Translations under genes and position numbers: made by a program
Part shown: in pieces, positions 1 through 64,000 of the stretch
Layout: each line of letters starts with the position of its first letter
Numbering within the stretch: position 1 is the stretch's first letter
Origin: an uncultured Clostridia bacterium
GTDB lineage: Bacteria > Bacillota > Clostridia > Christensenellales > Borkfalkiaceae
Assembly (NCBI GenBank): GCA_944354125.1
Contig: CALVPT010000011.1
Location: forward strand, 1-64,000
Reading direction: 5' to 3'
DNA length: 64,000 nt
The notes under the pieces: model-generated
What the model saw: only the letters and a program-made list of their open reading frames with translations
The model's database searches: none
Told to the model about the DNA's origin: nothing

Positions 1-132
1 CCTTTTTATGAGAAGTGTGGATTTATTCGTTCGCATAGCATTAAAAACTTCTTCACGGATAATTATGACCATCCAATATATGAAGCAGGCACTCAACTGA
101 TAGATATGATTTATTTGCGAAAAAAAATATAA
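1..132 (+). CDS. GNAT-family N-acetyltransferase, C-terminal end (5' end outside window)
   Basis: Frame 1 is open from the first base to TAA at 130-132 and gives 43 residues. They start with PFYEKCGF, the late motif of GNAT acetyltransferases (beta-strand 5/helix 4, following the acetyl-CoA loop), and finish with a basic tail. The substrate cannot be inferred. The stretch is clearly more A+T-rich than the rest of the window and is followed by a truncated glycosidase, so the left edge may be a region of rearrangement or acquired DNA. The GNAT call rests on this one motif and is moderate. Confidence 0.55.
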
Positions 133-225
133 AACTTGATTTATCAAGCAGATTTCAGATAAAGAAAATCAACAGATGAATATCCTATGTCAAGTGGCAG
201 TCAGGCGTGAGCTTGTTATAGACGA

Positions 226-1155
226 GTGCGGCGGCGCTACGCACCGCCGCAGCCAAGCACACGCCACGGAAAAGCAAACAGAAAAATGACCGGAAAACCA
301 AACCGAAAGCACGGCGGCGCGGCAGACGGCAACGGCTACGCGTGGGCTTGCGAATCGGTGATCGGCTCTACCTGGAATACCGAACTCGCTTACGAGCAGG
401 GCAAGATTGTCGGCAACGAATCTATCTTCCTCGGCGTAAACGGCTGGTATGGCCCCGGCCTCAACATTCACCGCAATCCTCTTTCGGGACGTAACTTCGA
501 ATACTACAGCCAGGACGGCGTACACGGCGGCTGCATGGCGGCAGCGGTAATAAAGGGCGCAACCGATAAGGGCGTTCACGTCTACATGAAGCACGCCTTC
601 CTCAACGACCAGGAGACCGGCCGTATGGGTACCACGACGTTCGCAACCGAGCAGGCTATCCGCGAAATATATGCAAAGTCCTTCGAGATTGCGGTAAAGG
701 AAGGCAATGCCAACGGCGTGATGTCCTCCTTCAACCGCATAGGTACGGTATGGACGGGCGGCGACTACAGGCTCATGACCGAAATTCTCCGCGAAGAGTG
801 GGGATTCGAAGGCCTGGTAATCTCCGACTACAAGACTGACAACGCCGTCATGAATTCCAGACAGATGCTGTATGCGGGCAATGATCTCATATTGGCTTCG
901 CTCGACAATCTGCTCTGGACGGATTGCGACTTCTCCAGCCCTCAGGACGTGACCATACTCAGAAATTCCTCGCACAACATTCTGTATGTAGTGGCAAACA
1001 GCAACTCCATGAACGTCGATATAGTAGGGTATAACACCGAGTGGTGGATAACTACGCTGTACGTCGTCGATGCCGTTGCCGTCGTCGCTCTGGCTGTATG
1101 GGGAGTGTTCGTAATCAGAAAGAACGTAAAGAAGCAGAATGCGTCTGAGGAGTAA
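226..1155 (+). pseudogene. 5'-truncated glycoside hydrolase family 3 (beta-glucosidase-like) with C-terminal membrane anchor
   Basis: From about base 331 the reading frame is a GH3 catalytic (A) domain: STWNTELAYEQG, YGPGLNIHRNPLSGRNFEYY, KHAF.N.QETGR, VMSSFNRIG and GFEGLVISDY, whose Asp is the family's nucleophile. The sequence before it is a basic, low-complexity run (residues 1-35) with no GH3 similarity and no clear ribosome-binding site before the GTG at 226. The usual N-terminal part of the A domain and the whole GH3_C domain are missing. After the A domain there is a transmembrane helix (about residues 279-297) and a basic tail. This order suggests the reversed GH3 architecture known in Ruminococcus and Butyrivibrio (C domain first), with the 5' part lost. 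A remnant is most likely; an assembly junction near 300-330 is the alternative. Confidence 0.7.
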
Positions 1156-1250
1156 TTTTCAGCACAAATGCGCCGCAGCGTGAACGGTGCGGCGCCATAC
1201 GGAAAAAAATCTGAAGGATTTTACAGGTCTTCATAGATTTTTCCTTAGGG

Positions 1251-1291
1251 GCGGACGCGGCAATATTGCCGCGTCCGCCTGAACTTTTTTT
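1251..1291 (+). terminator. Rho-independent terminator after the GH3 remnant
   Basis: A perfect 14-bp inverted repeat (arms 1251-1264 and 1265-1278, GCGGACGCGG...CCGCGTCCGC) is followed by a seven-T run at 1285-1291. The rest of 1156-1452 shows no gene; it is A+T-rich and contains no other feature I can support. Confidence 0.75.
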
Positions 1292-1452
1292 GCGCAGAGT
1301 AAAAATAACCTATATATTATATATAATAATGAAATGGAAAAATTTACCATTTTCAGAAACTATGCCAATGCAAATTGCGCTGTGAAAAACGAAGTTTCGG
1401 ATAGCACGTTTTAACAACGGCGGCGTTTCCAGAATTTATATGGGTAATTGTA

Positions 1453-1503
1453 TTGACCGCGGCGGCGCGCTGTGATATAATTCCTACAACAAAGATAGGA
1501 AAT
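1453..1503 (+). promoter_or_regulatory. nadA promoter with Rrf2-type operator
   Basis: TTGACC at 1453-1458 and TATAAT at 1476-1481 are 17 bp apart, with an upstream TG making an extended -10. Overlapping the -10 and the start region is AATTCCTA (1479-1486), 9 bp, TAGGAAAT (1496-1503). The same dyad with the same spacing lies over the nifS promoter at 2926-2950. The right half-site (TAGGA) also sits where the nadA ribosome-binding site should be, so a bound repressor would cover both -10 and RBS. That the Rrf2 protein of 2494-2892 binds here is inference. Confidence 0.75.
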
Positions 1504-1511
1504 ATAGTATT

Positions 1512-2429
1512 ATGACGGTAAGACAGTTACAGGATAAAATTATGGCGCTCAAGGAGCAGACGGATACGTGCATTCTCGCGCACAGCTATATGTCGCAGGA
1601 CATATGCGATATCGCCGATTTCGTCGGCGACAGCTACGCGCTTTCGGTAAAGGCAAAGACGGCGCCCAACAAAAACGTAATCATGTGCGGCGTGCGCTTC
1701 ATGGCGGAGACGGTCAAAATGCTTTCGCCGCAAAAGCGTGTGCTCCTTGCCAACCCTACGGCAGGTTGCCCCATGGCGGAACAGATGGACAAGGAAGTGA
1801 TAGAGCAGGTCAAAAAGACGCTCCCCGGCTATGCGGTGGTGGCATACGTAAATACGACTACGGCGCTCAAGACCATTGCCGACGTATGCGTCACGTCCTC
1901 ATCGGCGGTCAAGATATGTAAGGCAATGCCCGAAAAGGACATCTTGTTCATACCCGACATCAACCTAGGCACATACGTCAAAAATCTCGTGCCCGAAAAG
2001 AACTTCAAGCTGCTTTCGGGCGGCTGTCCCACTCACGCGCGCATAGACGAGGAGGACGTGCTCGAGGCTAAGAAGGCTCATCCCGAAGCGCTCCTTCTGG
2101 TGCATCCAGAGTGCCGTCCGTCTGTCGTAAAGCACGCCGACTATGTCGGTTCGACCTCGGGCATAATGGACTTTGCAAAGAAGTCGGAGGCAAAGGAGTT
2201 CATAATAGGCACCGAAAATGCCATAGTCGAACATCTCCAGTTTGACTGTCCCGACAAGAAGTTCTATCCGCTTTCCAAGGACCTGGTATGCCATAACATG
2301 AAGGCGACGACGCTCGTCGACGTCTATAACTGCCTCACGGGCGAGGGCGGAGAGGAAATTGTCATGGACGAAGAGACACGCCTTGCCGCAGTCAGGTGCA
2401 TAGAGAAGATGATAGAGTACGGCGGTTGA
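1512..2429 (+). CDS. nadA: Quinolinate synthase A
   Basis: NadA condenses iminoaspartate with dihydroxyacetone phosphate to quinolinate, the precursor of NAD, using an oxygen-labile [4Fe-4S] cluster. The 305 residues match the compact clostridial/archaeal form. The three cluster cysteines are visible at C86 (NPTAGCPMAE), C201 (HPECRP) and C260 (LVCHNMK), with the repeated-domain motifs AHSYMSQDICDIADFVGDS near the N-terminus and GSTSGIMDFA later. The ATG at 1512 follows TAGGA at 1496-1500. No nadB or nadC is adjacent; the neighbours are an Rrf2 regulator and Fe-S assembly genes, so the gene appears to be regulated with Fe-S supply rather than grouped with its pathway. Confidence 0.95.
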   Translation: MTVRQLQDKIMALKEQTDTCILAHSYMSQDICDIADFVGDSYALSVKAKTAPNKNVIMCGVRFMAETVKMLSPQKRVLLANPTAGCPMAEQMDKEVIEQVKKTLPGYAVVAYVNTTTALKTIADVCVTSSSAVKICKAMPEKDILFIPDINLGTYVKNLVPEKNFKLLSGGCPTHARIDEEDVLEAKKAHPEALLLVHPECRPSVVKHADYVGSTSGIMDFAKKSEAKEFIIGTENAIVEHLQFDCPDKKFYPLSKDLVCHNMKATTLVDVYNCLTGEGGEEIVMDEETRLAAVRCIEKMIEYGG

Positions 2430-2493
2430 TTTTTCCGCTGTCCATATTATATACAGGTCGCCACGGGGCATTCCCGCGGCGGAGGAGTAAGTT

Positions 2494-2892
2494 ATGATGA
2501 TAACTACGAAGGGCAGGAATGCCCTTAAGGTAATGCTCGACCTTGCCCAGCACGACGACGGCAATCCCGTGTCGCTCACAGATATCGCCGAAAGGGTAAG
2601 GGAGTCGCAGAAATATCTCGAATCTACGGTGTCGCAACTGTCGCAGAAGGGACTCATCACGTCTACGCGCGGCAAGAGCGGCGGATATCGCCTTGCAAAA
2701 CCCGTAAAGGACTATACCATTGCCGAAATAATAACGGCGGCGGAGGGTTCGCTCGCGCCCGTTTCGTGCATCAGCGGCGAAATTACCTGCGAAAATGCCT
2801 GCAACTGCCTTACTTTGCCCCTTTGGAAGGAGCTCGACGAAGTCATTATGAACTTCCTTACTTCCAAAACTTTAGCAGATTTATTGAAATAA
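2494..2892 (+). CDS. Rrf2-family transcriptional regulator (IscR/CymR-like)
   Basis: This 132-residue protein is full length for the Rrf2 family. It has an N-terminal winged helix (MMITTKGRNALKVMLDLAQ, then SLTDIAERVRESQKYLESTVSQL and the wing KSGGYRLAKP), a dimerisation helix, and a cysteine cluster near residues 91-104 (CISGEITCENACNC) at the position where IscR binds its [2Fe-2S] cluster. The gene lies between nadA and nifS, 64 bp after nadA, with RBS GGAGGAG. Two ATGs in tandem (2494 and 2497) could start it. The cysteines and location support an Fe-S or cysteine-status sensor. The paired operators before nadA and nifS are its probable targets; CymR-type sensing of cysteine metabolism is the main alternative. 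Confidence 0.9.
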   Translation: MMITTKGRNALKVMLDLAQHDDGNPVSLTDIAERVRESQKYLESTVSQLSQKGLITSTRGKSGGYRLAKPVKDYTIAEIITAAEGSLAPVSCISGEITCENACNCLTLPLWKELDEVIMNFLTSKTLADLLK

Positions 2893-2925
2893 TCGCACAT
2901 TTTAAAAATTTTGTGCGCATAGCCT

Positions 2926-2962
2926 AATTCCTATTGACAAAATAGGAATTACTTTTTATAAT
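2926..2962 (+). promoter_or_regulatory. nifS promoter overlapped by Rrf2-type operator
   Basis: TTGACA (2934-2939) and TATAAT (2957-2962) are 17 bp apart. The -35 box lies inside an inverted repeat with 10-bp arms AATTCCTATT (2926-2935) and AATAGGAATT (2941-2950). A lone extra half-site, TAGGAATTA, is at 2981-2989 downstream of the start region. A repressor bound to the dyad would occlude the -35. The architecture matches the nadA operator, so the two promoters probably form one regulon. Confidence 0.8.
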
Positions 2963-3053
2963 TAAATCATACTTATTAAGTAGGAATTAAAAGTTGCGGC
3001 GCGACCGCGCTGACGGGTGCCGCATAATGCAAATATAACGGGAGTGTAGACAA

Positions 3054-4247
3054 ATGGTAAAGACGGTCTATGTCGACAACGCCGCGACTACGGCGATGAG
3101 CGATGAGGCAATAGCCGCAATGATGCCCTATTTAAAGGACAACTTTGGCAATCCTTCTTCCCTGCACACGGTAGGACAGAGGGCGAAGGAGGCGCTCGAG
3201 GGCGCACGCGCGAAGATAGCAAAGCTTCTGGGCGCGGACCCTAAGGAAATATATTTCACGTCCGGCGGCAGCGAGGCGGACAATCAGGCTTTGCGTTCGG
3301 CGGCATACGTCGGGCTTGCCAAGGGCAAAAAGCACATAATCACCACGGCATTCGAACATCACGCCGTGCTCCATACCTGCAAAAAGCTCGAAAAGGAGGG
3401 CTTCGAGGTCACCTATCTCGACGTGCATTCCAACGGGCTTATCTCGGCGGAGGAGGTCGAAAGGGCAATCCGTCCCGATACGGCGCTCGTTTCGATTATG
3501 TATGCCAATAACGAGGTCGGCACAATCGAGCCGATACGGGAAATAGGCGCTGTGTGCAGGGCGCACGGCGTAACCTTCCACTGCGACGCGGTGCAGGCGG
3601 TGGGGCATATCCCCGTGGACGTCGCCAAAGACAATATAGATATGTTGTCGCTGTCCGCGCATAAATTTCACGGTCCCAAGGGCGTGGGGCTGCTCTATTG
3701 CAGAAAGGGCGTCGTGCTCAAGAGTTTCATAGAGGGCGGCGCGCAGGAGCGCAACCGCAGGGCAGGCACAGAAAACATTGCAGGCATATGCGCCATGGCG
3801 GCGGCGCTTGAGACGGCGATAGCCCATATGCCCGAAAATATCAAAAAGGAAACCTATCTGAGGGACAAGCTGATTGCGGGACTTGCCAAAATTCCCCACA
3901 GCAAGCTCAACGGCGATGCAAAGGTGCGCCTTCCCGGCAACGTAAATATGTGTTTCGAGGGAATCGAGGGCGAAAGCCTGTTGCTTTTACTCGATGCAAA
4001 GGGCATATGCGCATCTTCGGGTTCGGCGTGCACGTCGGGCTCTCTCGACCCCTCTCACGTGCTTTTGGCGCTCGGTCTTCCCCACGAGGTGGCTCACGGC
4101 TCGTTAAGGCTCAGCCTCTCCGAGTACAACACCGAGGAAGAGATAGACTATATCATAGCCGAAGTACCCAAGGTGGTCGAATATCTCCGTTCCATTTCTC
4201 CCGTCTGGGAAGAGCTGGAAAAGGGCGAAAGACAGCATTTGATATAA
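3054..4247 (+). CDS. nifS: Cysteine desulfurase (IscS/NifS type)
   Basis: A PLP enzyme that takes sulphur from cysteine as a persulfide and passes it to Fe-S scaffolds and tRNA thiolases. The 397 residues show the fold-type-I signature: YVDNAATT at the N-terminus, TSGGSEADN, HCDAVQAVGHIP, PLP lysine K204 in SAHKFHGPKG, and the active cysteine C327 in ASSGSACTSG on the mobile loop (long-loop class I IscS/NifS). The ATG at 3054 is preceded by GGGAGTG. NifU starts 325 bp downstream after a set of palindromes, and a TtcA-like sulphur acceptor follows NifU, so NifS is the likely sulphur donor for both. Confidence 0.95.
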   Translation: MVKTVYVDNAATTAMSDEAIAAMMPYLKDNFGNPSSLHTVGQRAKEALEGARAKIAKLLGADPKEIYFTSGGSEADNQALRSAAYVGLAKGKKHIITTAFEHHAVLHTCKKLEKEGFEVTYLDVHSNGLISAEEVERAIRPDTALVSIMYANNEVGTIEPIREIGAVCRAHGVTFHCDAVQAVGHIPVDVAKDNIDMLSLSAHKFHGPKGVGLLYCRKGVVLKSFIEGGAQERNRRAGTENIAGICAMAAALETAIAHMPENIKKETYLRDKLIAGLAKIPHSKLNGDAKVRLPGNVNMCFEGIEGESLLLLLDAKGICASSGSACTSGSLDPSHVLLALGLPHEVAHGSLRLSLSEYNTEEEIDYIIAEVPKVVEYLRSISPVWEELEKGERQHLI

Positions 4248-4250
4248 AAT

Positions 4251-4290
4251 TCGATTGATTTATTTTTAGATGACAAAATAAATCAATCGA
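4251..4290. terminator. 16-bp perfect hairpin after nifS
   Basis: Arms TCGATTGATTTATTTT (4251-4266) and AAAATAAATCAATCGA (4275-4290) form a perfect stem with an 8-nt loop directly after the nifS stop. There is no long T run behind it, so it may end or stabilise the nifS transcript rather than be a classical terminator. Confidence 0.5.
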
Positions 4291-4309
4291 GTTGAAGGGC
4301 GCTGCCCTC

Positions 4310-4477
4310 GGCGACGCAATCTTAAGCGCTCGCAAGTATCATAATTGCGTCGCCTCACCTGCTCAGGTCGCAAGCGACAAATTGTGTGCGCTGGCGCAAA
4401 ATGTGATTTTGCTTGCGCCGCGGATTATTTTGTGAAGTGTCGTAAATTTGTTGCTTGGTGACAGCAACAAATTTGAC
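4310..4477. repeat. Cluster of intergenic palindromes between nifS and nifU
   Basis: Two further inverted repeats fill the 325-bp gap. GGCGACGCAAT (4310-4320) pairs with ATTGCGTCGCC (4344-4354). CGTAAATTTGTTGCT starting at 4441 pairs with AGCAACAAATTT up to 4474. The second hairpin closely resembles the reverse complement of a palindrome at 35004-35042 between ilvN and ilvD, so it belongs to a dispersed repeat family. No coding frame is supported in 4248-4572. Whether these are mobile (REP/MITE-like) or regulatory cannot be told here. Confidence 0.65.
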
Positions 4478-4572
4478 GAGGTCTGGCGGCTCCGCCGCAA
4501 AATATGCCGCCAAAGACATATGCGGCAAAGAAAATATATTGAAATATACTTATTTTTAAGAGGTAAAATATC

Positions 4573-5016
4573 ATGGCATTATACAGCGAAAAGGTAATGG
4601 ATCATTTCACCAATCCCAGAAACGTCGGCAAGCTTGACGATGCGGACGGAATAGGCGAAGTAGGCAACGCCAAGTGCGGCGATATAATGAAAATATACAT
4701 CAAGGTAAGGGACAACATCATAGTAGACGTAAAGTTCAACACCTTCGGGTGCGGCAGCGCTATCGCATCGTCCTCGATGGCTACCGAGATGATAAAGGGC
4801 AAGCCATTATCGCAGGCTCTTGAGCTTACCAACAAGGCGGTTGCAGAGGCGCTCGACGGTCTGCCCGCCCATAAGATGCACTGCTCCGTTCTGGCGGAAG
4901 AGGCAATCCGTGCGGCAATCAAGGACTACTACGACAAGCACGGCATAGAGTACGACCATTCTCAGTTCCCCGACACAGACGGCGAGGAAGAGCACGCCCA
5001 CGAAGAGCAGGAATAA
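4573..5016 (+). CDS. nifU: Fe-S cluster assembly scaffold NifU/IscU
   Basis: Scaffold on which NifS-derived sulphur and iron are assembled into clusters. The 147 residues form a single IscU domain with the three ligand cysteines C35 (NAKCGD), C60 (FGCGSAIASSS) and C104 (MHCSVLAEEA), plus the conserved Asp D37. There is no C-terminal NFU or central ferredoxin domain, so it is the short NifU form used with clostridial NifS. The last 20 residues are rich in Glu, Asp and His, which could bind metal but is not a known motif. An AGAGG ribosome-binding site precedes the ATG. Only 9 bp separates it from the next gene. Confidence 0.93.
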   Translation: MALYSEKVMDHFTNPRNVGKLDDADGIGEVGNAKCGDIMKIYIKVRDNIIVDVKFNTFGCGSAIASSSMATEMIKGKPLSQALELTNKAVAEALDGLPAHKMHCSVLAEEAIRAAIKDYYDKHGIEYDHSQFPDTDGEEEHAHEEQE

Positions 5017-5025
5017 CGGCTTTTT

Positions 5026-5889
5026 ATGGCTAAGGAGCTCAGCGAATGCGCGCTCATAGAGCGCAGTATAATTACCAAGTTCCGCAAAGGCATATGGACA
5101 AAGTTTTTGCAGGCGGTAAAGCAGTATAAGCTCATAGAGGAGGGCGACAAAATCGCCGTCTGCATATCGGGCGGCAAGGACTCCATGCTGCTTGCAAAGT
5201 GCGTGCAGGAGCTTCTGCGCCACTCGGATATAACCTTTTCTGCGGAATACATCGTCATGAACCCCGGCTATAACGGCGAAAATGCCGCCCTCATAGAGGA
5301 AAATCTTAAGAGGTTGGAAATTCCAGCAAAGATATTTCAATCGGACATCTTCGAGGTCAACGAGGAGATAGGCGGAGAGCATCCGTGTTATCTGTGCGCG
5401 CGCATGCGCAGGGGCTTTCTGTATGCACGCGCAAAGGAGCTCGGCTGCAATAAAATCGCGCTCGGACACCACAAGTCGGATGTCATCGAGACGACGCTCA
5501 TGGGCATGCTGTTCGGCGGACAGATTCAGGGCATGATGCCCAAGATAAGGAGCGCGAATTTCGAGGGCATGGAGCTCATCCGTCCCATGTATTGCGTGTC
5601 CGAGGACGACATCCTGCACTGGAAGGAGTACAATAATTTAAGGTTCATAGCGTGCGCGTGCAAGCTTACGGAAAATCTGCCGCAGGGCGTGCAGGGGCAG
5701 TCCGGAAGGCAGGACGTAAAACAGCTCATAAAGGCTTTCCGCAGCCGCAACCCGGACGTGGACGCCAGCATATTCAAGAGCCTGCACAACGTCCAGCTCG
5801 ATACCCTTCCCGAATTCAAATATAAGGGCAAGACCTTTTCGTTCAACGAAAAGTATGAAAGGGGAGTAGATATAACTTTCAGGGACTAA
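5026..5889 (+). CDS. TtcA/TilS-family ATP pyrophosphatase (tRNA 2-thiolation enzyme, probable)
   Basis: An adenylating PP-loop enzyme: the loop SGGKDS is at residues 48-53. Cysteine pairs C121/C124 (CYLC) and C210/C212 (CAC) are placed like the cluster and thiolation cysteines of the TtcA group, whose members make 2-thiocytidine-32 in tRNA using a [4Fe-4S] cluster. The GHHKSDVIETTLMGMLFGG stretch is typical of this family. Length is 287 residues. It sits 9 bp after nifU, downstream of nifS, which fits a sulphur-accepting Fe-S enzyme. The exact tRNA position modified is inferred from the family; other TtcA-like enzymes of Firmicutes have unproven substrates. Confidence 0.85.
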   Translation: MAKELSECALIERSIITKFRKGIWTKFLQAVKQYKLIEEGDKIAVCISGGKDSMLLAKCVQELLRHSDITFSAEYIVMNPGYNGENAALIEENLKRLEIPAKIFQSDIFEVNEEIGGEHPCYLCARMRRGFLYARAKELGCNKIALGHHKSDVIETTLMGMLFGGQIQGMMPKIRSANFEGMELIRPMYCVSEDDILHWKEYNNLRFIACACKLTENLPQGVQGQSGRQDVKQLIKAFRSRNPDVDASIFKSLHNVQLDTLPEFKYKGKTFSFNEKYERGVDITFRD

Positions 5890-5979
5890 GGCAAAAATGC
5901 CGCGTTCGCGCAAAGATTAGTTTATTGCGATATTTGTCTGAGATTTTAAGATAAATTATAAATTTTACCTTAAAATTGG

Positions 5980-6150
5980 TTGACATGTCGGCGATAAAGA
6001 TATATACTTACAGGGTAAATCAAATAAAAATCATTCAACCGCAGACAGCAAGGGCAAAACGTGCTTGAAAATCTTGCCGAGGTGAATATGGTATAGATAG
6101 TCAATTTATCTGTGTCCTTACGCCTTTAATCTGCGGCGTAAGGTTTTTTT
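5980..6150 (+). promoter_or_regulatory. rplJL promoter and ribosomal protein L10 leader with attenuator
   Basis: TTGACA (5980-5985), 17 bp, TATACT (6003-6008) give the promoter. The transcript then carries the conserved L10-leader segments GCAGACAGCAAGGGCAAAACG (from 6041) and ATCTTGCCGAGGTGAA (from 6071). These resemble the known leader that L10(L12)4 binds for autogenous control. It closes with a terminator, CCTTACGCC (6116-6124)/GGCGTAAGG (6135-6143) and seven Ts (6144-6150), 30 bp before rplJ. The L10-leader identification is by recognised sequence; attenuation is the established mechanism for this element class. Confidence 0.85.
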
Positions 6151-6180
6151 ATTTTACGAATACAATAGGAGGTAAATAAA

Positions 6181-6705
6181 TTGTCAGCTAATTTCGAAGC
6201 AAAGAAAGCAGTCGTAGAAGAGATTGCAGAAAAAATCAAAGCTTCCAAGTCCGTCGTATTCGTCGACTATAACAAGCTTACCGTTGCAGAAGTTTCCGAA
6301 CTCCGCGCAAAGTGCAAGAAGGCAGGATGCGAATACAAGGTCTACAAGAACACTCTTGTAAGAAAGGCACTCAACGAACTCGGCTACAACCAGTTCGATG
6401 CAGACCTCAACGGCCCCACGGCTGTAACTTTCGGACAGGACGAGACGGCGGCAGCCAAAGTAATGGTTGCGGCTTCCAAGGACTACGAAGACAAGATAGT
6501 CTTAAAGAGCGCATTCGTAGACAACGCATATGTGGACAAGGCCGGCGTAAAGTCGCTTGCTACTATGCCTTCTAAGGAAGAACTCATTGCAAAGATGCTC
6601 GGTTCTATGCAGGCGCCCATCGCCAACTTTGCAGGCGTGCTTTCCAACCTTATGTCCGGAATCGTACGCGTGCTCGATGGCATTGCAAAGGCCAAAGAGG
6701 CTTAA
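6181..6705 (+). CDS. rplJ: 50S ribosomal protein L10
   Basis: L10 (174 residues) forms the base of the L7/L12 stalk and binds 23S rRNA. Recognised by SVVFVDYNKLTVAEVSELRAKC, the KVYKNTLVRKAL motif and the C-terminal helix that binds L12 dimers. Translation starts at TTG 6181: AGGAGG lies at 6168-6173 with 7 bp spacing, and there is no nearby in-frame ATG. The gene follows the L10 leader and is co-transcribed with rplL. Unlike the common arrangement, rplK-rplA is not upstream and rpoBC is not downstream. Confidence 0.97.
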   Translation: MSANFEAKKAVVEEIAEKIKASKSVVFVDYNKLTVAEVSELRAKCKKAGCEYKVYKNTLVRKALNELGYNQFDADLNGPTAVTFGQDETAAAKVMVAASKDYEDKIVLKSAFVDNAYVDKAGVKSLATMPSKEELIAKMLGSMQAPIANFAGVLSNLMSGIVRVLDGIAKAKEA

Positions 6706-6801
6706 GTTCTTTAGCCTGAACTATTTAGGGAGGCGGCTCCCCTTTGAAATGTTGCCGCAAAAAATAATTAAATTCAATTAAAATTTTCGGAGGAAATTAA
6801 A

Positions 6802-7179
6802 ATGGCAGACGTAAAGGCATTTATCGAACAGATCAAATCTATGACGGTTATCGAGCTCAACGAACTCGTAAAGGCTCTTGAAGAGGAATTCGGCGTATCC
6901 GCAGCAGCTCCCGTAGCAGTTGCAGCAGCTCCTGCAGCAGGCGCAGCTCCCGCAGCAGCAGTTGAAGAGAAGACCGAGTTCAACGTTGTTCTTAAGGACG
7001 CAGGCGCTAAGAAGATCGACGTTATCAAGGTTGTACGTGCATTCTCCGGCCTTGGCCTCGTAGAAGCTAAGCAGGCAGTTGAAAAGGGCGGCGTTCTCAA
7101 GGAGAACGTAGCTAAGGAAGAGGCAGAGAAGATCGTTGCTGACCTCAAGGCTGCAGGCGCAACCGCCGTTATGGAATAA
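6802..7179 (+). CDS. rplL: 50S ribosomal protein L7/L12
   Basis: The 125-residue stalk protein recruits translation factors. It shows the N-terminal dimerisation domain ([28 protein letters not shown]), an Ala/Pro-rich hinge (residues 34-52) and the C-terminal factor-binding domain with [24 protein letters not shown]. The RBS CGGAGGAA is 9 bp before the ATG. It is second in the rplJ operon, and a strong terminator follows at 7207. Confidence 0.97.
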
Positions 7180-7206
7180 TCTTTCATAGCATAAAAGGTC
7201 TACAAA

Positions 7207-7241
7207 GGGACTTGCGGAATTTTCCGCAAGTCCCTTTTTTT
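7207..7241 (+). terminator. Terminator of the rplJL operon
   Basis: Perfect 13-bp stem GGGACTTGCGGAA (7207-7219)/TTCCGCAAGTCCC (7222-7234) with a 2-nt gap, followed by seven Ts (7235-7241). Confidence 0.9.
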
Positions 7242-7254
7242 GCATATTTGCGCC

Positions 7255-7610
7255 ACAACGCATATGTGTCGCAAAACATAATGCGCCTTGCGCCGCGGAG
7301 TGGTCGGGCGCCCGTACAGGGGTTTGCCGTATGGGTTGGAACGCATATGTGCGCGAAGTCGGGTTGCCATTCCTTTCGTGTGGCGGAGGGTAAGAGGTGC
7401 CCGTACAGGGTTTTGCCGTATGACTTGAAACGCATATGCAGGCAAAAGCAAATTGCCTGTCCTTCTGCTGTGGCGGATGGCAAGCGGCAACCGCACGAGG
7501 TCTTGCCCGTATGCGGCGGAAATCATATGCGCGCAGGCAGATATGCATTCATTTTATATGAAGGGCGACGCACCCGTAAGCGGTTGCATTGTCCCAAACG
7601 CATATGTCGC
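7255..7610. repeat. Imperfect tandem repeats (about 90-bp period) centred on CGCATATG
   Basis: After rplL lies a gap of about 800 bp without a credible gene. CATATG cores occur at 7261, 7344, 7433, 7524 and 7601, three of them in the context TTGCCGTATG...AACGCATATG. Longer similarity shows the period: GCCCGTACAGG begins at 7310 and 7399, with a diverged copy near 7489, and GTGGCGGA precedes the later units. Short open frames cross the repeats on both strands but have no ribosome-binding sites and only reflect the repetition. From 7742 to 7890 I see only A+T-rich sequence. Confidence 0.7.
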
Positions 7611-7703
7611 TTGTCACACTTGTTTCATTTTTCATGAGAAATAAGTGCTTACGTCGGGTTCTGTGTTGCAGGTTGTTTCCGCGGTCGAACATTGCGCGGC
7701 AAT

Positions 7704-7740
7704 AAAAAATAGCCGGAAAACTCGTTCCCGACTATTTTTT
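7704..7740 (+). terminator. Terminator-like hairpin in the repeat region
   Basis: AAAAAATAG-CCGG (7704-7716) pairs with CCG-A-CTATTTTTT (7728-7740) with one mismatch; the T run is part of the stem. It could end a transcript from the repeat region or act in either direction. Confidence 0.45.
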
Positions 7741-7892
7741 AAATGACTATCAGTGTGTGCGTGGTTGGAATATAAACCCGAAAGACAGGTTCTTCGGAAT
7801 TTACGTACACATTATATAGGGCAATGCGCTAAAAAAGTGCTAAATATTTAAGGTTTCAAAAAAATTATTGTCGATTTTATGAAAAAATGTCA

Positions 7893-7921
7893 TTGACGGC
7901 TATTACATAATTTGTTATAAT
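7893..7921 (+). promoter_or_regulatory. Promoter of the SARP-like response regulator
   Basis: TTGACG (7893-7898), 17 bp, TATAAT (7916-7921). The transcript would have a 5' leader of about 58 nt before the TTG start at 7986. Confidence 0.7.
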
Positions 7922-7985
7922 TTGTATGAATTGTTAAACTTGCTTGGGCTGTGCCGTAGAGGACGGTCGGGAGGGGGTTGGAACA

Positions 7986-8756
7986 TTGAAGATAATAGCC
8001 GTTGACGACGAAATAAGTGCGTTGAACGTAATCCTGGGAGAAATAATAGAACTGCGCGACATAGAATACCGCTTCTTCAAGGACGACGTGCAAAGCATTA
8101 CCGAATACGTCGCGTCAAACAGGGTGGATGCGGCATTTCTGGACATAAATATGCCCAACATCAACGGGCTTGAACTTGCAAAACGCTTGCTCGGCATATC
8201 GCCCGAAATAAAATTCGTATTCATAACGGGGCTTGCCGTCTCTGCAAGCGACCTCGACGAGGACATAAAATCGCATACCGTCGGCTTTTTGTATAAGCCG
8301 TTCGACAGGGGCGAACTTTTAAAATATCTAGCCGACATAGGCGGCTCTTCTACAATGACCGTAACGACTTTCGGCTCGTTCGAATGCTTTATCGGCAACG
8401 ACATAGTGCCCTTTTCTTCGGCAAAGTCAAAGGAGCTGTTCGCACTGCTCATCACTTACTACGGCAAGAGTCTGACGATGACTGACGCCATCTCCCAGCT
8501 GTGGCCCGACCACGAGCTGGAAAAGGCGAAAAAACTGTACAGGGACGCCGTATGGCGTCTGAGAAAGACGCTGCGCGACGTCGGGTTCAACTGCGTGACG
8601 TTCGGCAGGGCAAATCTCACGCTCATAAAGGACAATATTCGCTGCGACATGTGGGACTACGTCGAGGGCGACCGCCTGCTGTATAACGGCGAATACCTCA
8701 AAAACTACGAGTGGAGCCTTATCTATCAGACCGCGCTCGACGCCCTCAAAAAATAG
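7986..8756 (+). CDS. Orphan response regulator with SARP/OmpR-like winged-helix output domain
   Basis: Residues 1-115 form a receiver domain: acidic pocket VDDE, phospho-acceptor D53 in AAFLDINMPN, T81 in FITG, K104 in LYKPF. Residues about 125-230 look like the DNA-binding domain of SARP/AfsR-type activators (VTTFGSFECFIG, AKSKELFALLI, DAISQLWPD, LYRDAVWRLRKTL). The start is taken as TTG 7986 because GGGAGGGGG lies 8 bp upstream and the receiver domain begins there; an upstream start at 7944 would add 14 unlikely residues. There is no histidine kinase nearby. The target is unknown; the following lipoprotein gene has its own promoter. Confidence 0.82.
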   Translation: MKIIAVDDEISALNVILGEIIELRDIEYRFFKDDVQSITEYVASNRVDAAFLDINMPNINGLELAKRLLGISPEIKFVFITGLAVSASDLDEDIKSHTVGFLYKPFDRGELLKYLADIGGSSTMTVTTFGSFECFIGNDIVPFSSAKSKELFALLITYYGKSLTMTDAISQLWPDHELEKAKKLYRDAVWRLRKTLRDVGFNCVTFGRANLTLIKDNIRCDMWDYVEGDRLLYNGEYLKNYEWSLIYQTALDALKK

Positions 8757-8814
8757 CCGCACGCCAAAAAGCTCTTTGTTTTTGTGAAAAGGAGTGTATC
8801 AGTCGGTAAATTGC

Positions 8815-8843
8815 TTGACTAAACGCAAAGTTACGGGTAAAAT
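8815..8843 (+). promoter_or_regulatory. Promoter of the cyclophilin-like lipoprotein gene
   Basis: TTGACT (8815-8820), 17 bp, TAAAAT (8838-8843), 41 bp before the ATG. Confidence 0.6.
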
Positions 8844-8883
8844 AAAGTAGTATATCAAGTACTTTAATTTTATAGGTAATAAG

Positions 8884-9795
8884 ATGACGTTCAAGAAATT
8901 AGGTCGCATAATATGTGCAACAGCAATCTCGGGTCTTGCAATTGCCGCACCCTTATTTTCGGGTTGCAGCACCTCCCATCCCGAGGCAAAGATAACCGTT
9001 GAATTCAGCGGCGAGACCTACGTGCTCGAGTATAAGTTATACCGCAGCATGTATCCTCAGACCGTACAGCACTTCATAGAGCTTGCAGACAACGACTTCT
9101 ATGACAACACCATAATCCACAATTACCAGACGGACAAGTGGTACGGCGGCGGATACGAGTATGACGACGGCGAGGAAAGGGGCTATACCGCATCCTTCGA
9201 GGACGGCTCGGAGAGCATGCTCGACTATCTCGAGTCGGCATCCAAGGAATACGACTATGCCGTGCTTGCAGACCCCGACGCGGGCAAGATAACGCCTTCC
9301 GTATACAAGGATTTCATAGACGGCGACCTCAGCCAGCCTCTTACAACGCTCATCGGCGAGTTCTCCAACAACCAGCATAAGATAGAAAACGGCGCTCTCA
9401 ACGCCTCCTATGGCTGTCTCAGAATGTTCTACACCGCAAAGGACGTAGAGGGCAAGAGGGTATACCTCGACAAGCAGGGCTCCGAAAAGGGCGTAATGGG
9501 CGACTATAAGTACAACAGTGCGACCAGTCTGTTCTCCATACAGGTCAATTCTTCGACCTCGTCTGACTCCAGCTACTGCATTTTCGCCACGCTCGAAAAT
9601 ACCGACGTGCTCGATTCCCTCAAGGAGGCCGTTTCCGAAGCTTCTTCCGACGTCGGCTCTACCAACTTCACCAAGGAGATAAGCCTCTACGTCGATAACT
9701 TCGACGAGTTCGTAGACCCTCAGGTAAACGAAGTCACATACAAGGTGACGGCTACGCCCATAATCATAAAGACGGTGGAGATAACCAAGTACTGA
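8884..9795 (+). CDS. Secreted lipoprotein with degenerate cyclophilin-type domain
   Basis: A signal peptide (basic MTFKKLGR then a hydrophobic stretch) ends in the lipobox LFSGC, so the 303-residue product is probably anchored outside the membrane. The mature part begins like a cyclophilin peptidyl-prolyl isomerase (ITVEFSGETYVLEYKLYRSM, TVQHFIELADNDFYDNTIIH) and later has GALNASYGCLRMFYTAKD and IFATLENTDVLDSLKEA at the positions of the usual GTLSMA and VFG.V..GMDVVD motifs. The catalytic Arg of FHR is replaced (IIHN) and insertions are long, so isomerase activity is doubtful. It may be a substrate-binding or chaperone-like derivative. Confidence 0.65.
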   Translation: MTFKKLGRIICATAISGLAIAAPLFSGCSTSHPEAKITVEFSGETYVLEYKLYRSMYPQTVQHFIELADNDFYDNTIIHNYQTDKWYGGGYEYDDGEERGYTASFEDGSESMLDYLESASKEYDYAVLADPDAGKITPSVYKDFIDGDLSQPLTTLIGEFSNNQHKIENGALNASYGCLRMFYTAKDVEGKRVYLDKQGSEKGVMGDYKYNSATSLFSIQVNSSTSSDSSYCIFATLENTDVLDSLKEAVSEASSDVGSTNFTKEISLYVDNFDEFVDPQVNEVTYKVTATPIIIKTVEITKY

Positions 9796-9817
9796 TTTTT
9801 AAAATTGCATATCTTCA

Positions 9818-9846
9818 GACGGTAACGCGCGGTTGCCGTCTTTTTT
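9818..9846 (+). terminator. Terminator after the cyclophilin-like lipoprotein gene
   Basis: GACGGTAAC (9818-9826) pairs with GTTGCCGTC (9832-9840), one G-U pair, followed by six Ts. Confidence 0.8.
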
Positions 9847-9920
9847 ATGCAAAATTTTTCCTTCCTGTCATTTTAAGGAAAATTTTTTAATAAAATTTAT
9901 TAACTACGGTTTATATTTTG

Positions 9921-9972
9921 TTGACATTGCTACGACACAGACATATAATATAGATACTTAACCAAGGTTAAG
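9921..9972 (+). promoter_or_regulatory. feo promoter with metalloregulator-type palindrome
   Basis: A consensus promoter, TTGACA (9921-9926), 17 bp, TATAAT (9944-9949), is followed at the expected start point by the dyad CTTAACC-AA-GGTTAAG (9957-9972). It does not look like a Fur box (TGATAAT-type). The GGTTAA half-sites recall binding sites of DtxR/IdeR/MntR regulators. A repressor here would block transcription of the iron-uptake operon. The identity of the regulator is inference; none is encoded nearby. Confidence 0.75.
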
Positions 9973-9995
9973 ATTTTTATATGAGGAGTGAATAT

Positions 9996-10208
9996 ATGCC
10001 TCTTGTAATGGCTCCCTGCAACAGGGAAATGGAAGTCAGGAAGATAGCGGCCGAGGATAAGACCAAAAAGCATCTCATGGAGCTCGGAATAGTGGCTGGG
10101 TGCAGAATAACCCTGCTGTCGAGCGGAGAGCGCGGAGTGATAGTCGCGGTGAAGGAGGGCAGGCTGTGCCTGGACGGCGAACTTGCCCGCAAAATACTAG
10201 TGGCGTAG
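9996..10208 (+). CDS. feoA: FeoA-like protein (first copy)
   Basis: A 70-residue SH3-like FeoA protein, thought to assist the FeoB iron pore. Seen: MPLVMAPCNREMEVRKI, the family's KKHLMELGIVAGCRITLLS and VIVAVKEGRLCLDGELARKILV. The start is ATG 9996, 8 bp after GAGGAG at 9982-9987; the in-frame ATG at 9981 lacks a proper RBS. It is followed 109 bp later by a second FeoA and then FeoB, the pairing common in Clostridia. Confidence 0.88.
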   Translation: MPLVMAPCNREMEVRKIAAEDKTKKHLMELGIVAGCRITLLSSGERGVIVAVKEGRLCLDGELARKILVA

Positions 10209-10317
10209 CCTCAGGTTGTACGGATAACGGGCAGGCGTACGGGCATAAATGTGTCCGCGGCAGGGAAAGTGCGGTCCGCCATCCATGAATTTGACTGAAT
10301 TTTTAAAGGAGATATAT

Positions 10318-10548
10318 ATGATCAGGTTACTAAGCGATTTTACCATAGGCGAAAGCGGTAAAATAGTCAAGGTAAACGGCGAAGGCAGAGTGCGCAGGCG
10401 GCTCTTTGATATGGGCGTGACTCCGCAGGCGGAGGTCACAATGCGCAAAAAAGCCCCTCTCGGCGACCCGATAGAGGTGACGGTGAGGGGGTATGAGCTG
10501 ACGCTCAGAAAGGTGGAAGCGGCGTGCGTGGAGGTGCAGACGAGATGA
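10318..10548 (+). CDS. feoA: FeoA-like protein (second copy)
   Basis: A 76-residue FeoA domain: LSDFTIGESGKIVKVNGEGRVRRRLFDMGVTPQAEVTM and GDPIEVTVRGYELTLRKVEA. The ATG at 10318 follows AAAGGAG with good spacing; upstream in-frame starts are not supported. Its stop codon overlaps the feoB start (ATGA at 10545-10548), so the two are translationally coupled. Confidence 0.92.
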   Translation: MIRLLSDFTIGESGKIVKVNGEGRVRRRLFDMGVTPQAEVTMRKKAPLGDPIEVTVRGYELTLRKVEAACVEVQTR

Positions 10549-12836
10549 GAACTTTTGCGCTTGCAGGCAATCCCAACTGCGGAAAGACGACGCTTTTCAA
10601 CGCGCTTACGGGCTCTACGGCGCACGTCGGCAACTGGCCGGGAGTAACGGTAGACAAGCGCGAGGGCGTATATAAGGGCGAGAGGGAAAGGGTTGCAATC
10701 GTCGACCTTCCCGGAATATACTCGCTGTCGCCCTACACTCCCGAGGAGGTCATCTCCAGAAACTACATATTGGACGAAAAGCCCGACGGCATAATAAATA
10801 TCGTCGACGCGACCAATCTGGAGCGCAACCTCTACCTGACTACGCAGATACTCGAAATGGACGTCCCCGTTATAATCGCCCTCAACATGATGGACGAGGT
10901 CGAAAAGGTCGGGGATAAAATAGACATAAAGGCGCTGGAAAGGGCGACGGGCGTGCCCGTGGTTGCCATATCGGCGCTCAGAAAGAGCGGCATAAAGGAG
11001 CTCATGGAAAGGGCGACGGCAATGCCGAAGGAGCGCAGGGGCTCGACCGTGCTCGGCGGCTCGCTCAAAGCAAAGATAGAGCGCGCCAGACAGTTCTTCG
11101 AAGGGCAGGGCGTGGCATCGCCCCTCTTTCACGCCGTAAAGATGCTGGAGTCGGATGAGATAGAATTAAAGCACGACGGCGCAAGGCAATTGCTTGCGGA
11201 AATCGACGCCTCCGACGACCTCGAGGCGGAGATTGCCGACGAGAGATATAAGTACATATCGGCGCACTTCTCCTCTGCCAAGTCCAAGGGCAAAAAGCAG
11301 GGGCTGACCAGATCTGACAGGATAGACAGGGTACTCACCCACAGGGTGTTCGCCCTGCCGATATTCCTCGTCGTGCTCTTTCTCATATTCCATCTTACAT
11401 TCTCGGAAAATCTGTTCTATCTCAATGGCTTTAACGAGGGGCAGGCGTGGATGCCCACGCTTGAAGATATCGGGCTTTTGAATGCCGACGGCGGCCCTGC
11501 AAATTTCGGAGTCGAACTTCTGGCGGTGTTCTATGACGGAACGGTCTATTCGCCCGGCGTAATACTGACTAATCTTCTCAATCTCTTCCTCGACCATATC
11601 TCGGGCGGCATCGTAACCCTTATGGAAAACGGCGGCGCGGCGGAGTGGGCGACGGGACTCGTCGGCGACGGCGTGCTCGGCGGAATATTCGCCGTGCTCG
11701 GCTTCCTGCCCCAGATACTCGTTCTGTTCCTCTTTTTCTCCATACTCGAGGATACGGGCTATATGGCGAGAATCGCCTTCGTGCTCGACAGAATTTTCAG
11801 GCGTTTCGGACTTTCGGGCAGGGCGTTCATGCCCATGATAATGGGCTTCGGCTGCTCGGTTCCCGCGGCGATAAATACCAGGACGCTCGCCGACGAAAAG
11901 GAGAGGACGGCAACCATAAGGGTAATTCCCTTCTTCTCGTGCGGCGCTAAACTGCCCATACTCACGGCGGTTGCGGGCGGCATAGTCGGGGCGTTCGGCA
12001 TAGGCAATGCCGACGCAATCACCTTCTCCATGTATGTTTTGGGCATATGCACGGCAATCGTGTGCGTGCTGATAATGCGCAATACTACTCTGAAGGGCGA
12101 AACGCCTCCATTCATAATGGAACTGCCTGCATACCATATGCCGGGGTTTGCAAACCTCATGCTCCACCTGTGGGATAAGACCAAACACTTCGTAAAGAAG
12201 GCGTTTACCATAATCTTTGCCTCGACGGTAATCATCTGGCTGCTCTCGCACCTCAGCTGGAACTGGCACTATCTGCCCGACGAGGAGATGAATGCATCCA
12301 TGCTTGCCTCGATAGGCATGTTCGTTCAGCCCCTCTTCACGCCGCTCGGCTTCGGCTCTCAGCTCGGTCAGTTCGGCTGGGTGTTCGCGGTTGCGGCAAT
12401 TACGGGACTCATAGCCAAGGAAAACGTCATAGCCACGTTCACTACGCTGGCAATCTGCATAGGCGCATACGTCGGCACGGGAACGGAGGATGGCGTGGAA
12501 GAGCTGGTAGGGCTCATCAACATAATCTCCGCCGATTCGGGCATAGCGCAGGGTCAGCTGATTGCGGCGCTCATAGCGTTCATAGCCTTCAACATGACCA
12601 CCATTCCCTGCTTTGCGGCGTGTGCCACGGCTAAGGCCGAACTTTCAAAGGGCACTTTCGCAAGGACTGTCGCATTCTGGCTCATCACAAGCTATACGGT
12701 GTCTTGCATCATATACACGGTGGGCAGCTGGTGGTGGACGCTCTTCATATGGCTGGCAGTCGCGGTGGTCGCAACCTGCGCCATAGTGCTTGCAAACAAG
12801 GGCAGGCTTAAGCTCTGCGCACGCAGAAAACAATAA
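10545..12836 (+). CDS. feoB: Ferrous iron transporter FeoB
   Basis: A GTP-gated Fe(II) transporter of the inner membrane, 763 residues. The N-terminal G domain shows G1 GNPNCGKTTLFNALTG (residues 8-23), G2 GVTVDKREG, G3 DLPGIYSLSPYTPEE and G4 NMMDE. A helical spacer (about 170-250) leads to the membrane part with the two gate motifs (FMPMIMGFGCSVPA and the related TTIPCFAACATAK). It overlaps feoA by 4 bp and belongs to the operon driven from 9921. A small cysteine-rich protein follows. Confidence 0.97.
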   Translation: MRTFALAGNPNCGKTTLFNALTGSTAHVGNWPGVTVDKREGVYKGERERVAIVDLPGIYSLSPYTPEEVISRNYILDEKPDGIINIVDATNLERNLYLTTQILEMDVPVIIALNMMDEVEKVGDKIDIKALERATGVPVVAISALRKSGIKELMERATAMPKERRGSTVLGGSLKAKIERARQFFEGQGVASPLFHAVKMLESDEIELKHDGARQLLAEIDASDDLEAEIADERYKYISAHFSSAKSKGKKQGLTRSDRIDRVLTHRVFALPIFLVVLFLIFHLTFSENLFYLNGFNEGQAWMPTLEDIGLLNADGGPANFGVELLAVFYDGTVYSPGVILTNLLNLFLDHISGGIVTLMENGGAAEWATGLVGDGVLGGIFAVLGFLPQILVLFLFFSILEDTGYMARIAFVLDRIFRRFGLSGRAFMPMIMGFGCSVPAAINTRTLADEKERTATIRVIPFFSCGAKLPILTAVAGGIVGAFGIGNADAITFSMYVLGICTAIVCVLIMRNTTLKGETPPFIMELPAYHMPGFANLMLHLWDKTKHFVKKAFTIIFASTVIIWLLSHLSWNWHYLPDEEMNASMLASIGMFVQPLFTPLGFGSQLGQFGWVFAVAAITGLIAKENVIATFTTLAICIGAYVGTGTEDGVEELVGLINIISADSGIAQGQLIAALIAFIAFNMTTIPCFAACATAKAELSKGTFARTVAFWLITSYTVSCIIYTVGSWWWTLFIWLAVAVVATCAIVLANKGRLKLCARRKQ

Positions 12837-12852
12837 AAGGAAGGTACGCATT

Positions 12853-13014
12853 ATGTCACCTTTGGATATAGCTATAATAGTCGTCGTATCCGTCGCCTTC
12901 GTCGCGGCGGTGGGCGCAATAATCTACCGCAAGGTCAGAAAGAAGGGCGGTTGCGGATGCGGCTGTTCGGGCTGTCCGCACTCCTCGGGCTGCTGCGGCA
13001 GAAAGGATAAATAA
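12853..13014 (+). CDS. FeoB-associated Cys-rich membrane peptide
   Basis: 53 residues: one transmembrane helix (DIAIIVVVSVAFVAAVGAIIY), a basic stop-transfer segment, then a tail with seven cysteines (GGCGCGCSGCPHSSGCCG). This is the known small protein family found right after feoB in Clostridia; it may bind iron or aid FeoB in place of FeoC. The start is ATG 12853 with RBS AAGGAAGG; longer in-frame extensions overlap feoB and are rejected. It lies 16 bp after feoB. Confidence 0.88.
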   Translation: MSPLDIAIIVVVSVAFVAAVGAIIYRKVRKKGGCGCGCSGCPHSSGCCGRKDK

Positions 13015-13043
13015 ATTTACCTACACAACACTCCACATATTGC

Positions 13044-13081
13044 GGACGGGGCGGCGCCGATTTACGGCGTCCGCCCCGTCC
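13044..13081 (+). terminator. Hairpin ending the feo operon
   Basis: GGACGGGGCGG (13044-13054) pairs with CCGCCCCGTCC (13071-13081), with an inner GCCG/CGGC stem. A T-rich stretch follows but no true T run. Confidence 0.65.
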
Positions 13082-13223
13082 CCTTATATTATCGTTTATT
13101 AGCGTTCGCTATGCGGTAAAAAGTTACATATCTGCGCATAAAAGTAAAATTATTCGCATACGCTTGCAAAAATACGCGGCTATGTGTATAATAAAGTGGT
13201 AATAATGCAAAGGAGTGTTTCCA

Positions 13224-14426
13224 ATGATTAAATTATCGCATAAAATTTCAGAAATTTCTCCCTCGATGACTCTCGCCATTTCCGCAAAGGCCAACGAGAT
13301 GAAGGCAAACGGCGAAAAGGTCATCTCTTTCGGCGTCGGCGAACCCGACTTCAATACTCCCGAACACATCGTCAGGGCGGCAAAGGACGCGCTGGACAAG
13401 GGCTATACCAAGTATGTCGCAGCGTCTGGTCTTCCCGCGCTCAAAAAGGCGATTGCAAATAAACTCAAAAGAGAGAACGGGCTGGACTACGACCCCTCGC
13501 AGATAGTCGTCTGCAACGGCGGCAAGCACGCAATCTATAACGCCATGTTCGCCGTGCTCGAAGAGGGCGACGAAGTGCTCATTCCCAAGCCCTACTGGCT
13601 GACCTACCCCGAAGTCGTAATGTGCTGCGGCGGCGTGCCCGTATATATCTATGCGACTCCCCGTCACGGCTATAAGGTGACGGCCGCTCAGATAGAGGCA
13701 ATGATTACGCCCCACACCAAGATGCTCATCCTGAACAGCCCCTGCAACCCCACGGGCGCCGTATATACCGAGGAGGAGATAAGGGCGATTGCCGACGTAT
13801 GCGTAAGGCACAACATCGTGGTACTCTCCGACGAAATGTATGAAAAGCTCATATACGGCGGCGAAAAGCAGTTCTCGATAGCTTCCGTATCCCCCGAAAT
13901 GAAGGAGCTCACCATAATAGTCAACGGCGTATCCAAGTCGTATGCCATGACGGGCTGGAGACTGGGTTTTGTAGCCGCACCCAAGCACGTTGCAAAGGCA
14001 ATCGGCTCCTTCCAGAGCCACACGACCTCCAACGTCAACACGATTACTCAGTATGCAGCCATCGCCGCATACGAGGGCGACCAGAAGCCCATGGAGGACA
14101 TGGTAAAGGCGTTCGGCGAGAGAAGGAAGAAGATGCTCGAGGTTCTCGAGAGCATGAAGCCCCTCGGCCTCGACTACGTTAAGCCCGACGGCGCATTCTA
14201 CGTAATGCTGCTGTGCTACAACCTCTACGGCAAGAGCTACGAGGGCGTAAAGATAAACGGCAGCATGGACTTCTGCGAAATGCTCTTAACCCACGAAAAG
14301 GTTGCGGCAACGCCCGGCATCTGCTTCGGCGACGACGATGCGATAAGGCTCTCCTACGCGCTCTCCATGGAGGACATGCTCGAGGGACTGCGTAGAATCG
14401 GCGAATTCGCAGCCAAGTTGAAATAA
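13224..14426 (+). CDS. Class I PLP-dependent aminotransferase (aspartate aminotransferase-like)
   Basis: A fold-type-I aminotransferase of 400 residues. Motifs: ISFGVGEPDFNTPEHI at the N-terminus, TKYVAASGLPALKKAI, NSPCNPTGAVYTEEE, SDEMYEKLIYGG, the PLP lysine in NGVSKSYAMTGWRLGF and IRLSYALS near the end. These fit subgroup I-gamma (thermophilic/Bacillus-type AspC); the amino-acid preference is not fixed by sequence, and a broad aspartate/aromatic enzyme is likely. ATG 13224 is chosen because AAGGAG ends 8 bp before it; the GTG at 13215 is part of that RBS. It stands alone between two hairpins. Confidence 0.9.
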   Translation: MIKLSHKISEISPSMTLAISAKANEMKANGEKVISFGVGEPDFNTPEHIVRAAKDALDKGYTKYVAASGLPALKKAIANKLKRENGLDYDPSQIVVCNGGKHAIYNAMFAVLEEGDEVLIPKPYWLTYPEVVMCCGGVPVYIYATPRHGYKVTAAQIEAMITPHTKMLILNSPCNPTGAVYTEEEIRAIADVCVRHNIVVLSDEMYEKLIYGGEKQFSIASVSPEMKELTIIVNGVSKSYAMTGWRLGFVAAPKHVAKAIGSFQSHTTSNVNTITQYAAIAAYEGDQKPMEDMVKAFGERRKKMLEVLESMKPLGLDYVKPDGAFYVMLLCYNLYGKSYEGVKINGSMDFCEMLLTHEKVAATPGICFGDDDAIRLSYALSMEDMLEGLRRIGEFAAKLK

Positions 14427-14469
14427 TCGTGAAAAAATAAAAAAATTGCAAAAAATTTTCAAAAAACTA

Positions 14470-14497
14470 TTGAATTTCCGCCTGTTTATGATAAAAT
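14470..14497 (+). promoter_or_regulatory. Promoter of the small P-loop protein gene
   Basis: TTGAAT (14470-14475), 16 bp, TAAAAT (14492-14497), 37 bp before the ATG. Confidence 0.55.
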
Positions 14498-14534
14498 AGG
14501 AGAAAAGTAGTTGAAACTATCAGGAGGTTCAATA

Positions 14535-14942
14535 ATGATTAAAATTATTTACGGTCCCAAGGGTACAGGTAAGACAAAGCAGATTATTCAGGCGGCTAAC
14601 GCCAACATCGCCACGGCGAAGGGTTTAAGCGTGTTCATTACCGATACCGACCGTTATATGCACGACGTCGTAAGAGATGTTCGCTTTATAAATGTCACGC
14701 ATTATAATGTCGCAGGCGAGGAAGCTCTCTGCGGATTCATAAAGGGCGTAATCGCCGGCAACTACGACATAGACAACGTATACGTCGACGGAATAGCTAG
14801 AATTGCAGGCAAGAGCTTAAGCGAGCTTGCAGGCACATTCTATATGCTTGAAAAGGTCTCCAACGAGAGCAATCTGGTTATAACCATAACCTGCAGCTGC
14901 GCAAAGGAAGACCTGCCCGATTTCGTGGCTAAATATTGCTGA
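14535..14942 (+). CDS. Small P-loop NTPase of unknown function
   Basis: 135 residues. Walker A is at the extreme N-terminus (MIKIIYGPKGTGKTKQII), and DNVYVDGIAR may serve as Walker B. The remainder is a short alpha/beta fold ending in ITITCSCAKEDLPDFVAKYC. AGGAGG 7 bp upstream fixes the start at ATG 14535. Small single-domain P-loop proteins of this kind recur in Clostridia, but I know no tested function. The gene lies between the aminotransferase and threonine synthase with its own promoter and a hairpin after it. Confidence 0.6.
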   Translation: MIKIIYGPKGTGKTKQIIQAANANIATAKGLSVFITDTDRYMHDVVRDVRFINVTHYNVAGEEALCGFIKGVIAGNYDIDNVYVDGIARIAGKSLSELAGTFYMLEKVSNESNLVITITCSCAKEDLPDFVAKYC

Positions 14943-14964
14943 AACAAGGCAAACTGAACTTCTG

Positions 14965-15001
14965 CGGCGACCCCTTATCTTGCGGTGTCGCCGTATATTT
15001 T
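14965..15001 (+). terminator. Terminator after the P-loop gene
   Basis: CGGCGAC (14965-14971) pairs with GTCGCCG (14987-14993), followed by TATATTTTT. Confidence 0.6.
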
Positions 15002-15023
15002 TAATCGGGATAAAGGTGATAAG

Positions 15024-16511
15024 ATGTATTTTATAAGCACAAGAGGGGGAGAAAAAGTAACGGGCGCCCGCGCAATAGTCAAGGGACTTTCGGATAACGG
15101 CGGACTCTTCGTCCCCGAGACCTTCCCCGCAGTCACGAGGGAGGAGCTGGAGGAGATGCTCTCCATGAGCTATCCCGAGCGCGCCGCAAAGGTCCTTCAT
15201 AAATATCTGGACGACTATGACGAAAAGGGGTTGCTTTCCGCATGCGAGGCGGCATATTCCAAGTTCGAGGGCAACGACCCCTGCCCCTTAGTCAAGATTA
15301 AGGACGGCATTTACATTCTGGAGCTCTTCCACGGCCCTACCTGCGCATTCAAGGACATGGCGCTCACCGTGCTCCCCTATCTTTTGAGGAAGGGCTGCGA
15401 CATATGCGGCGTAAAGGAGGAAATTCTCGTCCTCGTTGCCACCTCGGGCGATACGGGCAAGGCCGCGCTCGAAGGGTTCAAGGACGCGGAGGGCGTCAAG
15501 ATAATGGTGTTCTATCCCGATGACGGCGTCTCCTCCATGCAGAAGTTGCAGATGTGCACCCAGGAGGGCAAAAACGTCAACGTCGTCGCCGTAAAGGGTA
15601 ATTTCGACGACTGCCAGACGGCGGTAAAGAACATATTCAACAGCGCCGAATACGCAAAGATTTTAAAGGAAAAGAACGTCCTTCTGTCCTCGGCAAACTC
15701 CATAAATTTCGGCAGGCTCGCACCTCAGATAGCTTACTATTTCTCGGCATATCTCGACCTCGTATCCTCCAATCAGATAGAGATGGGGGAGGAGATAGAT
15801 TTCTGCGTGCCTACGGGCAACTTCGGCAATATTCTCGCGGCATACTACGCAAAGCGCATGGGTCTGCCCGTAAGGAGACTGCACTGCGCCTCCAACATGA
15901 ACAACGTTCTGACCGACTTCCTCGCAAAGGGCGAATATGACGTTCACAGGGAATTCTATAAGACGACTTCGCCCTCCATGGACATACTCGTTTCCTCCAA
16001 CCTCGAAAGGCTTCTTTTTGAGGTTTCGGGCAGGGATGCAAAGGTGACGGCGGAGCGCATGAAGGAGCTCAAGGAGAAGGGAGTATATAAGATAACCGCA
16101 AAGGAGCAGGCGGACATCAACTCCATTTTCGACGGCGGATTTGCCGACGAGGACGACGTCGTTGAGACCATCTACGACCTGTTCTGCGATACGGGCTATA
16201 CAATGGATACGCACACGGGCTGTGCTATGAAGGTGGCAAACGACTGGAAGTACAAGAACAAGAAGGACGTCACCGACATGGTCGTAGTGTCTACGGCAAG
16301 CCCCTACAAGTTCCCTCAGGACGTGCTGTATGCCGTGACGGGCAACGACGTCAGGGACAGTTTCAAGGGCATAAAAAGGCTTCACGCCGCAACGGCAATG
16401 GCTGTGCCCAAGTCGCTCTCGACTCTCAGGGATAAGCCCATACGCTTCAAGACTACCGTACACAAGGAAAAGATGTTTGACGAGGTGTTGAAGTTCGTCG
16501 AGGGTAAATAA
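15024..16511 (+). CDS. thrC: Threonine synthase
   Basis: A PLP enzyme converting O-phosphohomoserine to threonine. The 495-residue length and the motifs STRGGEKVTGARAIVKGLSDNGGLFVPETFP, LELFHGPTCAFKDMAL (PLP lysine in FKD), VATSGDTGKAALEGF and FCVPTGNFGNILAAYYAKRMGLP define the long (type-2, E. coli/yeast-like) class. It starts at ATG 15024 after AAAGGTGAT; the upstream in-frame start at 14985 lies in the hairpin before the gene and is rejected. No other threonine genes are adjacent. Confidence 0.95.
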   Translation: MYFISTRGGEKVTGARAIVKGLSDNGGLFVPETFPAVTREELEEMLSMSYPERAAKVLHKYLDDYDEKGLLSACEAAYSKFEGNDPCPLVKIKDGIYILELFHGPTCAFKDMALTVLPYLLRKGCDICGVKEEILVLVATSGDTGKAALEGFKDAEGVKIMVFYPDDGVSSMQKLQMCTQEGKNVNVVAVKGNFDDCQTAVKNIFNSAEYAKILKEKNVLLSSANSINFGRLAPQIAYYFSAYLDLVSSNQIEMGEEIDFCVPTGNFGNILAAYYAKRMGLPVRRLHCASNMNNVLTDFLAKGEYDVHREFYKTTSPSMDILVSSNLERLLFEVSGRDAKVTAERMKELKEKGVYKITAKEQADINSIFDGGFADEDDVVETIYDLFCDTGYTMDTHTGCAMKVANDWKYKNKKDVTDMVVVSTASPYKFPQDVLYAVTGNDVRDSFKGIKRLHAATAMAVPKSLSTLRDKPIRFKTTVHKEKMFDEVLKFVEGK

Positions 16512-16547
16512 TTGCACGGCCTTTCCGGTAACCTGATTTTTATTTGC

Positions 16548-16577
16548 TGCCGCCGCTTATGTAAGCGGCGGCATTTT
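16548..16577 (+). terminator. Terminator of thrC
   Basis: Perfect 12-bp stem TGCCGCCGCTTA (16548-16559)/TAAGCGGCGGCA (16562-16573) with four Ts. The remaining 16578-16750 shows no gene, and no T-box element is visible before trpS. Confidence 0.8.
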
Positions 16578-16751
16578 CACTCCATGAAATCGGAGGGATA
16601 TCGCGCGGCGAAAAAGTCAATTCAGCCGCATTTTATAGGGCAGGGCAAACCTTTTACGTGCGTGCGTGAGCGGAGGATGTTTTTTAATGTGTAATCTGTG
16701 TGTAAAAAGGCGTTAAATTGGGTGACTTGAGTAAGTTTGACTAAAAAAACT

Positions 16752-16780
16752 TTGCCTTTTCGTCGAGGCTGTGGTAAAAT
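16752..16780 (+). promoter_or_regulatory. trpS promoter
   Basis: TTGCCT (16752-16757), 17 bp, TAAAAT (16775-16780), giving a leader of only about 15 nt before the ATG at 16802, too short for a T-box riboswitch. Confidence 0.55.
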
Positions 16781-16801
16781 ATTTTTATACAGAGGCATTT
16801 T

Positions 16802-17803
16802 ATGGAAGTTACTAAAAAGAAGTTATATTCGGCAGTACAGCCGACAAATAATCTTACCATAGGCAATTATCTCGGCGCAATCAAGCAGTGGATTGCGCTT
16901 CAGGATGAATACGACTGCACTTTTGCAATTGCAAACATGCACGCCATAACCGTCCGCCAGGACCCTGCCGCCCTGCGCAGAAAGACGCTCGAGCTGCTCG
17001 CGCTCTACATCGCATGCGGCGTCGACCCCGAAAAGTGCACGCTCTATCTCCAGTCGCACGTGCCCTGCCATGCAGAGCTCGCGTGGGTGCTCAACACCTT
17101 CACGTACGTCGGCGAAATGGAGAGAATGACGCAGTTCAAGGATAAGAGCGCAAAACACGCCGATAATATAAATATGGGACTCATGGACTATCCTGTGCTC
17201 ATGGCGGCGGACATACTCCTGTATCAGGCGGACTTCGTGCCCGTCGGCATAGACCAGCGCCAGCACCTCGAAATAACCAGGGATATTGCCATCCGCTTCA
17301 ACAACATATATTCGCCTACTTTCACCGTGCCCGAAGGGCTGTACATGAAGGTCGGCGCAAAGATAGGCGACCTTCTCGACCCGACCAAGAAGATGAGCAA
17401 GTCCGCCGAAAACGCCAACGGCTCAATCTTTTTGACAGATGACAGGGACACGGTCATAAGGAAGTTCAAGCGCGCCGTCACCGACAGCGGCAACGAGGTA
17501 AGATTCGACCCCGAAAACAAGCCGGGCGTAAGCAATCTTCTCTCCATCTACTCCATTTTCTCGGACAAGACGATTGCTGAGGCGGAGGCCGACTTTGCAG
17601 GCAAGGGCTACGGAGATTTCAAGCTCGCCGTGGGCGAAGCCGTCGCCGACAAACTCGCTCCCATTCAGGCGGAGCAGACCAGACTTCTCGCCGACAGGGA
17701 ATACCTCGACAAGGTATTTGCAAGCGGCGCGGAAAAGGCATACCATACGGCCAGAAAGACGCTTTCAAAGGTGTACAAGAAGATAGGATTTTATCAGCTT
17801 TGA
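16802..17803 (+). CDS. trpS: Tryptophan-tRNA ligase
   Basis: A class I aminoacyl-tRNA synthetase that charges tRNA-Trp. The 333 residues are typical. The HIGH-type signature is TIGNYLGAIKQW near residue 20, and the KMSKS loop is KKMSKSAENANGS near 200. DYPVLMAADILLYQADFVPVGIDQRQHLE is the family's Trp/AMP-binding region. It may start an operon with the DUF5685, J-like, membrane and rlmD genes that follow at short intervals or overlaps to 21249. Confidence 0.96.
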   Translation: MEVTKKKLYSAVQPTNNLTIGNYLGAIKQWIALQDEYDCTFAIANMHAITVRQDPAALRRKTLELLALYIACGVDPEKCTLYLQSHVPCHAELAWVLNTFTYVGEMERMTQFKDKSAKHADNINMGLMDYPVLMAADILLYQADFVPVGIDQRQHLEITRDIAIRFNNIYSPTFTVPEGLYMKVGAKIGDLLDPTKKMSKSAENANGSIFLTDDRDTVIRKFKRAVTDSGNEVRFDPENKPGVSNLLSIYSIFSDKTIAEAEADFAGKGYGDFKLAVGEAVADKLAPIQAEQTRLLADREYLDKVFASGAEKAYHTARKTLSKVYKKIGFYQL

Positions 17804-17806
17804 CAT

Positions 17807-18676
17807 ATGTTCGGATACATTAACCCGTCGACGCCCAATCTCTTCATAAAGGACGACATACTCTATAAGTCGCTCTATTGCGGAATGTGCAAGTCGATAG
17901 GCAAGGGGTGCGGCAACACCGCAAAGAGCGCCCTGACCTACGATACGGCATTCATGTCGGCGATGTTGCACAACATAGGAAACTGCGACGTAAAGATAGA
18001 AAAGAGGCGCTGCGCGCTTCACCTCATAAAGCGCCGTCCGATGGCTCGTCCCGACGAGATATCGGTTTTAATCGGCTGCATGAACACAATGCTCGCGTAT
18101 TATAAGCTGCTCGACGACAGGGCAGACGGCGACAAAAAGGGCTTTTTCGCCTTTTTACTTAGGCGCGGTTTCAAGAGGGCTAAAAAACGTCACCCCGCGC
18201 TCGCCGAAATCATAGGAGAAAGCATGAGGGAGCAGAGCCGTCTGGAGGAGGCGGGCTGTTCGATAATCGAAGAGGCGTGCGACCCGACGGCAATCATGAT
18301 GAAAAAGCTGTCGGACTACGCTCTGGGCAAATATGCAACCGAGGACACGGGCGCGCTCTTTTACGACATAGGCAAGTGGATATACCTTGCCGATGCGCTC
18401 GACGACTACGATAAGGATGTGAAAAAGGGGCGCTATAACGTGCTGTTCAACGCCTTTAAAAATCCCACCAAGGCAGAGGCGGCGGCAGAGCACGGCGAAG
18501 AGTTGAATTTCCTCTTCAATGCGCTTTTTGCCGATATGAGGGCGCGGCTTTCAAACATAAAGTTTCACTTCAATCACGACCTGACGGACAACATAATTTT
18601 AATAGGAATACCCACGCGTACGCGCCGACTCGTATACGGCAGATGCGGAGAGGGAAAAAAGGAAGATAAGGAATGA
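17807..18676 (+). CDS. DUF5685 family protein
   Basis: 289 residues beginning MFGYINPSTPNLFIKDDILYKS and with YCGMCKSIGK, LTYDTAFMSAML and HNIGNC segments that recall the DUF5685 family of Firmicutes. An all-helical, soluble protein is expected; the function is unknown. The N-terminal cysteine pair (YCGMC) and further cysteines (C45 region, CALH) might bind metal. It starts 3 bp after trpS and overlaps the following J-like gene by ATGA (18673-18676). That coupling suggests it works with that protein. Confidence 0.75.
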   Translation: MFGYINPSTPNLFIKDDILYKSLYCGMCKSIGKGCGNTAKSALTYDTAFMSAMLHNIGNCDVKIEKRRCALHLIKRRPMARPDEISVLIGCMNTMLAYYKLLDDRADGDKKGFFAFLLRRGFKRAKKRHPALAEIIGESMREQSRLEEAGCSIIEEACDPTAIMMKKLSDYALGKYATEDTGALFYDIGKWIYLADALDDYDKDVKKGRYNVLFNAFKNPTKAEAAAEHGEELNFLFNALFADMRARLSNIKFHFNHDLTDNIILIGIPTRTRRLVYGRCGEGKKEDKE

Positions 18677-19290
18677 AAAAACGTAATCTCGAAATCTTAG
18701 GACTGGACGAATCTGCCACAAGAGAGGACATCGAAGAGGCGTATGCCAAGCTGAGGGAGAAGTACAAGGAAGACAGATTCCTCGACGGCGAGGCCGGCAA
18801 CGAAGCCGCAAGAATGCTTACAAAAATCGAGACGGCATATACCGAACTCATCGCCGAACTTGCCGAGGAGAGCAAGGACGATATGGGCGGCACCTCGTTT
18901 GCAAGGGTGGAGGAGCTCATAAAGTCGGGCGATCTGCAGGAAGCTCAGCGCGTGCTCGATTCCTTCAACGAGAGGAACGCCTACTGGCACTATCTGCAGT
19001 CGGTGGTATTTTACAGAAAGAACTGGATAAACGAGAGCAAGAAACAGCTCGAAATTTCCATGCATCTCGAGCCCGACAACGAGAAGTATAAGGAGGCATA
19101 TAAAAAGCTCAACGACAAGATGGCAAGCGACAGCTCGGCAAATGCCTCCGCACATCAGAGCGTATATCAGGGACAGACGATGAACGGCTATCAGGACGAC
19201 CAGATGGGCGGCAGTTTCTGCGCCACCTGCGTCGAATGCTGCGCGCTCAATGCCTGCCTCAACTGTCTGTGCAACGGCTGTTGCCATTAA
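18673..19290 (+). CDS. J-domain-like protein without HPD, with Cys-rich tail
   Basis: 205 residues. The first 65 resemble a J domain (NLEILGLDESATREDIEEAYAKLREKYKEDRF...IETAYTEL). The essential HPD that stimulates DnaK is KED here, so it probably cannot act as a normal co-chaperone. Residues 75-155 look like TPR-type helical pairs (LIKSGDLQEAQRVLDSF, HLEPDNEKYKEAYKKL). The C-terminus is rich in Asn/Ser/Gln and ends in eight cysteines (FCATCVECCALNACLNCLCNGCCH), possibly metal-binding or lipid-modified. It is coupled by a 4-bp overlap to the DUF5685 gene. Confidence 0.75.
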   Translation: MKKRNLEILGLDESATREDIEEAYAKLREKYKEDRFLDGEAGNEAARMLTKIETAYTELIAELAEESKDDMGGTSFARVEELIKSGDLQEAQRVLDSFNERNAYWHYLQSVVFYRKNWINESKKQLEISMHLEPDNEKYKEAYKKLNDKMASDSSANASAHQSVYQGQTMNGYQDDQMGGSFCATCVECCALNACLNCLCNGCCH

Positions 19291-19296
19291 TCTGTC

Positions 19297-19854
19297 ATGC
19301 CTAAAAATAATAACAATAAATCCTTCGAAATAGCTTTGTCGGGAATATCCTGCGCGTTGGCGGTAATTTTTCTGTCGCTGGGCATACTCAGCGGCGTGCT
19401 TTTGGCTACGGGGTATTGTCTGGGGATAGTCGCGCTAATGTTGCCTCTGTCCAAAAAATTCTATTTCGGGGATTTTTTTGCTTATCTGGGTACGTGCGTT
19501 CTGACGTTCATTCTCGGTGCGGCGGCAAAGTTCTGGGATCTCGTTCCCTTCATAATGTTCTTCGGGATGCATCCGCTCGTAAACTCGCTCCAGGTAAAGT
19601 TTAAAATAAATAAAATTCTCGCCTTCATAGTCAAGGCGGCGTGGTTCGACGCTACTTTAGTCGTCGGCTATCTGCTGGTTTTCGGCGGACTTTTGGGCGG
19701 CTCGTTTCTGCCTGCAGAAGTCTATGACTTCATAAACAGCAACATATACATTCTCATTTTCACCGTCGGCACGGCAATATTTTTCGTATACGACATCATA
19801 ATCTTCAGGTGTCAGGCGGCGGTAAACTACTTAATGTACAGAATAAGGAAATAA
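19297..19854 (+). CDS. Integral membrane protein of unknown function
   Basis: 185 residues with about five hydrophobic helices (approximately 10-32, 35-50, 58-80, 104-130, 145-170) and a basic C-terminus. The compact fold with short loops recalls small ECF-type or prepilin-like membrane proteins, but I do not recognise a family motif. The ATG at 19297 follows the preceding stop by 6 bp, and rlmD starts 3 bp after its stop, so it is an operon member. Confidence 0.6.
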   Translation: MPKNNNNKSFEIALSGISCALAVIFLSLGILSGVLLATGYCLGIVALMLPLSKKFYFGDFFAYLGTCVLTFILGAAAKFWDLVPFIMFFGMHPLVNSLQVKFKINKILAFIVKAAWFDATLVVGYLLVFGGLLGGSFLPAEVYDFINSNIYILIFTVGTAIFFVYDIIIFRCQAAVNYLMYRIRK

Positions 19855-19857
19855 CGC

Positions 19858-21249
19858 ATGATAAAAAACTCAGAATACGTGGGGGAAGTAATTTCGCTCG
19901 GCACCGAGGGAGAGGGAGTAATCAGAACGGATGACGGCACGGCATTTGTTCCCTTCTGCCTGCCCGGCGAAAGGGTAAGTTTCAAGGCGCTTAAGGTAAG
20001 CGGCTCGGCCGTGTACGGAAAACTAACCGAGGTACACACGCTTTCGCCTCACAGAACCATTCCCGTATGCCCCGTATTCGAAAAATGCGGCGGATGTCAG
20101 CTTCAGCACGCCGACTACGAACTTCAGCTCGACTTCAAGAGAAAGACGGTTGAAAACAGCCTCAGAAAGATTGGAGGAATAGAGGTCGAAGTAAGCCCTG
20201 CCGTGCCCAGCGCAAAGCAGTACGGATACAGAAATAAACTTGCTCTGCCCGTAGGAGTGGATCAATTCGGCGATAACGTAGTCGGGTTTTATGCGCCGCG
20301 TTCGCACAGAATAGTGCCTGTTTCATATTGCGCTCTGCAGATGGAGTGGTCAAAGACGCTCATTTCGGCGCTGCTCGATTTCATGGATGAATGCGGCCTC
20401 AAGGGGTATGACGAGGTCAAGGGCTGCGGACAGATAAGGCAGCTCGTCGCAAGGGAGATAGGCGGAAAATTGCTCATAACGATAGTATCGGCAAGCAAAG
20501 TCGACCTCTCTCCGCTCGTCGCTATACTCAGAAAGAGCTTTAAAAACTTCACGCTTCTCAACAATGTCAACGCCTCCAAAGGAAACGTCATTTTCGGGAA
20601 AGAGTGGCACATATGCTACGGCGAAGGCTTTTTTACGGCGGTCGAGGACGGCATAAAATATAAGGCAGGCGCCAATACTTTCGTTCAGGTCAACGACGAA
20701 ATACGTTCGGTGCTCTACAGGGCTGTAACAGATGCCTGCAGGGACGAGGACGCCGTCGCAGTCGACCTCTACAGCGGAGGGGGAATGCTTACTGCCATGC
20801 TCGCAAATGCCTGCAGGGCGGCATACGGCGTCGAAATAGTTCCGCAGGCGGTGGCGTGTGCGGACGAGCTCAAAAAGCTCAACGGGCTCAGGGATAAGAT
20901 GTTCAACATCTGCGGCGCGGTAGAAGAAAAACTTGAAGAGGTCTTTTCAAGGACGGCAGGCTATAAGCGCGTCGTCGTTTGCGACCCTCCCAGAAAGGGC
21001 ATGGAGCGTTCGGTTGTCAGGGCGGTAGCAAGGAGCGGAGCGGACAAAGTCGTGCTCATATCGTGCAATCCTGCAACGCTTGCACGCGACCTCGGGCTTT
21101 TATGCGGAACGCTTGCCGAGGTTGACGGTCAGCTCGTAAAGACCAACGGCGATGCCGACAGCGCTTACACAATTCAGTCGGTAACTCCGTTCGATATGTT
21201 CCCCCAGACGAAACACGTAGAGACTCTGGTGGTGTTACATCGAAAATAA
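19858..21249 (+). CDS. rlmD: 23S rRNA (uracil-C5)-methyltransferase, RlmD/RlmCD-like
   Basis: A SAM- and Fe-S-dependent RNA methyltransferase of 463 residues. It starts with a TRAM domain (residues about 8-58). The [4Fe-4S] cysteines are in CPVFEKCGGCQLQH (near 70-83). The C-terminal Rossmann domain has DLYSGGGMLTAMLA and the catalytic CDPPRKGME with the SCNPATLARDL motif. The family modifies U1939 (and U747 in RlmCD of Gram-positives) or tRNA m5U54; which target applies here is not certain. A strong terminator follows. Confidence 0.9.
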   Translation: MIKNSEYVGEVISLGTEGEGVIRTDDGTAFVPFCLPGERVSFKALKVSGSAVYGKLTEVHTLSPHRTIPVCPVFEKCGGCQLQHADYELQLDFKRKTVENSLRKIGGIEVEVSPAVPSAKQYGYRNKLALPVGVDQFGDNVVGFYAPRSHRIVPVSYCALQMEWSKTLISALLDFMDECGLKGYDEVKGCGQIRQLVAREIGGKLLITIVSASKVDLSPLVAILRKSFKNFTLLNNVNASKGNVIFGKEWHICYGEGFFTAVEDGIKYKAGANTFVQVNDEIRSVLYRAVTDACRDEDAVAVDLYSGGGMLTAMLANACRAAYGVEIVPQAVACADELKKLNGLRDKMFNICGAVEEKLEEVFSRTAGYKRVVVCDPPRKGMERSVVRAVARSGADKVVLISCNPATLARDLGLLCGTLAEVDGQLVKTNGDADSAYTIQSVTPFDMFPQTKHVETLVVLHRK

Positions 21250-21267
21250 CGATAAAATATGCGGTTT

Positions 21268-21300
21268 AAGGTCAGAAGTTTTGGCTTCTGACCTTTTTTT
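21268..21300 (+). terminator. Terminator of the trpS-rlmD gene set
   Basis: Perfect 11-bp stem AAGGTCAGAAG (21268-21278)/CTTCTGACCTT (21285-21295) running into a T tract. Confidence 0.9.
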
Positions 21301-21422
21301 ATATATAATGTCGGCGTAATTTGGGTATATAGCAAGGGAAAAATTTTCCCGTTCGGCATGGGTTAAAATATTAAATTTACATAAGATGGGGACTTATCAG
21401 ATGTGTCCTGTTTGCGTTGCTA

Positions 21423-21452
21423 TTGACTTAAATGGCAAAACTTTGATATAAT
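21423..21452 (+). promoter_or_regulatory. Promoter of the small 94-residue protein gene
   Basis: TTGACT (21423-21428), 18 bp, TATAAT (21447-21452). Confidence 0.65.
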
Positions 21453-21484
21453 TACCGAAATAATAGAAATAGGGGGTGCCTGTA

Positions 21485-21769
21485 TTGGAAATTGATATAC
21501 ATGACCTTAAAGGTATAAAGGTCGGAGATTGGGTAGAAAGTGCATGTCTGAAAGGGTATTTCAAGGTCTGCAGCATTAAACATTGCTATCGCGGCGGCAA
21601 AGATGTCGGATATATATTGCTGTTGAAAAAGGCTTTTACTCCTAAAATGAAGTTTTCTTTTAGGACAGAAAAATGTCACGTCGCCTGGTGTGAAAAGTTA
21701 GGCGACGGCAAAGTTTGTGAGATAGAGCAGTTGCTGTCAGAAAATATTGACAGCAAAATGCCTATATGA
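21485..21769 (+). CDS. Small protein of unknown function
   Basis: 94 residues, mostly beta-prone, with four cysteines (SACLKGYFKVCSIKHC, EKCHVAWCEKL). The start is TTG 21485 because GGGGG (21472-21476) lies 8 bp upstream; the alternative GTG 21476 overlaps the RBS. A good promoter sits 32 bp upstream. The local coding sequence is more A+T-rich than its neighbours, so it may be a recent arrival. KVGDWVE near residue 16 recalls SH3-like barrels, but I recognise no family. Confidence 0.5.
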   Translation: MEIDIHDLKGIKVGDWVESACLKGYFKVCSIKHCYRGGKDVGYILLLKKAFTPKMKFSFRTEKCHVAWCEKLGDGKVCEIEQLLSENIDSKMPI

Positions 21770-21844
21770 TAAAATAACCGTGCGGTCTTGATTAAATAAT
21801 ACCATTAAAAGCGCCGCGTACCGCAGGAGCGGCAAAGGAGAGAT

Positions 21845-22573
21845 ATGAAGACAATTCTGCAGATAACACACCTGAGCAAGACGTACGCAGGCGGCAAAAA
21901 AGCCGTTGACGATTTGAGTCTGAGCGTGTGCGAAGGCGATATCTATGGGTTTATAGGGCAAAACGGCGCAGGCAAGACGACGACTTTGCGCGCGGTTACA
22001 GGCATTCTGCCCTTTGAAAGCGGAGAGATAACAATCAACGGAATGTCCATAAAAGAGCAACCCGTTGCCTGCAAATCTGTACTTGCCTATATTCCCGACA
22101 ACCCCGATCTCTACGAATATCTGACGGGCATACAGTATCTCAATTACATAGGCGATATCTTTTGTGTTTCTCAGGCGCTACGCAGGGAACGCATTGAAAA
22201 ATATGCCGATATGTTCCGCATAAAGGGCGATCTGGGTTCGCTCATAGGTTCATATTCGCACGGCATGAAGCAGAAACTTGCAATCATAGCGGCGCTTTTG
22301 CATACGCCTAAGCTTATGGTGCTGGACGAACCTTTCGTAGGCCTCGACCCCGAAGCGGCATTCAAGTTAAAGCAGGTGTTCCGCGAAATGTGCGACGAGG
22401 GCAGCGCCATCTTTTTCTCCACCCACGTTCTCGACGTGGCAGAAAAGCTCTGCAACAAGATAGCAATAATAAAGAGCGGCAAGCTTGTAGCCGATGGCGA
22501 TATCGACAAGGTACGCGGCGACGAGAGCCTTGAAAATGTGTTCATGGAGGTGCTTGAAAGCCATGAAAAATAA
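21845..22573 (+). CDS. ABC transporter ATP-binding protein
   Basis: 242 residues of an ABC ATPase: Walker A GQNGAGKTTT (about 38-47), the signature SYSHGMKQKL (about 137-146), Walker B LMVLDEPFVGLDP and the switch His in FFSTHVLD. The D-loop and the one-domain size fit the CcmA/ABC-2 class, whose partners are multi-span permeases. AAAGGAGAG precedes the ATG. Its stop overlaps the start of the permease gene by 11 bp. The substrate cannot be named; exporters for lipids, peptides or antibiotics are typical. Confidence 0.92.
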   Translation: MKTILQITHLSKTYAGGKKAVDDLSLSVCEGDIYGFIGQNGAGKTTTLRAVTGILPFESGEITINGMSIKEQPVACKSVLAYIPDNPDLYEYLTGIQYLNYIGDIFCVSQALRRERIEKYADMFRIKGDLGSLIGSYSHGMKQKLAIIAALLHTPKLMVLDEPFVGLDPEAAFKLKQVFREMCDEGSAIFFSTHVLDVAEKLCNKIAIIKSGKLVADGDIDKVRGDESLENVFMEVLESHEK

Positions 22574-24137
22574 ATGGCTGTTGCTGACTAAAATACAGCT
22601 TCTGGGCATATTGGACTTCAATAAGGCGCGATATGCAAAAGATTCAAAGACCAAGCGCCGTACTGTAGGTTCGGCGGCAATAATCGCGATAGTTGCGCTC
22701 GTCATATGCATATATTCCGTAGTTTTATCTTTGGGCTTTTGCGAGCAGGGAATAGGCGTGCATCTTCCCGCCTTTCTGATTGCGGTAACTTCGCTGATAA
22801 CGCTGATATTCTCGCTGTTGCAGGGCTGTTCTTCTCTCTTCGCGATGAAAGATTATGACCACGTCATGACCCTGCCCGTAAAAAAATCAGAGATACTTGC
22901 AAGCAGGCTGCTGTGCATATATCTCTCTAATTTACTCTTTGCCCTGCCCGTAGTCATTCCCGGGACAATAGTGCTGTTCGCCGTGGACGGGTTTTCGCTT
23001 GCAGTGCTCGCCGTTACTTTGGCGGCAACAATTCTGTCGCCGCTTTTGCCTATGGCGGTCGCCATTGCTCTCAGCGCACTGCTCACGGCAATAACGGCTA
23101 AATTCAGGTACAAGAACGTATTGCAGATTATACTCAGCCTTATTCTGTTTTTGGGCGTCATGATTGCAAGTTTTGCGGTGTCGTTCACTACTTCATACAA
23201 TGAAGGGATGGATATGAGCGCCATATATTCGGTGCTCGTAAGGAATGTATATCTGCCTGCGGTACTCGTCGATATGACGTTGACGGGCACTCTGTGGGGC
23301 ATTTTCGCATTTGCAGGAATTTCTGTTGCCGTTGCGGCATTGTTTGTCGTCGTGCTTGTCCTTTGCTATGAGCGCGTGCACGAAGCGCTTACGGCAAAAT
23401 CGGCTGGGGCTAAATTCAAAGCGGAAAATATCCGCACGGGTTCGGTATACTCGGCGCTTATAGGCAGAGAATTCCGCCGCCTGTTTTCCTCCTCGGGATA
23501 CCTGCTCAATGCTTTGAGCGGCACGATATTGCTGGTTATAGCGGCAATCGCGCTTATATTTTTCGACCCTAAACTGTTGTTTGCCCAGGCAGGAGAGTCA
23601 GTCTCCCTGTCGTTATTTGCCTATGCAGGCGCAGGTTTTGCGTTTTTGTTCATAGGCATGAGCAATCCTGGGGCAAGCGCGCTTTCGCTGGAAGGAAAAT
23701 CGAGGGAGCAGTTATTCGTGCTGCCGCTGACGATGAGGCAGATAATAGTTGCCAAGACGGCGCCTACATTCATCTTCAACGCGCCTGCAGGCGTTATCTT
23801 TTCCGTCGTGTTCTGCATCAGGTTTGAAGCCGATGCATTGTGCTGGATAGTGACTCTGATAAGCGTAATTCTGTTCAGCGCGTTCTGCGCATTGGCAGGA
23901 AGTTTTCTCAACTACAAATTTCCCAAGTATGACTGGACTAACCCCACCATGGTGGCAAAGAACAGCATGCCCGTAATGCTGTGCGTGTTCGGAAGTCTGA
24001 TTCTCGGCATTGTCTGCATTCCCGTGGGGATAATCTCAGGTTTCTGGATTTACCTCGCGGTAGATTTGCTGAGCGTTGTCTTATCGGTTGCCATTCTGAT
24101 ATATTTTTCCCATCAGAAGGCGTTCAGCATGGAATAA
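22563..24137 (+). CDS. ABC-2-like multi-span membrane permease, partner of the preceding ATPase
   Basis: 524 residues, with about 12 hydrophobic helices spread from residue 35 to the C-terminus. ATG 22563 overlaps the ATPase stop (ATGAAAAATAA), so the two are translationally coupled and form one transporter. Between the two helix groups is a cytoplasmic stretch (CYERVHEALTAKSAGAKFKAENIRTGSVYSALIGREFRRLF) with a motif (REFRRLFSSSGYLLNA) seen in bacterial exporters such as the YhaP/ABC-2 group. A terminator follows at 24167. Substrate unknown. Confidence 0.85.
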   Translation: MKNKWLLLTKIQLLGILDFNKARYAKDSKTKRRTVGSAAIIAIVALVICIYSVVLSLGFCEQGIGVHLPAFLIAVTSLITLIFSLLQGCSSLFAMKDYDHVMTLPVKKSEILASRLLCIYLSNLLFALPVVIPGTIVLFAVDGFSLAVLAVTLAATILSPLLPMAVAIALSALLTAITAKFRYKNVLQIILSLILFLGVMIASFAVSFTTSYNEGMDMSAIYSVLVRNVYLPAVLVDMTLTGTLWGIFAFAGISVAVAALFVVVLVLCYERVHEALTAKSAGAKFKAENIRTGSVYSALIGREFRRLFSSSGYLLNALSGTILLVIAAIALIFFDPKLLFAQAGESVSLSLFAYAGAGFAFLFIGMSNPGASALSLEGKSREQLFVLPLTMRQIIVAKTAPTFIFNAPAGVIFSVVFCIRFEADALCWIVTLISVILFSAFCALAGSFLNYKFPKYDWTNPTMVAKNSMPVMLCVFGSLILGIVCIPVGIISGFWIYLAVDLLSVVLSVAILIYFSHQKAFSME

Positions 24138-24166
24138 AGCACATTTGCGGCAGACCTTTAGTTTTC

Positions 24167-24199
24167 GCCCGAAAAGTTCAGCTTTTCGGGCATATTTTT
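24167..24199 (+). terminator. Terminator of the ABC transporter operon
   Basis: GCCCGAAAAG (24167-24176) pairs with CTTTTCGGGC (24182-24191), followed by ATATTTTTA. Confidence 0.85.
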
Positions 24200-24225
24200 A
24201 TGCCGGCAATGCTTTTTCAGTTTAT

Positions 24226-24254
24226 TTGACAATTTTTATGATCGGCTTTATAAT
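24226..24254 (+). promoter_or_regulatory. Promoter of the XRE-type regulator gene
   Basis: TTGACA (24226-24231), 17 bp, TATAAT (24249-24254), 20 bp before the TTG start at 24275. Confidence 0.8.
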
Positions 24255-24274
24255 CTTGTTGTCAGGAGTTTTTA

Positions 24275-25096
24275 TTGCATATGAATACAGGCGATTATCT
24301 GTCGACAAAGCGTGCGGAAAAAGGACTTTCCGTGTCCGGATTGGCCGAAAAACTCAATATCTCCGAAGAGGAAGTCAGAAAGTGGGAGGATGGCGAATTG
24401 CCCGATTCCGAGCATCTGCTCGCCCTTTCTGCGCTGTTGGGCGTTTCTGTAGAGGATATTTTGCGCGGCGGCGACGCGCATCGGGACGAAGAGAGTGAAC
24501 AGCAAGAGCCTGAGCCGATCAATTTCTCTCATTCTGAGGATTTGCAAACCGCTCAGGCGGAATTTGATGAACCTGCAATTTCCGAGGACATTACATATAG
24601 CGGCAATGAATTCGTAAGTTCGCAGTCGGGGAATTACATCAGAAGTGACGGCGCAATCAGTCCGAGCGGCAGGAACGGCTATTCCTCTGCCGAGCGTAAG
24701 TTCGGCTACATAGTCTTTGCGGCGTTTATCGCCATAATTATTTTTATCTCGTTCATGAGATTTTTCAGTTGGGCGACAAGACCGCGCGAGCTGACGGTTG
24801 ATAATTATAAAAACTATATCGAGATTGAAATAACGCCTGCAAGAAGTTTCAATCCCGACGAATATATTGTCAGCGTAACGCCGAACACGCGCATAGCCGA
24901 TTTCAGGATGACCCTTGAGGTAGATTTTCGTATCTTCGATTACAGCAGCGGCACGGGGTTTATCGAATTTTCCGAGACGGTCACGATAAGCGGAAACCCC
25001 GAAGAGCAGGAGACAATCGAGCAGTCGGTACGCATCGGCGAGATTGCCTTCGAAGAGGGGTATAAAGTTATATCGGTAAGCGGAGGACTTGAATGA
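24275..25096 (+). CDS. Membrane-anchored XRE-family regulator
   Basis: Residues 1-65 are an XRE helix-turn-helix (YLSTKRAEKGLSVSGLAEKLNISEEEVRKWEDGELPDSEHLLALSALLGVSVEDIL). An acidic Gln/Glu-rich linker (about 70-140) leads to one transmembrane helix (FGYIVFAAFIAIIIFISFMRFF), then an extracytoplasmic beta-rich domain (about 175-273). Such proteins link an external or membrane signal to transcription; the ligand is unknown. The TTG at 24275 is chosen because AGGAG ends 6 bp before it; ATG 24281 would shorten the protein by two residues. The stop overlaps the next ATG (24093-25096 junction, ATGATGG). Confidence 0.75.
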   Translation: MHMNTGDYLSTKRAEKGLSVSGLAEKLNISEEEVRKWEDGELPDSEHLLALSALLGVSVEDILRGGDAHRDEESEQQEPEPINFSHSEDLQTAQAEFDEPAISEDITYSGNEFVSSQSGNYIRSDGAISPSGRNGYSSAERKFGYIVFAAFIAIIIFISFMRFFSWATRPRELTVDNYKNYIEIEITPARSFNPDEYIVSVTPNTRIADFRMTLEVDFRIFDYSSGTGFIEFSETVTISGNPEEQETIEQSVRIGEIAFEEGYKVISVSGGLE

Positions 25097-25401
25097 TGGA
25101 CGGAAAGAAAAATAAGAGATTTTTGCTCTGTCAGATAATAGTTGCGTTAATCGGGCTTATATGGATGGTCGTCAACGGGCATTTTACATTGCTCGTGCCT
25201 TACATTATTTCCATGGTAATTGCAATTCCGACCATGTACTTCAATTACAGTCTGTGCAAGTGGGAAAACAGGTGGCACTCCGCATTGAGCGAGCGCAACC
25301 CGTGCGACGGAGAACCTAGCGATTTCCGCATGGTGATGGGCAAAATAGGCGAATGGACGCTGTTCATCCTTGCCCTCATCGGTGCCTTTCTGCCCGTATA
25401 A
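25093..25401 (+). CDS. Small three-helix membrane protein
   Basis: 102 residues with hydrophobic segments near 10-29, 31-48 and 85-101 and a cytoplasmic-looking loop (CKWENRWHSALSERNPCDGEPSDF). It overlaps the XRE regulator stop by 4 bp and so is co-translated with it. A partner or sensor subunit of that regulator is plausible but not shown. A 13-bp hairpin terminates the pair. Confidence 0.6.
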   Translation: MMDGKKNKRFLLCQIIVALIGLIWMVVNGHFTLLVPYIISMVIAIPTMYFNYSLCKWENRWHSALSERNPCDGEPSDFRMVMGKIGEWTLFILALIGAFLPV

Positions 25402-25434
25402 TGCCGTAAAAGCATGCGGCTTGAAAATTCAATC

Positions 25435-25466
25435 AAGAGGTCGGAAATTAAGTTTTCCGACCTCTT
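25435..25466 (+). terminator. Terminator of the XRE/membrane gene pair
   Basis: Perfect 13-bp stem AAGAGGTCGGAAA (25435-25447)/TTTCCGACCTCTT (25454-25466). Confidence 0.75.
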
Positions 25467-25576
25467 ATCGTATGTCAGTCGGACAACAGGCGGCGCAAAG
25501 CCGATAGGCAAATTTGATTGTGAGTGCATTGGCGAAGGCGTCGTGAACTTAAGTTTTACATATTTGCCCGACGATA

Positions 25577-25605
25577 TTGACAGGTATGCCTGTTTTTGTT
25601 ACAAT
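25577..25605 (+). promoter_or_regulatory. Promoter of the PH-like membrane protein gene
   Basis: TTGACA (25577-25582), 17 bp, TACAAT (25600-25605), 37 bp before the ATG. Confidence 0.7.
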
Positions 25606-25642
25606 CGTAACGATAGGATTTTGAGGAGAGAAATTAAGGCAA

Positions 25643-27034
25643 ATGGAATGCATAATAAATGACGGCGAGGGGGCATATGTTTCCACCGTCTTTGCAAAAG
25701 AAGGCGGCATGGACGGCAATAAAATAGTCGCATATGACCGCCATAAGACGTGCATAAAGATAATCTATTGCTACGACGAAAACGATGACGCCGTGGCAAA
25801 GACAGTCACCTGCAAGTGGTCGCAACCGTGCGGAAAATGCGGCGACTGGCTGATTTTTGACGAGGCGTTTGCGGACGGCGAACTTTTAGACTGGCTGGAA
25901 AACGACGGACAGGTGCCCGTCGACGATTTTTCGCCCTTTTCGGGCAGGGTGGAGGAATATACGCCCGACAGCTGGATGGAGTTTGCCTCCGAAGAAGAGT
26001 TTTCGGACATATTCGACTTCGGAATTTACGAGCCCGGGATAAAGTTCGAAAGACGGGACAAAGACATCTTTGCATCTCTAGATTGCTACGGCTTTATCGT
26101 CGACCTGCATTTCAGCGGCGTGCGCGAAGAGAAGTACGTCGACCTCATCGACAAGGTGTATTTCAGTACGCTCAACTTTGAAGGCAGGGACGCCGTGCGT
26201 TGGACGGTTACGGAGGCAAAGCGCCTTACGGTCAACGGCGTAAGGCATATGCTCGATTTCAACGTCGTCCAGCCTACCATATTGTGCGATAAATTGCTGT
26301 GGAGGGTGCGGTTTGTGCAGCGCGTGGAAGACAATGCCGACGGGCAGGCGGGCAAGCTGTATAATCTTGTCAGGGACGATTTTGCCGATATCGTGCGCGA
26401 CGGCGACAGCATAATTTTAAAGCGCGCGTCGTCTGTGCGCGAAATGCGTTGGCAGGAGGACGGGTTCGAGGCAGTCGTCGACGGCAAGGTTATAAACAGG
26501 GGCATAAAGCAATCGTATTCCTACACCTATGCGCGCGACTTTTTCTCGGAGGTAGGCGTTGAAGAAATTCAGGGCGAAATTCTTTTGCGCACGCCTGCGC
26601 ATATCTTCGGACGGCTTATGCTTAGCAAGGCGTCCGCACTTGTAATTGCGGCTATGGGCTTAATTGCAGGCATCGTGCTCCTCGCCCTGCAGACATACAT
26701 ATGGCAAGGGATTTGCATACTAGTCGTCGCCGCGGCGGTAGCCGTTGCGGATATCGCCATAATCATGAGGGCGGTCAAGGCAAAGCACGGCGAGTACATT
26801 CTCACAAAAGACGTGCTGTATCTTGCCGAAGGCGGCCTTCTTAGGGAGGCGATATGGCTCAGGGAAATCGGGGGCGCAGAGTTCCGCCGTTCGCTCTTTG
26901 GCGCGCACTCTGGCAGAGCGGAAATTGCCGTTCGCGATTTATATCCGCTCAAGGTGACGACAATGCCTATGAAGGACGGCGATAAATTCTGTCGCCTTCT
27001 CAACGACCTTGTCATAAAACTTTCAAATTCATAA
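25643..27034 (+). CDS. Large membrane protein of unknown function with possible PH-like C-terminus
   Basis: 463 residues. The first 330 are mainly soluble, acidic and beta-rich, with no recognised domain; an early segment holds a CGKCGDW motif. Two hydrophobic segments follow (about 336-357 and 360-378). The last 80 residues (YILTKDVLYLAEGGLLREAIWLREIGGAEF...RDLYPLKVTTMPMKDGDKFCRLLNDL) resemble bacterial PH-like domains that follow paired helices in small membrane proteins. RBS GAGGAG lies before the ATG. It has its own promoter and terminator, so it appears to act alone. Confidence 0.6.
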   Translation: MECIINDGEGAYVSTVFAKEGGMDGNKIVAYDRHKTCIKIIYCYDENDDAVAKTVTCKWSQPCGKCGDWLIFDEAFADGELLDWLENDGQVPVDDFSPFSGRVEEYTPDSWMEFASEEEFSDIFDFGIYEPGIKFERRDKDIFASLDCYGFIVDLHFSGVREEKYVDLIDKVYFSTLNFEGRDAVRWTVTEAKRLTVNGVRHMLDFNVVQPTILCDKLLWRVRFVQRVEDNADGQAGKLYNLVRDDFADIVRDGDSIILKRASSVREMRWQEDGFEAVVDGKVINRGIKQSYSYTYARDFFSEVGVEEIQGEILLRTPAHIFGRLMLSKASALVIAAMGLIAGIVLLALQTYIWQGICILVVAAAVAVADIAIIMRAVKAKHGEYILTKDVLYLAEGGLLREAIWLREIGGAEFRRSLFGAHSGRAEIAVRDLYPLKVTTMPMKDGDKFCRLLNDLVIKLSNS

Positions 27035-27066
27035 AAATAGTTCGTTCCTCATTGAAGGGAACGGCG

Positions 27067-27100
27067 GCCGCGGCGTAAAATTTTTTGCGCCGCGGCTTTT
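27067..27100 (+). terminator. Terminator of the PH-like membrane protein gene
   Basis: GCCGCGGCG (27067-27075) pairs with CGCCGCGGC (27088-27096), followed by TTTT. Confidence 0.75.
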
Positions 27101-27177
27101 GGTTAATGGCTGGCAAACGGGCATGGATTGGGTATAAGCATAGCTTCGGGGCATATTGAGCGATAGAAATTTTCTAT

Positions 27178-27206
27178 TTGATTATTGCGGCGCCGTGTGT
27201 TAAAAT
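27178..27206 (+). promoter_or_regulatory. Promoter of the butanol dehydrogenase gene
   Basis: TTGATT (27178-27183), 17 bp, TAAAAT (27201-27206). The leader of about 70 nt contains a short GGGCGCAAGGGCGCAAGCGC repeat but no known riboswitch. Confidence 0.6.
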
Positions 27207-27280
27207 ATAGATGCTGTAAGGGGCGCGGGCGCAAGGGCGCAAGCGCTCTGTGGATAAAAAATAATTAAAGGGGATACACA

Positions 27281-28447
27281 ATGTTAGGCAATTTCGTTTA
27301 CTGCAATCCTACAAAGCTCTATTTCGGTGAAAATTCGCTCGATAATCTCGAGGGCGAACTTAAAAATTATGGCAAAAAAGTAATGCTCGTCTATGGCGGC
27401 GGAAGCATAAAGAGGACGGGTCTGTATGACAGCATTATCGCCATACTCAAAAAGTGCGGCAAGACGGTCATAGAGGACGGCGGCGTAATGCCCAACCCTA
27501 CCTCGGTAAAGCTTGAGGAGGGCGCAAAGATTGCGCGCGAAAATAACGTGGATTTGATTCTCGCCGTCGGCGGCGGTTCGGTAATAGACTATTCCAAGGC
27601 GGTATCGGTTTCGGCATATTGCGAGGACGACCCCTGGGAAAAGTATTTTATCCGCTTCGAGGACGTCTCCTGCAAGGTCATTCCCGTCGGCTGCGTGCTC
27701 ACCATGGTCGGCACGGGCAGCGAGATGAACGGCGGCTCAGTCATAACCAATCACGAGCAAAAGCTTAAAATCGGCCACGTATTCGGCGAAAACGTCTTCC
27801 CTAAGTTCTCCATACTCAATCCCGTTCTCACCTATACTCTGCCCAAAAAGCAGATGGTGGCAGGCTTCTTCGACATAATGAGTCACATACTTGAGCAGTA
27901 CTTCTCGGGCACGGACGACAACACTTCGGACTATATAATGGAGGGGCTTTTGAAGTCGCTCATTCACAGCGCAAAAATCGCCGTAAAGAACCCCGAGGAC
28001 TACGAGGCAAGGAGCAACATAATGTGGATAGCCACGTGGGCGCTCAATACGCTGGTTGCCAAGGGCAAGACGACCGACTGGATGGTGCACATGATAGGTC
28101 AGGCGATAGGCGCATATACGGACGCCACGCACGGAATGACGCTTTCGGCGGTGTCGCTTGCATATTACCGCTACATAATGCCGTACGGGCTGGATAAGTT
28201 CGCGCGCTATGCCGTCAACGTATGGGGCGTAAACGCCGAATGCAGGGATAAGAAGGATGTCGCCGAAGAGGGGCTTGAAAAAATGGGCGAGTTCATGCGC
28301 GAAATAGGCGTGGCAATGCGCTCTTCCGAAGTCGGGGTGACAGAGGAGATTATACCTGGCGTCGCTAAGGCAACGCTCATTATGGACGGCGGATACAAGG
28401 TGCTTACAACCAAGGAGGTAGAGCAGATTCTCCGCGACAGCCTTTAA
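27281..28447 (+). CDS. bdhA: Iron-dependent alcohol dehydrogenase, butanol dehydrogenase-like
   Basis: Group III (iron-type) alcohol dehydrogenase of 388 residues, like clostridial BdhA/BdhB and YqhD. It starts MLGNFVYCNPTKLYFGEN, then has the nucleotide-binding VGGGSVIDYSKAV segment and metal-ligand regions FFDIMSHILEQYF and HGMTLSAVSLAYYRY. VYGGGSIKRTG fits the NADPH-preferring members. In fermentation it would reduce aldehydes to alcohols, consuming NAD(P)H; the natural substrate is uncertain. It has its own promoter, and hairpins follow in the convergent gap. Confidence 0.92.
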   Translation: MLGNFVYCNPTKLYFGENSLDNLEGELKNYGKKVMLVYGGGSIKRTGLYDSIIAILKKCGKTVIEDGGVMPNPTSVKLEEGAKIARENNVDLILAVGGGSVIDYSKAVSVSAYCEDDPWEKYFIRFEDVSCKVIPVGCVLTMVGTGSEMNGGSVITNHEQKLKIGHVFGENVFPKFSILNPVLTYTLPKKQMVAGFFDIMSHILEQYFSGTDDNTSDYIMEGLLKSLIHSAKIAVKNPEDYEARSNIMWIATWALNTLVAKGKTTDWMVHMIGQAIGAYTDATHGMTLSAVSLAYYRYIMPYGLDKFARYAVNVWGVNAECRDKKDVAEEGLEKMGEFMREIGVAMRSSEVGVTEEIIPGVAKATLIMDGGYKVLTTKEVEQILRDSL

Positions 28448-28474
28448 AATACGACAAAAAACTCGTTCGCTGCG

Positions 28475-28580
28475 GCATATTGCGGCACCAATCGCTCAGG
28501 TTGCCATATTTTAACGCATTAAATGCGTTGAACGGCACATATTGCGGCATCAATTGCATTCGTCGCCATATATTGTCGGG
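28475..28580. repeat. Short dispersed repeat with GCATATTGCGG core (two copies)
   Basis: The 308-bp gap between convergent genes carries GCGGCATATTGCGGCACCAATCGC (from 28472) and a related CGGCACATATTGCGGCATCAATTGC (from 28533), written here with the shared core CATATTGCGGCA. Similar copies occur at 56327 and 56397. No gene is supported in 28448-28755; the rest holds two hairpins listed separately. Confidence 0.55.
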
Positions 28581-28600
28581 GCAATTTAGTAACACTTTAA

Positions 28601-28635
28601 CCCCGAATATGTCGTAAAGTACGTCATATTCGGGG
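28601..28635. terminator. Hairpin in the bdhA-yggS convergent gap
   Basis: CCCCGAATATG (28601-28611) pairs with CATATTCGGGG (28625-28635), followed by TGCAATTTTA; probably terminates bdhA. Confidence 0.7.
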
Positions 28636-28668
28636 TGCAATTTTAAAAGCAATGAAATTTTAAATAAA

Positions 28669-28707
28669 GGGGCAGCCGACGGCAGTTATTCTGCCGTCGG
28701 CTGCCCC
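28669..28707 (-). terminator. Terminator of the ilv-leu-yggS gene block
   Basis: Perfect 17-bp stem GGGGCAGCCGACGGCAG (28669-28685)/CTGCCGTCGGCTGCCCC (28691-28707). On the minus strand it is followed by TTTATTT, placing it at the end of the minus-strand operon. Confidence 0.85.
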
Positions 28708-28755
28708 TGTGTCATTCACATACTTAAGACGCTGAGTCCGTCTTAAGCTTTAAAA

Positions 28756-29424
28756 TCAGTCGTAGTGTCTGGGCCCGAATATCGCCGTGCCCAGGCGTAT
28801 CATATTGCTGCCGCATTCAACGCACAGCTTCCAATCGCCGCTCATTCCCATAGAGAGGTGGACAAATCCGCCGTACTTTGCGTTCAGGTTGTCGTATGTC
28901 TCGCGCATTCTGGTCGCCAGAGAGCGCAAAAGAGCCTCGTCGTCGCTCTCGGGCAGCATTGCCATAAGTCCCGTAATTTTCAGGTTTTTAAGCGCGCTGA
29001 CCTCAAGGTATGCCCTTTCGGCGTCGTCGGGGTCAAAGCCGCTCTTGCTCTCCTCGTTGCCTATGTTCAGCTGGAGCAGAATTTCGGAGGTTATGCCTGC
29101 TTTTTGACTCTTTTCTGACAGAGCCTTTGCTATTTCAAGCCTGTCTATCGACTGGTACAGCCCGACTTTTCCTATGAGGTATTTGAGCTTGTTGGTCTGC
29201 AGATGCCCTATGAAGTGCCTGCGCGCCTCGGGCAGAATGCTGTCGTTTTTATCCCTGAATTCCTGGGCGTGGTTGTCGCCTATGTCGCGTATTCCTGCCC
29301 TGATTGCGCGGTTTATATTTTCTACCGTCTGCGTCTTTATGGCGGCTACAAACGTTATTTTTTCGCCCTGAGGATTATGCTCGGGTATGCTTTCAAGCAG
29401 ATTCTTTACGTTTTCTTCTATCAT
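28756..29424 (-). CDS. yggS: PLP homeostasis protein, YggS/PROSC family
   Basis: 222 residues. A fold-type-III PLP-binding barrel with no known catalytic activity; family members keep free PLP and amino/keto-acid pools balanced, and loss affects isoleucine/valine metabolism. PLP lysine is in VAAIKTQTVENI (about residue 30). The C-terminal SMGMSGDWKLCVECGSNMIRLGTAIFG is diagnostic. The start ATG 29424 has only a distant GGAG. It is the last gene of the leu/ilv block, 6 bp after leuB, which fits the family's link to branched-chain amino acids. Confidence 0.9.
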   Translation of the reverse strand: MIEENVKNLLESIPEHNPQGEKITFVAAIKTQTVENINRAIRAGIRDIGDNHAQEFRDKNDSILPEARRHFIGHLQTNKLKYLIGKVGLYQSIDRLEIAKALSEKSQKAGITSEILLQLNIGNEESKSGFDPDDAERAYLEVSALKNLKITGLMAMLPESDDEALLRSLATRMRETYDNLNAKYGGFVHLSMGMSGDWKLCVECGSNMIRLGTAIFGPRHYD

Positions 29425-29430
29425 ATGTGC

Positions 29431-30504
29431 TTAAATGCGCTCCGCAATCAGCTGCGCCATGCGGCTGCCGCTTACTTTTGTCTTGCCGTCTTTCATGATG
29501 TCCGCCGTCCTGTAACCCTCTTCGAGCACGCTCTCCACGGCGCATTCTATGGCGCGGTATTCGTCTGTCAGCGAAAAGCTGTCCCTAAGCATCATTGCCG
29601 CGGCTAAGATGGTCGCAACGGGGTTGGCTATGTCCTTTCCTGCAATGTCGGGCGCAGAGCCGTGTATGGGCTCGTAAAGCCCCCTCGTGCCGTCGCCGAG
29701 GGAGGAGGAGGCGAGCATGCCTATTGAGCCCGTCACCTGCGCCGCCTCGTCGGAGAGAATGTCGCCGAAGATGTTGGAGGTGACGACGACGTCGAACTGG
29801 GCTGGATTCTTTACTATCTGCATTGCCGTATTGTCGACAAGCATGTCCTCTACGGTAATTTCGGGGTAGTATTTTGCCGCATATTCGTGCACCGTCTTTC
29901 TCCACAGCCTGCTGCTTTCAAGCACGTTGGCCTTGTCTACGGATATCACCTTTCTGCTGCGCTTCAAGGCAAGCTCGCAGGCAATCTTCATTATGCGCTC
30001 TATCTCGTATACCGAATATTTTTCGGTGTCCCACGCGTACTGCTCCTTGCCTTCGCCGCCCTTGCCGCGTTCGCCGAAGTATATGCCGCCCGTAAGCTCC
30101 CTTACGATTATTATCTCAACGCCGTCTTTTACTATGTCATATTTAAGGGGAGATGCCGAAACAAGGCTCTTCCAGAGCTTTGCAGGGCGTATGTTGGAAT
30201 ACAGCCCCATTGCCTTGCGTATTCCCAAAAGTCCCTTTTCGGGGCGCACGTCTACGGGCATATTGTCCCACTTATATCCGCCTACCGCGCCCAAAAGCAC
30301 GCTGTCGGAGGCAAGACAGCCCTCAACCGTCCTTTCGGGGAGGGGAGTTCCGCACTCGTCGATGGCGCAGCCGCCTATGGGGTAGTGGGTGAATGCAAAG
30401 GTATGGCCGAACTTTTTGCCTACCTTTTCGAGTACTTCAATTGCGCCCCTGCATATTTCGGGGCCTATTCCGTCGCCGTCCAGTACGGCAATCTTATAGT
30501 TCAT
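29431..30504 (-). CDS. leuB: 3-isopropylmalate dehydrogenase
   Basis: Oxidative decarboxylase of 3-isopropylmalate (third leucine step), NAD-dependent. 357 residues. Seen: [21 protein letters not shown], the [18 protein letters not shown] motif with active-site arginines, [32 protein letters not shown] and [25 protein letters not shown]. The start ATG 30504 follows GAGGAG and overlaps the leuD end by 11 bp; a longer start at 30525 lies inside leuD and is rejected. It is the Mg-dependent enzyme of the leuCDB set. Confidence 0.96.
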
Positions 30505-30997
30505 TGTTTTTACTCCTCTTTGCAAGGTTGTTCAAAAGTCCGCCGTCGTCTATTATCCGCCTTATGAACTCGGGGAAGGGCTCTGCCGTAAAGCTTTCGC
30601 CCGTCGTCTTGTCGCGTATTATTCCCGTGGAGAGGTCGGCTTCAACCTCGTCGCCTGCCTTTATCGCCTTTACCGCCTCGGGACATTCCATTATGGGCAG
30701 CCCTATGTTTATGGCGTTGCGGTAGAATATGCGCGCAAATGAGTTGGCTATGACAAGGCTTATTCCGCTCGCCTTTATGGCAAGGGGGGCGTGCTCCCTC
30801 GAGGAGCCGCAGCCGAAATTGTCCTCGGCGACGATGACGTCGCCCTTTTTGACGTTTTTGACGAAGTCGGGGTCAATGTCCTCCATGCAGTGGGAGGCAA
30901 GCGCCGCCTCGCTGCTGTCGTTTAAATATCTTGCAGGTATGATTACGTCCGTGTCTACGTCGCTGCCGTATCTGAAAACCTTTCCGTCTATCTTCAT
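30494..30997 (-). CDS. leuD: 3-isopropylmalate dehydratase small subunit
   Basis: 167 residues. The small (swivel) subunit that with LeuC isomerises 2-isopropylmalate to 3-isopropylmalate. Motifs: [14 protein letters not shown], the strongly conserved [16 protein letters not shown] and [17 protein letters not shown]. The start ATG 30997 follows AGGAG with 7 bp spacing; leuC ends 11 bp upstream, and the leuB start overlaps its end, so the three are co-translated. Confidence 0.97.
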
Positions 30998-31008
30998 GTT
31001 CTATCTCC

Positions 31009-32268
31009 TTAAAGCTCGTCGGGGGTACAAAGTTTTCCCTTGACCGCCGATGCCGCGGCGACATAGGGGGAGGCGAGGTAGACCTCGCTGGTCACGTGCC
31101 CCATTCTGCCCACAAAGTTGCGGTTTGTCGTCGAAACGGCGCGCTCGCCCTCGGCAAGTATGCCCATATATCCGCCCAGGCAGGGACCGCAGGTGGGGGT
31201 GGAGACAATCGCGCCCGCGTCTATGAATATGCCGATAAGTCCCTCGTCCAGGCACTGTCTGTAGACGCTCTGGGTTGCAGGTATTATTATCGTCCTTACT
31301 CCGTCTTTAACCTTTCTGCCCCTGAGTATCTCAGCGGCGATGCGCATGTCCGAAATTCTGCCGTTGGTGCAGGAGCCTATGACTACCTGGTCGATCGCAA
31401 CGTCGCCCCACTTGTCGGGCGTTCTGGCGTTTTCGGGGAGGTGGGGGAAGGAGACCGTAGGCTTAAGGGTCGACAGGTCAATTTCGTATACCGCATCGTA
31501 TTCGGCGTCAGCGTCGGCTTCATATATTCTGACGGGACGCTTGAATCTGCCCTTCATGTAGTCGAGAGCCACCTCGTCGACGGGGAAGATGCCGTTCTTT
31601 GCGCCTGCCTCTATTGCCATGTTGCACACCGTGAACCTGTCGTCTATCGAAAGGTTTTTTACGCCGTCTCCCGTGAACTCCATGCTCTTGTAAAGCGCGC
31701 CGTCGACGCCTATCATTCCTATGATGTGCAGTATCAAGTCCTTGCCGCATACGTATTTCGCGGGCTTTCCGTGCAGAATGAACTTAATGGCGGAGGGTAC
31801 CTTGAACCAGCATGTCTGGCTTATCATTCCTGCCGCCATATCCGTCGAGCCTACGCCCGTCGAGAACGCGCCCAGCGCGCCGTATGTGCAGGTATGACTG
31901 TCGGCGCCTATCACAAGATCGCCTGCGCCTACAAGTCCCAGCTCGGGCAGAAGAGCGTGCTCTATGCCCATTTTGCCTACGTCGTAGAAATTTTCAATGC
32001 CCTGTTCCTTGGCAAATACTCTGCACGTCTTGCACTGTTCGGCGCTCTTAATGTCCTTATTGGGCGCAAAGTGATCCATAACAAGGGCAATCTTGTCCTT
32101 TTCGGCGACCTTCTGCGCTCCCGATTTTCTGAATTCCCTTATTGCCACGGGACCCGTTATATCGTTTGCCAGCACCAGGTCAAGCTTTGCAGATATCAGC
32201 TGACCTGCCTTGACCTCCTTGAGTCCTGCGTGTGCGGCAAGTATTTTCTGCGATGCCGTCATTCCCAT
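31009..32268 (-). CDS. leuC: 3-isopropylmalate dehydratase large subunit
   Basis: 419 residues. The catalytic [4Fe-4S] aconitase-superfamily subunit. Cluster cysteines are seen in [14 protein letters not shown] and [30 protein letters not shown] and [23 protein letters not shown] are typical of the short, LeuC-type (HacA/LeuC) proteins of Clostridia and Archaea. It starts at ATG 32268 after AAGGAG. leuD follows with an 11-bp gap. It depends on the nifS/nifU supply elsewhere in the window for its cluster. Confidence 0.97.
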
Positions 32269-32289
32269 AATTTTAATCTCCTTATTGCG

Positions 32290-33084
32290 TCAAGAGGCCT
32301 TGTTTTCCTCTTCCGAAAGGTTCGCATTTTGTCCTTCGTCGGCAAATGCCAGCTCGTCCGCCGCCCTTTCATCCTCTATGAAGTCGACGACTATGCTGCC
32401 CTTTGCCGTGTATGCATTGAAGTTCTTGGACTTAAGACAGCCGTCCGCCACGGTATTTCCCGCCTTTTCGGTCGTCTTGAGGCAGAAGTCTTCGCGCTTG
32501 CCCTTAAGCGTGGCGGTAATGTTGCCGTCGTCCGTCTCTAAAGTGCACTCCTTGGTGTTGAGCGCGACTATGCCCATATTGCCCTTCCTCGTCCTGACTA
32601 CGGCGAGTCCTGCAAACGTGTTCTGTGCCAGGAATTCCGCCGTGCGCGCATTTATATAAAGGCTGCCCTTCAAGGTGCTGCTTTCCACGTCTATGTCCAG
32701 CCTTCCGCCGTTAATCTCAACGCTCTCCGCGTCCGTGTTCTCTATGCGGATTGTGCCGCTCTCGCAGATCATGTTGACTTCGCCGTATATCCCGCCCTCT
32801 ACGGATATGTTGCAGTGCCTTGCATTGAGTCTGAGAGCAGGTACGATGTGCTCGGGCACGGATATCTCTATTTTCTGTCTGCGCGAGAAGAGGGGAGGGC
32901 GCTTTGTCTGGCTGACATACAGCGTACCCTTGTCGCTGCCTGCATTTACGTTTTTTGCAACGGGAAGGGTGACGCTCAGCGTGCTGTCCGTCGCCCTGTT
33001 AATCGTCACGTCGGCGTCGCATACGTTCAATTCAATGGCCGTCGCGTCGCTCTCGGCGTTAAATATGCATATTTTATCTTTCAT
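32290..33084 (-). CDS. DUF4097-like beta-helix protein of unknown function
   Basis: 264 residues. A repetitive beta-strand pattern (LRLNARHCNISVEGGIYGEVNMICESGTIRIENTDAESVEINGGRLDIDVESS...) recalls DUF4097/putative adhesin proteins, which form right-handed solenoids. There is no signal peptide or anchor, and the C-terminus is acidic. The start is taken as ATG 33084; the longer frame to 33177 overlaps ilvD. Its place between ilvD and leuC, within the same transcript, is unusual, and nothing in the sequence suggests a role in amino-acid synthesis. Inserted passenger or unrecognised regulator are both possible. Confidence 0.7.
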   Translation of the reverse strand: MKDKICIFNAESDATAIELNVCDADVTINRATDSTLSVTLPVAKNVNAGSDKGTLYVSQTKRPPLFSRRQKIEISVPEHIVPALRLNARHCNISVEGGIYGEVNMICESGTIRIENTDAESVEINGGRLDIDVESSTLKGSLYINARTAEFLAQNTFAGLAVVRTRKGNMGIVALNTKECTLETDDGNITATLKGKREDFCLKTTEKAGNTVADGCLKSKNFNAYTAKGSIVVDFIEDERAADELAFADEGQNANLSEEENKAS

Positions 33085-33118
33085 ATCGTAATATTTTATG
33101 TCTCTCTCTTTTAAGATA

Positions 33119-34783
33119 TTATTTTTTGAATACTGCGCCCTCGGATGCCGACGTAACGCTCTGTCTGTACCTGGCAAGGTAGCCTGTAACGGGCTTTACG
33201 AGCGGAGTGAAATGCGCATAGCGTTCCTTTATCTCCTCGTCGGTAAGCCTTGCGTTGAGCGTACATGCGGTGATGTCGATGTCAATTATGTCGCCGTCTT
33301 TTAATATGCCGATAAGTCCGCCGGCCGCCGCCTCGGGGCATACGTGACCTATCGCCGCGCCCCTGGTTGCTCCCGAAAATCTGCCGTCGGTTATCAGCGC
33401 AACGGTGTCGCCCAGCCCTGCGCCGACTATTGCGGAGGTGGGGGTGAGCATCTCTCTCATGCCCGGACCGCCGATGGGACCTTCATAGCGTATTACTACG
33501 ACGTCGCCGGCCTTTATCTTTCCGCCCGAAATTGCCGCCATAGCGTCCTCTTCGCTGTCGAAGCACCTTGCAGGACCGCTGTGCACCAGCATTTTGGGGT
33601 CGACTGCCGACTTTTTGACTACGCTGCCCTCTTTTGCAAGGTTGCCTTTCAGAATGGTAAGACCGCCCTGCGCCGAATAGGGTTTGTCAACGGGGCGTAT
33701 TATTTCAGGGTCGCGGTTGTATGCGTTTTGGACTACTTCTTTAAGCTTTACGCCGCTGACCGTCATCGTCTCGCCGTCTAAAAGACCTGCGTCGAGCAGT
33801 TCCTTCATTACTGCGGAAATGCCGCCTGCCTCGTTGAGCTCCTCTATATAGTGCTCTCCTGCAGGCGCAAGACGGCAGAGATTGGGCGTTTTTTCGCTTA
33901 TTCCGTTGAGTATGTCGACTGAAACCTGACTGTCGTCCAGCCCTGCCTCGCGCGCGATTGCGATGAGGTGGAGGACGGTATTTGTCGATGCGCCTATCGC
34001 CATATCCACCGTCTCGGCGTTTCTGAACGCCGCCTTGGTCATTATGTCGGAGGGGCGGATGTTCTTCTCGAGCAGGTTCATTACAGCCGTGCCTGCGCGC
34101 TTTGCAAGCGCAAGCCTCTGGCTGTATACCATGGGAATGGTGCCGTTGCCGGGGAGAGCCATTCCCAGCGCTTCGCACAGGCAGTTCAGGCTGTTCGCCG
34201 TGAACATGCCGCTGCATGAGCCGCATGTCGGGCAGGCGTTGCACTCAAAGTCCTTAAGCTCGTCCGCCGAAATCTTGCCTGCGTTGTATGCGCCTACCTC
34301 TTCGAACATGGTCGAAAGGGAGGTCTTTTTGCCGTGCACGCGCCCTGCCAGCATTGGTCCGCCCGATACGAATACCGAGGGAATGTTGACCCTGGCCGCC
34401 GCCATCAGCATGCCGGGGATAATCTTGTCGCAGTTGCCCACGAAAACCGCCGCCTGTACGCCGTGCGCGCGCAGCAGAATTTCCGCGCTGTCGGCAATTA
34501 TCTCCCTCGAAGGGAGGGAGTATCTCATGCCTGCGTGTCCCATGGCTATGCCGTCGCATACGCCTATCGAGGGCAGTATGACGGGCTTGCCGCCTGCGGC
34601 TATAACGCCCTCGCAGACCGCCTTTGCTATCATGTCCAGGTGCATATGCCCCGGTATTATGTCGCTTTGTGCCGATATGACGCCGACTATGGGCTTTTTC
34701 ATCTCTTCGTCCGTCCAGCCCAACGCCCTTAAAAGCGAGCGCTGGGAGCTCATGTCCACGCCGTCGGTAAATATATTTTTCAT
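33119..34783 (-). CDS. ilvD: Dihydroxy-acid dehydratase
   Basis: 554 residues. An Fe-S enzyme that dehydrates dihydroxy acids in valine and isoleucine synthesis. Cluster cysteines lie in VGNCDKIIPGMLMAA and NACPTCGSCSGMFTANSLNCL, with the earlier SIGVCDGIAMGHAGMRYSL; GPIGGPGMREML and ITDGRFSGATRGAAIGH are family motifs. The start ATG 34783 follows AAAGGAAAA; a longer frame to 34834 is rejected. A 264-bp gap with palindromes separates it from ilvN upstream, so it may have its own promoter or be the object of read-through control. Confidence 0.96.
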   Translation of the reverse strand: MKNIFTDGVDMSSQRSLLRALGWTDEEMKKPIVGVISAQSDIIPGHMHLDMIAKAVCEGVIAAGGKPVILPSIGVCDGIAMGHAGMRYSLPSREIIADSAEILLRAHGVQAAVFVGNCDKIIPGMLMAAARVNIPSVFVSGGPMLAGRVHGKKTSLSTMFEEVGAYNAGKISADELKDFECNACPTCGSCSGMFTANSLNCLCEALGMALPGNGTIPMVYSQRLALAKRAGTAVMNLLEKNIRPSDIMTKAAFRNAETVDMAIGASTNTVLHLIAIAREAGLDDSQVSVDILNGISEKTPNLCRLAPAGEHYIEELNEAGGISAVMKELLDAGLLDGETMTVSGVKLKEVVQNAYNRDPEIIRPVDKPYSAQGGLTILKGNLAKEGSVVKKSAVDPKMLVHSGPARCFDSEEDAMAAISGGKIKAGDVVVIRYEGPIGGPGMREMLTPTSAIVGAGLGDTVALITDGRFSGATRGAAIGHVCPEAAAGGLIGILKDGDIIDIDITACTLNARLTDEEIKERYAHFTPLVKPVTGYLARYRQSVTSASEGAVFKK

Positions 34784-34861
34784 TGCATTATTTTCCTTTA
34801 AGCTTTCAGATTTGTTACCAAAAAACAAAATCACGATACTTCAAAATTATTTACGGAAAGT

Positions 34862-35042
34862 CCAAAAAACATATTTTTTGGTCTTGTCGCCTCGCATCAT
34901 CGTTGCTCGTCCCCGCAACGCCTCACGCTTAGCTCGGCTTGTTGCGGTCTCTTAGCGTCACACGGACAGTGGGTAACCACGCTGAGGGCGGCGCCCTGAA
35001 AATCGTAAATTTTGTCGCCATCGCCAAGCGACAAAATTTACG
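34862..35042. repeat. Palindromes between ilvN and ilvD, including a copy of a dispersed repeat
   Basis: Three inverted repeats lie in the 264-bp gap. CCAAAAAA/TTTTTTGG centres at 34872. CCGCAAC (34913) pairs with GTTGCGG (34949). CGTAAATTTTGTCGC (35004-35018) pairs with GCGACAAAATTTACG (35028-35042). The last is 15 bp and matches the hairpin at 4441-4477 in reverse complement, including its loop. Since the repeat sits right after ilvN in the direction of transcription, it would also be part of the ilvBN mRNA 3' end. Confidence 0.7.
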
Positions 35043-35047
35043 AAACA

Positions 35048-35581
35048 TTAATTCACGTGGTCGCCGTAACAGTCCCTGTCCTTTAAGGTATGCCTGCCCC
35101 TTGCAAGCACGGTTACGCCCGTTCTCTGCATTTCGAGTATGCCGAAGGGCTCTATGACTTTGAGATAGGCGTCCAGCTTTTCTGGGTCGCCCGTCAGTTC
35201 GAGTACCATTGTGTCTATCGAAAGGTCTACGACCTTTGCCTTGTAGACGTCGTTTATCATCGTTATCTGCGAACGCACTTCGGCAGTTGCGCCCACCTTG
35301 GCGAGCAGCAATTCTCTGTACACGCAGTCAAGCTCGTTCGCGCAGCCTATCTTCTTTACGTCCTCGAGTTTGTCCATCTGCCTTATCATCTGGTAGAGCA
35401 TATACTCGTCGCCGATGAGTATTATGGTCATTCGCGAGACGTCGGGGTCCTCCGTGGCGCAGACGGTAAGGCTTTCAATGTTGTAGCCCCTGCGCGAAAA
35501 CAGTCCCGAAATTCTTGTCAGAACGCCGCTCTTGTTGGCAACGAGCGCGCCTATCGTATATTTCTTTGTTGCGCTGTCCAC
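35048..35581 (-). CDS. ilvN: Acetolactate synthase small (regulatory) subunit
   Basis: 177 residues. Regulatory subunit with an N-terminal ACT domain (TIGALVANKSGVLTRISGLFSRRGYNIESLTV) and a second C-terminal domain (VRSQITMINDVYKAKVVDLSIDTMVLELTG), giving valine feedback control. The start is GTG 35581, one base after the ilvB stop with GGAGG at 9 bp. A longer ATG start at 35617 would overlap ilvB by 35 bp and is less likely. Long-type IlvN/IlvH of Bacillota have this size. Followed by the palindromic gap. Confidence 0.93.
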   Translation of the reverse strand: MDSATKKYTIGALVANKSGVLTRISGLFSRRGYNIESLTVCATEDPDVSRMTIILIGDEYMLYQMIRQMDKLEDVKKIGCANELDCVYRELLLAKVGATAEVRSQITMINDVYKAKVVDLSIDTMVLELTGDPEKLDAYLKVIEPFGILEMQRTGVTVLARGRHTLKDRDCYGDHVN

Positions 35582-35582
35582 G

Positions 35583-37244
35583 TCAGTTTTCCTCCATTTT
35601 TTTGAGCTGAGTTTCATATGTCGCTCCAGGTTTTATCATGGGCAACACGTTGTCGTCGCAGGAAATCCTGCAGTCGACGAGCACGGGGGAGCAGGTGTCT
35701 TTGGCATAGTCGAACGCCTCCTTGAGCTTTGCCCTTACGTCGTCGTCCTTGTCCAGCAATATGCCCTTTGCGCCGAAGCTCTCGGCAAACTTTATATAGT
35801 CCGTCTTTTTATGCAGCGTAGTCTGCGAAAATCTGCGCTGATAGAATATCTTCTGCCATTGTCTTACCATTCCCAGAACGCCGTTGTTCATAAGCAGTAT
35901 TACAAGGGGTATGCCCTCGGTTACGGCGGTGGAAAGTTCGTTCATGTTCATGTTGAAGCAGCCGTCGCCCGTCACAAGCACGCACAGCTTTCCCGTGCCG
36001 AACGCCGCGCCTATCGCCGCGCCCATGCCGTAGCCCATCGTGCCCAGGCCTCCGCTCGAACAGAAGAGCGCGGGCTTGTTCATGGGATATTGCTGTGCCG
36101 CCCACATCTGGTGCTGACCTACGTCGGTGATGAGGGGGCTGTCGTCGGGTGCAAGCTCTGCCGCCGTCTTTAAAATGTCGTATGCCCTTACGTTGGCTAT
36201 AGCGTCCTTCTTGCCGTCCGCCTCTTTTGCCTGTTTCATCCAGTCGCTCTTCTTTTCGTCGAGTTTGGGCGTAAGGCTCTTAAGGCATTGTTTAACGTCG
36301 GCAAGCACCGTCAGGGTTACGGGCACGTTCTTGTTGAATTCGGCATTGTCTACGTCTACGTGAATGACCGTCTTGCCGTTTGCGAACAGCTCTCTGTTCA
36401 GCGCCACTCTGTCCGAAAAACGCGTGCCCAGCGCTATAAGGCAGTCGCTTGCAATCAGCGCCCTTGCCGCCGCCACGGTGCCGTGCATGCCCAGCATTCC
36501 CAGGTTTCTTGCATCGTTGTCGGCAAGCGCTCCCTTGCCCATAAGGGTGTAGGTGACGGGGGCGTCCAGCTTTTCGGAAAGCGCCTTAAGTTCGTCGAAA
36601 GCGCGGCTCGCCACTACGCCGCCGCCTGCAATAATCAGCGGTTTCTTGCTGTCGTTGATGAGCTTTGCCGCCTGGTCGAGTCTCTTTTCGTCTATGGTTA
36701 TCTGCTTTGCGGGCAGGGGCTTTTCGGGCTCATAGTCGCACTCTGCAATCTGTACGTTTTTAAGGATATCTACAAGGACGGGACCCTTTCTGCCCGAGGA
36801 GGCGATATAGAACGCCCGCCTTATAGTTTCGGCAAGTTCCTTTACGTCCTTGACAATAAAGTTGTGCTTGGTAATGGGCATGGTTATGCCTGCAATGTCT
36901 ACCTCCTGAAAGGAGTCCCTGCCCAGCATATTCAGTCCCACGTTGCCCGTTATGGCTACCATGGGCACGCTGTCCATGTAAGCCGTCGCTATGCCCGTGA
37001 CGAGGTTTGTTGCCCCGGGGCCGCTGGTTGCAAAGCATACGCCCACTTTGCCCGTAACCCTGGCATAGCCGTCCGCTGCGTGAGCCGCGCCCTGTTCGTG
37101 CGCGGTGAGTATGTGGTGAATTTTGCCGTTCCTGTAAAGGGCGTCGTATATGTCCAGCACGGTTCCGCCGGGATATCCGAATATCGTGTCTACGCCCTGT
37201 TCCAAAAGGCCGTTGATTAATATGTCAGCGCCTTTCATTTTCAT
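35583..37244 (-). CDS. ilvB: Acetolactate synthase large (catalytic) subunit
   Basis: 553 residues. A thiamine-diphosphate enzyme making acetolactate/acetohydroxybutyrate, the first common step of branched-chain synthesis. Motifs: VDTIFGYPGGTVLDIYDAL with the catalytic Glu in TAHEQGAAHAADGYARVTGKVGV, the FAD-like region GRKGPVLVDILKNVQ, and TGDGCFNMNMNELSTA...NNGVLGM for ThDP binding. The ATG 37244 (MKMKGADILINGL) follows GGGAG. It heads the minus-strand block and has a good promoter at 37324-37352. ilvC is absent from the block. Confidence 0.96.
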   Translation of the reverse strand: MKMKGADILINGLLEQGVDTIFGYPGGTVLDIYDALYRNGKIHHILTAHEQGAAHAADGYARVTGKVGVCFATSGPGATNLVTGIATAYMDSVPMVAITGNVGLNMLGRDSFQEVDIAGITMPITKHNFIVKDVKELAETIRRAFYIASSGRKGPVLVDILKNVQIAECDYEPEKPLPAKQITIDEKRLDQAAKLINDSKKPLIIAGGGVVASRAFDELKALSEKLDAPVTYTLMGKGALADNDARNLGMLGMHGTVAAARALIASDCLIALGTRFSDRVALNRELFANGKTVIHVDVDNAEFNKNVPVTLTVLADVKQCLKSLTPKLDEKKSDWMKQAKEADGKKDAIANVRAYDILKTAAELAPDDSPLITDVGQHQMWAAQQYPMNKPALFCSSGGLGTMGYGMGAAIGAAFGTGKLCVLVTGDGCFNMNMNELSTAVTEGIPLVILLMNNGVLGMVRQWQKIFYQRRFSQTTLHKKTDYIKFAESFGAKGILLDKDDDVRAKLKEAFDYAKDTCSPVLVDCRISCDDNVLPMIKPGATYETQLKKMEEN

Positions 37245-37323
37245 GGTATTGTCTCCCTCGATGTCATTCGCCCTGTCGGGCGTTTTCAATATTTATAATC
37301 TTATTATAAATTATTATTTATAT

Positions 37324-37352
37324 ATTGTACAACCATATGTGCGTTTTGTCAA
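37324..37352 (-). promoter_or_regulatory. ilvB promoter
   Basis: On the minus strand, TTGACA (37352-37347), 17 bp, TACAAT (37329-37324). The leader is about 75 nt and A+T-rich; no T-box, tRNA-binding or leader-peptide structure is visible. The 328-bp gap 37245-37572 between divergent ilvB and glmU shows several A+T-rich dyads around 37390-37416 but no gene. No convincing promoter was found on the plus strand for glmU. Confidence 0.8.
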
Positions 37353-37572
37353 CAGGCGTAATACATAATAGTGTATAAATGCTGAATATAAATGTATATT
37401 TATGTATATTTGCAGTATAAAAATGTCTTTTGTGCCGACGATTTAAGTTATTGACGGCATTTTCATATGTCAGACGGCGTCGCCTCAGGCGCGCAGACCG
37501 CGTAATTCAGGGACGGCGCACCGAAAGACAGTCAACTTTTTGCGCCCTTGCCGCATATCTTACATTATCGCT

Positions 37573-38241
37573 ATGAAAAAAAGAATGAAGACGGGGGCGA
37601 AACTGCGTTCGCTCAAAAGACAGGGAGTGAAGATTTTCGGGTGCGACGTCGTCGTCGGGGACGAGGCGACAATCGAACGGGGCGCAAGGCTCTATTCGCC
37701 CTGCACGATAGTCGGCAAAAGCCGCATATGCTCGGGTGCCGACATTATGCCTAACACGTATGTGGACTCGTCGTATGTCGGCGCGGATACGCGCGTGTCG
37801 TCCAGCACGCTCATAAACTGCCGTGTGGGCAGGGGCGCGCAGATAGGACCATATGCGCATATCAGGCAGGATGCCATAATAGGCGACGGGTGCAGGATAG
37901 GCGACTTCGTCGAGATAAAAAATTCCGTCCTCGGCGAGGGGTGCAAGGTGGCGCACCTCAGCTATGTCGGCGATGCCAGCGTGGGAAAGCGCGTAAACGT
38001 CGGCTGCGGCGTCGTGTTCGCGAATTTTGACGGAAAAGTCAAGCGCGGCTCGATTGTCGAAGATAATTGTTTCATAGGCTGCAACTGCAATATAATAGCA
38101 CCCTCGCACATCGGCCGCGGAGCATACATCGCGGCGGCGACGACGGTCTGCGGCGAAGTGCCCTCAAAGGCGCTGTGCGTCGGGAGGGTAAGACCCAAAA
38201 TGGTAGAGGACGGCGGCTCGGGGAGGTATATCGACGGGTAA
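37573..38241 (+). CDS. Stand-alone GlmU-like acetyltransferase domain (glucosamine-1-phosphate N-acetyltransferase)
   Basis: 222 residues, almost all left-handed beta-helix. Residues corresponding to the E. coli GlmU active site are present: R98 (YAHIRQDA), K116 (VEIKNSVL), H128 (VAHLSYVGDA) and N151/K155 (FANFDGK). The N-terminal uridylyltransferase domain of normal bifunctional GlmU is missing (no LAAGxGTRM). So it should acetylate glucosamine-1-phosphate, while the UDP-forming step needs another protein. The start ATG 37573 (MKKRMKTG) is internal to a longer frame lacking an RBS. glmM overlaps its 3' end and glmS follows, giving consecutive amino-sugar steps. Confidence 0.85.
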   Translation: MKKRMKTGAKLRSLKRQGVKIFGCDVVVGDEATIERGARLYSPCTIVGKSRICSGADIMPNTYVDSSYVGADTRVSSSTLINCRVGRGAQIGPYAHIRQDAIIGDGCRIGDFVEIKNSVLGEGCKVAHLSYVGDASVGKRVNVGCGVVFANFDGKVKRGSIVEDNCFIGCNCNIIAPSHIGRGAYIAAATTVCGEVPSKALCVGRVRPKMVEDGGSGRYIDG

Positions 38242-39589
38242 ATATTTCGGTACGGACGGGTTCCGCGGCAGAGTAGGCGAGGAAATAGACAGCCGTCAGG
38301 CATTCCTCGTCGGGCGTTTTCTGGGCTGGTACTACCTCAGTCGGGGCGGAAAGTGCAGGGTGGTAATAGGCAAGGATACGCGCCTTTCCTCCTATACCCT
38401 GGAGTATGCCCTTGCGGCAGGCATTACCGCGTCTGGCGGAGATGCCTACATCATGCACGTAACTACCACGCCCTCCGTCTCGTTCGTCACCCGTTGCGAC
38501 GGGTTCGACTGCGGAGTGATGATTTCGGCAAGCCATAATCCCTATTCGGATAACGGCATAAAGCTCGTCAACGGCAGGGGGGAAAAGCTCGAACGCGGCG
38601 TGCTCGGACTTATAGAGCGCTATCTCGACGGCGCGCGCGACTTCTGTTCGGGCGGCGACCTTCCCCTCGCCAGCGGCGAGAGGGTGGGCAGAACGGTCGA
38701 CTACATCGCAGGCAGAAACCGCTATACGGGTCACCTGATAGCGCTGTCCGCAAGCTCTTTCAAGGGCATGCGCATAGGGTTGGACTGCGCCAACGGGGCG
38801 GGCTATAAGATTGCCCCCAGCGTGTTCGAGGCGTTGGGCGCAACGCTCTTTCCCGTCGGCTGTTCGCCGGACGGACTCAACGTCAACGACGGGTGCGGAG
38901 CTACCGACGTCGCCGCTCTCAGGGAGGCGGTCAGGGCAAACGGCCTGGACGTCGGCTTTGCCTTCGACGGGGATGCCGACCGCTGCATATGCGTAGACGA
39001 ACGCGGAGAGATAATCGACGGCGACGGCATACTCTATGCCGCGGCGACTGCGCTGAAATCGCGCGGCGAGCTGCTGGGCAACCGCATAGTCGCAACCGTC
39101 ATGAGCAACGGCGGACTTGTTTCCTGCCTTGCAGAGCGCGGAGTGGAGGTGCTGTCCTGTCCCGTCGGCGACAGCGAGGTATACGCAAAGATGGGCGAGA
39201 GCGGCGCGGTGCTCGGCGGCGAACAGTCGGGACACATAATCTTCGGCAAGCTAGAAAGCACGGGCGACGGAATAGTCACCGCCTTAAGGCTTGCGGAGGA
39301 AATGGTCGAACGCGACATGCGCGCTTCCGAGCTCGTCAGGGGCTTTTCAAAGCTGCCCCAGCGCCTTAAAAACGTCAGGGTCAGGGATAAAAACTCGGCG
39401 CTCGGCGACGAGGGCGTAAAGGCGGCGGTAAGGCGCGCCGAGGGCGTCCTCAAGGGCGGCAGGCTGGTCGTAAGGGCGTCCGGTACCGAAAACGTCATAC
39501 GCATACTTGCCGAAGGCGAGACGGAGAGCGCCTGCGAGGAGGCGACGGAGACGGTAGGTCGGGCGCTTATAAAATTCAACGGGGAGTGA
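38234..39589 (+). CDS. glmM: Phosphoglucosamine mutase (probable ACG start)
   Basis: Converts glucosamine-6-phosphate to glucosamine-1-phosphate. 451 residues. KYFGTDGFRG at the N-terminus, catalytic phosphoserine loop VMISASHNPYSDNG, metal loop FAFDGDADRC and phosphate-binding VRASGTENVIRI are seen. Between the in-frame stop at 38204 and GTG 38360 there is no ATG, GTG or TTG, yet the conserved N-terminus lies in that stretch. ACG at 38234 occupies the codon that in orthologues is Met before GKYFGTDGFRG, and GGGAGG (38221-38226) is 7 bp before it. The start overlaps the glmU end by 8 bp. A base-calling error or frameshift are alternatives. Confidence 0.85.
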   Translation, partial: TGKYFGTDGFRGRVGEEIDSRQAFLVGRFLGWYYLSRGGKCRVVIGKDTRLSSYTLEYALAAGITASGGDAYIMHVTTTPSVSFVTRCDGFDCGVMISASHNPYSDNGIKLVNGRGEKLERGVLGLIERYLDGARDFCSGGDLPLASGERVGRTVDYIAGRNRYTGHLIALSASSFKGMRIGLDCANGAGYKIAPSVFEALGATLFPVGCSPDGLNVNDGCGATDVAALREAVRANGLDVGFAFDGDADRCICVDERGEIIDGDGILYAAATALKSRGELLGNRIVATVMSNGGLVSCLAERGVEVLSCPVGDSEVYAKMGESGAVLGGEQSGHIIFGKLESTGDGIVTALRLAEEMVERDMRASELVRGFSKLPQRLKNVRVRDKNSALGDEGVKAAVRRAEGVLKGGRLVVRASGTENVIRILAEGETESACEEATETVGRALIKFNGE

Positions 39590-39598
39590 CAGGGCGAT

Positions 39599-41371
39599 AT
39601 GTGCGGAATAGTGGGATATGCCGGCCGCGGAAAGTGCGCGGCAAAATGCGTCTACGAAGGACTTCTGCGGCTTGAATACAGGGGGTATGACTCGGCAGGC
39701 ATTTCGGTGCTCGACGGCGGAAAGATTACAACCGTCAAGCGCAGCGGAAGGGTGTGTCAGCTCGAATCGGCGGCAGGCGGCATGAGCGGAGGAATAGCCA
39801 TAGGGCATACGCGCTGGGCGACTCACGGCGCGCCGTCTGACACAAACGCCCATCCGCATAACTACGGGGCGTTTTCGGTTGTGCACAACGGAATAATAGA
39901 AAACTATGCCGAACTTAAGGAGGAACTCGCCGAAGGGGGCAGACTGTGCATCTCCGAGACGGACAGCGAGGTCATAGCCCTGCTCATAGACAGCCTGTAC
40001 TCTGGCGACGCTCTCGCGGCGGTAGCCGCAGCGGCGGCAAGGCTTAAGGGCTCGTTCGCGCTCGCCGTGCTGTGCAGAGATTTCGAGGGGTTCATAGCGG
40101 TAAGGCATAAAAGCCCCGTTGCGATAGGCGAATGCGACGGCGCTTTCTTTGCCGCCAGCGACGTGCCCGCTCTGCCTGCCGAGGCGGAAAACGTGTATTT
40201 TTTAGAGGACGGCGACATCGCCGCAGTGACTTACGACGGCATTGCCTTTTATGACTTCGGCTTAAACGCGCAAAGGCGCGAAAGCTGTCGCATTCCGCGC
40301 GGTCAGTTTACGGCGGATAAGGGCGGATATGTGCACTATATGGCAAAGGAGATAGAAGAGGACGCGCGCACGATAAGGGACACGGCGGAGGCGTTCCTGC
40401 GGAGCGCGGACGCGGATGCGCTGGGCAGTCTTCTGACCTCGTCGGACGAGATAATAATCACGGGTTGCGGCACGGCATATAATTCGGGACTTATAGCGCG
40501 CAGGTACTTCGAGAGTGCGCTCGGCCGCCCCGTGACAGTCGAAATAGCCAGCGAGCTGAGGTATTATCCGCCTCCCGTCGGCAAAAACACGCTCGTCATT
40601 GCAATAAGTCAGAGCGGCGAGACGGCGGACACCGTGGAGGCCGTACACAAGCTGAGGGAGGGCGGCGCGTCTGTAATAGCCGTGACAAACTGCGGCTATT
40701 CGGCGATAACGCGCATAGCGCACGCCGTAGTGCCCGTGTGTGCAGGGGCGGAAATATGCGTGGCTGCCACCAAGAGCTATATGGGTCAGCTCGCCGCGCT
40801 CTATCTCATTTCGCGCTGTACGGGCGACGTACGCGCCGCGGCAAAGGAGCTGACGGACGTAGCCGAAAAGATTCCGTCAGTCATCTCAGACGACGCGAAT
40901 GCCGACTGCTTTTCGGATATGTGCGCGGAGAGCTTTGCCGTCTTTTTCCTTGGCAGGGGCGCCGACTACGATGCGGCGGTGGAGGCGTCTTTAAAGCTCA
41001 AAGAGGTGTCCTATATATTCAGCGATGCCTATCCCTCGGGCGAGCTCAAGCACGGCACGCTGGCGCTCGTCGACGAAAGCACGCTAAGCGTGTTCATAAT
41101 CTGTCAGCCCGAGACGGCAAACAAGTGCCTGAGCGCCGTGCACGAGGTTCTCTGCCGCGGCGGCAGGGCGGCAGTTCTGACCTCCGTCCCCGAAGCAGCG
41201 GAGGAGCTGGGCAAATATCTGCCCGTGTGGAAGCTCCCGAAAGTATCGCCCCGTCTTGCGCCCTTTCTGAGCGCCGCCGCGCTCCAGCGCGTGGCATACC
41301 TTACGGCGGTAAGGCTGGGCAGAAATCCCGACAAACCGCGCAATCTCGCAAAGAGCGTCACCGTCGAATGA
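39599..41371 (+). CDS. glmS: Glutamine-fructose-6-phosphate aminotransferase (isomerising)
   Basis: Makes glucosamine-6-phosphate from fructose-6-phosphate and glutamine. 590 residues. The N-terminal glutaminase begins MCGIVGYAGRGKCA (catalytic Cys1 after Met removal) with LEYRGYDSAGI and HTRWATHGAPSDTNAHPH. Two SIS domains follow (ITGCGTAYNSGLIARRYFE; AISQSGETADTVEA), ending NLAKSVTVE, whose Lys forms the sugar Schiff base. It starts 9 bp after glmM. No room or conserved core for a glmS ribozyme is present upstream; control of this operon is not evident. Confidence 0.95.
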   Translation: MCGIVGYAGRGKCAAKCVYEGLLRLEYRGYDSAGISVLDGGKITTVKRSGRVCQLESAAGGMSGGIAIGHTRWATHGAPSDTNAHPHNYGAFSVVHNGIIENYAELKEELAEGGRLCISETDSEVIALLIDSLYSGDALAAVAAAAARLKGSFALAVLCRDFEGFIAVRHKSPVAIGECDGAFFAASDVPALPAEAENVYFLEDGDIAAVTYDGIAFYDFGLNAQRRESCRIPRGQFTADKGGYVHYMAKEIEEDARTIRDTAEAFLRSADADALGSLLTSSDEIIITGCGTAYNSGLIARRYFESALGRPVTVEIASELRYYPPPVGKNTLVIAISQSGETADTVEAVHKLREGGASVIAVTNCGYSAITRIAHAVVPVCAGAEICVAATKSYMGQLAALYLISRCTGDVRAAAKELTDVAEKIPSVISDDANADCFSDMCAESFAVFFLGRGADYDAAVEASLKLKEVSYIFSDAYPSGELKHGTLALVDESTLSVFIICQPETANKCLSAVHEVLCRGGRAAVLTSVPEAAEELGKYLPVWKLPKVSPRLAPFLSAAALQRVAYLTAVRLGRNPDKPRNLAKSVTVE

Positions 41372-41400
41372 AAAAACTTTTGGCTTTCGGGCGAAAAAAA

Positions 41401-41437
41401 GCTCCTCGGGGGTATATCCTCGGGGAGCATATTTTTT
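41401..41437 (+). terminator. Terminator of the glmU-glmM-glmS operon
   Basis: GCTCCTCGGGG (41401-41411) pairs with CCTCGGGGAGC (41418-41428) including G-U pairs, followed by ATTTTTT. Confidence 0.75.
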
Positions 41438-41537
41438 ATGGCTTAGGTGTTCAGTTGCGCGCGTACATAATTATAATATCGCGGACAAGCGCGTATAACT
41501 TTTAAAGATTTTACGGGGCGAACGTCATTTGCCTGTC

Positions 41538-42338
41538 TCAGTATATCAAGTATTTTTCCTTCATTCTCGCTATGTCGGCGTCCGTCACGCCGAGTTCGGC
41601 CTTGCAGTATTCGGTTACTGACCCGTATTTTTGCTCTATCTCCCTTATGGGCGACAGCAGATATTCGGGCTTGGCCTCCATCATGGCTATGAGTATCTTT
41701 TTGAATCGGCGCTTTAAGGGGACTATGCGCAGACCGAACTTGTTCCAGAAGAACTTGCGCCTTAAAAACTGCTTGGACATGGTGTAATCCTGAATTATCG
41801 TCTTGTCGTCCACCCCCAGAAGGCTTTCGACGAGCATGGCGACAATTCCCGCCCTGTCCTTGCCTGCGCTGCAGTGCCAGAGTATGCAGCCCTCGTTGTC
41901 TATAATCATGCGGAGTATGTCCTTAAGGTGTCTTTTGGGCTCTTCCGAAAAGAGAATGGAGCGGTACATTTCAATCATGTAGTTGTCGGCGTTGCCGAAC
42001 TCCGACTTTATGCGCCTGGACTCTATGGACATGGTTCTGCACATGCTCTTTTCGCGCGTTATTCCCGGGGTTGCCGTGCACAGTATGGGCAGGTGGTAAT
42101 ATTCCGCCTCGTCCCACAGCGTGTCGGGCGTCTCGTCGCACTCGGTGAAAATCCTCAGGTCGACAATGGTTGTAACGCCGTATTCGCGCAGCGCCTTTAC
42201 GGTTTCTTCGGGAAGTTTATAAAGTTTTCCGCTCCTTAAAAGTTTGCCCTTCGCTATTACTCCGCCGTCCTTGGTCGGCATGCCGCCCAAATCGCGCGTA
42301 TTGCGAAGACCCTTTAAGTTCAATCTCTTTATATGCAT
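41538..42338 (-). CDS. Tyrosine-protein phosphatase-like protein (Y_phosphatase3 family)
   Basis: 266 residues. Family opening LNLKGLRNTRDLGGMPTKDG and the dual-specificity CX5R loop HCSAGKDRAG (C156, R162) are present, with the conserved Asp region in VDLRIFTECDE. Enzymes of this group dephosphorylate tyrosine or phosphoinositides; substrate unknown. The only plausible start is ATG 42338, since the conserved NTRDLGG begins at residue 13. The promoter before it puts the transcription start almost on the ATG, so the mRNA may be leaderless. It diverges from grpE, taking the place hrcA often holds. Confidence 0.85.
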   Translation of the reverse strand: MHIKRLNLKGLRNTRDLGGMPTKDGGVIAKGKLLRSGKLYKLPEETVKALREYGVTTIVDLRIFTECDETPDTLWDEAEYYHLPILCTATPGITREKSMCRTMSIESRRIKSEFGNADNYMIEMYRSILFSEEPKRHLKDILRMIIDNEGCILWHCSAGKDRAGIVAMLVESLLGVDDKTIIQDYTMSKQFLRRKFFWNKFGLRIVPLKRRFKKILIAMMEAKPEYLLSPIREIEQKYGSVTEYCKAELGVTDADIARMKEKYLIY

Positions 42339-42344
42339 ATATCT

Positions 42345-42373
42345 ATTCTACCACCAATAGTCAACGCCGTCAA
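42345..42373 (-). promoter_or_regulatory. Promoter of the tyrosine-phosphatase gene
   Basis: On the minus strand, TTGACG (42373-42368), 17 bp, TAGAAT (42350-42345). A start 6-7 nt downstream falls at about 42338, the A of the ATG. Confidence 0.55.
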
Positions 42374-42510
42374 GGGGAGGCCGTCCTTCTTTGTCGGGAT
42401 AAGGTCAAAAAAATTGCCGCAAAAAATCGTGATAAAAATGTTTAACAGGGGTTTTGCGGTTTATATTTATATTGTAGCAAGTTGAAAATGCAGGCATTAA
42501 GGAATAAATT

Positions 42511-44929
<2,419 letters not shown>

Positions 44930-45063
44930 TAACCTATAATAAAATAGCAGTTTGAATTTGCAGCGTACGGTACCCGTGCGCTGCAAACGGGTATAAAACA
45001 GCCCGGCCGCGCCTGACGGATAAGCGATATCGGGCGCGGCTAAGACTACCCTAACGGAGATAA

Positions 45064-46212
<1,149 letters not shown>

Positions 46213-46225
46213 ATTCACATATCAG

Positions 46226-46271
46226 AAAAGTGCGTTCGTTAAGGCATATATGCGTGCGAATGCACTTTTTT
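46226..46271 (+). terminator. Terminator of the grpE-dnaK-dnaJ operon
   Basis: AAAAGTGCGTTCG (46226-46238) pairs with CGAATGCACTTTT (46257-46269), one G-U pair, running into a T tract. Confidence 0.8.
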
Positions 46272-46297
46272 CATGCCCTTTTGTCATTCCTGTGCGG

Positions 46298-46560
46298 TTG
46301 TCTGACTACGGCAATTCAGCCTATGCTGCGCCTTGATGTGCATGCGCCTTAATTGCGTCTAAAATGGTTTGCCGAGCATTAAACCACCGCGCCGGCGAAG
46401 GGGCAAAACAGGCGATGACTGTTACCGCCTGACGGGTAGGAGCTTTTTCACGTGAAAGTAAAGGTCAGGCGCAAAAATGGCGGTGACCCGTACCTTAAAA
46501 AAATCGTACGATAAGCAATATGTGCGCACTTGTGCATACGGGCAGGCTTATGCGTCGCAG
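46298..46560 (+). other. Unassigned gap with possible structured RNA
   Basis: The 543-bp region between convergent dnaJ and hydA has no credible gene. On the plus strand a weak promoter (TTGTCT 46298-46303, 18 bp, TATGCT 46322-46327) precedes a run of possible stems: TGGTTT (46365)/AAACCA (46381), CAGGCG (46409)/CGCCTG (46426), ACGGGT (46432)/ACCCGT (46486). CGCCTGAC (46426-46433) could instead pair with GTCAGGCG (46464-46471), so two alternative folds compete. I recognise no known RNA family (no SRP, 6S, tmRNA, RNase P or riboswitch core). Function is unknown; a minus-strand function is equally open. Confidence 0.35.
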
Positions 46561-46653
46561 GCATATCTCCCCCCTTGTGGGGCTTATGGCGATGCTATGC
46601 TTGGGCGCATATGATATAAATAATCGTCAGAGCGGAGGAATTATGAAAATTCA

Positions 46654-46692
46654 AGGCGGAGCCGAAAGGTGACTTTCGGCTCCGCCTTTTTA
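46654..46692. terminator. Hairpin downstream of hydA
   Basis: AAGGCGGAGCCGAAAG (46653-46668) pairs with CTTTCGGCTCCGCCTT (46673-46688), with T/A-rich flanks on both sides, so it could terminate from either side. A 9-codon frame with GGAGGA and ATG 46643 runs into it; this is probably chance. Confidence 0.75.
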
Positions 46693-46755
46693 AATTAATC
46701 ATTTCAATATGTAGTTCTTTGTGCCGACGGCGCGTACTTTCGCGCGGAACGGCAT

Positions 46756-48483
46756 TTAAATCTTGGGGTCTGCCTTATATGACGTATGCAGAATTTCGTG
46801 CGCCCTGTGGCTGTTGGGGAAGCTGAGATAGTCGTTATAAATGATGTCTATCGTGGGCGAATCGGCCGAACGGCGGTACGAGTTGGAGTTATCGCAGGAG
46901 TACAGCGCCTTTGCGCGCGCGGCTTTCAGTTCTACGGAATTTCTTACGCTGTCGGGCAGGGTGGGCTGACCGCCGCCGTTTACGCAGCCGCCGGGGCAGG
47001 ACATTATCTCTACGAAGTCATATTTCTTTTCGCCTGACTTGATGCCCTCGACAATCTTTCTGGCATTGTCCAATCCCGAGGCGACGGCAACCCTTATGGT
47101 ATGCCCTGCAACCAGGTAAGTGGCTTCCTTTATGGGATTGCTGCCTCTCACGGCGAAGAAATCAAGCACTTCGAAACTGCCGTCGAGCATATGCGCCGCC
47201 GTACGCAGAGCCGCCTCCATTACGCCGCCCGTAGCGCCGAATATTGCGCCTGCGCCCGTCGCCGTAGCAAAGGGGTTGTCAAACTCCTCGTCGGGCAGCT
47301 CAGTGAACTTTATGCCCGCCGTCTTAATCATTCTGGCGAGCTCTCTCGTCGTGATTGCCACGTCTACGTCGCCCTTCATTTCCTCTCTTTCGCACTCGTA
47401 CTTCTTTGCCGTGCAGGGTATTACGCTTACCACGAAGAGGGAGGCAGGGTCAATGTTGTTCTTTTCGCACCAATAGCTCTTCAGCAGCGCGCCGAACATC
47501 TGCTGCGGCGACTTGCACGTCGAAAGGTGGGGTATCATTTCGGGATAGGTCTGTTCGACGAACTTTATCCATGCGGGACAACAGCTGGTGAACATGGGCA
47601 TGGGTTTATTTGTCTTTATGCGGTTTATAAGTTCGCTCGCCTCCTCCATGATGGTAAGGTCGGCGGTTACGTCCATGTTGAATACCGCTTCGGGGTTAAA
47701 TCGGCGTATTGCCGCAATCATCTTGCCTTCCACGTTCGTGCCGATGGGCATGTCGAACGCCTCGCCAAGCGTCGCCCTGACGGAGGGGGCGGTTATGAAT
47801 ACCACCTTTTTGGAGGAGTCCGAAAGCGCCGCCCAAACCTCGTTTATATTGCTCTTTTCGGAGAGCGCGCCTACGGGGCAGTCCACTACGCACTGTCCGC
47901 AGCCCACGCAGGGCGATTCCGCCAGCGGACGGTCGAACGCGCTGCCTATGTGCACGTTGAATCCCCTTCCTATGGGACCTATCGCGTAAATTCCCTGCTT
48001 TTTGCAGGCATTCACGCAGCGCATGCAGTTAATGCACTTGTCGTTGTCCCTTATGAGATAGGGGGTGGAGTCGTCGAGGGGAAGCACGAAGTCCTCGCCC
48101 TTGAACCTGTCCTCGTCAACGCTGTATCCCAGCGATAGTCGCTGCAGTTCGCAGGAGTGGTTTCTCTCGCAGGAAAGGCACTTTTTCTTGTGCTTGGAGA
48201 GTATCAGCTCCAGCGTCATCTTTCTCGACTGACGGCATTTGTCGGTGTTGGTGCGCACTTCCATGCCCTCGGCTACGGGGTACACGCATGCCGCCACAAG
48301 TCCTCTTGCGCCCGTTGCCTCAACTACGCACATTCTGCAGCTTCCCATGCGGCTGACGTCCTTCAGAAAGCACAGGGTGGGTATCTCTATGTGTGCCTGT
48401 CTCGCCGCCTGAAGTATGGTCGTTCCCTCGGGAACGGTTACGGGTATTCCGTTTATTTTAAGGTTAATCATCTTTTCTTGCAT
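46756..48483 (-). CDS. hydA: [FeFe]-hydrogenase catalytic subunit HydA (bifurcating type)
   Basis: 575 residues. An N-terminal [2Fe-2S] plant-ferredoxin domain (about 1-80), a His-ligated cluster region (LSCERNHSCELQRLSLGY), two [4Fe-4S] sites (CINCMRCVNAC; CVGCGQCVVDCP) and the H-cluster domain. H-cluster motifs: TSCCPAWIKFVEQ (L1), VSVIPCTAKKYECE (L2) and MSCPGGCVNGGGQP (L3). L2 normally reads MPC; here the Met is Ile. With HydB and HydC it probably couples NADH and ferredoxin oxidation to H2 formation. ATG 48483 is supported by GAGGTG. It lies last in the hydC-hydB-hydA operon. Confidence 0.95.
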   Translation of the reverse strand: MQEKMINLKINGIPVTVPEGTTILQAARQAHIEIPTLCFLKDVSRMGSCRMCVVEATGARGLVAACVYPVAEGMEVRTNTDKCRQSRKMTLELILSKHKKKCLSCERNHSCELQRLSLGYSVDEDRFKGEDFVLPLDDSTPYLIRDNDKCINCMRCVNACKKQGIYAIGPIGRGFNVHIGSAFDRPLAESPCVGCGQCVVDCPVGALSEKSNINEVWAALSDSSKKVVFITAPSVRATLGEAFDMPIGTNVEGKMIAAIRRFNPEAVFNMDVTADLTIMEEASELINRIKTNKPMPMFTSCCPAWIKFVEQTYPEMIPHLSTCKSPQQMFGALLKSYWCEKNNIDPASLFVVSVIPCTAKKYECEREEMKGDVDVAITTRELARMIKTAGIKFTELPDEEFDNPFATATGAGAIFGATGGVMEAALRTAAHMLDGSFEVLDFFAVRGSNPIKEATYLVAGHTIRVAVASGLDNARKIVEGIKSGEKKYDFVEIMSCPGGCVNGGGQPTLPDSVRNSVELKAARAKALYSCDNSNSYRRSADSPTIDIIYNDYLSFPNSHRAHEILHTSYKADPKI

Positions 48484-48491
48484 CGTACACC

Positions 48492-50387
48492 TCACTTTCT
48501 CTCAATGGCGTCAAACTTGCAGTTAGCCATGCAAAGTCCGCACTTTACGCACTTTGCGGTATCAATGACGTGCGGCTGCTTGACGGAACCGGATATAGCG
48601 TGTACGGGGCAGTTTCTTGCGCACAGCGTACAGCCCTTGCACTTTTTTGCATTTATGTGATATGTAAACAGCGCCTTGCAGACTCCTGCGCGGCATATTT
48701 TCTTGTTTATATGCTCGTCATATTCGTCCCTGAAATAGTGCAGGGTGGAGAGTATGGGGTTGGGCGCCGACTGGCCGAGCGCGCACAGCGAGGACTGTTT
48801 CATGTGGTTGGAAAGCTCTTCTATCTTGTCTATGTCCTCGGGTTCGCCCTTGCCGTCGGTAATCTTGGTAAGCAGCTGCAAAAGTCGCTTCGTGCCAATC
48901 CTGCAGGGCGTGCACTTGCCGCAGGATTCGTCGGCGGTGAACTCCAGATAGAATTTGGATATGTCGACCATGCAGGTATCCTCGTCCAGGATTATCATTC
49001 CGCCGCTGCCCATCATGGAGCCGATCTGCAAAAGGCTGTCGTAGTCTATGGGTACGTCTATGCATTCGGCAGGTATGCAGCCGCCGGAAGGGCCGCCCGT
49101 CTGTGCCGCCTTGAACGCCTTTCCCCCGGGAATTCCGCCGCCTATTTCCTCGACAATCTCCCTAAGCGTCGTGCCCATAGGCACTTCCACAAGTCCTACG
49201 TTGGTTATCTTTCCGCCCAGCGCGAACACCTTTGTGCCCGACGATGTACGGGTGCCTATCGAGGAGAACCACGCCGCGCCGTTTAAAATTATGGGGTTTA
49301 TGTTTGCCCACGTCTCCACGTTGTTGAGTATGGTAGGCTTGCCGAAGAGTCCCTTGACGGCGGGGAAGGGGGGACGGGGTCGGGGCTCGCCGCGGTGTCC
49401 TTCGATGCTCCTCATCAGCGCCGTCTCCTCGCCGCAGACGAACGCGCCAGCGCCGAGGCGTATTTCTATGTCAAAGTCAAAGCCGCTTCCTAAAATGTCC
49501 TTGCCTAAAAGTCCGTATTCCCTCGCCTGCGCAATGGCTATCCTAAGCCTCTCTACGGCTACGGGATATTCCGCGCGGACATATATGAACCCGTTGTGCG
49601 CGCCTATGGCATAGCCCGCTATAGCCATCGCCTCCAGCACGCAGTGGGGGTCGCCCTCGAGCACCGAACGGTCCATGAATGCTCCGGGGTCGCCCTCGTC
49701 GGCGTTACAGCATACATATTTCACGTCGCCCTTGGACGCCCTTGCAAACGACCACTTGCGCCCCGTGGGGAAGCCTGCGCCGCCCCTGCCGCGAAGTCCC
49801 GAAGCGAGCATTTCGTTTATTACGTCGTCGGGCGTCATGGAGGTCAATACCTTTTCAAGCGCCTGATAGTCGCCTGCCGCTATGGCCTCGTTTATGTTTT
49901 CGGGGGCAATTACGCCGCAGTTTCTCAGCGCTATTCTCATCTGCTTTTTATAGAACGGCGTCTCCGCAAAGGGTATTATGTCGCCCTTTTCGGTTATCGT
50001 GCCCTTATACAGGTATTCCTTTACGACCTCGCCGCCCTTTACTAGGTGCTTTTCTGCAATCGTGCGGACGTGTTCGGGGGTCATCTGCGAATAGAATACG
50101 CCCTCGGGATAAACAATCATTATGGGGCCGAGCGCGCACAGGCCGAAACAGCCGGTCTTTACAATCAGCACGTCGTCTATGTTGTTTTCCTTCAGCGACT
50201 CTTCAAGCTGTTTCAGAACCTTGAGCGAACCGGAGGAGGTGCAGCCCGTACCGCCGCATACCAGAACCTGCTTTCTGTATTTGGTCTTTGCCGCCAGCTT
50301 TTCGCCTTCTTCCCTGACAATGCGGCGTACGGCGACTATGTCGTGATATTTATTGCGTATGTAGTCCAGCTTTTCGGGGGTCATCAT
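48492..50387 (-). CDS. hydB: NADH-binding subunit of bifurcating hydrogenase, HydB (NuoF-like)
   Basis: 631 residues. An N-terminal thioredoxin-like [2Fe-2S] segment (VLVCGGTGCTSSGS...VKTGCFGLCALGP), then the NuoF core with the FMN/NADH region (GLRGRGGAGFPTGRKW; NADEGDPGAFMDR; GAGAFVCGEETALMRSIEG) and the N3-type cluster motif ESCGKCTPCRIGTKR. The C-terminus adds two ferredoxin-type clusters (CKGCTLCARNCP, CVKCGLCMANC). It overlaps hydC by 4 bp (ATGA) and hydA begins 9 bp after it. It is the flavin-based bifurcation site. Confidence 0.95.
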   Translation of the reverse strand: MMTPEKLDYIRNKYHDIVAVRRIVREEGEKLAAKTKYRKQVLVCGGTGCTSSGSLKVLKQLEESLKENNIDDVLIVKTGCFGLCALGPIMIVYPEGVFYSQMTPEHVRTIAEKHLVKGGEVVKEYLYKGTITEKGDIIPFAETPFYKKQMRIALRNCGVIAPENINEAIAAGDYQALEKVLTSMTPDDVINEMLASGLRGRGGAGFPTGRKWSFARASKGDVKYVCCNADEGDPGAFMDRSVLEGDPHCVLEAMAIAGYAIGAHNGFIYVRAEYPVAVERLRIAIAQAREYGLLGKDILGSGFDFDIEIRLGAGAFVCGEETALMRSIEGHRGEPRPRPPFPAVKGLFGKPTILNNVETWANINPIILNGAAWFSSIGTRTSSGTKVFALGGKITNVGLVEVPMGTTLREIVEEIGGGIPGGKAFKAAQTGGPSGGCIPAECIDVPIDYDSLLQIGSMMGSGGMIILDEDTCMVDISKFYLEFTADESCGKCTPCRIGTKRLLQLLTKITDGKGEPEDIDKIEELSNHMKQSSLCALGQSAPNPILSTLHYFRDEYDEHINKKICRAGVCKALFTYHINAKKCKGCTLCARNCPVHAISGSVKQPHVIDTAKCVKCGLCMANCKFDAIERK

Positions 50388-50881
50388 TTTTCCTCCTCTC
50401 TGTACTTGTCGAGTATGCCCTTGACCATGTCGGGGTTAAGTTTTCCGTATACGTCCTCGTTAATCATCATTACGGGCGCAAGTCCGCACGCGCCCACGCA
50501 GCGGCAGCTGTCAATGGAAAACTGCCCGTCGGGCGTACACTCTCCGCACTTTATGCCTAACTGTTTTTCAAGTTCGGCAAGTATCTTGTCCGAACCCTTT
50601 ACGTAGCACGCCGTGCCAAGGCATACGCTTATGCGGTTTTTGCCCTTTGGCAAAAGCGAAAACTGGGAATAGAAAGTGGCTACGCCGTACACTTCCGATA
50701 GCGATATGTGCAGCTGTCTTGCTATCGCCGATTGAACTTCTATGGGTAGATATCCGTAAATCGCCTGCGCTTCCTGCAGAATGTGCATAAGGCAACCGGG
50801 GGTAGAGCGGGATTCTTCTATCACCGCTTCAAGCTTGGCTCTTTGCTCAGCCGTCTCGCAGAATGACGTTTTGTCCTCCAT
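50384..50881 (-). CDS. hydC: [2Fe-2S] subunit of bifurcating hydrogenase, HydC (NuoE-like)
   Basis: 165 residues. A thioredoxin-like [2Fe-2S] protein, with ligands in SVCLGTACYVKGS and DSCRCVGACGLAPVMMINEDVYG, preceded by the helical NuoE start (LMHILQEAQAIYGYLPIEV). ATG 50881 (MEDKTSFC) has GGAGG upstream; a longer frame to 50953 has no RBS and crosses the promoter leader. It is the first gene of the operon, driven by the promoter at 50962-50990. Confidence 0.94.
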   Translation of the reverse strand: MEDKTSFCETAEQRAKLEAVIEESRSTPGCLMHILQEAQAIYGYLPIEVQSAIARQLHISLSEVYGVATFYSQFSLLPKGKNRISVCLGTACYVKGSDKILAELEKQLGIKCGECTPDGQFSIDSCRCVGACGLAPVMMINEDVYGKLNPDMVKGILDKYREEEK

Positions 50882-50961
50882 GGGACCCTCCTTATTGACT
50901 TTTTGGTTTATTTGCCCTGACGCATTTATATCAATGCCGCCGCATATGTGCAACCGTCGAA

Positions 50962-50990
50962 ATTATAACATATGACGGGGCATATTTCAA
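50962..50990 (-). promoter_or_regulatory. hydCBA promoter
   Basis: On the minus strand, TTGAAA (50990-50985), 17 bp, TATAAT (50967-50962). A CATATG pair (50942 and 50970) flanks the -10 and transcript start; it may be an operator, but no regulator is known for it. The Rrf2-type dyad seen at nadA/nifS is absent here. Confidence 0.8.
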
Positions 50991-51050
50991 TACTCAAATG
51001 AAAACTTTTAGTGCAAAACTGAAAATATTTTTCAAATTATCATAATGTAT

Positions 51051-51094
51051 AAAAAATCCCCGCAAGTGCGAAGCTTTAAGCTGCACTTGCAGGG
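51051..51094 (-). terminator. Terminator of the pst operon
   Basis: CCCCGCAAGTGC (51058-51069) pairs with GCACTTGC-GGG (51083-51094). On the minus strand it is followed by ATTTTTTATA. Confidence 0.8.
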
Positions 51095-51134
51095 AGAATC
51101 TGCCTGTGCCGCGACGGGCGGAGGGGGTTGAAAA

Positions 51135-51920
51135 TCAACCGAATCTGCCGTTGATATAGTCGTCGGTCTTCTTGTTTTTGGGGTTGGAGAACAGCTTTTT
51201 GGTGTCGTCCATCTCTATCATCTCGCCGAGGAGGAAGTATGCCGTCTTGTCTGCTATTCTGAATGCCTGCTGCATGTTGTGCGTGACCATGATAATCGTC
51301 ATCTTGTGCTTGAGCTCCATGCACAGCTCCTCGATTTTGCCCGTCGAAATGGGGTCGAGCGCAGAGGTGGGTTCGTCCATCAGAAGTATCTGCGGCTCTA
51401 CCGCAAGCGCCCTTGCTATGCACAGTCTCTGTTGCTGTCCGCCCGAAAGTCCGAGTGCCGATTTGCCCAGTCTGTCCTTGACTTCGTCCCACATAGCCGC
51501 GCCCTTAAGGGACTTTTCTACAATGCCGTCAAGGTCGCTCTTTTTCCTTATGCCGAACGTCCTCGGTCCGTACGCTATATTGTCGTATACCGACATTGCA
51601 AGGGGATTGGGACGCTGGAATACCATTCCCACGTTCTTTCTCAGCATTGCAAGGTTTGCGCCGCGCGCATATATGTCGGTGTCGCCGACCTTTATCTCGC
51701 CCGTAATCTTGCAGCCCTCTACCAAATCGTTCATGCGGTTCAACGACTTTATGAGGGTCGATTTGCCGCAACCCGAGGGGCCTATCATCGCCGTAAGCTG
51801 ATTTACGGGGAAGTCCATATTTATGTCCTTGAGCGCGTGGAACGTGCCGTAGAAAAGGTTCATGTTCCTTACGGATACGGCTACGTCGCCCTCAATTTTA
51901 AAGTTCTCAATTTTCTGCAT
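51135..51920 (-). CDS. pstB: Phosphate ABC transporter ATP-binding protein
   Basis: 261 residues. ATPase that powers high-affinity phosphate uptake. Walker [21 protein letters not shown], the signature [20 protein letters not shown], Walker [14 protein letters not shown], and PstB-specific [25 protein letters not shown] are present. It overlaps the end of pstCA by 14 bp. PhoU, often next to pstB, is not encoded downstream; a terminator follows. Confidence 0.97.
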
Positions 51921-53781
51921 TTTCGACCTCTTTTTTCCTGAGTTTATCTATAAATTTGCGTATTTTTCCCTTTTTGCTCGCGCTCTTGTTGTTGAAAAAT
52001 CTTTCGACAAGCGTTACGGCAATGTTGAGTATGAGCACTAAGATTATGAGCACCGCACCCGTGGCATATGCAAGGGGAACTTTCGATGAAAGACCTTCGC
52101 TCATGAAGTTGTACATAAGCACCGCAAACGTGCTGCCCTGCGACATTACGCTCTTAGGCATCTTTACGGAAGAGCCTGCGGTGAATATGAGCGCCGCGCT
52201 TTCGCCTATTATTCTGCCCATCGAAAGTATTATGGCGGTGATTATGCCGGGCAATGCCTGGGGCAGAACGACCAGGAAAATGGTTCTCAGCTTGCCTGCG
52301 CCCAGGGCGAGGGAGGCCTCTCTCATGGAGTCGGGCACTTCCGAAAGGCTTTGCTCGGTCGAGCGAATAATGGTAGGCAGAATCATCAGAACCATAGTCA
52401 GCGAACCGCCTAAAATGCTGTATCCCATATCCAGAACGCTGCCGAAGAATATTGCGCCGAACAGACCGAAGAGGATGGAGGGAACGCCTGCAAGCGTATC
52501 TATGAAAAGCCTTACCACCTTGACGAATTTACTGCCGCGCTTTGCGTATTCGTTCAGGAATATTGCCGCGCCTATGCCCAGCGGCAAAGCTATGACGAGG
52601 GATATTAAAATTATATATCCCGTAGTAACGAATGCAGGCGCAAGCGTGACGTTTGCGTTTGTGCTCTTGCCGAAGAGGAAATGCCACGACAGGTTGGGGA
52701 GACCCTTTATAAGGATATACAGTACTACGGTTACCAGCATTGCGGCAACGAATGCGGCGACAATATAGCTTATAATCCACAGTACGTCCTGTACGGTACC
52801 CGTCTTTTTGTAGTCGTGATATTTTTCGGTTTCGCCCTCTTTTATCTTTCTGGTGAAGAAACTGTTGCCTGCAACGGCGTTGTTCTTCTTCACGAACCAC
52901 AGACAAAGGTTGATTATGAGTATGAATAAGAGGAGTATGAAGCCCGTCGCAATCAGCGCCTGTTTGTGCAGACCCTCGGCATAGCCGAATTCCTGAACTA
53001 TGTTGGACGTCAGCGAACGTATCGGCAGGAAGAAGGATATGGGGTAGCTGACCGAACCGCCCAGAAGGAACTGAACGGCCATCGTTTCGCCTACCGCTCT
53101 GCCTATGCCGAGTATCATGCCTGCGACTATGCCGTTTCTCGCCGCGGGCAACATTACCTTGAATACCGTCTGGTTCTTGGTGTTGCCAAGCGCAAGCGAG
53201 CCTTCATAGTACTGCATGGGCACGGACTCCAGACTGTTCTTTGCTATCGACGCAATCGTCGGCAGAATCATTATGCTTAAAACTATCGTGCTGAGCAGCA
53301 GTCCGTATGCCGAGCGCACTACGAACATATCCTGAAGGAGGGGCTTTAAGAGTTTGAGTCCGAAATAGCCGAACACGATGGACGGAATGCCTGCAAGCAG
53401 GTTTATGACCTGAGAATAAATCTTTTTTAGCCAGGCGGGGCAATAGTATACCATGAATACTGCCGTAAAAACGGCAAGCACGCCGCCGATTACTACGGAC
53501 AGCACGGTAAGCACTATGCTCGTCACTATCATGGGCAGTACGCCGTATTCGTCGGCGGAGGGCTTCCATACGCTTGAAAAGACGAATTTGAAAAAGCCTA
53601 TTTCCTGAAAGACGGGTATGCTCTGGTAGAGTATGAAGAAGACTATTGCAAATACCGCGAGAATAGAAAATGCCGCAAAGGCTATAAAGATTGCCTTTGC
53701 GATATTTTCTCTGTTGAAAACATTTGCAAAACCTTCTTTTGAAAAGAAATTTCTCTTTTCTCCGATGTTTGTCTTTGCCAT
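51907..53781 (-). CDS. Fused PstC-PstA phosphate permease
   Basis: 624 residues containing both permease halves of the Pst system. Residues about 25-310 are PstC-like ([60 protein letters not shown]). Residues about 335-610 are PstA-like ([71 protein letters not shown]). Normally these are two genes. About 12 transmembrane helices are expected. A hydrophilic linker ([27 protein letters not shown]) joins the halves. A single frame is continuous over 1.87 kb, so the fusion is real in this sequence. Confidence 0.95.
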
Positions 53782-53799
53782 GTCTTTACCTTTAGTTTG

Positions 53800-54648
53800 T
53801 TACTTTCTCTCTACGGTAATCTGACCGTTTTTCGAAATTATCTGCTGACCCTTGGAGCTGAACATGAAGTCGATGAACGCCTTGGTAACGTCGCTGAGAC
53901 CCTTTTCGGTGTTGTATACGATGTTGAAGGGACGGGTGAGCTTGTAAGATCCGTCGGTAATGTTTTTGGTGGTGGGAGCAACTGCCGCTGCCGTATCGTT
54001 CTCCTTATAGCTTACGCCCTTTATCTTGTCGTTGCCGGCAAGCGCTTCGAGAGAAACGTATCCCATAACGTTATTGTTGTCCTCTATTTCGGATACGACG
54101 AGACCCTGGTTGCCGAACTCAGCCATGTTCTGATATATTGACGCCTTATCCTTAATGCCTATAAGCTCTTCGAATGCGTCTCTCGTGCCCGAACCGGATT
54201 CACGTGCAACTGCGTCTGTAATCGTGCCCTGAATGGCGGTGTGGTCTACATAGAGCGAATAAACTTCGTCCTTGGTGACTTCGGTTACCGTGCAATCCTT
54301 GTTTACGATGAGCGCTATGCCGTCTATAGCTATCTGAACGGTGGTGAGCTCTGCGTCTTGTACGGGCTTGGAAGCCATGCCGAAGTCAACCTTGCCCTCT
54401 TTTGCGTCGGATATGCCTACGCCCGAACCGCCTGCGCCTACGTTAATGGTTACGTCGGGATTTTCAGCCTCGAACGCATCTGCAAGCAGGAGCATGAGGG
54501 GATTGACCGAGGTCGAGCCCGTGATGTTGATTTCGCCGCTGAGGCCTTCGCTGTCGCCCTCGCCGCCGCAACCTGCTATTGCGGCCATCGTGCAACCCAT
54601 TGCGGCAACAAGCGCGCCGCTCATAACTACTTTTACAAACTTTTTCAT
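53800..54648 (-). CDS. pstS: Phosphate-binding lipoprotein PstS
   Basis: 282 residues. Signal peptide with lipobox AIAGC (C27), then a type-II periplasmic-binding fold: GEINITGSTSVNPLM, the phosphate-binding GAGGSGVGISDAKEGKVDFG region and ARESGSGTRDAFEE. It is anchored outside the membrane and delivers phosphate to PstCA. RBS AAAGGAG lies before ATG 54648. Pho-box-like repeats occur upstream at 54717-54756. It heads the pstS-pstCA-pstB operon. Confidence 0.95.
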   Translation of the reverse strand: MKKFVKVVMSGALVAAMGCTMAAIAGCGGEGDSEGLSGEINITGSTSVNPLMLLLADAFEAENPDVTINVGAGGSGVGISDAKEGKVDFGMASKPVQDAELTTVQIAIDGIALIVNKDCTVTEVTKDEVYSLYVDHTAIQGTITDAVARESGSGTRDAFEELIGIKDKASIYQNMAEFGNQGLVVSEIEDNNNVMGYVSLEALAGNDKIKGVSYKENDTAAAVAPTTKNITDGSYKLTRPFNIVYNTEKGLSDVTKAFIDFMFSSKGQQIISKNGQITVERK

Positions 54649-54716
54649 AGAAAACTCCTTTGTTTCTTTGATTGAATGTCCTTTTTGATTTTCGTGAGTA
54701 TATAATATCCGCGACT

Positions 54717-54756
54717 TGTAATAAAGGTATGCCTATCGTTGTAATAAAAATGTAAA
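54717..54756 (-). promoter_or_regulatory. Pho-box-like direct repeats upstream of pstS
   Basis: On the minus strand, TTTACA (54756-54751), then ATTACA (54745-54740) at an 11-bp step, then ATTACA (54722-54717) 23 bp further. This resembles PhoP boxes (TTAACA-like, 11-bp period). A possible -10 (TATTAT/TATACT) lies near 54698-54708. Binding by the PhoP of 57870-58520 is inferred; the same pattern precedes phoP. Confidence 0.6.
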
Positions 54757-54770
54757 AATCAAAAAAATAT

Positions 54771-54799
54771 TTGCTTTATCGGGAAAGCTAATATATAAT
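54771..54799 (+). promoter_or_regulatory. Promoter of the YhhN-like/DUF1461 pair
   Basis: TTGCTT (54771-54776), 17 bp, TATAAT (54794-54799). The ATG at 54798 lies inside the -10 and cannot be used by this transcript; the start is taken as 54819. Confidence 0.6.
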
Positions 54800-54818
54800 G
54801 GTTTCCGATAAACAGGCT

Positions 54819-55538
54819 ATGAAATTCAGAATTTCGCCCTATGCGGCAATACTTGCAATCTTCATTCTTACGGAAGCGGCAATTTACCTCTCTTTCAACA
54901 TAATTATGGCGACGGAAGGGCGCGACCCCATATATTTAAAGTATTCGGGCATTCTCATCTGCCTTGCGTTTTCGGCTTTATCGTGCATCTTTTTCAGGCG
55001 CGACGGGGTTGTCCTTACGGCGGCAATGGTCTTTACCGCCATTTCGGACTTCTTCATATTCGTCCTGAACGGCTTCTACGAGCTGGGTGTGTCGACCTTC
55101 ATCATTACTCAGTTTGTCTATCTTTACAGGTTGTATGCAGACAGGCTTTCAAAAGTATATATAACGCTGGCAGTAAGGGTGCTGATTGCCGCGGCGCTGA
55201 TGATAATACTCAATATGCTGGGCGTGCTCGATTTTCTGACGGCGGTGGTTGCGATTTATATCGTCATGCTCATATTCAACCTGGCGGAGGCGGCATATCT
55301 CTCGCGCTGCGGTCTCAAAAACGCGCTGTTTGCCGTGGGGCTTGCGCTCTTTCTGTGCTGCGATGTCTGCGTCGGGCTCAACAACTTCGGGTCGGTGCTG
55401 GGCATAGCCCTTCCGCAGGGCGTCCTGACCTTCGTATCCTACGCCATGTGGGCGTTTTACCTTCCCTCGCAGGTGTGCATAGTCTGCTCTGCGCAGAGGG
55501 GCGGAATATTTTTGAGGAGGAATGACGATGCAAAATAA
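54819..55538 (+). CDS. Eight-helix membrane protein, YhhN/lysoplasmalogenase-like
   Basis: 239 residues and about eight transmembrane helices. The segments LTAAMVFTAISDFFIFVL and ALFLCCDVCVGLNNFGS have the Asp-in-membrane pattern of YhhN/TMEM86 proteins (lysoplasmalogenases). That family hydrolyses the vinyl-ether bond of lysoplasmalogens; plasmalogens are common in anaerobic Clostridia, so the role is plausible, but similarity is weak. The start is ATG 54819 because the upstream ATG overlaps the -10. The end overlaps the next gene by 11 bp. It diverges from pstS. Confidence 0.55.
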   Translation: MKFRISPYAAILAIFILTEAAIYLSFNIIMATEGRDPIYLKYSGILICLAFSALSCIFFRRDGVVLTAAMVFTAISDFFIFVLNGFYELGVSTFIITQFVYLYRLYADRLSKVYITLAVRVLIAAALMIILNMLGVLDFLTAVVAIYIVMLIFNLAEAAYLSRCGLKNALFAVGLALFLCCDVCVGLNNFGSVLGIALPQGVLTFVSYAMWAFYLPSQVCIVCSAQRGGIFLRRNDDAK

Positions 55539-56223
55539 GACTGTAAGCGCGGTAAATATTGCGCTCACCGCGCTCTTCGTCGCCGCGCTGGTCATACTCA
55601 TCATGACCTTTTCGATAGGTCTTCCCATCTATTGCCGATTCTTTTACTATATTCAGATAAAGACGCTGGGAATGGAGGAGGCGACGGGCTGGTCGTACGA
55701 CACAATCAAGGCGGCGTATGACGACGTGCTAAACTATCTCACCCTGCCGGGCTTCGAGTTCGGCACAGGCGAACTAAAGTGGTCTGAAAGCGGAATGAGC
55801 CACTTTGCCGACTGCAAGGCGCTCTTCAACCTCAACCTCTTCGGCTTTATCGGCGCCGCCGTCGTCGCCCTTGCCATAGGGCTTGCGGCGCGCTTTAAAA
55901 GGATAACCCTTTGCCGTCCTTTCGGCATGAACTGCGCCTTCCTTTCGGGCGTAATAGCTCTCGCCCTGCCCGTAATTCTCGCGCTTTTGGTGCTCATCGT
56001 CGGGTTCGACAACGCGTTCGTCGCATTCCATTCGGTATTCTTCCCCGGCAAATCAAACTGGGTGTTCGACCCGTATGAGGACGAGATAATAAGGGTTATG
56101 CCCGAACAGTTCTTTCTTAACTGCGCCATACTCATTGCCGTCAGCTGGATAGTCATATCCTCGGCAATGATTGCCGTTTCGGCAATTTCTGCAAGGCGAA
56201 AAGCCAAAAAATCTGCCGAATGA
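55528..56223 (+). CDS. DUF1461/TIGR01906 integral membrane protein
   Basis: 231 residues with about four transmembrane helices and a large extracytoplasmic loop. The family pattern is visible: FSIGLPIYCRFFYYIQIKTL, IKAAYDDVLNYLTLPG, GELKWSESGMSHFADCKALFNLN. The function of TIGR01906 proteins is unknown; they are frequent in Firmicutes. The start is ATG 55528, 7 bp after AGGAGG; ATG 55522 is too close to the RBS. It is coupled to the preceding membrane gene by overlap. Confidence 0.8.
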   Translation: MQNKTVSAVNIALTALFVAALVILIMTFSIGLPIYCRFFYYIQIKTLGMEEATGWSYDTIKAAYDDVLNYLTLPGFEFGTGELKWSESGMSHFADCKALFNLNLFGFIGAAVVALAIGLAARFKRITLCRPFGMNCAFLSGVIALALPVILALLVLIVGFDNAFVAFHSVFFPGKSNWVFDPYEDEIIRVMPEQFFLNCAILIAVSWIVISSAMIAVSAISARRKAKKSAE

Positions 56224-56253
56224 TTTAAGGATAAATTTCAGTAATGTATGGTA

Positions 56254-56299
56254 AAGGGCGCGCCCGCGCGGAACAAAAAGTCCGCACGGGCGCGCCCTT
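56254..56299 (+). terminator. Terminator after the DUF1461 gene
   Basis: AAGGGCGCGCCCGCGCGGA (56254-56272) pairs with TCCGCACGGGCGCGCCCTT (56281-56299), one mismatch. A+T-rich sequence follows without a pure T run. Confidence 0.7.
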
Positions 56300-56324
56300 A
56301 AAAAGCCCTTAAAAACGCGTTAAT

Positions 56325-56420
56325 CGGTGCATATTGCGGGGGCAATCGCAAAATATGCCTTTATTCGCCGTCTCTTTGAAAAAATCGGTTAGTTGCGGCA
56401 TATTGCAGGGGGAATTTATA
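56325..56420. repeat. Two copies of the CATATTGCGG-type repeat
   Basis: GTGCATATTGCGGGGGCAATCGC (from 56327; core CATATTGCGG) and GCGGCATATTGCAGGGGGAAT (from 56395) resemble the copies at 28472 and 28533. They lie between convergent genes. No gene is seen in 56224-56491. Confidence 0.5.
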
Positions 56421-56446
56421 AATTTAAACGTCAATAAGTATAGAAT

Positions 56447-56472
56447 AAGGGGACGCCTTTCGGCGTCCCCTT
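56447..56472 (-). terminator. Terminator of phoPR
   Basis: AAGGGGACGCC (56447-56457) pairs with GGCGTCCCCTT (56462-56472), 4-nt loop, positioned 20 bp after the phoR stop. Confidence 0.75.
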
Positions 56473-56491
56473 GAAATGTTTTTCAGGATAA

Positions 56492-57838
56492 TCAGTTGAG
56501 CGAAAAATCTACCGTAAAGGTACTGCCCTCGCCCAGCTTGCTCTTTACCGAGATGTGCCAGCCCTGGCGCTGACAAATCTTCTTGCATACGGCAAGTCCC
56601 AGTCCGAAACCGCCGTTCTTGCCGCCGTGCGACTTGTCGACGGTGAAGAAGCGCGAAAACACTTTGTCCATATTTTCGGGCGCTATGCCTATGCCCGTAT
56701 CCTCTACCGAAAAGTGCCTGTAATCTAGTTCTACGGTTATCTTGCCGCCCTTTTTGTTGTAGCGTATGGCGTTTCTTATCAGGTTGCCAGCAAGTTCGCT
56801 CATCATCTCGTGGCGGCTGTTTACCGTCACGTTGTCGTCTATCTTTTCAACTATCTCAATTCCGCGCTTGTCCGCCTCCGGCTTTACTACGGCGAGCGTC
56901 TCCTTTACAAGGTTGGAAAAATTCAGCTCGTACGGCGGCAGATCGTCGCTGTCTATCTCGTTGTAGTTTATTATGCAGGCTATGAGGTTCGTCAGCCTTT
57001 CGGACTGCGACGAGATGGTGGAGTACGCAAGTTTGCGCTGTTCCTCGCTGAGCTGACCCGAACAAAGCAGTTCGGAATAGCCCTTGATGGAGGTGAGGGG
57101 GGTATTCATCTCGTGCGTGACGTTGGCTATGAATTCGTTCTTTGAATCCTGCGCCTTCTGCACTATCATGCGCTCGTTTTCAAGTTCGTCCAGCCGCGTC
57201 TTAATGCTCTGGTTGCGCTCGTTCAGCACGGCGCAAATGGTCTTCAGCTCCGAATACTGCGTCTTTACCTCGCCGCCGAGCGTCGCCTCCTTGGTAAGCT
57301 CCTCGACGGGTCGGAGTATGAAGTATGTCGCAAAGTAAGTGAAAAGCAGGCACGCGACTATGTCCAACAGCACATATGTTATGACCGTCGAAAGGCTGCG
57401 CGTCAGAAATGCCCATTCCGACTGCGTGGTTACGGCAATTCTCACAAGGTTGCCGTCGTCGGTCATCTTGCAGTAGTATACCATGGTCTGGCCTATGGTG
57501 TCGCTCGCCCTTACCGAAAAGGCAGAGCCGTTTTCAAGCGCGCCTATGACCTCTTCCCTGTCGGAGTGGTTGGGCAGATTTTCGCCCTGGCTGTCGCCCA
57601 TGACCTCGCCGTCCGCCCTTATGAACGTCACGCGCGCGCCGCCCAGTTTATCGGAAAGCGCCTCGGCTCCCTGCGTGTCGAAGCTGTATTCGTCGCTGTA
57701 CATATTGTAATATATGGGCAGCACGCTCTCCGCCTGTTCTATTACCGCCCTGTAATACGAGCTGGTGAACGCCAGCGTGAAAAAGAGTATTCCGAGCAGC
57801 GTCGTAAGCAGGGAAATAATAAGTATTCTCTTTCTCAT
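56492..57838 (-). CDS. phoR: Sensor histidine kinase PhoR-like
   Basis: 448 residues. Two transmembrane helices (about 5-28 and 155-178) enclose an extracytoplasmic sensor domain. A HisKA motif NEFIANVTHEMNTPLTSIKGYSELL holds the phospho-accepting His, followed by N-box NLIRNAIRYNKKGG, G1 DTGIGIAPENMDKVFSRF and G2 GFGLGLAVCKKIC. ATG 57838 (MRKRILII) has AAGGGG upstream; a longer frame to 57910 overlaps phoP. It lies 31 bp after phoP. The PhoR assignment depends on the pst operon nearby and the repeats before both operons. Confidence 0.8.
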   Translation of the reverse strand: MRKRILIISLLTTLLGILFFTLAFTSSYYRAVIEQAESVLPIYYNMYSDEYSFDTQGAEALSDKLGGARVTFIRADGEVMGDSQGENLPNHSDREEVIGALENGSAFSVRASDTIGQTMVYYCKMTDDGNLVRIAVTTQSEWAFLTRSLSTVITYVLLDIVACLLFTYFATYFILRPVEELTKEATLGGEVKTQYSELKTICAVLNERNQSIKTRLDELENERMIVQKAQDSKNEFIANVTHEMNTPLTSIKGYSELLCSGQLSEEQRKLAYSTISSQSERLTNLIACIINYNEIDSDDLPPYELNFSNLVKETLAVVKPEADKRGIEIVEKIDDNVTVNSRHEMMSELAGNLIRNAIRYNKKGGKITVELDYRHFSVEDTGIGIAPENMDKVFSRFFTVDKSHGGKNGGFGLGLAVCKKICQRQGWHISVKSKLGEGSTFTVDFSLN

Positions 57839-57869
57839 ATTGCCCCTTAAGTATGCCGCAATCAAGCGG

Positions 57870-58520
57870 TTAAAGATTGAATTTGTATCCCACTCCGAAG
57901 ACCGTTTCAAGGTTGCCTATGCCAAGTTTTCTCAGCCTTGCGATGTGGTTGTCAAGCGTCCTCGTCTCTCCCGATTCATAGCCCCATATTTCGGTCAGAA
58001 GGGTGTCCCTCGTCAGCACTTTCCCGGGGTTTTTCATAAAGAACCGCAGAAGTTCGAATTCCTTGCGGTTGAGGGTGAGGGGGGTGCCGTTCAGCGTAAC
58101 CTGCATAGTCTCCTCGTCTAATGTAAGGTTGCCGCAGACTATCTGCGCCGATTTTGCCTTTCTGCGCATTACGCCGTTTATTCTCGCCGTCAGCTCCAGT
58201 ACCGAAAAGGGCTTGGGCATATAGTCGTCCGCGCCGAGGTTAAGTCCGTTTACTCTGTCCTCCTCCTTGCCGAGCGCCGAGAGCATTATGCACCATACGT
58301 CGGGATACCTTGCCTTTACGGCCTTGAGTACCTCAAGTCCGCTGCCGTCGGGCAGCATTATGTCAAGGAGAGCGACGTCGGGGCGCGCCTCCTGTATTCC
58401 TTCCAGAAATTCTTTGCAAGTGGAAAAGGTTTTAAGCTGCAAACCGTTGAGTTCGAGCGATACCCTTATCAGTCCGCATATGGACTGGTCGTCCTCAAGG
58501 ACGTATACTGTGCCTTTCAT
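57870..58520 (-). CDS. phoP: Response regulator PhoP-like (OmpR family)
   Basis: 216 residues. Receiver domain with EDD, DVALLDIMLPDGSG (phospho-Asp), LSALG and DYMPKPFS, followed by a Trans_reg_C winged helix (CGNLTLDEETMQVTLNG, NRKEFELLRFFMKNPGKVLTRDTLLTEIWG, LDNHIARLRKLG, VFGVGYKF). ATG 58520 follows GGAGG; the longer frame to 58646 runs through the promoter. It is cotranscribed with phoR. The name reflects the probable Pho role, which needs testing. Confidence 0.8.
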   Translation of the reverse strand: MKGTVYVLEDDQSICGLIRVSLELNGLQLKTFSTCKEFLEGIQEARPDVALLDIMLPDGSGLEVLKAVKARYPDVWCIMLSALGKEEDRVNGLNLGADDYMPKPFSVLELTARINGVMRRKAKSAQIVCGNLTLDEETMQVTLNGTPLTLNRKEFELLRFFMKNPGKVLTRDTLLTEIWGYESGETRTLDNHIARLRKLGIGNLETVFGVGYKFNL

Positions 58521-58539
58521 TTTTTCGCCTCCGTAGAAA

Positions 58540-58624
58540 ATTGTATCATAGTTGCAATAAATTTTCAATAATTGAAGTACCAAAGGGGTTTCATAAATGT
58601 AATAAAAAAGTAAAAAGTCGTAAA
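58540..58624 (-). promoter_or_regulatory. phoPR promoter with Pho-box-like repeats
   Basis: On the minus strand, TTGAAA (58568-58563), 17 bp, TACAAT (58545-58540). Upstream, TTAC occurs at 58623-58620, 58613-58610 and 58602-58599, steps of 10 and 11 bp, in the context TTTTACG, TTTTTACT, TATTACA. These match the repeats before pstS and suggest autoregulation. Confidence 0.6.
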
Positions 58625-58692
58625 ATGTCCCCGAAAGTGCGGCCAATTGTAAAATTTACTCCGCCGCGCCCCAAAAAAATTGTAAAAGGCAG

Positions 58693-58721
58693 TTGATAAA
58701 AACCTGCGCGTATGATATAAT
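58693..58721 (+). promoter_or_regulatory. Promoter of the group-B hydrogenase gene
   Basis: TTGATA (58693-58698), 17 bp, TATAAT (58716-58721), 43 bp before the ATG. Confidence 0.7.
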
Positions 58722-58764
58722 TTTTCCGAACCGTAAAATAAAAAATCATCGGAGAGAAAAAGAC

Positions 58765-60282
58765 ATGAAAGAACAGAGCGTTGTAACCGATTTAAGAAAA
58801 CAGGTGTTCTGCGAAATCGCAAAGATAGCTTACGATTCGGAAAACATATCCGACGACATCGAAGCTATACCCTACAAGATAACCCCCGACGAAGTTCCCC
58901 ATTACAGGGAAAGCATATACAGAGAGAGACAGATTGCCGCAGAGAGAGTGCGCCTTGCCATGGGTCTTTCTCTCCGCCCCGCAAACAAGCCCGTGCACGT
59001 CACGGCAGGCATTTCGGACAGCAATATCTCGGATAAGTATTACGAACCGCCTCTCATGCAGGTCATTCCCTCGGCGTGCGACAAGTGCCCCGACAACGAG
59101 TACGAGGTCACAAATATGTGCCGCAACTGCGTCGCGCATTCGTGCATCAAGAGCTGCCCCAGGGGTGCAATCTCCATCGTCAACGGCAAGTCGTTCATCG
59201 ACCAGTCCAAGTGCGTCAAGTGCGGCAGGTGCAAGGCTGCCTGCCCTTACGACGCCATAAGCCATAAGGTGCGTCCCTGCGCTAACGCCTGCGGAATAAA
59301 GGCGATATCCTCCGACGAGTACGGCAGGGCGAGCATAGACAATTCCATCTGCGTCGCCTGCGGTCAGTGCATGTCCGCCTGCCCCTTCGGCGCGATTGCG
59401 GATAAATCTCAGATATTCCAGCTCATTCAGGCAATAAAGAAGGGCGACAAGATAATTGCCGCGGTTGCCCCCGCAATCGTCGGTCAGTACGGCCCCAAGG
59501 CAACGCTCGGAAAAATCAAGACGGCGCTTATAAAGCTCGGCTTCTCGGATATGTACGAAGTGGCGGAGGGCGCCGACCTCGGCTGCATTGCCGAAGCGCA
59601 TCACTACGTCAACTCCGTCGTTACGGGAGAGCTGCCCTTCCTTCTCACCAGCTGCTGTCCCGCGTGGGCGATGCTCGCCAAGACTCAGTTCCCCGACTTC
59701 GTGCAGGAGGTCTCGCAGGAGCTCACCCCCATGGTGGCTACGGCGAGAAAGATAAAGGAAGTCCACCCCGAGGCGAGAGTGGTATTCATAGGTCCCTGCG
59801 CGGCGAAAAAGCTCGAGGCGTCGAGGCGCACGATAAGGAGTTTCGTCGACTTCGTCCTTACCTTCGAAGAACTTAACGGCATGTTTGCGGCAAAGGAAAT
59901 AGTGCCTGCAACGCTCGAAGAGAGCGCGCTTGACCCCATGAGGGCGACGGGCGCAGGCAGGGGATATGCCGTGGCTGGCGGCGTCGCGGCTGCGATAGAG
60001 CGCACGATAAACGAATACTATCCCGGAACGGACGTCAGCGTATATCACGCCGAAGGTCTTGCCGACTGCAAGAAGATATTGTTGCAGGCAAAGGCTGGCA
60101 AGATAAAGAACTGTCTCATAGAGGGCATGGGTTGTCCGGGCGGCTGCGTTGCCGGCGTCGGCACGGTCATCTCTCCCGAAAAGGCAAAGTTCTTCGTCGG
60201 CTCCTACTCGGAGGGCAGCGAAAAGCAGGTTCCCGACAAGGATTCGCTCGAAACGGCCGAACGCCTTACCAAGATGAAGTGA
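58765..60282 (+). CDS. Monomeric [FeFe]-hydrogenase, group B
   Basis: 505 residues. The N-terminal part carries many cysteines: CDKCPDNEYEVTNMCRNC, CIKSCPRGA, CVKCGRCKAACPYDA and CVACGQCMSACPFGA, predicted Fe-S relay clusters. The H-cluster domain has L1 LTSCCPAWAML, L2 FIGPCAAKKLEA and L3 EGMGCPGGCVAGVG, the variant motifs typical of group-B enzymes of Clostridia, which act alone with ferredoxin. The start is ATG 58765 after CGGAGAG; the longer frame at 58693 begins inside the -35 box. It diverges from phoPR. Maturation genes hydEFG are not in this window. Confidence 0.9.
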   Translation: MKEQSVVTDLRKQVFCEIAKIAYDSENISDDIEAIPYKITPDEVPHYRESIYRERQIAAERVRLAMGLSLRPANKPVHVTAGISDSNISDKYYEPPLMQVIPSACDKCPDNEYEVTNMCRNCVAHSCIKSCPRGAISIVNGKSFIDQSKCVKCGRCKAACPYDAISHKVRPCANACGIKAISSDEYGRASIDNSICVACGQCMSACPFGAIADKSQIFQLIQAIKKGDKIIAAVAPAIVGQYGPKATLGKIKTALIKLGFSDMYEVAEGADLGCIAEAHHYVNSVVTGELPFLLTSCCPAWAMLAKTQFPDFVQEVSQELTPMVATARKIKEVHPEARVVFIGPCAAKKLEASRRTIRSFVDFVLTFEELNGMFAAKEIVPATLEESALDPMRATGAGRGYAVAGGVAAAIERTINEYYPGTDVSVYHAEGLADCKKILLQAKAGKIKNCLIEGMGCPGGCVAGVGTVISPEKAKFFVGSYSEGSEKQVPDKDSLETAERLTKMK

Positions 60283-60365
60283 CATAAGGCACAAAAACTT
60301 CGATATCAGCACACAATCGCCCCGTTCTGCAAGGACGGGGTTTGAAATAAAAAGGTATATAATAT

Positions 60366-61307
60366 ATGAAATTTACAGAACTTACCGTACATACCACCAC
60401 GGAGGGCAGCGAACTCATTGCCGACATAATGTGGAGATATACGGGCTACGGCGTGGCGATATCCGACGTAAAGGACGTAATCGCCCTTCAGAAGGATAAA
60501 TCTCAGTACTGGGACTACATGGAGGACGGTCTGGCCGACGATTCTTCGGGCGACGTCATGGTAAAGGCGTTCATAGCTCTCGGCGACACCGACAGGGTAG
60601 TGCCCGAGATAAGGCGCGACATTGAGGACATGGCGGCAAACTGTGCGGGCACGCTTCCCCTCGGCTCTCTGGAGATGACTAAAAGGGAGATAGAGGGCGA
60701 CGACTGGATAGAGATCTGGCGCACTCACTTCCGCCCCATACACCTCGGCGCGATAGTCGTCGTTCCCGAGTGGATAGAATATAATAAGCAGGACGGCGAA
60801 GAGATAGTAAAGCTGGACAACAACATGGCTTTCGGCACGGGCGAGCACGAGACGACCTCGATGTGCATAGAACTTCTCCAGCAGTATTTAACGCCCGACA
60901 GCGTCTGCATAGATGTCGGTTGCGGCAGCGGAATTCTCGGCATATCGGCCATAAAGCTGGGCGCAAAGTACGCATATCTTACAGACATCGATGCCTTCGC
61001 GGTCGAAAGCGCAAAGCATAACGCCCTCCTGAACGGAGTGTCAGACAAGCTTACGGTCGCGCGTTCTAACCTTCTGGACGACAGTTCGCTCAAGGCGGAC
61101 ATAATGCTTGCAAACATCACGGCGGACATACTCGAAAATCTCGCTCCGTCCATACCCAAAAATCTCAAAAAGGGCGGCACGCTAATTCTAAGCGGCATAA
61201 TCGACTGCAAGCTGGACAGGGTCATAGAGGTATATTCGGCGCAGGGGCTTACCCTCGATAAAAAGGTCAAAAAGGGCGAGTGGAACGCGCTCGCGTTCAG
61301 GTCGTAA
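60366..61307 (+). CDS. prmA: Ribosomal protein L11 methyltransferase
   Basis: 313 residues. SAM-dependent trimethylation of L11. N-terminal substrate domain (1-130), then PrmA-specific NNMAFGTGEHETTSMCIELL, SAM loop VIDVGCGSGILGISAIKLGA (written here in parts: DVGCGSGILG), LTDIDAFAVESAKHNALLNGV and ANITADILENLAPSI with the catalytic N/T region. It starts the prmA-rsmE-mtaB-prsW gene row; the stop shares a base with the rsmE start. No promoter stands out in the 83-bp gap after the hydrogenase. Confidence 0.95.
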   Translation: MKFTELTVHTTTEGSELIADIMWRYTGYGVAISDVKDVIALQKDKSQYWDYMEDGLADDSSGDVMVKAFIALGDTDRVVPEIRRDIEDMAANCAGTLPLGSLEMTKREIEGDDWIEIWRTHFRPIHLGAIVVVPEWIEYNKQDGEEIVKLDNNMAFGTGEHETTSMCIELLQQYLTPDSVCIDVGCGSGILGISAIKLGAKYAYLTDIDAFAVESAKHNALLNGVSDKLTVARSNLLDDSSLKADIMLANITADILENLAPSIPKNLKKGGTLILSGIIDCKLDRVIEVYSAQGLTLDKKVKKGEWNALAFRS

Positions 61308-62035
61308 TGAGTACGCCCAGAAGATTTTTTGTGGACAATATCTCCTATCCCGAGGTAACGGAGGTCGTGCTGGACGGCGACGAATTCGTGCACGCCAAGA
61401 CGGTATTGAGGGTTACGGAGGGCAGCGAAATAACGCTGCTGGACGGAAGCGGAAAGGAATATTCGGCAATAGTCGCAAAGATAGGCAAAAGGGAGCTCAC
61501 CGCGCACATTACGGGCGCGTGCGTCGGCGATAAGGAGCCAAAGACGGACATATGCCTGCTCTGCGGCGCCCTCAAGGGCGACAAGACCGAACTCGTCGTA
61601 CAGAAGGCGGTGGAGCTCGGCGTGTCGGAGATAATAGTATTCAATTCAAGATATTGCTCGGCGTATATGAACGAGGGCAAGACCGAGCGGCTGAACAGGG
61701 TCTCAAGGGAGGCGGCTAAACAGTGCCTGCGCTCCAGGGCGCCCGAGGTCAGGTACTGCGACGATTTTGCCGCTGCGCTCGACATGTGCAAAGACTTTGA
61801 AAACAAGCTCTTTTTCTGCGAGTTTGCCACGTCTTCGGACTGCGATATTTCAAAACTCAGCGGTTCGGTTGCGCTCGTCGTGGGCAGCGAGGGCGGCTTT
61901 TCCGAGGAGGAGTTCGATTTGGCGCGCTCCAAGGGCTTTTGCGGCATGACGCTGGGCAAGCGCATACTCCGCGCCGAGACGGCTGCCGTTGCGGCGTGCA
62001 CGCTGGCGGCGTTTGCCTCGGGGGAACTGAAATGA
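61307..62035 (+). CDS. rsmE: 16S rRNA (uracil-1498-N3)-methyltransferase RsmE
   Basis: 242 residues. SPOUT-fold enzyme that methylates U1498. An N-terminal PUA-like part (RRFFVDNISYPEVTEV...HAKTVLRV) is followed by ALKGDKTELVVQKAVELGVSEI, SREAAKQCLRSRAPEV and the knot motifs ALVVGSEGGFSEEEF and LGKRILRAETAAVAA. ATG 61307 overlaps the prmA stop (TAATGA), so the genes are translationally coupled; a longer in-frame start within prmA is rejected. Confidence 0.95.
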   Translation: MSTPRRFFVDNISYPEVTEVVLDGDEFVHAKTVLRVTEGSEITLLDGSGKEYSAIVAKIGKRELTAHITGACVGDKEPKTDICLLCGALKGDKTELVVQKAVELGVSEIIVFNSRYCSAYMNEGKTERLNRVSREAAKQCLRSRAPEVRYCDDFAAALDMCKDFENKLFFCEFATSSDCDISKLSGSVALVVGSEGGFSEEEFDLARSKGFCGMTLGKRILRAETAAVAACTLAAFASGELK

Positions 62036-63240
62036 GGGCGGTGGTATTCACTCTCGGCTGTAAAGTAAACGAGGTCGAAAGCGCGTCCTTGATGGCTTCG
62101 CTCGAAAAACTCGGCTGGGAGACGAGCGACAGGCTTTCGCCTGCCGACATATACGTGCTCAACACCTGCGCGGTCACGAGGGAGGCGGAGAGAAAGAGCC
62201 GTCAGCTCGTGGCAAGGGCGAAAAAGTTCAACCCCGATGCGCGCATATACGTCATAGGCTGTGCCTCGCAGAAGAACGGCGTACAGTTCGAAGATAAGGG
62301 CGTAAGTTACGTCGGCGGCGCGCGCGACAAGCAGAAAGTATTGTCTGCGATAGCGCACGATCTGGGCGGCGACTATCCCTGCGAGCTCAGCTATCCCAAG
62401 CAGGTCAGGACGCGCGCGTTCATAAAGATAGAGGACGGGTGCAATAATTTCTGTTCGTACTGCGTCATACCCTATTTAAGGGGCAGAGTGTGCTCGCGCC
62501 CGACCGATGACATATTGGCGGAGATAAGGGCGTGCACCGCGCCCGAAATAGTGCTTACGGGCATAAACATTTCCGCCTATGACGACGGCGAGGGGCTTAA
62601 AGGTCTGATTGACAGGCTGGCGTTTACGGACAAGAGGGTGCGGCTGGGCTCTATCGAGTGCAACGTAATTGAGCCCGGGCTTCTTACGTCGCTCGGCAAT
62701 TTAAAGGACTTCGCTCCTCAGTTTCATCTGTCTTTGCAGAGCGGTTCGGATGCCGTTTTAAAGGCGATGAACAGGAAGTATACCAGGGCGGAATACCTTG
62801 AAAAGTGCGCACTCATATACAGATATTTCCCCGATGCCGCCATAACTACGGACATAATCGCAGGGTTTCCTGCGGAGAGCGAGGCTGACTTTGAGGACAG
62901 TCTCTCCATAATAGACGAGGCAGGCTTTGCAAGGGTGCACGCCTTTGCGTTCTCCCCCAGGGAGGGCACGGCGGCGTGGAAAATGAAGGATATCACGTCG
63001 GACGTAAAGTCCGAAAGACTGCACAGGCTGCTTGAGCGCGGAAAGGCCGCCGAGGACAGGTATACCGCAGCGCTCGCAGGCAAATCTTTCGAGGTCATTT
63101 TCGAGGACTTCGACGGCGAGTATACCGACGGATATACGGGCGCATACGTCAAGGTATATGCGCGCGGCAGACATTCGGGAAGGGCGGTCGTGACCGTCAA
63201 GGAACAATTCAGGGACGGAGTGCTCGTAAGCGGAGAATAA
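62032..63240 (+). CDS. mtaB: tRNA N6-threonylcarbamoyladenosine (t6A37) methylthiotransferase MtaB
   Basis: 402 residues. Radical-SAM enzyme converting t6A37 to ms2t6A. It has the UPF0004 domain cysteines (FTLGCKVNEVES, YVLNTCAVTREAE, YVIGCASQKNG), the radical-SAM motif DGCNNFCSYCVIPYLRGR and a C-terminal TRAM-like region (ALAGKSFEVIFEDF). MtaB is preferred over MiaB because of the LGCKVNE opening and Gram-positive context. The start ATG 62032 overlaps the rsmE stop (ATGA). Two [4Fe-4S] clusters are expected. Confidence 0.95.
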   Translation: MRAVVFTLGCKVNEVESASLMASLEKLGWETSDRLSPADIYVLNTCAVTREAERKSRQLVARAKKFNPDARIYVIGCASQKNGVQFEDKGVSYVGGARDKQKVLSAIAHDLGGDYPCELSYPKQVRTRAFIKIEDGCNNFCSYCVIPYLRGRVCSRPTDDILAEIRACTAPEIVLTGINISAYDDGEGLKGLIDRLAFTDKRVRLGSIECNVIEPGLLTSLGNLKDFAPQFHLSLQSGSDAVLKAMNRKYTRAEYLEKCALIYRYFPDAAITTDIIAGFPAESEADFEDSLSIIDEAGFARVHAFAFSPREGTAAWKMKDITSDVKSERLHRLLERGKAAEDRYTAALAGKSFEVIFEDFDGEYTDGYTGAYVKVYARGRHSGRAVVTVKEQFRDGVLVSGE

Positions 63241-63243
63241 AGC

Positions 63244-64000
63244 CATGTTCAGACCCGTAAAAAGCGTAAAAAACCAATTTACTTTTTTCATAAAGCAGAC
63301 CTTCCGCAGGCATACGGGCAGGGAGTACTGCGAGCTTCTCACGCGCGGCATAGCTGGTGAAAAGGGGGAGCTGAACAGGAACTATCCCTGGGCATATATC
63401 AGACTTTTCGCGCTTTTCATAGCGCTCTATGCGGTGTTTTTGCTGATTATCAGGTTTACGGGCAACGAGCTGTTTGCGCCCACGGTCAATCTGCTTGCAG
63501 CAATCTGTTTCAACCTGCCGTTCATGCTCTTTTTGTACGAGCTCTACCCCGAGCGTGACCTGTCGTTCATAGGCGTATGCCTTGCCATGCTTATTGGCGG
63601 AACGGGCGCGCAGGTGCTCGTGCAGGTGCTTTACAGTCTTTTCCCCGCATCGGACGTCTGGCAGTCCGCCGTATATTCGGGCTTTTTCGAGGAATTGTGC
63701 AAGGGCGGCGCGGCAATAATCTGCATAATAGTTGCAGGCAAGCGCTCTCCGCTTGCAGGGTTTGTGTTCGGCGCGGCGGTCGGCTGCGGCTTTTCGGTGT
63801 GCGAGGATATGGGCTACATCTTCGTTGAGTCCAATGAACTCCCCAACATGAACCTGACTACAATGATAACCGTCGGCATGGCAAGGGGAGCTTCGGCGTT
63901 GTGCACGCACACGCTGTGGACGGCGGCTGTCGGTTGGGCATACTGCTTCTTCGACAGGCATCTTTCCAATGCCGTATTCTATCTCGTGCTCATATTGAGC
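63244..64000 (+). CDS. PrsW-family intramembrane protease, 3' end outside window
   Basis: 252 residues without a stop before the edge. After a soluble N-terminus (1-48), several helices follow, with the family motifs FFEELCKGGAAII (the conserved EE..K), GFVFGAAVGCGFSVCEDMGYIF and RGASALCTHTLWTAAVGWAY (conserved His). PrsW of Bacillus cleaves the anti-sigma factor RsiW; the substrate here is unknown. The ATG at 63244 follows GGAGAA and lies 3 bp after mtaB. The last helices are cut by the window edge. Confidence 0.85.

Follow-up and report, generated by a model that had tools for sequence, protein, structure and literature searches.

Which genes does the Rrf2-family regulator encoded between nadA and nifS control, and to what signal does it respond? 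The question is raised by a 25-bp dyad, AATTCCTA-N9-TAGGAA(A/T)T, which a pattern search of the window (the whole stretch of DNA analysed, 64,000 nucleotides) found at 1479-1503 and again at 2926-2950. An earlier note had described these two copies and placed an Rrf2 gene between them, and both statements hold: the dyads are exact and lie on the nadA -10 and around the nifS -35, and the Rrf2 gene occupies 2494-2892. The features of the locus are as follows.

1453-1481, + strand: nadA promoter read from the sequence (TTGACC 1453-1458, 17-bp spacer, TATAAT 1476-1481)
1479-1503, no strand assigned: putative nadA operator, over the -10 and the transcription start, with the ATG 8 bp downstream
1512-2429, + strand: nadA, quinolinate synthase (PF02445; NCBIfam NadA equivalogs above cut-off)
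2494-2892, + strand: Rrf2-family regulator, IscR-like (PF02082, TIGR00738; C92, C99 and C105, plus C103, and E43)
2926-2950, no strand assigned: putative nifS operator, a perfect palindrome, with the -35 TTGACA 2934-2939 in the dyad spacer
2964-2988, no strand assigned: second, weaker copy of the putative nifS operator (2 mismatches), directly behind the nifS -10 and 38 bp from the first
3054-4247, + strand: nifS, cysteine desulfurase (TIGR03402 FeS_nifS above cut-off)
4573-5016, + strand: gene for a nifU-type Fe-S scaffold (TIGR03419 NifU_clost above cut-off)
5026-5889, + strand: gene for a TtcA-like PP-loop protein (PF01171; 197 bits with the TtcA model, below its cut-off of 272)

The two operators and their target genes

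The dyad before nadA is one base off a palindrome (GGAAAT for GGAATT). At nifS, the promoter as read from the sequence consists of TTGACA 2934-2939 and TATAAT 2957-2962 separated by 17 bp, and the tandem pair of operator copies at 2926-2950 and 2964-2988 has counterparts in many relatives. Judged from their positions in the sequence, these operators would fit repression of both genes. The nifS operon probably ends with the ttcA-like gene. Near the contig start, at 226-1155 of the window, the match of an ORF covers just a part of the N-terminal domain of glycoside hydrolase family 3, and the ORF is possibly a truncated or misassembled gene.

The pairing of nadA with nifS had been called unusual on the ground that nadB and nadC are absent. 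At the level of the genome this is wrong, as both genes are present at C2:120464-122623, and the ground for the argument falls. The pairing is in fact a logical one because NadA, which from its family we take to be a [4Fe-4S] enzyme, itself depends on Fe-S chemistry. The products of nadB and nadC need no cluster. Since no dyad was found upstream of nadB/nadC, the operator picks from the pathway only nadA, the gene for its Fe-S enzyme.

Within the window, six strand-matches to the dyad were found at up to 3 mismatches where 0.85 were expected; 100 shuffles all gave fewer than six. The earlier note had proposed a search of the whole genome for the dyad, with a listing of the genes behind it. In the 1.77-Mb genome, which is 97% complete, this search returned exactly three perfect copies, one each upstream of nadA, nifS and copA (the last at C4:114648). 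All three are in promoters, and the result establishes that the dyad is non-random. When up to 3 mismatches were allowed, the genome-wide count for the dyad (13/15) was lower than that for a backwards-pattern control (26/27), so weak matches are uninformative alone and only near-perfect sites count. The other 2-3-mismatch matches in this genome are mostly intragenic. In the genus, Candidatus Coproplasma, whose members here are uncultured gut bacteria, 61 genomes gave a summed total of 104 dyads at up to 1 mismatch against 1 control match.

As a further measure, we determined how often the dyad stands upstream of individual genes in the relatives. It was present in 85 of 91 nifS upstreams (up to 1 mismatch), in 46 of 53 copA upstreams (up to 2 mismatches) and in 20 of 39 nadA upstreams (up to 3 mismatches), that is, in about half of the relatives for nadA, and it was found in none of the 84 nifU and none of the 16 ttcA upstreams; this set was in part collected via the dyad, and the unbiased figures for copA are 26/30 and 12/17. 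Shuffled upstreams gave no dyad at up to 2 mismatches. In two genomes (L060 and L069), nifS and nadA are divergent and have one common dyad.

That the dyads are chance matches, or reflect mere conservation of promoters, is scarcely credible. It is true that matches with 3 mismatches at other places in the genome resemble chance hits, most of them lying in genes, but a chance origin of the dyads is contradicted by the three exact copies in the genome, by the count of 104 to 1 across the genus and by the nifU and ttcA upstreams, which have no dyad. Conservation of the promoter is countered by the dyads that are kept where they no longer lie on the -35.

Three weaker matches were considered individually. 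The intergenic 3-mismatch match at C9:78616 (L015:4617-4641), flanked by an mcsA-like gene and one resembling a NifU-fold Fe-S scaffold, recurs in just 1 of 27 relatives and was rejected as a member of the regulon. A 1-mismatch dyad in G040:C11 lies inside rnpA and was set aside as probably due to chance. The poorly symmetric 3-mismatch match at L017:4908-4932 (G000:C3:105907) is followed after 24 bp by genes for an ArsR-like protein and a second heavy-metal P-type ATPase, and it is probably a chance match too.

copA as a third target

The copA site, which is absent from the earlier note, is a more surprising target than the nadA-nifS pair. The exact dyad at C4:114648 lies 46 bp upstream of copA and on its -35, the promoter being formed by a TTGACA within the dyad spacer and a TATAAT 17 bp further. 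CopA is a copper-translocating Cu(I) P-type ATPase of 840 residues with two HMA domains, one N-terminal and one C-terminal, and it scores 578 bits with TIGR01511, whose cut-off is 397. To keep the sample unbiased, we retrieved copA homologues within the genus by protein similarity alone. A dyad with up to 2 mismatches was found close upstream in 26 of 30 of these homologues and then in 12 of 17 more, two of those without a dyad being cut by contig ends. In seven close relatives, the dyad with the promoter is the sole conserved block before copA. Depending on the species, the copA dyad is located before the -35, on the -35 or behind the -10; this shift in position argues that the operator is conserved in its own right, and all of these positions would fit a repressor acting by steric hindrance.

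At L056, L058, L110, L113 and L124, copA is separated from its usual upstream neighbour by an hxlR-type gene, often accompanied by a nitroreductase-like gene, and in three of these loci the dyad-promoter is retained, facing copA across the insert. The dyads of G097 and G122 were considered as orphaned or terminator-like elements, a reading that was rejected as they carry a TTGACA-17-TATAAT promoter that faces copA across an inserted hxlR-type gene.

Profile searches of this genome found neither CsoR (PF02583) nor CopY (TIGR02698), and CsoR is present in 6 of the 61 genomes of the genus and was not found in the other 55. In G064, G155, G164 and G178, csoR lies beside a divergent copA (46-47% identical), and no dyad was found near these csoR-copA pairs; two of the four (G064 and G178) retain the dyad before nifS. 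The mutual exclusion of CsoR and a dyad at copA is not strict, because in G082 and G162 a CsoR-family gene coexists with a dyad at copA. Outside Candidatus Coproplasma, CsoR occurs in 17 of 18 sampled genomes of a genus designated g9, where the observed dyads precede nifS only. In a further genus, g2, the dyad precedes rrf2, which is followed by nifS, as well as a glycerophosphodiesterase (GDPD)-copA operon (L084-L091). The Rrf2 protein of g2 has about 30% identity to the present one and carries a CCC motif, and this genus possibly reached the same wiring separately.

An ArsR/SmtB-family gene is located behind copA in 29 of 30 loci (for example L013:1642-1986, - strand), and this constancy, with 81-96% identity among the others, is what would be said for a different arrangement in which copA is truly governed by the ArsR-family protein and the dyad is secondary. 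The arsR-type gene, however, is preceded by a separate promoter and by an inverted repeat that is conserved before this gene only, while the conserved elements before copA are just the dyad and the promoter. We therefore consider control of copA by the ArsR-family protein very unlikely.

The Rrf2 regulator and its signal

The candidate for binding the operator is the Rrf2 protein of the locus, as no other full-length Rrf2 gene was found in this genome. It belongs to the Rrf2 superfamily (126.6 bits with PF02082; 131.7 bits with TIGR00738 for a cut-off of 73.3) and misses the NCBIfam equivalog cut-offs both for IscR (119.4 versus 207.55 bits) and for CymR (91.9 versus 195 bits). In E. coli IscR, the cluster is held by C92, C98, C104 and His107. 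An alignment of 40 Rrf2 proteins revealed that C92, C99, C105 and E43 are invariant, the three cysteines corresponding to the three cysteine ligands of IscR, and the cysteine pattern is found in all 44 genus-level Rrf2 proteins. The fourth ligand, His107, is replaced with Leu or Phe in all 44, and this position is also variable in other clostridial members. An extra cysteine, C103, is present in this and some other members and is not conserved.

In the IscR-hyA complex, E43 contacts the C at -8 from the centre (PMC9338935), and the -8 base of the present dyad is the first C of its CC. An AlphaFold model of the Rrf2 protein (pLDDT 93) shows the winged-helix fold of the superfamily and matches CymR, IscR, RsrR and NsrR, with CymR as the best match by E-value. 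As with IscR, an operator stands at the adjacent Fe-S assembly operon, in the form of the perfect dyad on the nifS promoter, and none of the genes of cysteine synthesis or uptake that would mark a CymR was found behind the exact dyads in this genome. From these sequence features we infer that the protein is IscR-like in its working, yet it is not filed as IscR. The proposal that an Fe-S- or cysteine-sensing Rrf2 protein controls both nadA and nifS is thus supported with respect to the regulator, by the operator common to the two genes, by the single full-length Rrf2 gene, by its IscR-like character and by its three cluster-ligand cysteines; with respect to the signal, Fe-S is favoured over cysteine.

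The same operator is found in other Clostridia and in Selenomonadales, before nifS, rrf2-nifS-nifU, cysK-like and metY-like genes, which identifies it as an operator of IscR/CymR type. For this known class nifS is an ordinary target, to which nadA and copA are added. The dyad-promoters before metY-like or cysK-like genes were seen in Intestinibacter, Lachnospiraceae and Selenomonadales (L155, L156, L178, L207, L225 and L254; L188, L193, L230 and L243). A search of the literature (open-licence papers) found no description of an Rrf2 protein controlling copA or nadA.

That other Clostridia have this operator at cysK-like and metY-like genes also bears on a CymR-like signal, with a CysK-like partner or a thiol switch relaying the supply of cysteine or thiols, in which case low cysteine would derepress nifS, nadA and copA. 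The motifs of IscR and CymR are alike (PMC3828012), CymR is the best fold match by E-value, and in C. perfringens cysteine limitation induces the rrf2-iscS-iscU-trmU operon (PMC2940859). We regard a cysteine signal as rather unlikely nonetheless, because CymR of B. subtilis binds no cluster (PMC9338935) whereas the IscR triad is conserved in every genus-level protein, no cysteine-synthesis gene of this genome has a dyad, the IscR model outscores the CymR model, and neither copA nor nadA is a cysteine gene.

Alternatively, the protein might be a sensor evolved from IscR that reads Cu(I) directly on its cysteine cluster, with nifSU and nadA as repair genes. The targeting of copA in a genome where CsoR and CopY are missing would agree with this, as would the extra C103 in this and some other members and the divergent, CCC-containing Rrf2 of genus g2, where the dyad also precedes a copA operon. 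However, C103 is not conserved, the Rrf2 gene and the nifS site are kept in G064 and G178, whose copA is run by csoR, and in genus g9 the dyad stands at nifS only. Because the regulator and the nifS site are kept in these genomes, the core duty of the protein appears to lie with Fe-S, and we hold direct sensing of Cu(I) to be unlikely. A broader proposition is that the IscR-like repressor acts as the copper sensor for most of the genus, with Cu(I) read either on the cysteines or via the cluster and with no need for CsoR or CopY, and that a second genus may have the same wiring separately; this is speculative, and we give it a modest chance.

Known systems and a proposed mechanism

The Gram-positive IscR (Thermincola potens, PDB 4CIC) and the clostridial rrf2-iscS-iscU systems have in common with the present one the Rrf2 fold, the cysteine triad, E43, the nifS/nifU neighbourhood and the operator at the nifS promoter. 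In contrast to these, copA and nadA are extra targets here and the His ligand is changed to Leu/Phe; in comparison with clostridial rrf2-iscS-iscU, rrf2 is located upstream of the nifS operator, so that the operator is not before rrf2. CymR of Bacillus and Staphylococcus is similar in fold (PDB 2Y75) and operator class, given the dyads at cysK/metY in other Clostridia, but CymR has no cluster cysteines and serves cysteine metabolism, whereas the present protein retains the triad and no dyad stands before a cysteine-synthesis gene in this genome. With CsoR and CopY of Firmicutes, the likeness is that of a repressor over a copA-type Cu(I) exporter; neither family, however, is found in this genome, the operator is of Rrf2 type, and relatives with a csoR-copA pair have no dyad there.

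In B. subtilis, nadBCA and the divergent nifS are under the control of NadR/YrxA, which responds to nicotinate and acts on the whole pathway. There too NAD synthesis and a NifS desulfurase are co-controlled, because NadA needs a cluster, whereas here the operator is of Rrf2 type and takes in nadA only. CopR of Pyrococcus furiosus, through which copper excess induces both copper export and Fe-S assembly proteins (PMC7830388), is a copper sensor of another family, while the present wiring appears to begin at an Fe-S regulator.

We propose, as the probable explanation, that an Fe-S-sensing, IscR-like repressor derepresses cluster assembly, NadA and copper export upon cluster failure. An Rrf2 dimer with an Fe-S cluster on C92/C99/C105 would bind AATTCCTA-N9-TAGGAATT and block RNA polymerase at nifS, which would take nifU and probably the ttcA-like gene with it, at nadA and at the unlinked copA. 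Loss of the cluster, caused by a shortage of iron or cysteine, by oxidants or by Cu(I), would make Rrf2 leave the DNA, and upon its release more clusters would be built, NadA would be replaced and copper would be pumped out. The integrity of the cluster would then take the place of a dedicated copper sensor in a genus that is mostly without CsoR. For the release by copper, we draw on the finding that copper destroys Fe-S proteins and blocks cluster assembly (PMC7830388). Weighing against the mechanism are the replaced His ligand, the missed IscR and CymR cut-offs, the ArsR-family gene behind copA, the two genomes (G082 and G162) with both CsoR and the dyad, the roughly half of nadA genes without a site and the cysteine genes that elsewhere are under the same class of operator.

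Copper export is normally under the control of dedicated copper sensors. If the proposed mechanism is true, the export of copper would be triggered by damage to its targets and not by the metal itself, with cluster damage serving as the copper alarm, and the regulon is small and clean, which makes this idea directly testable.
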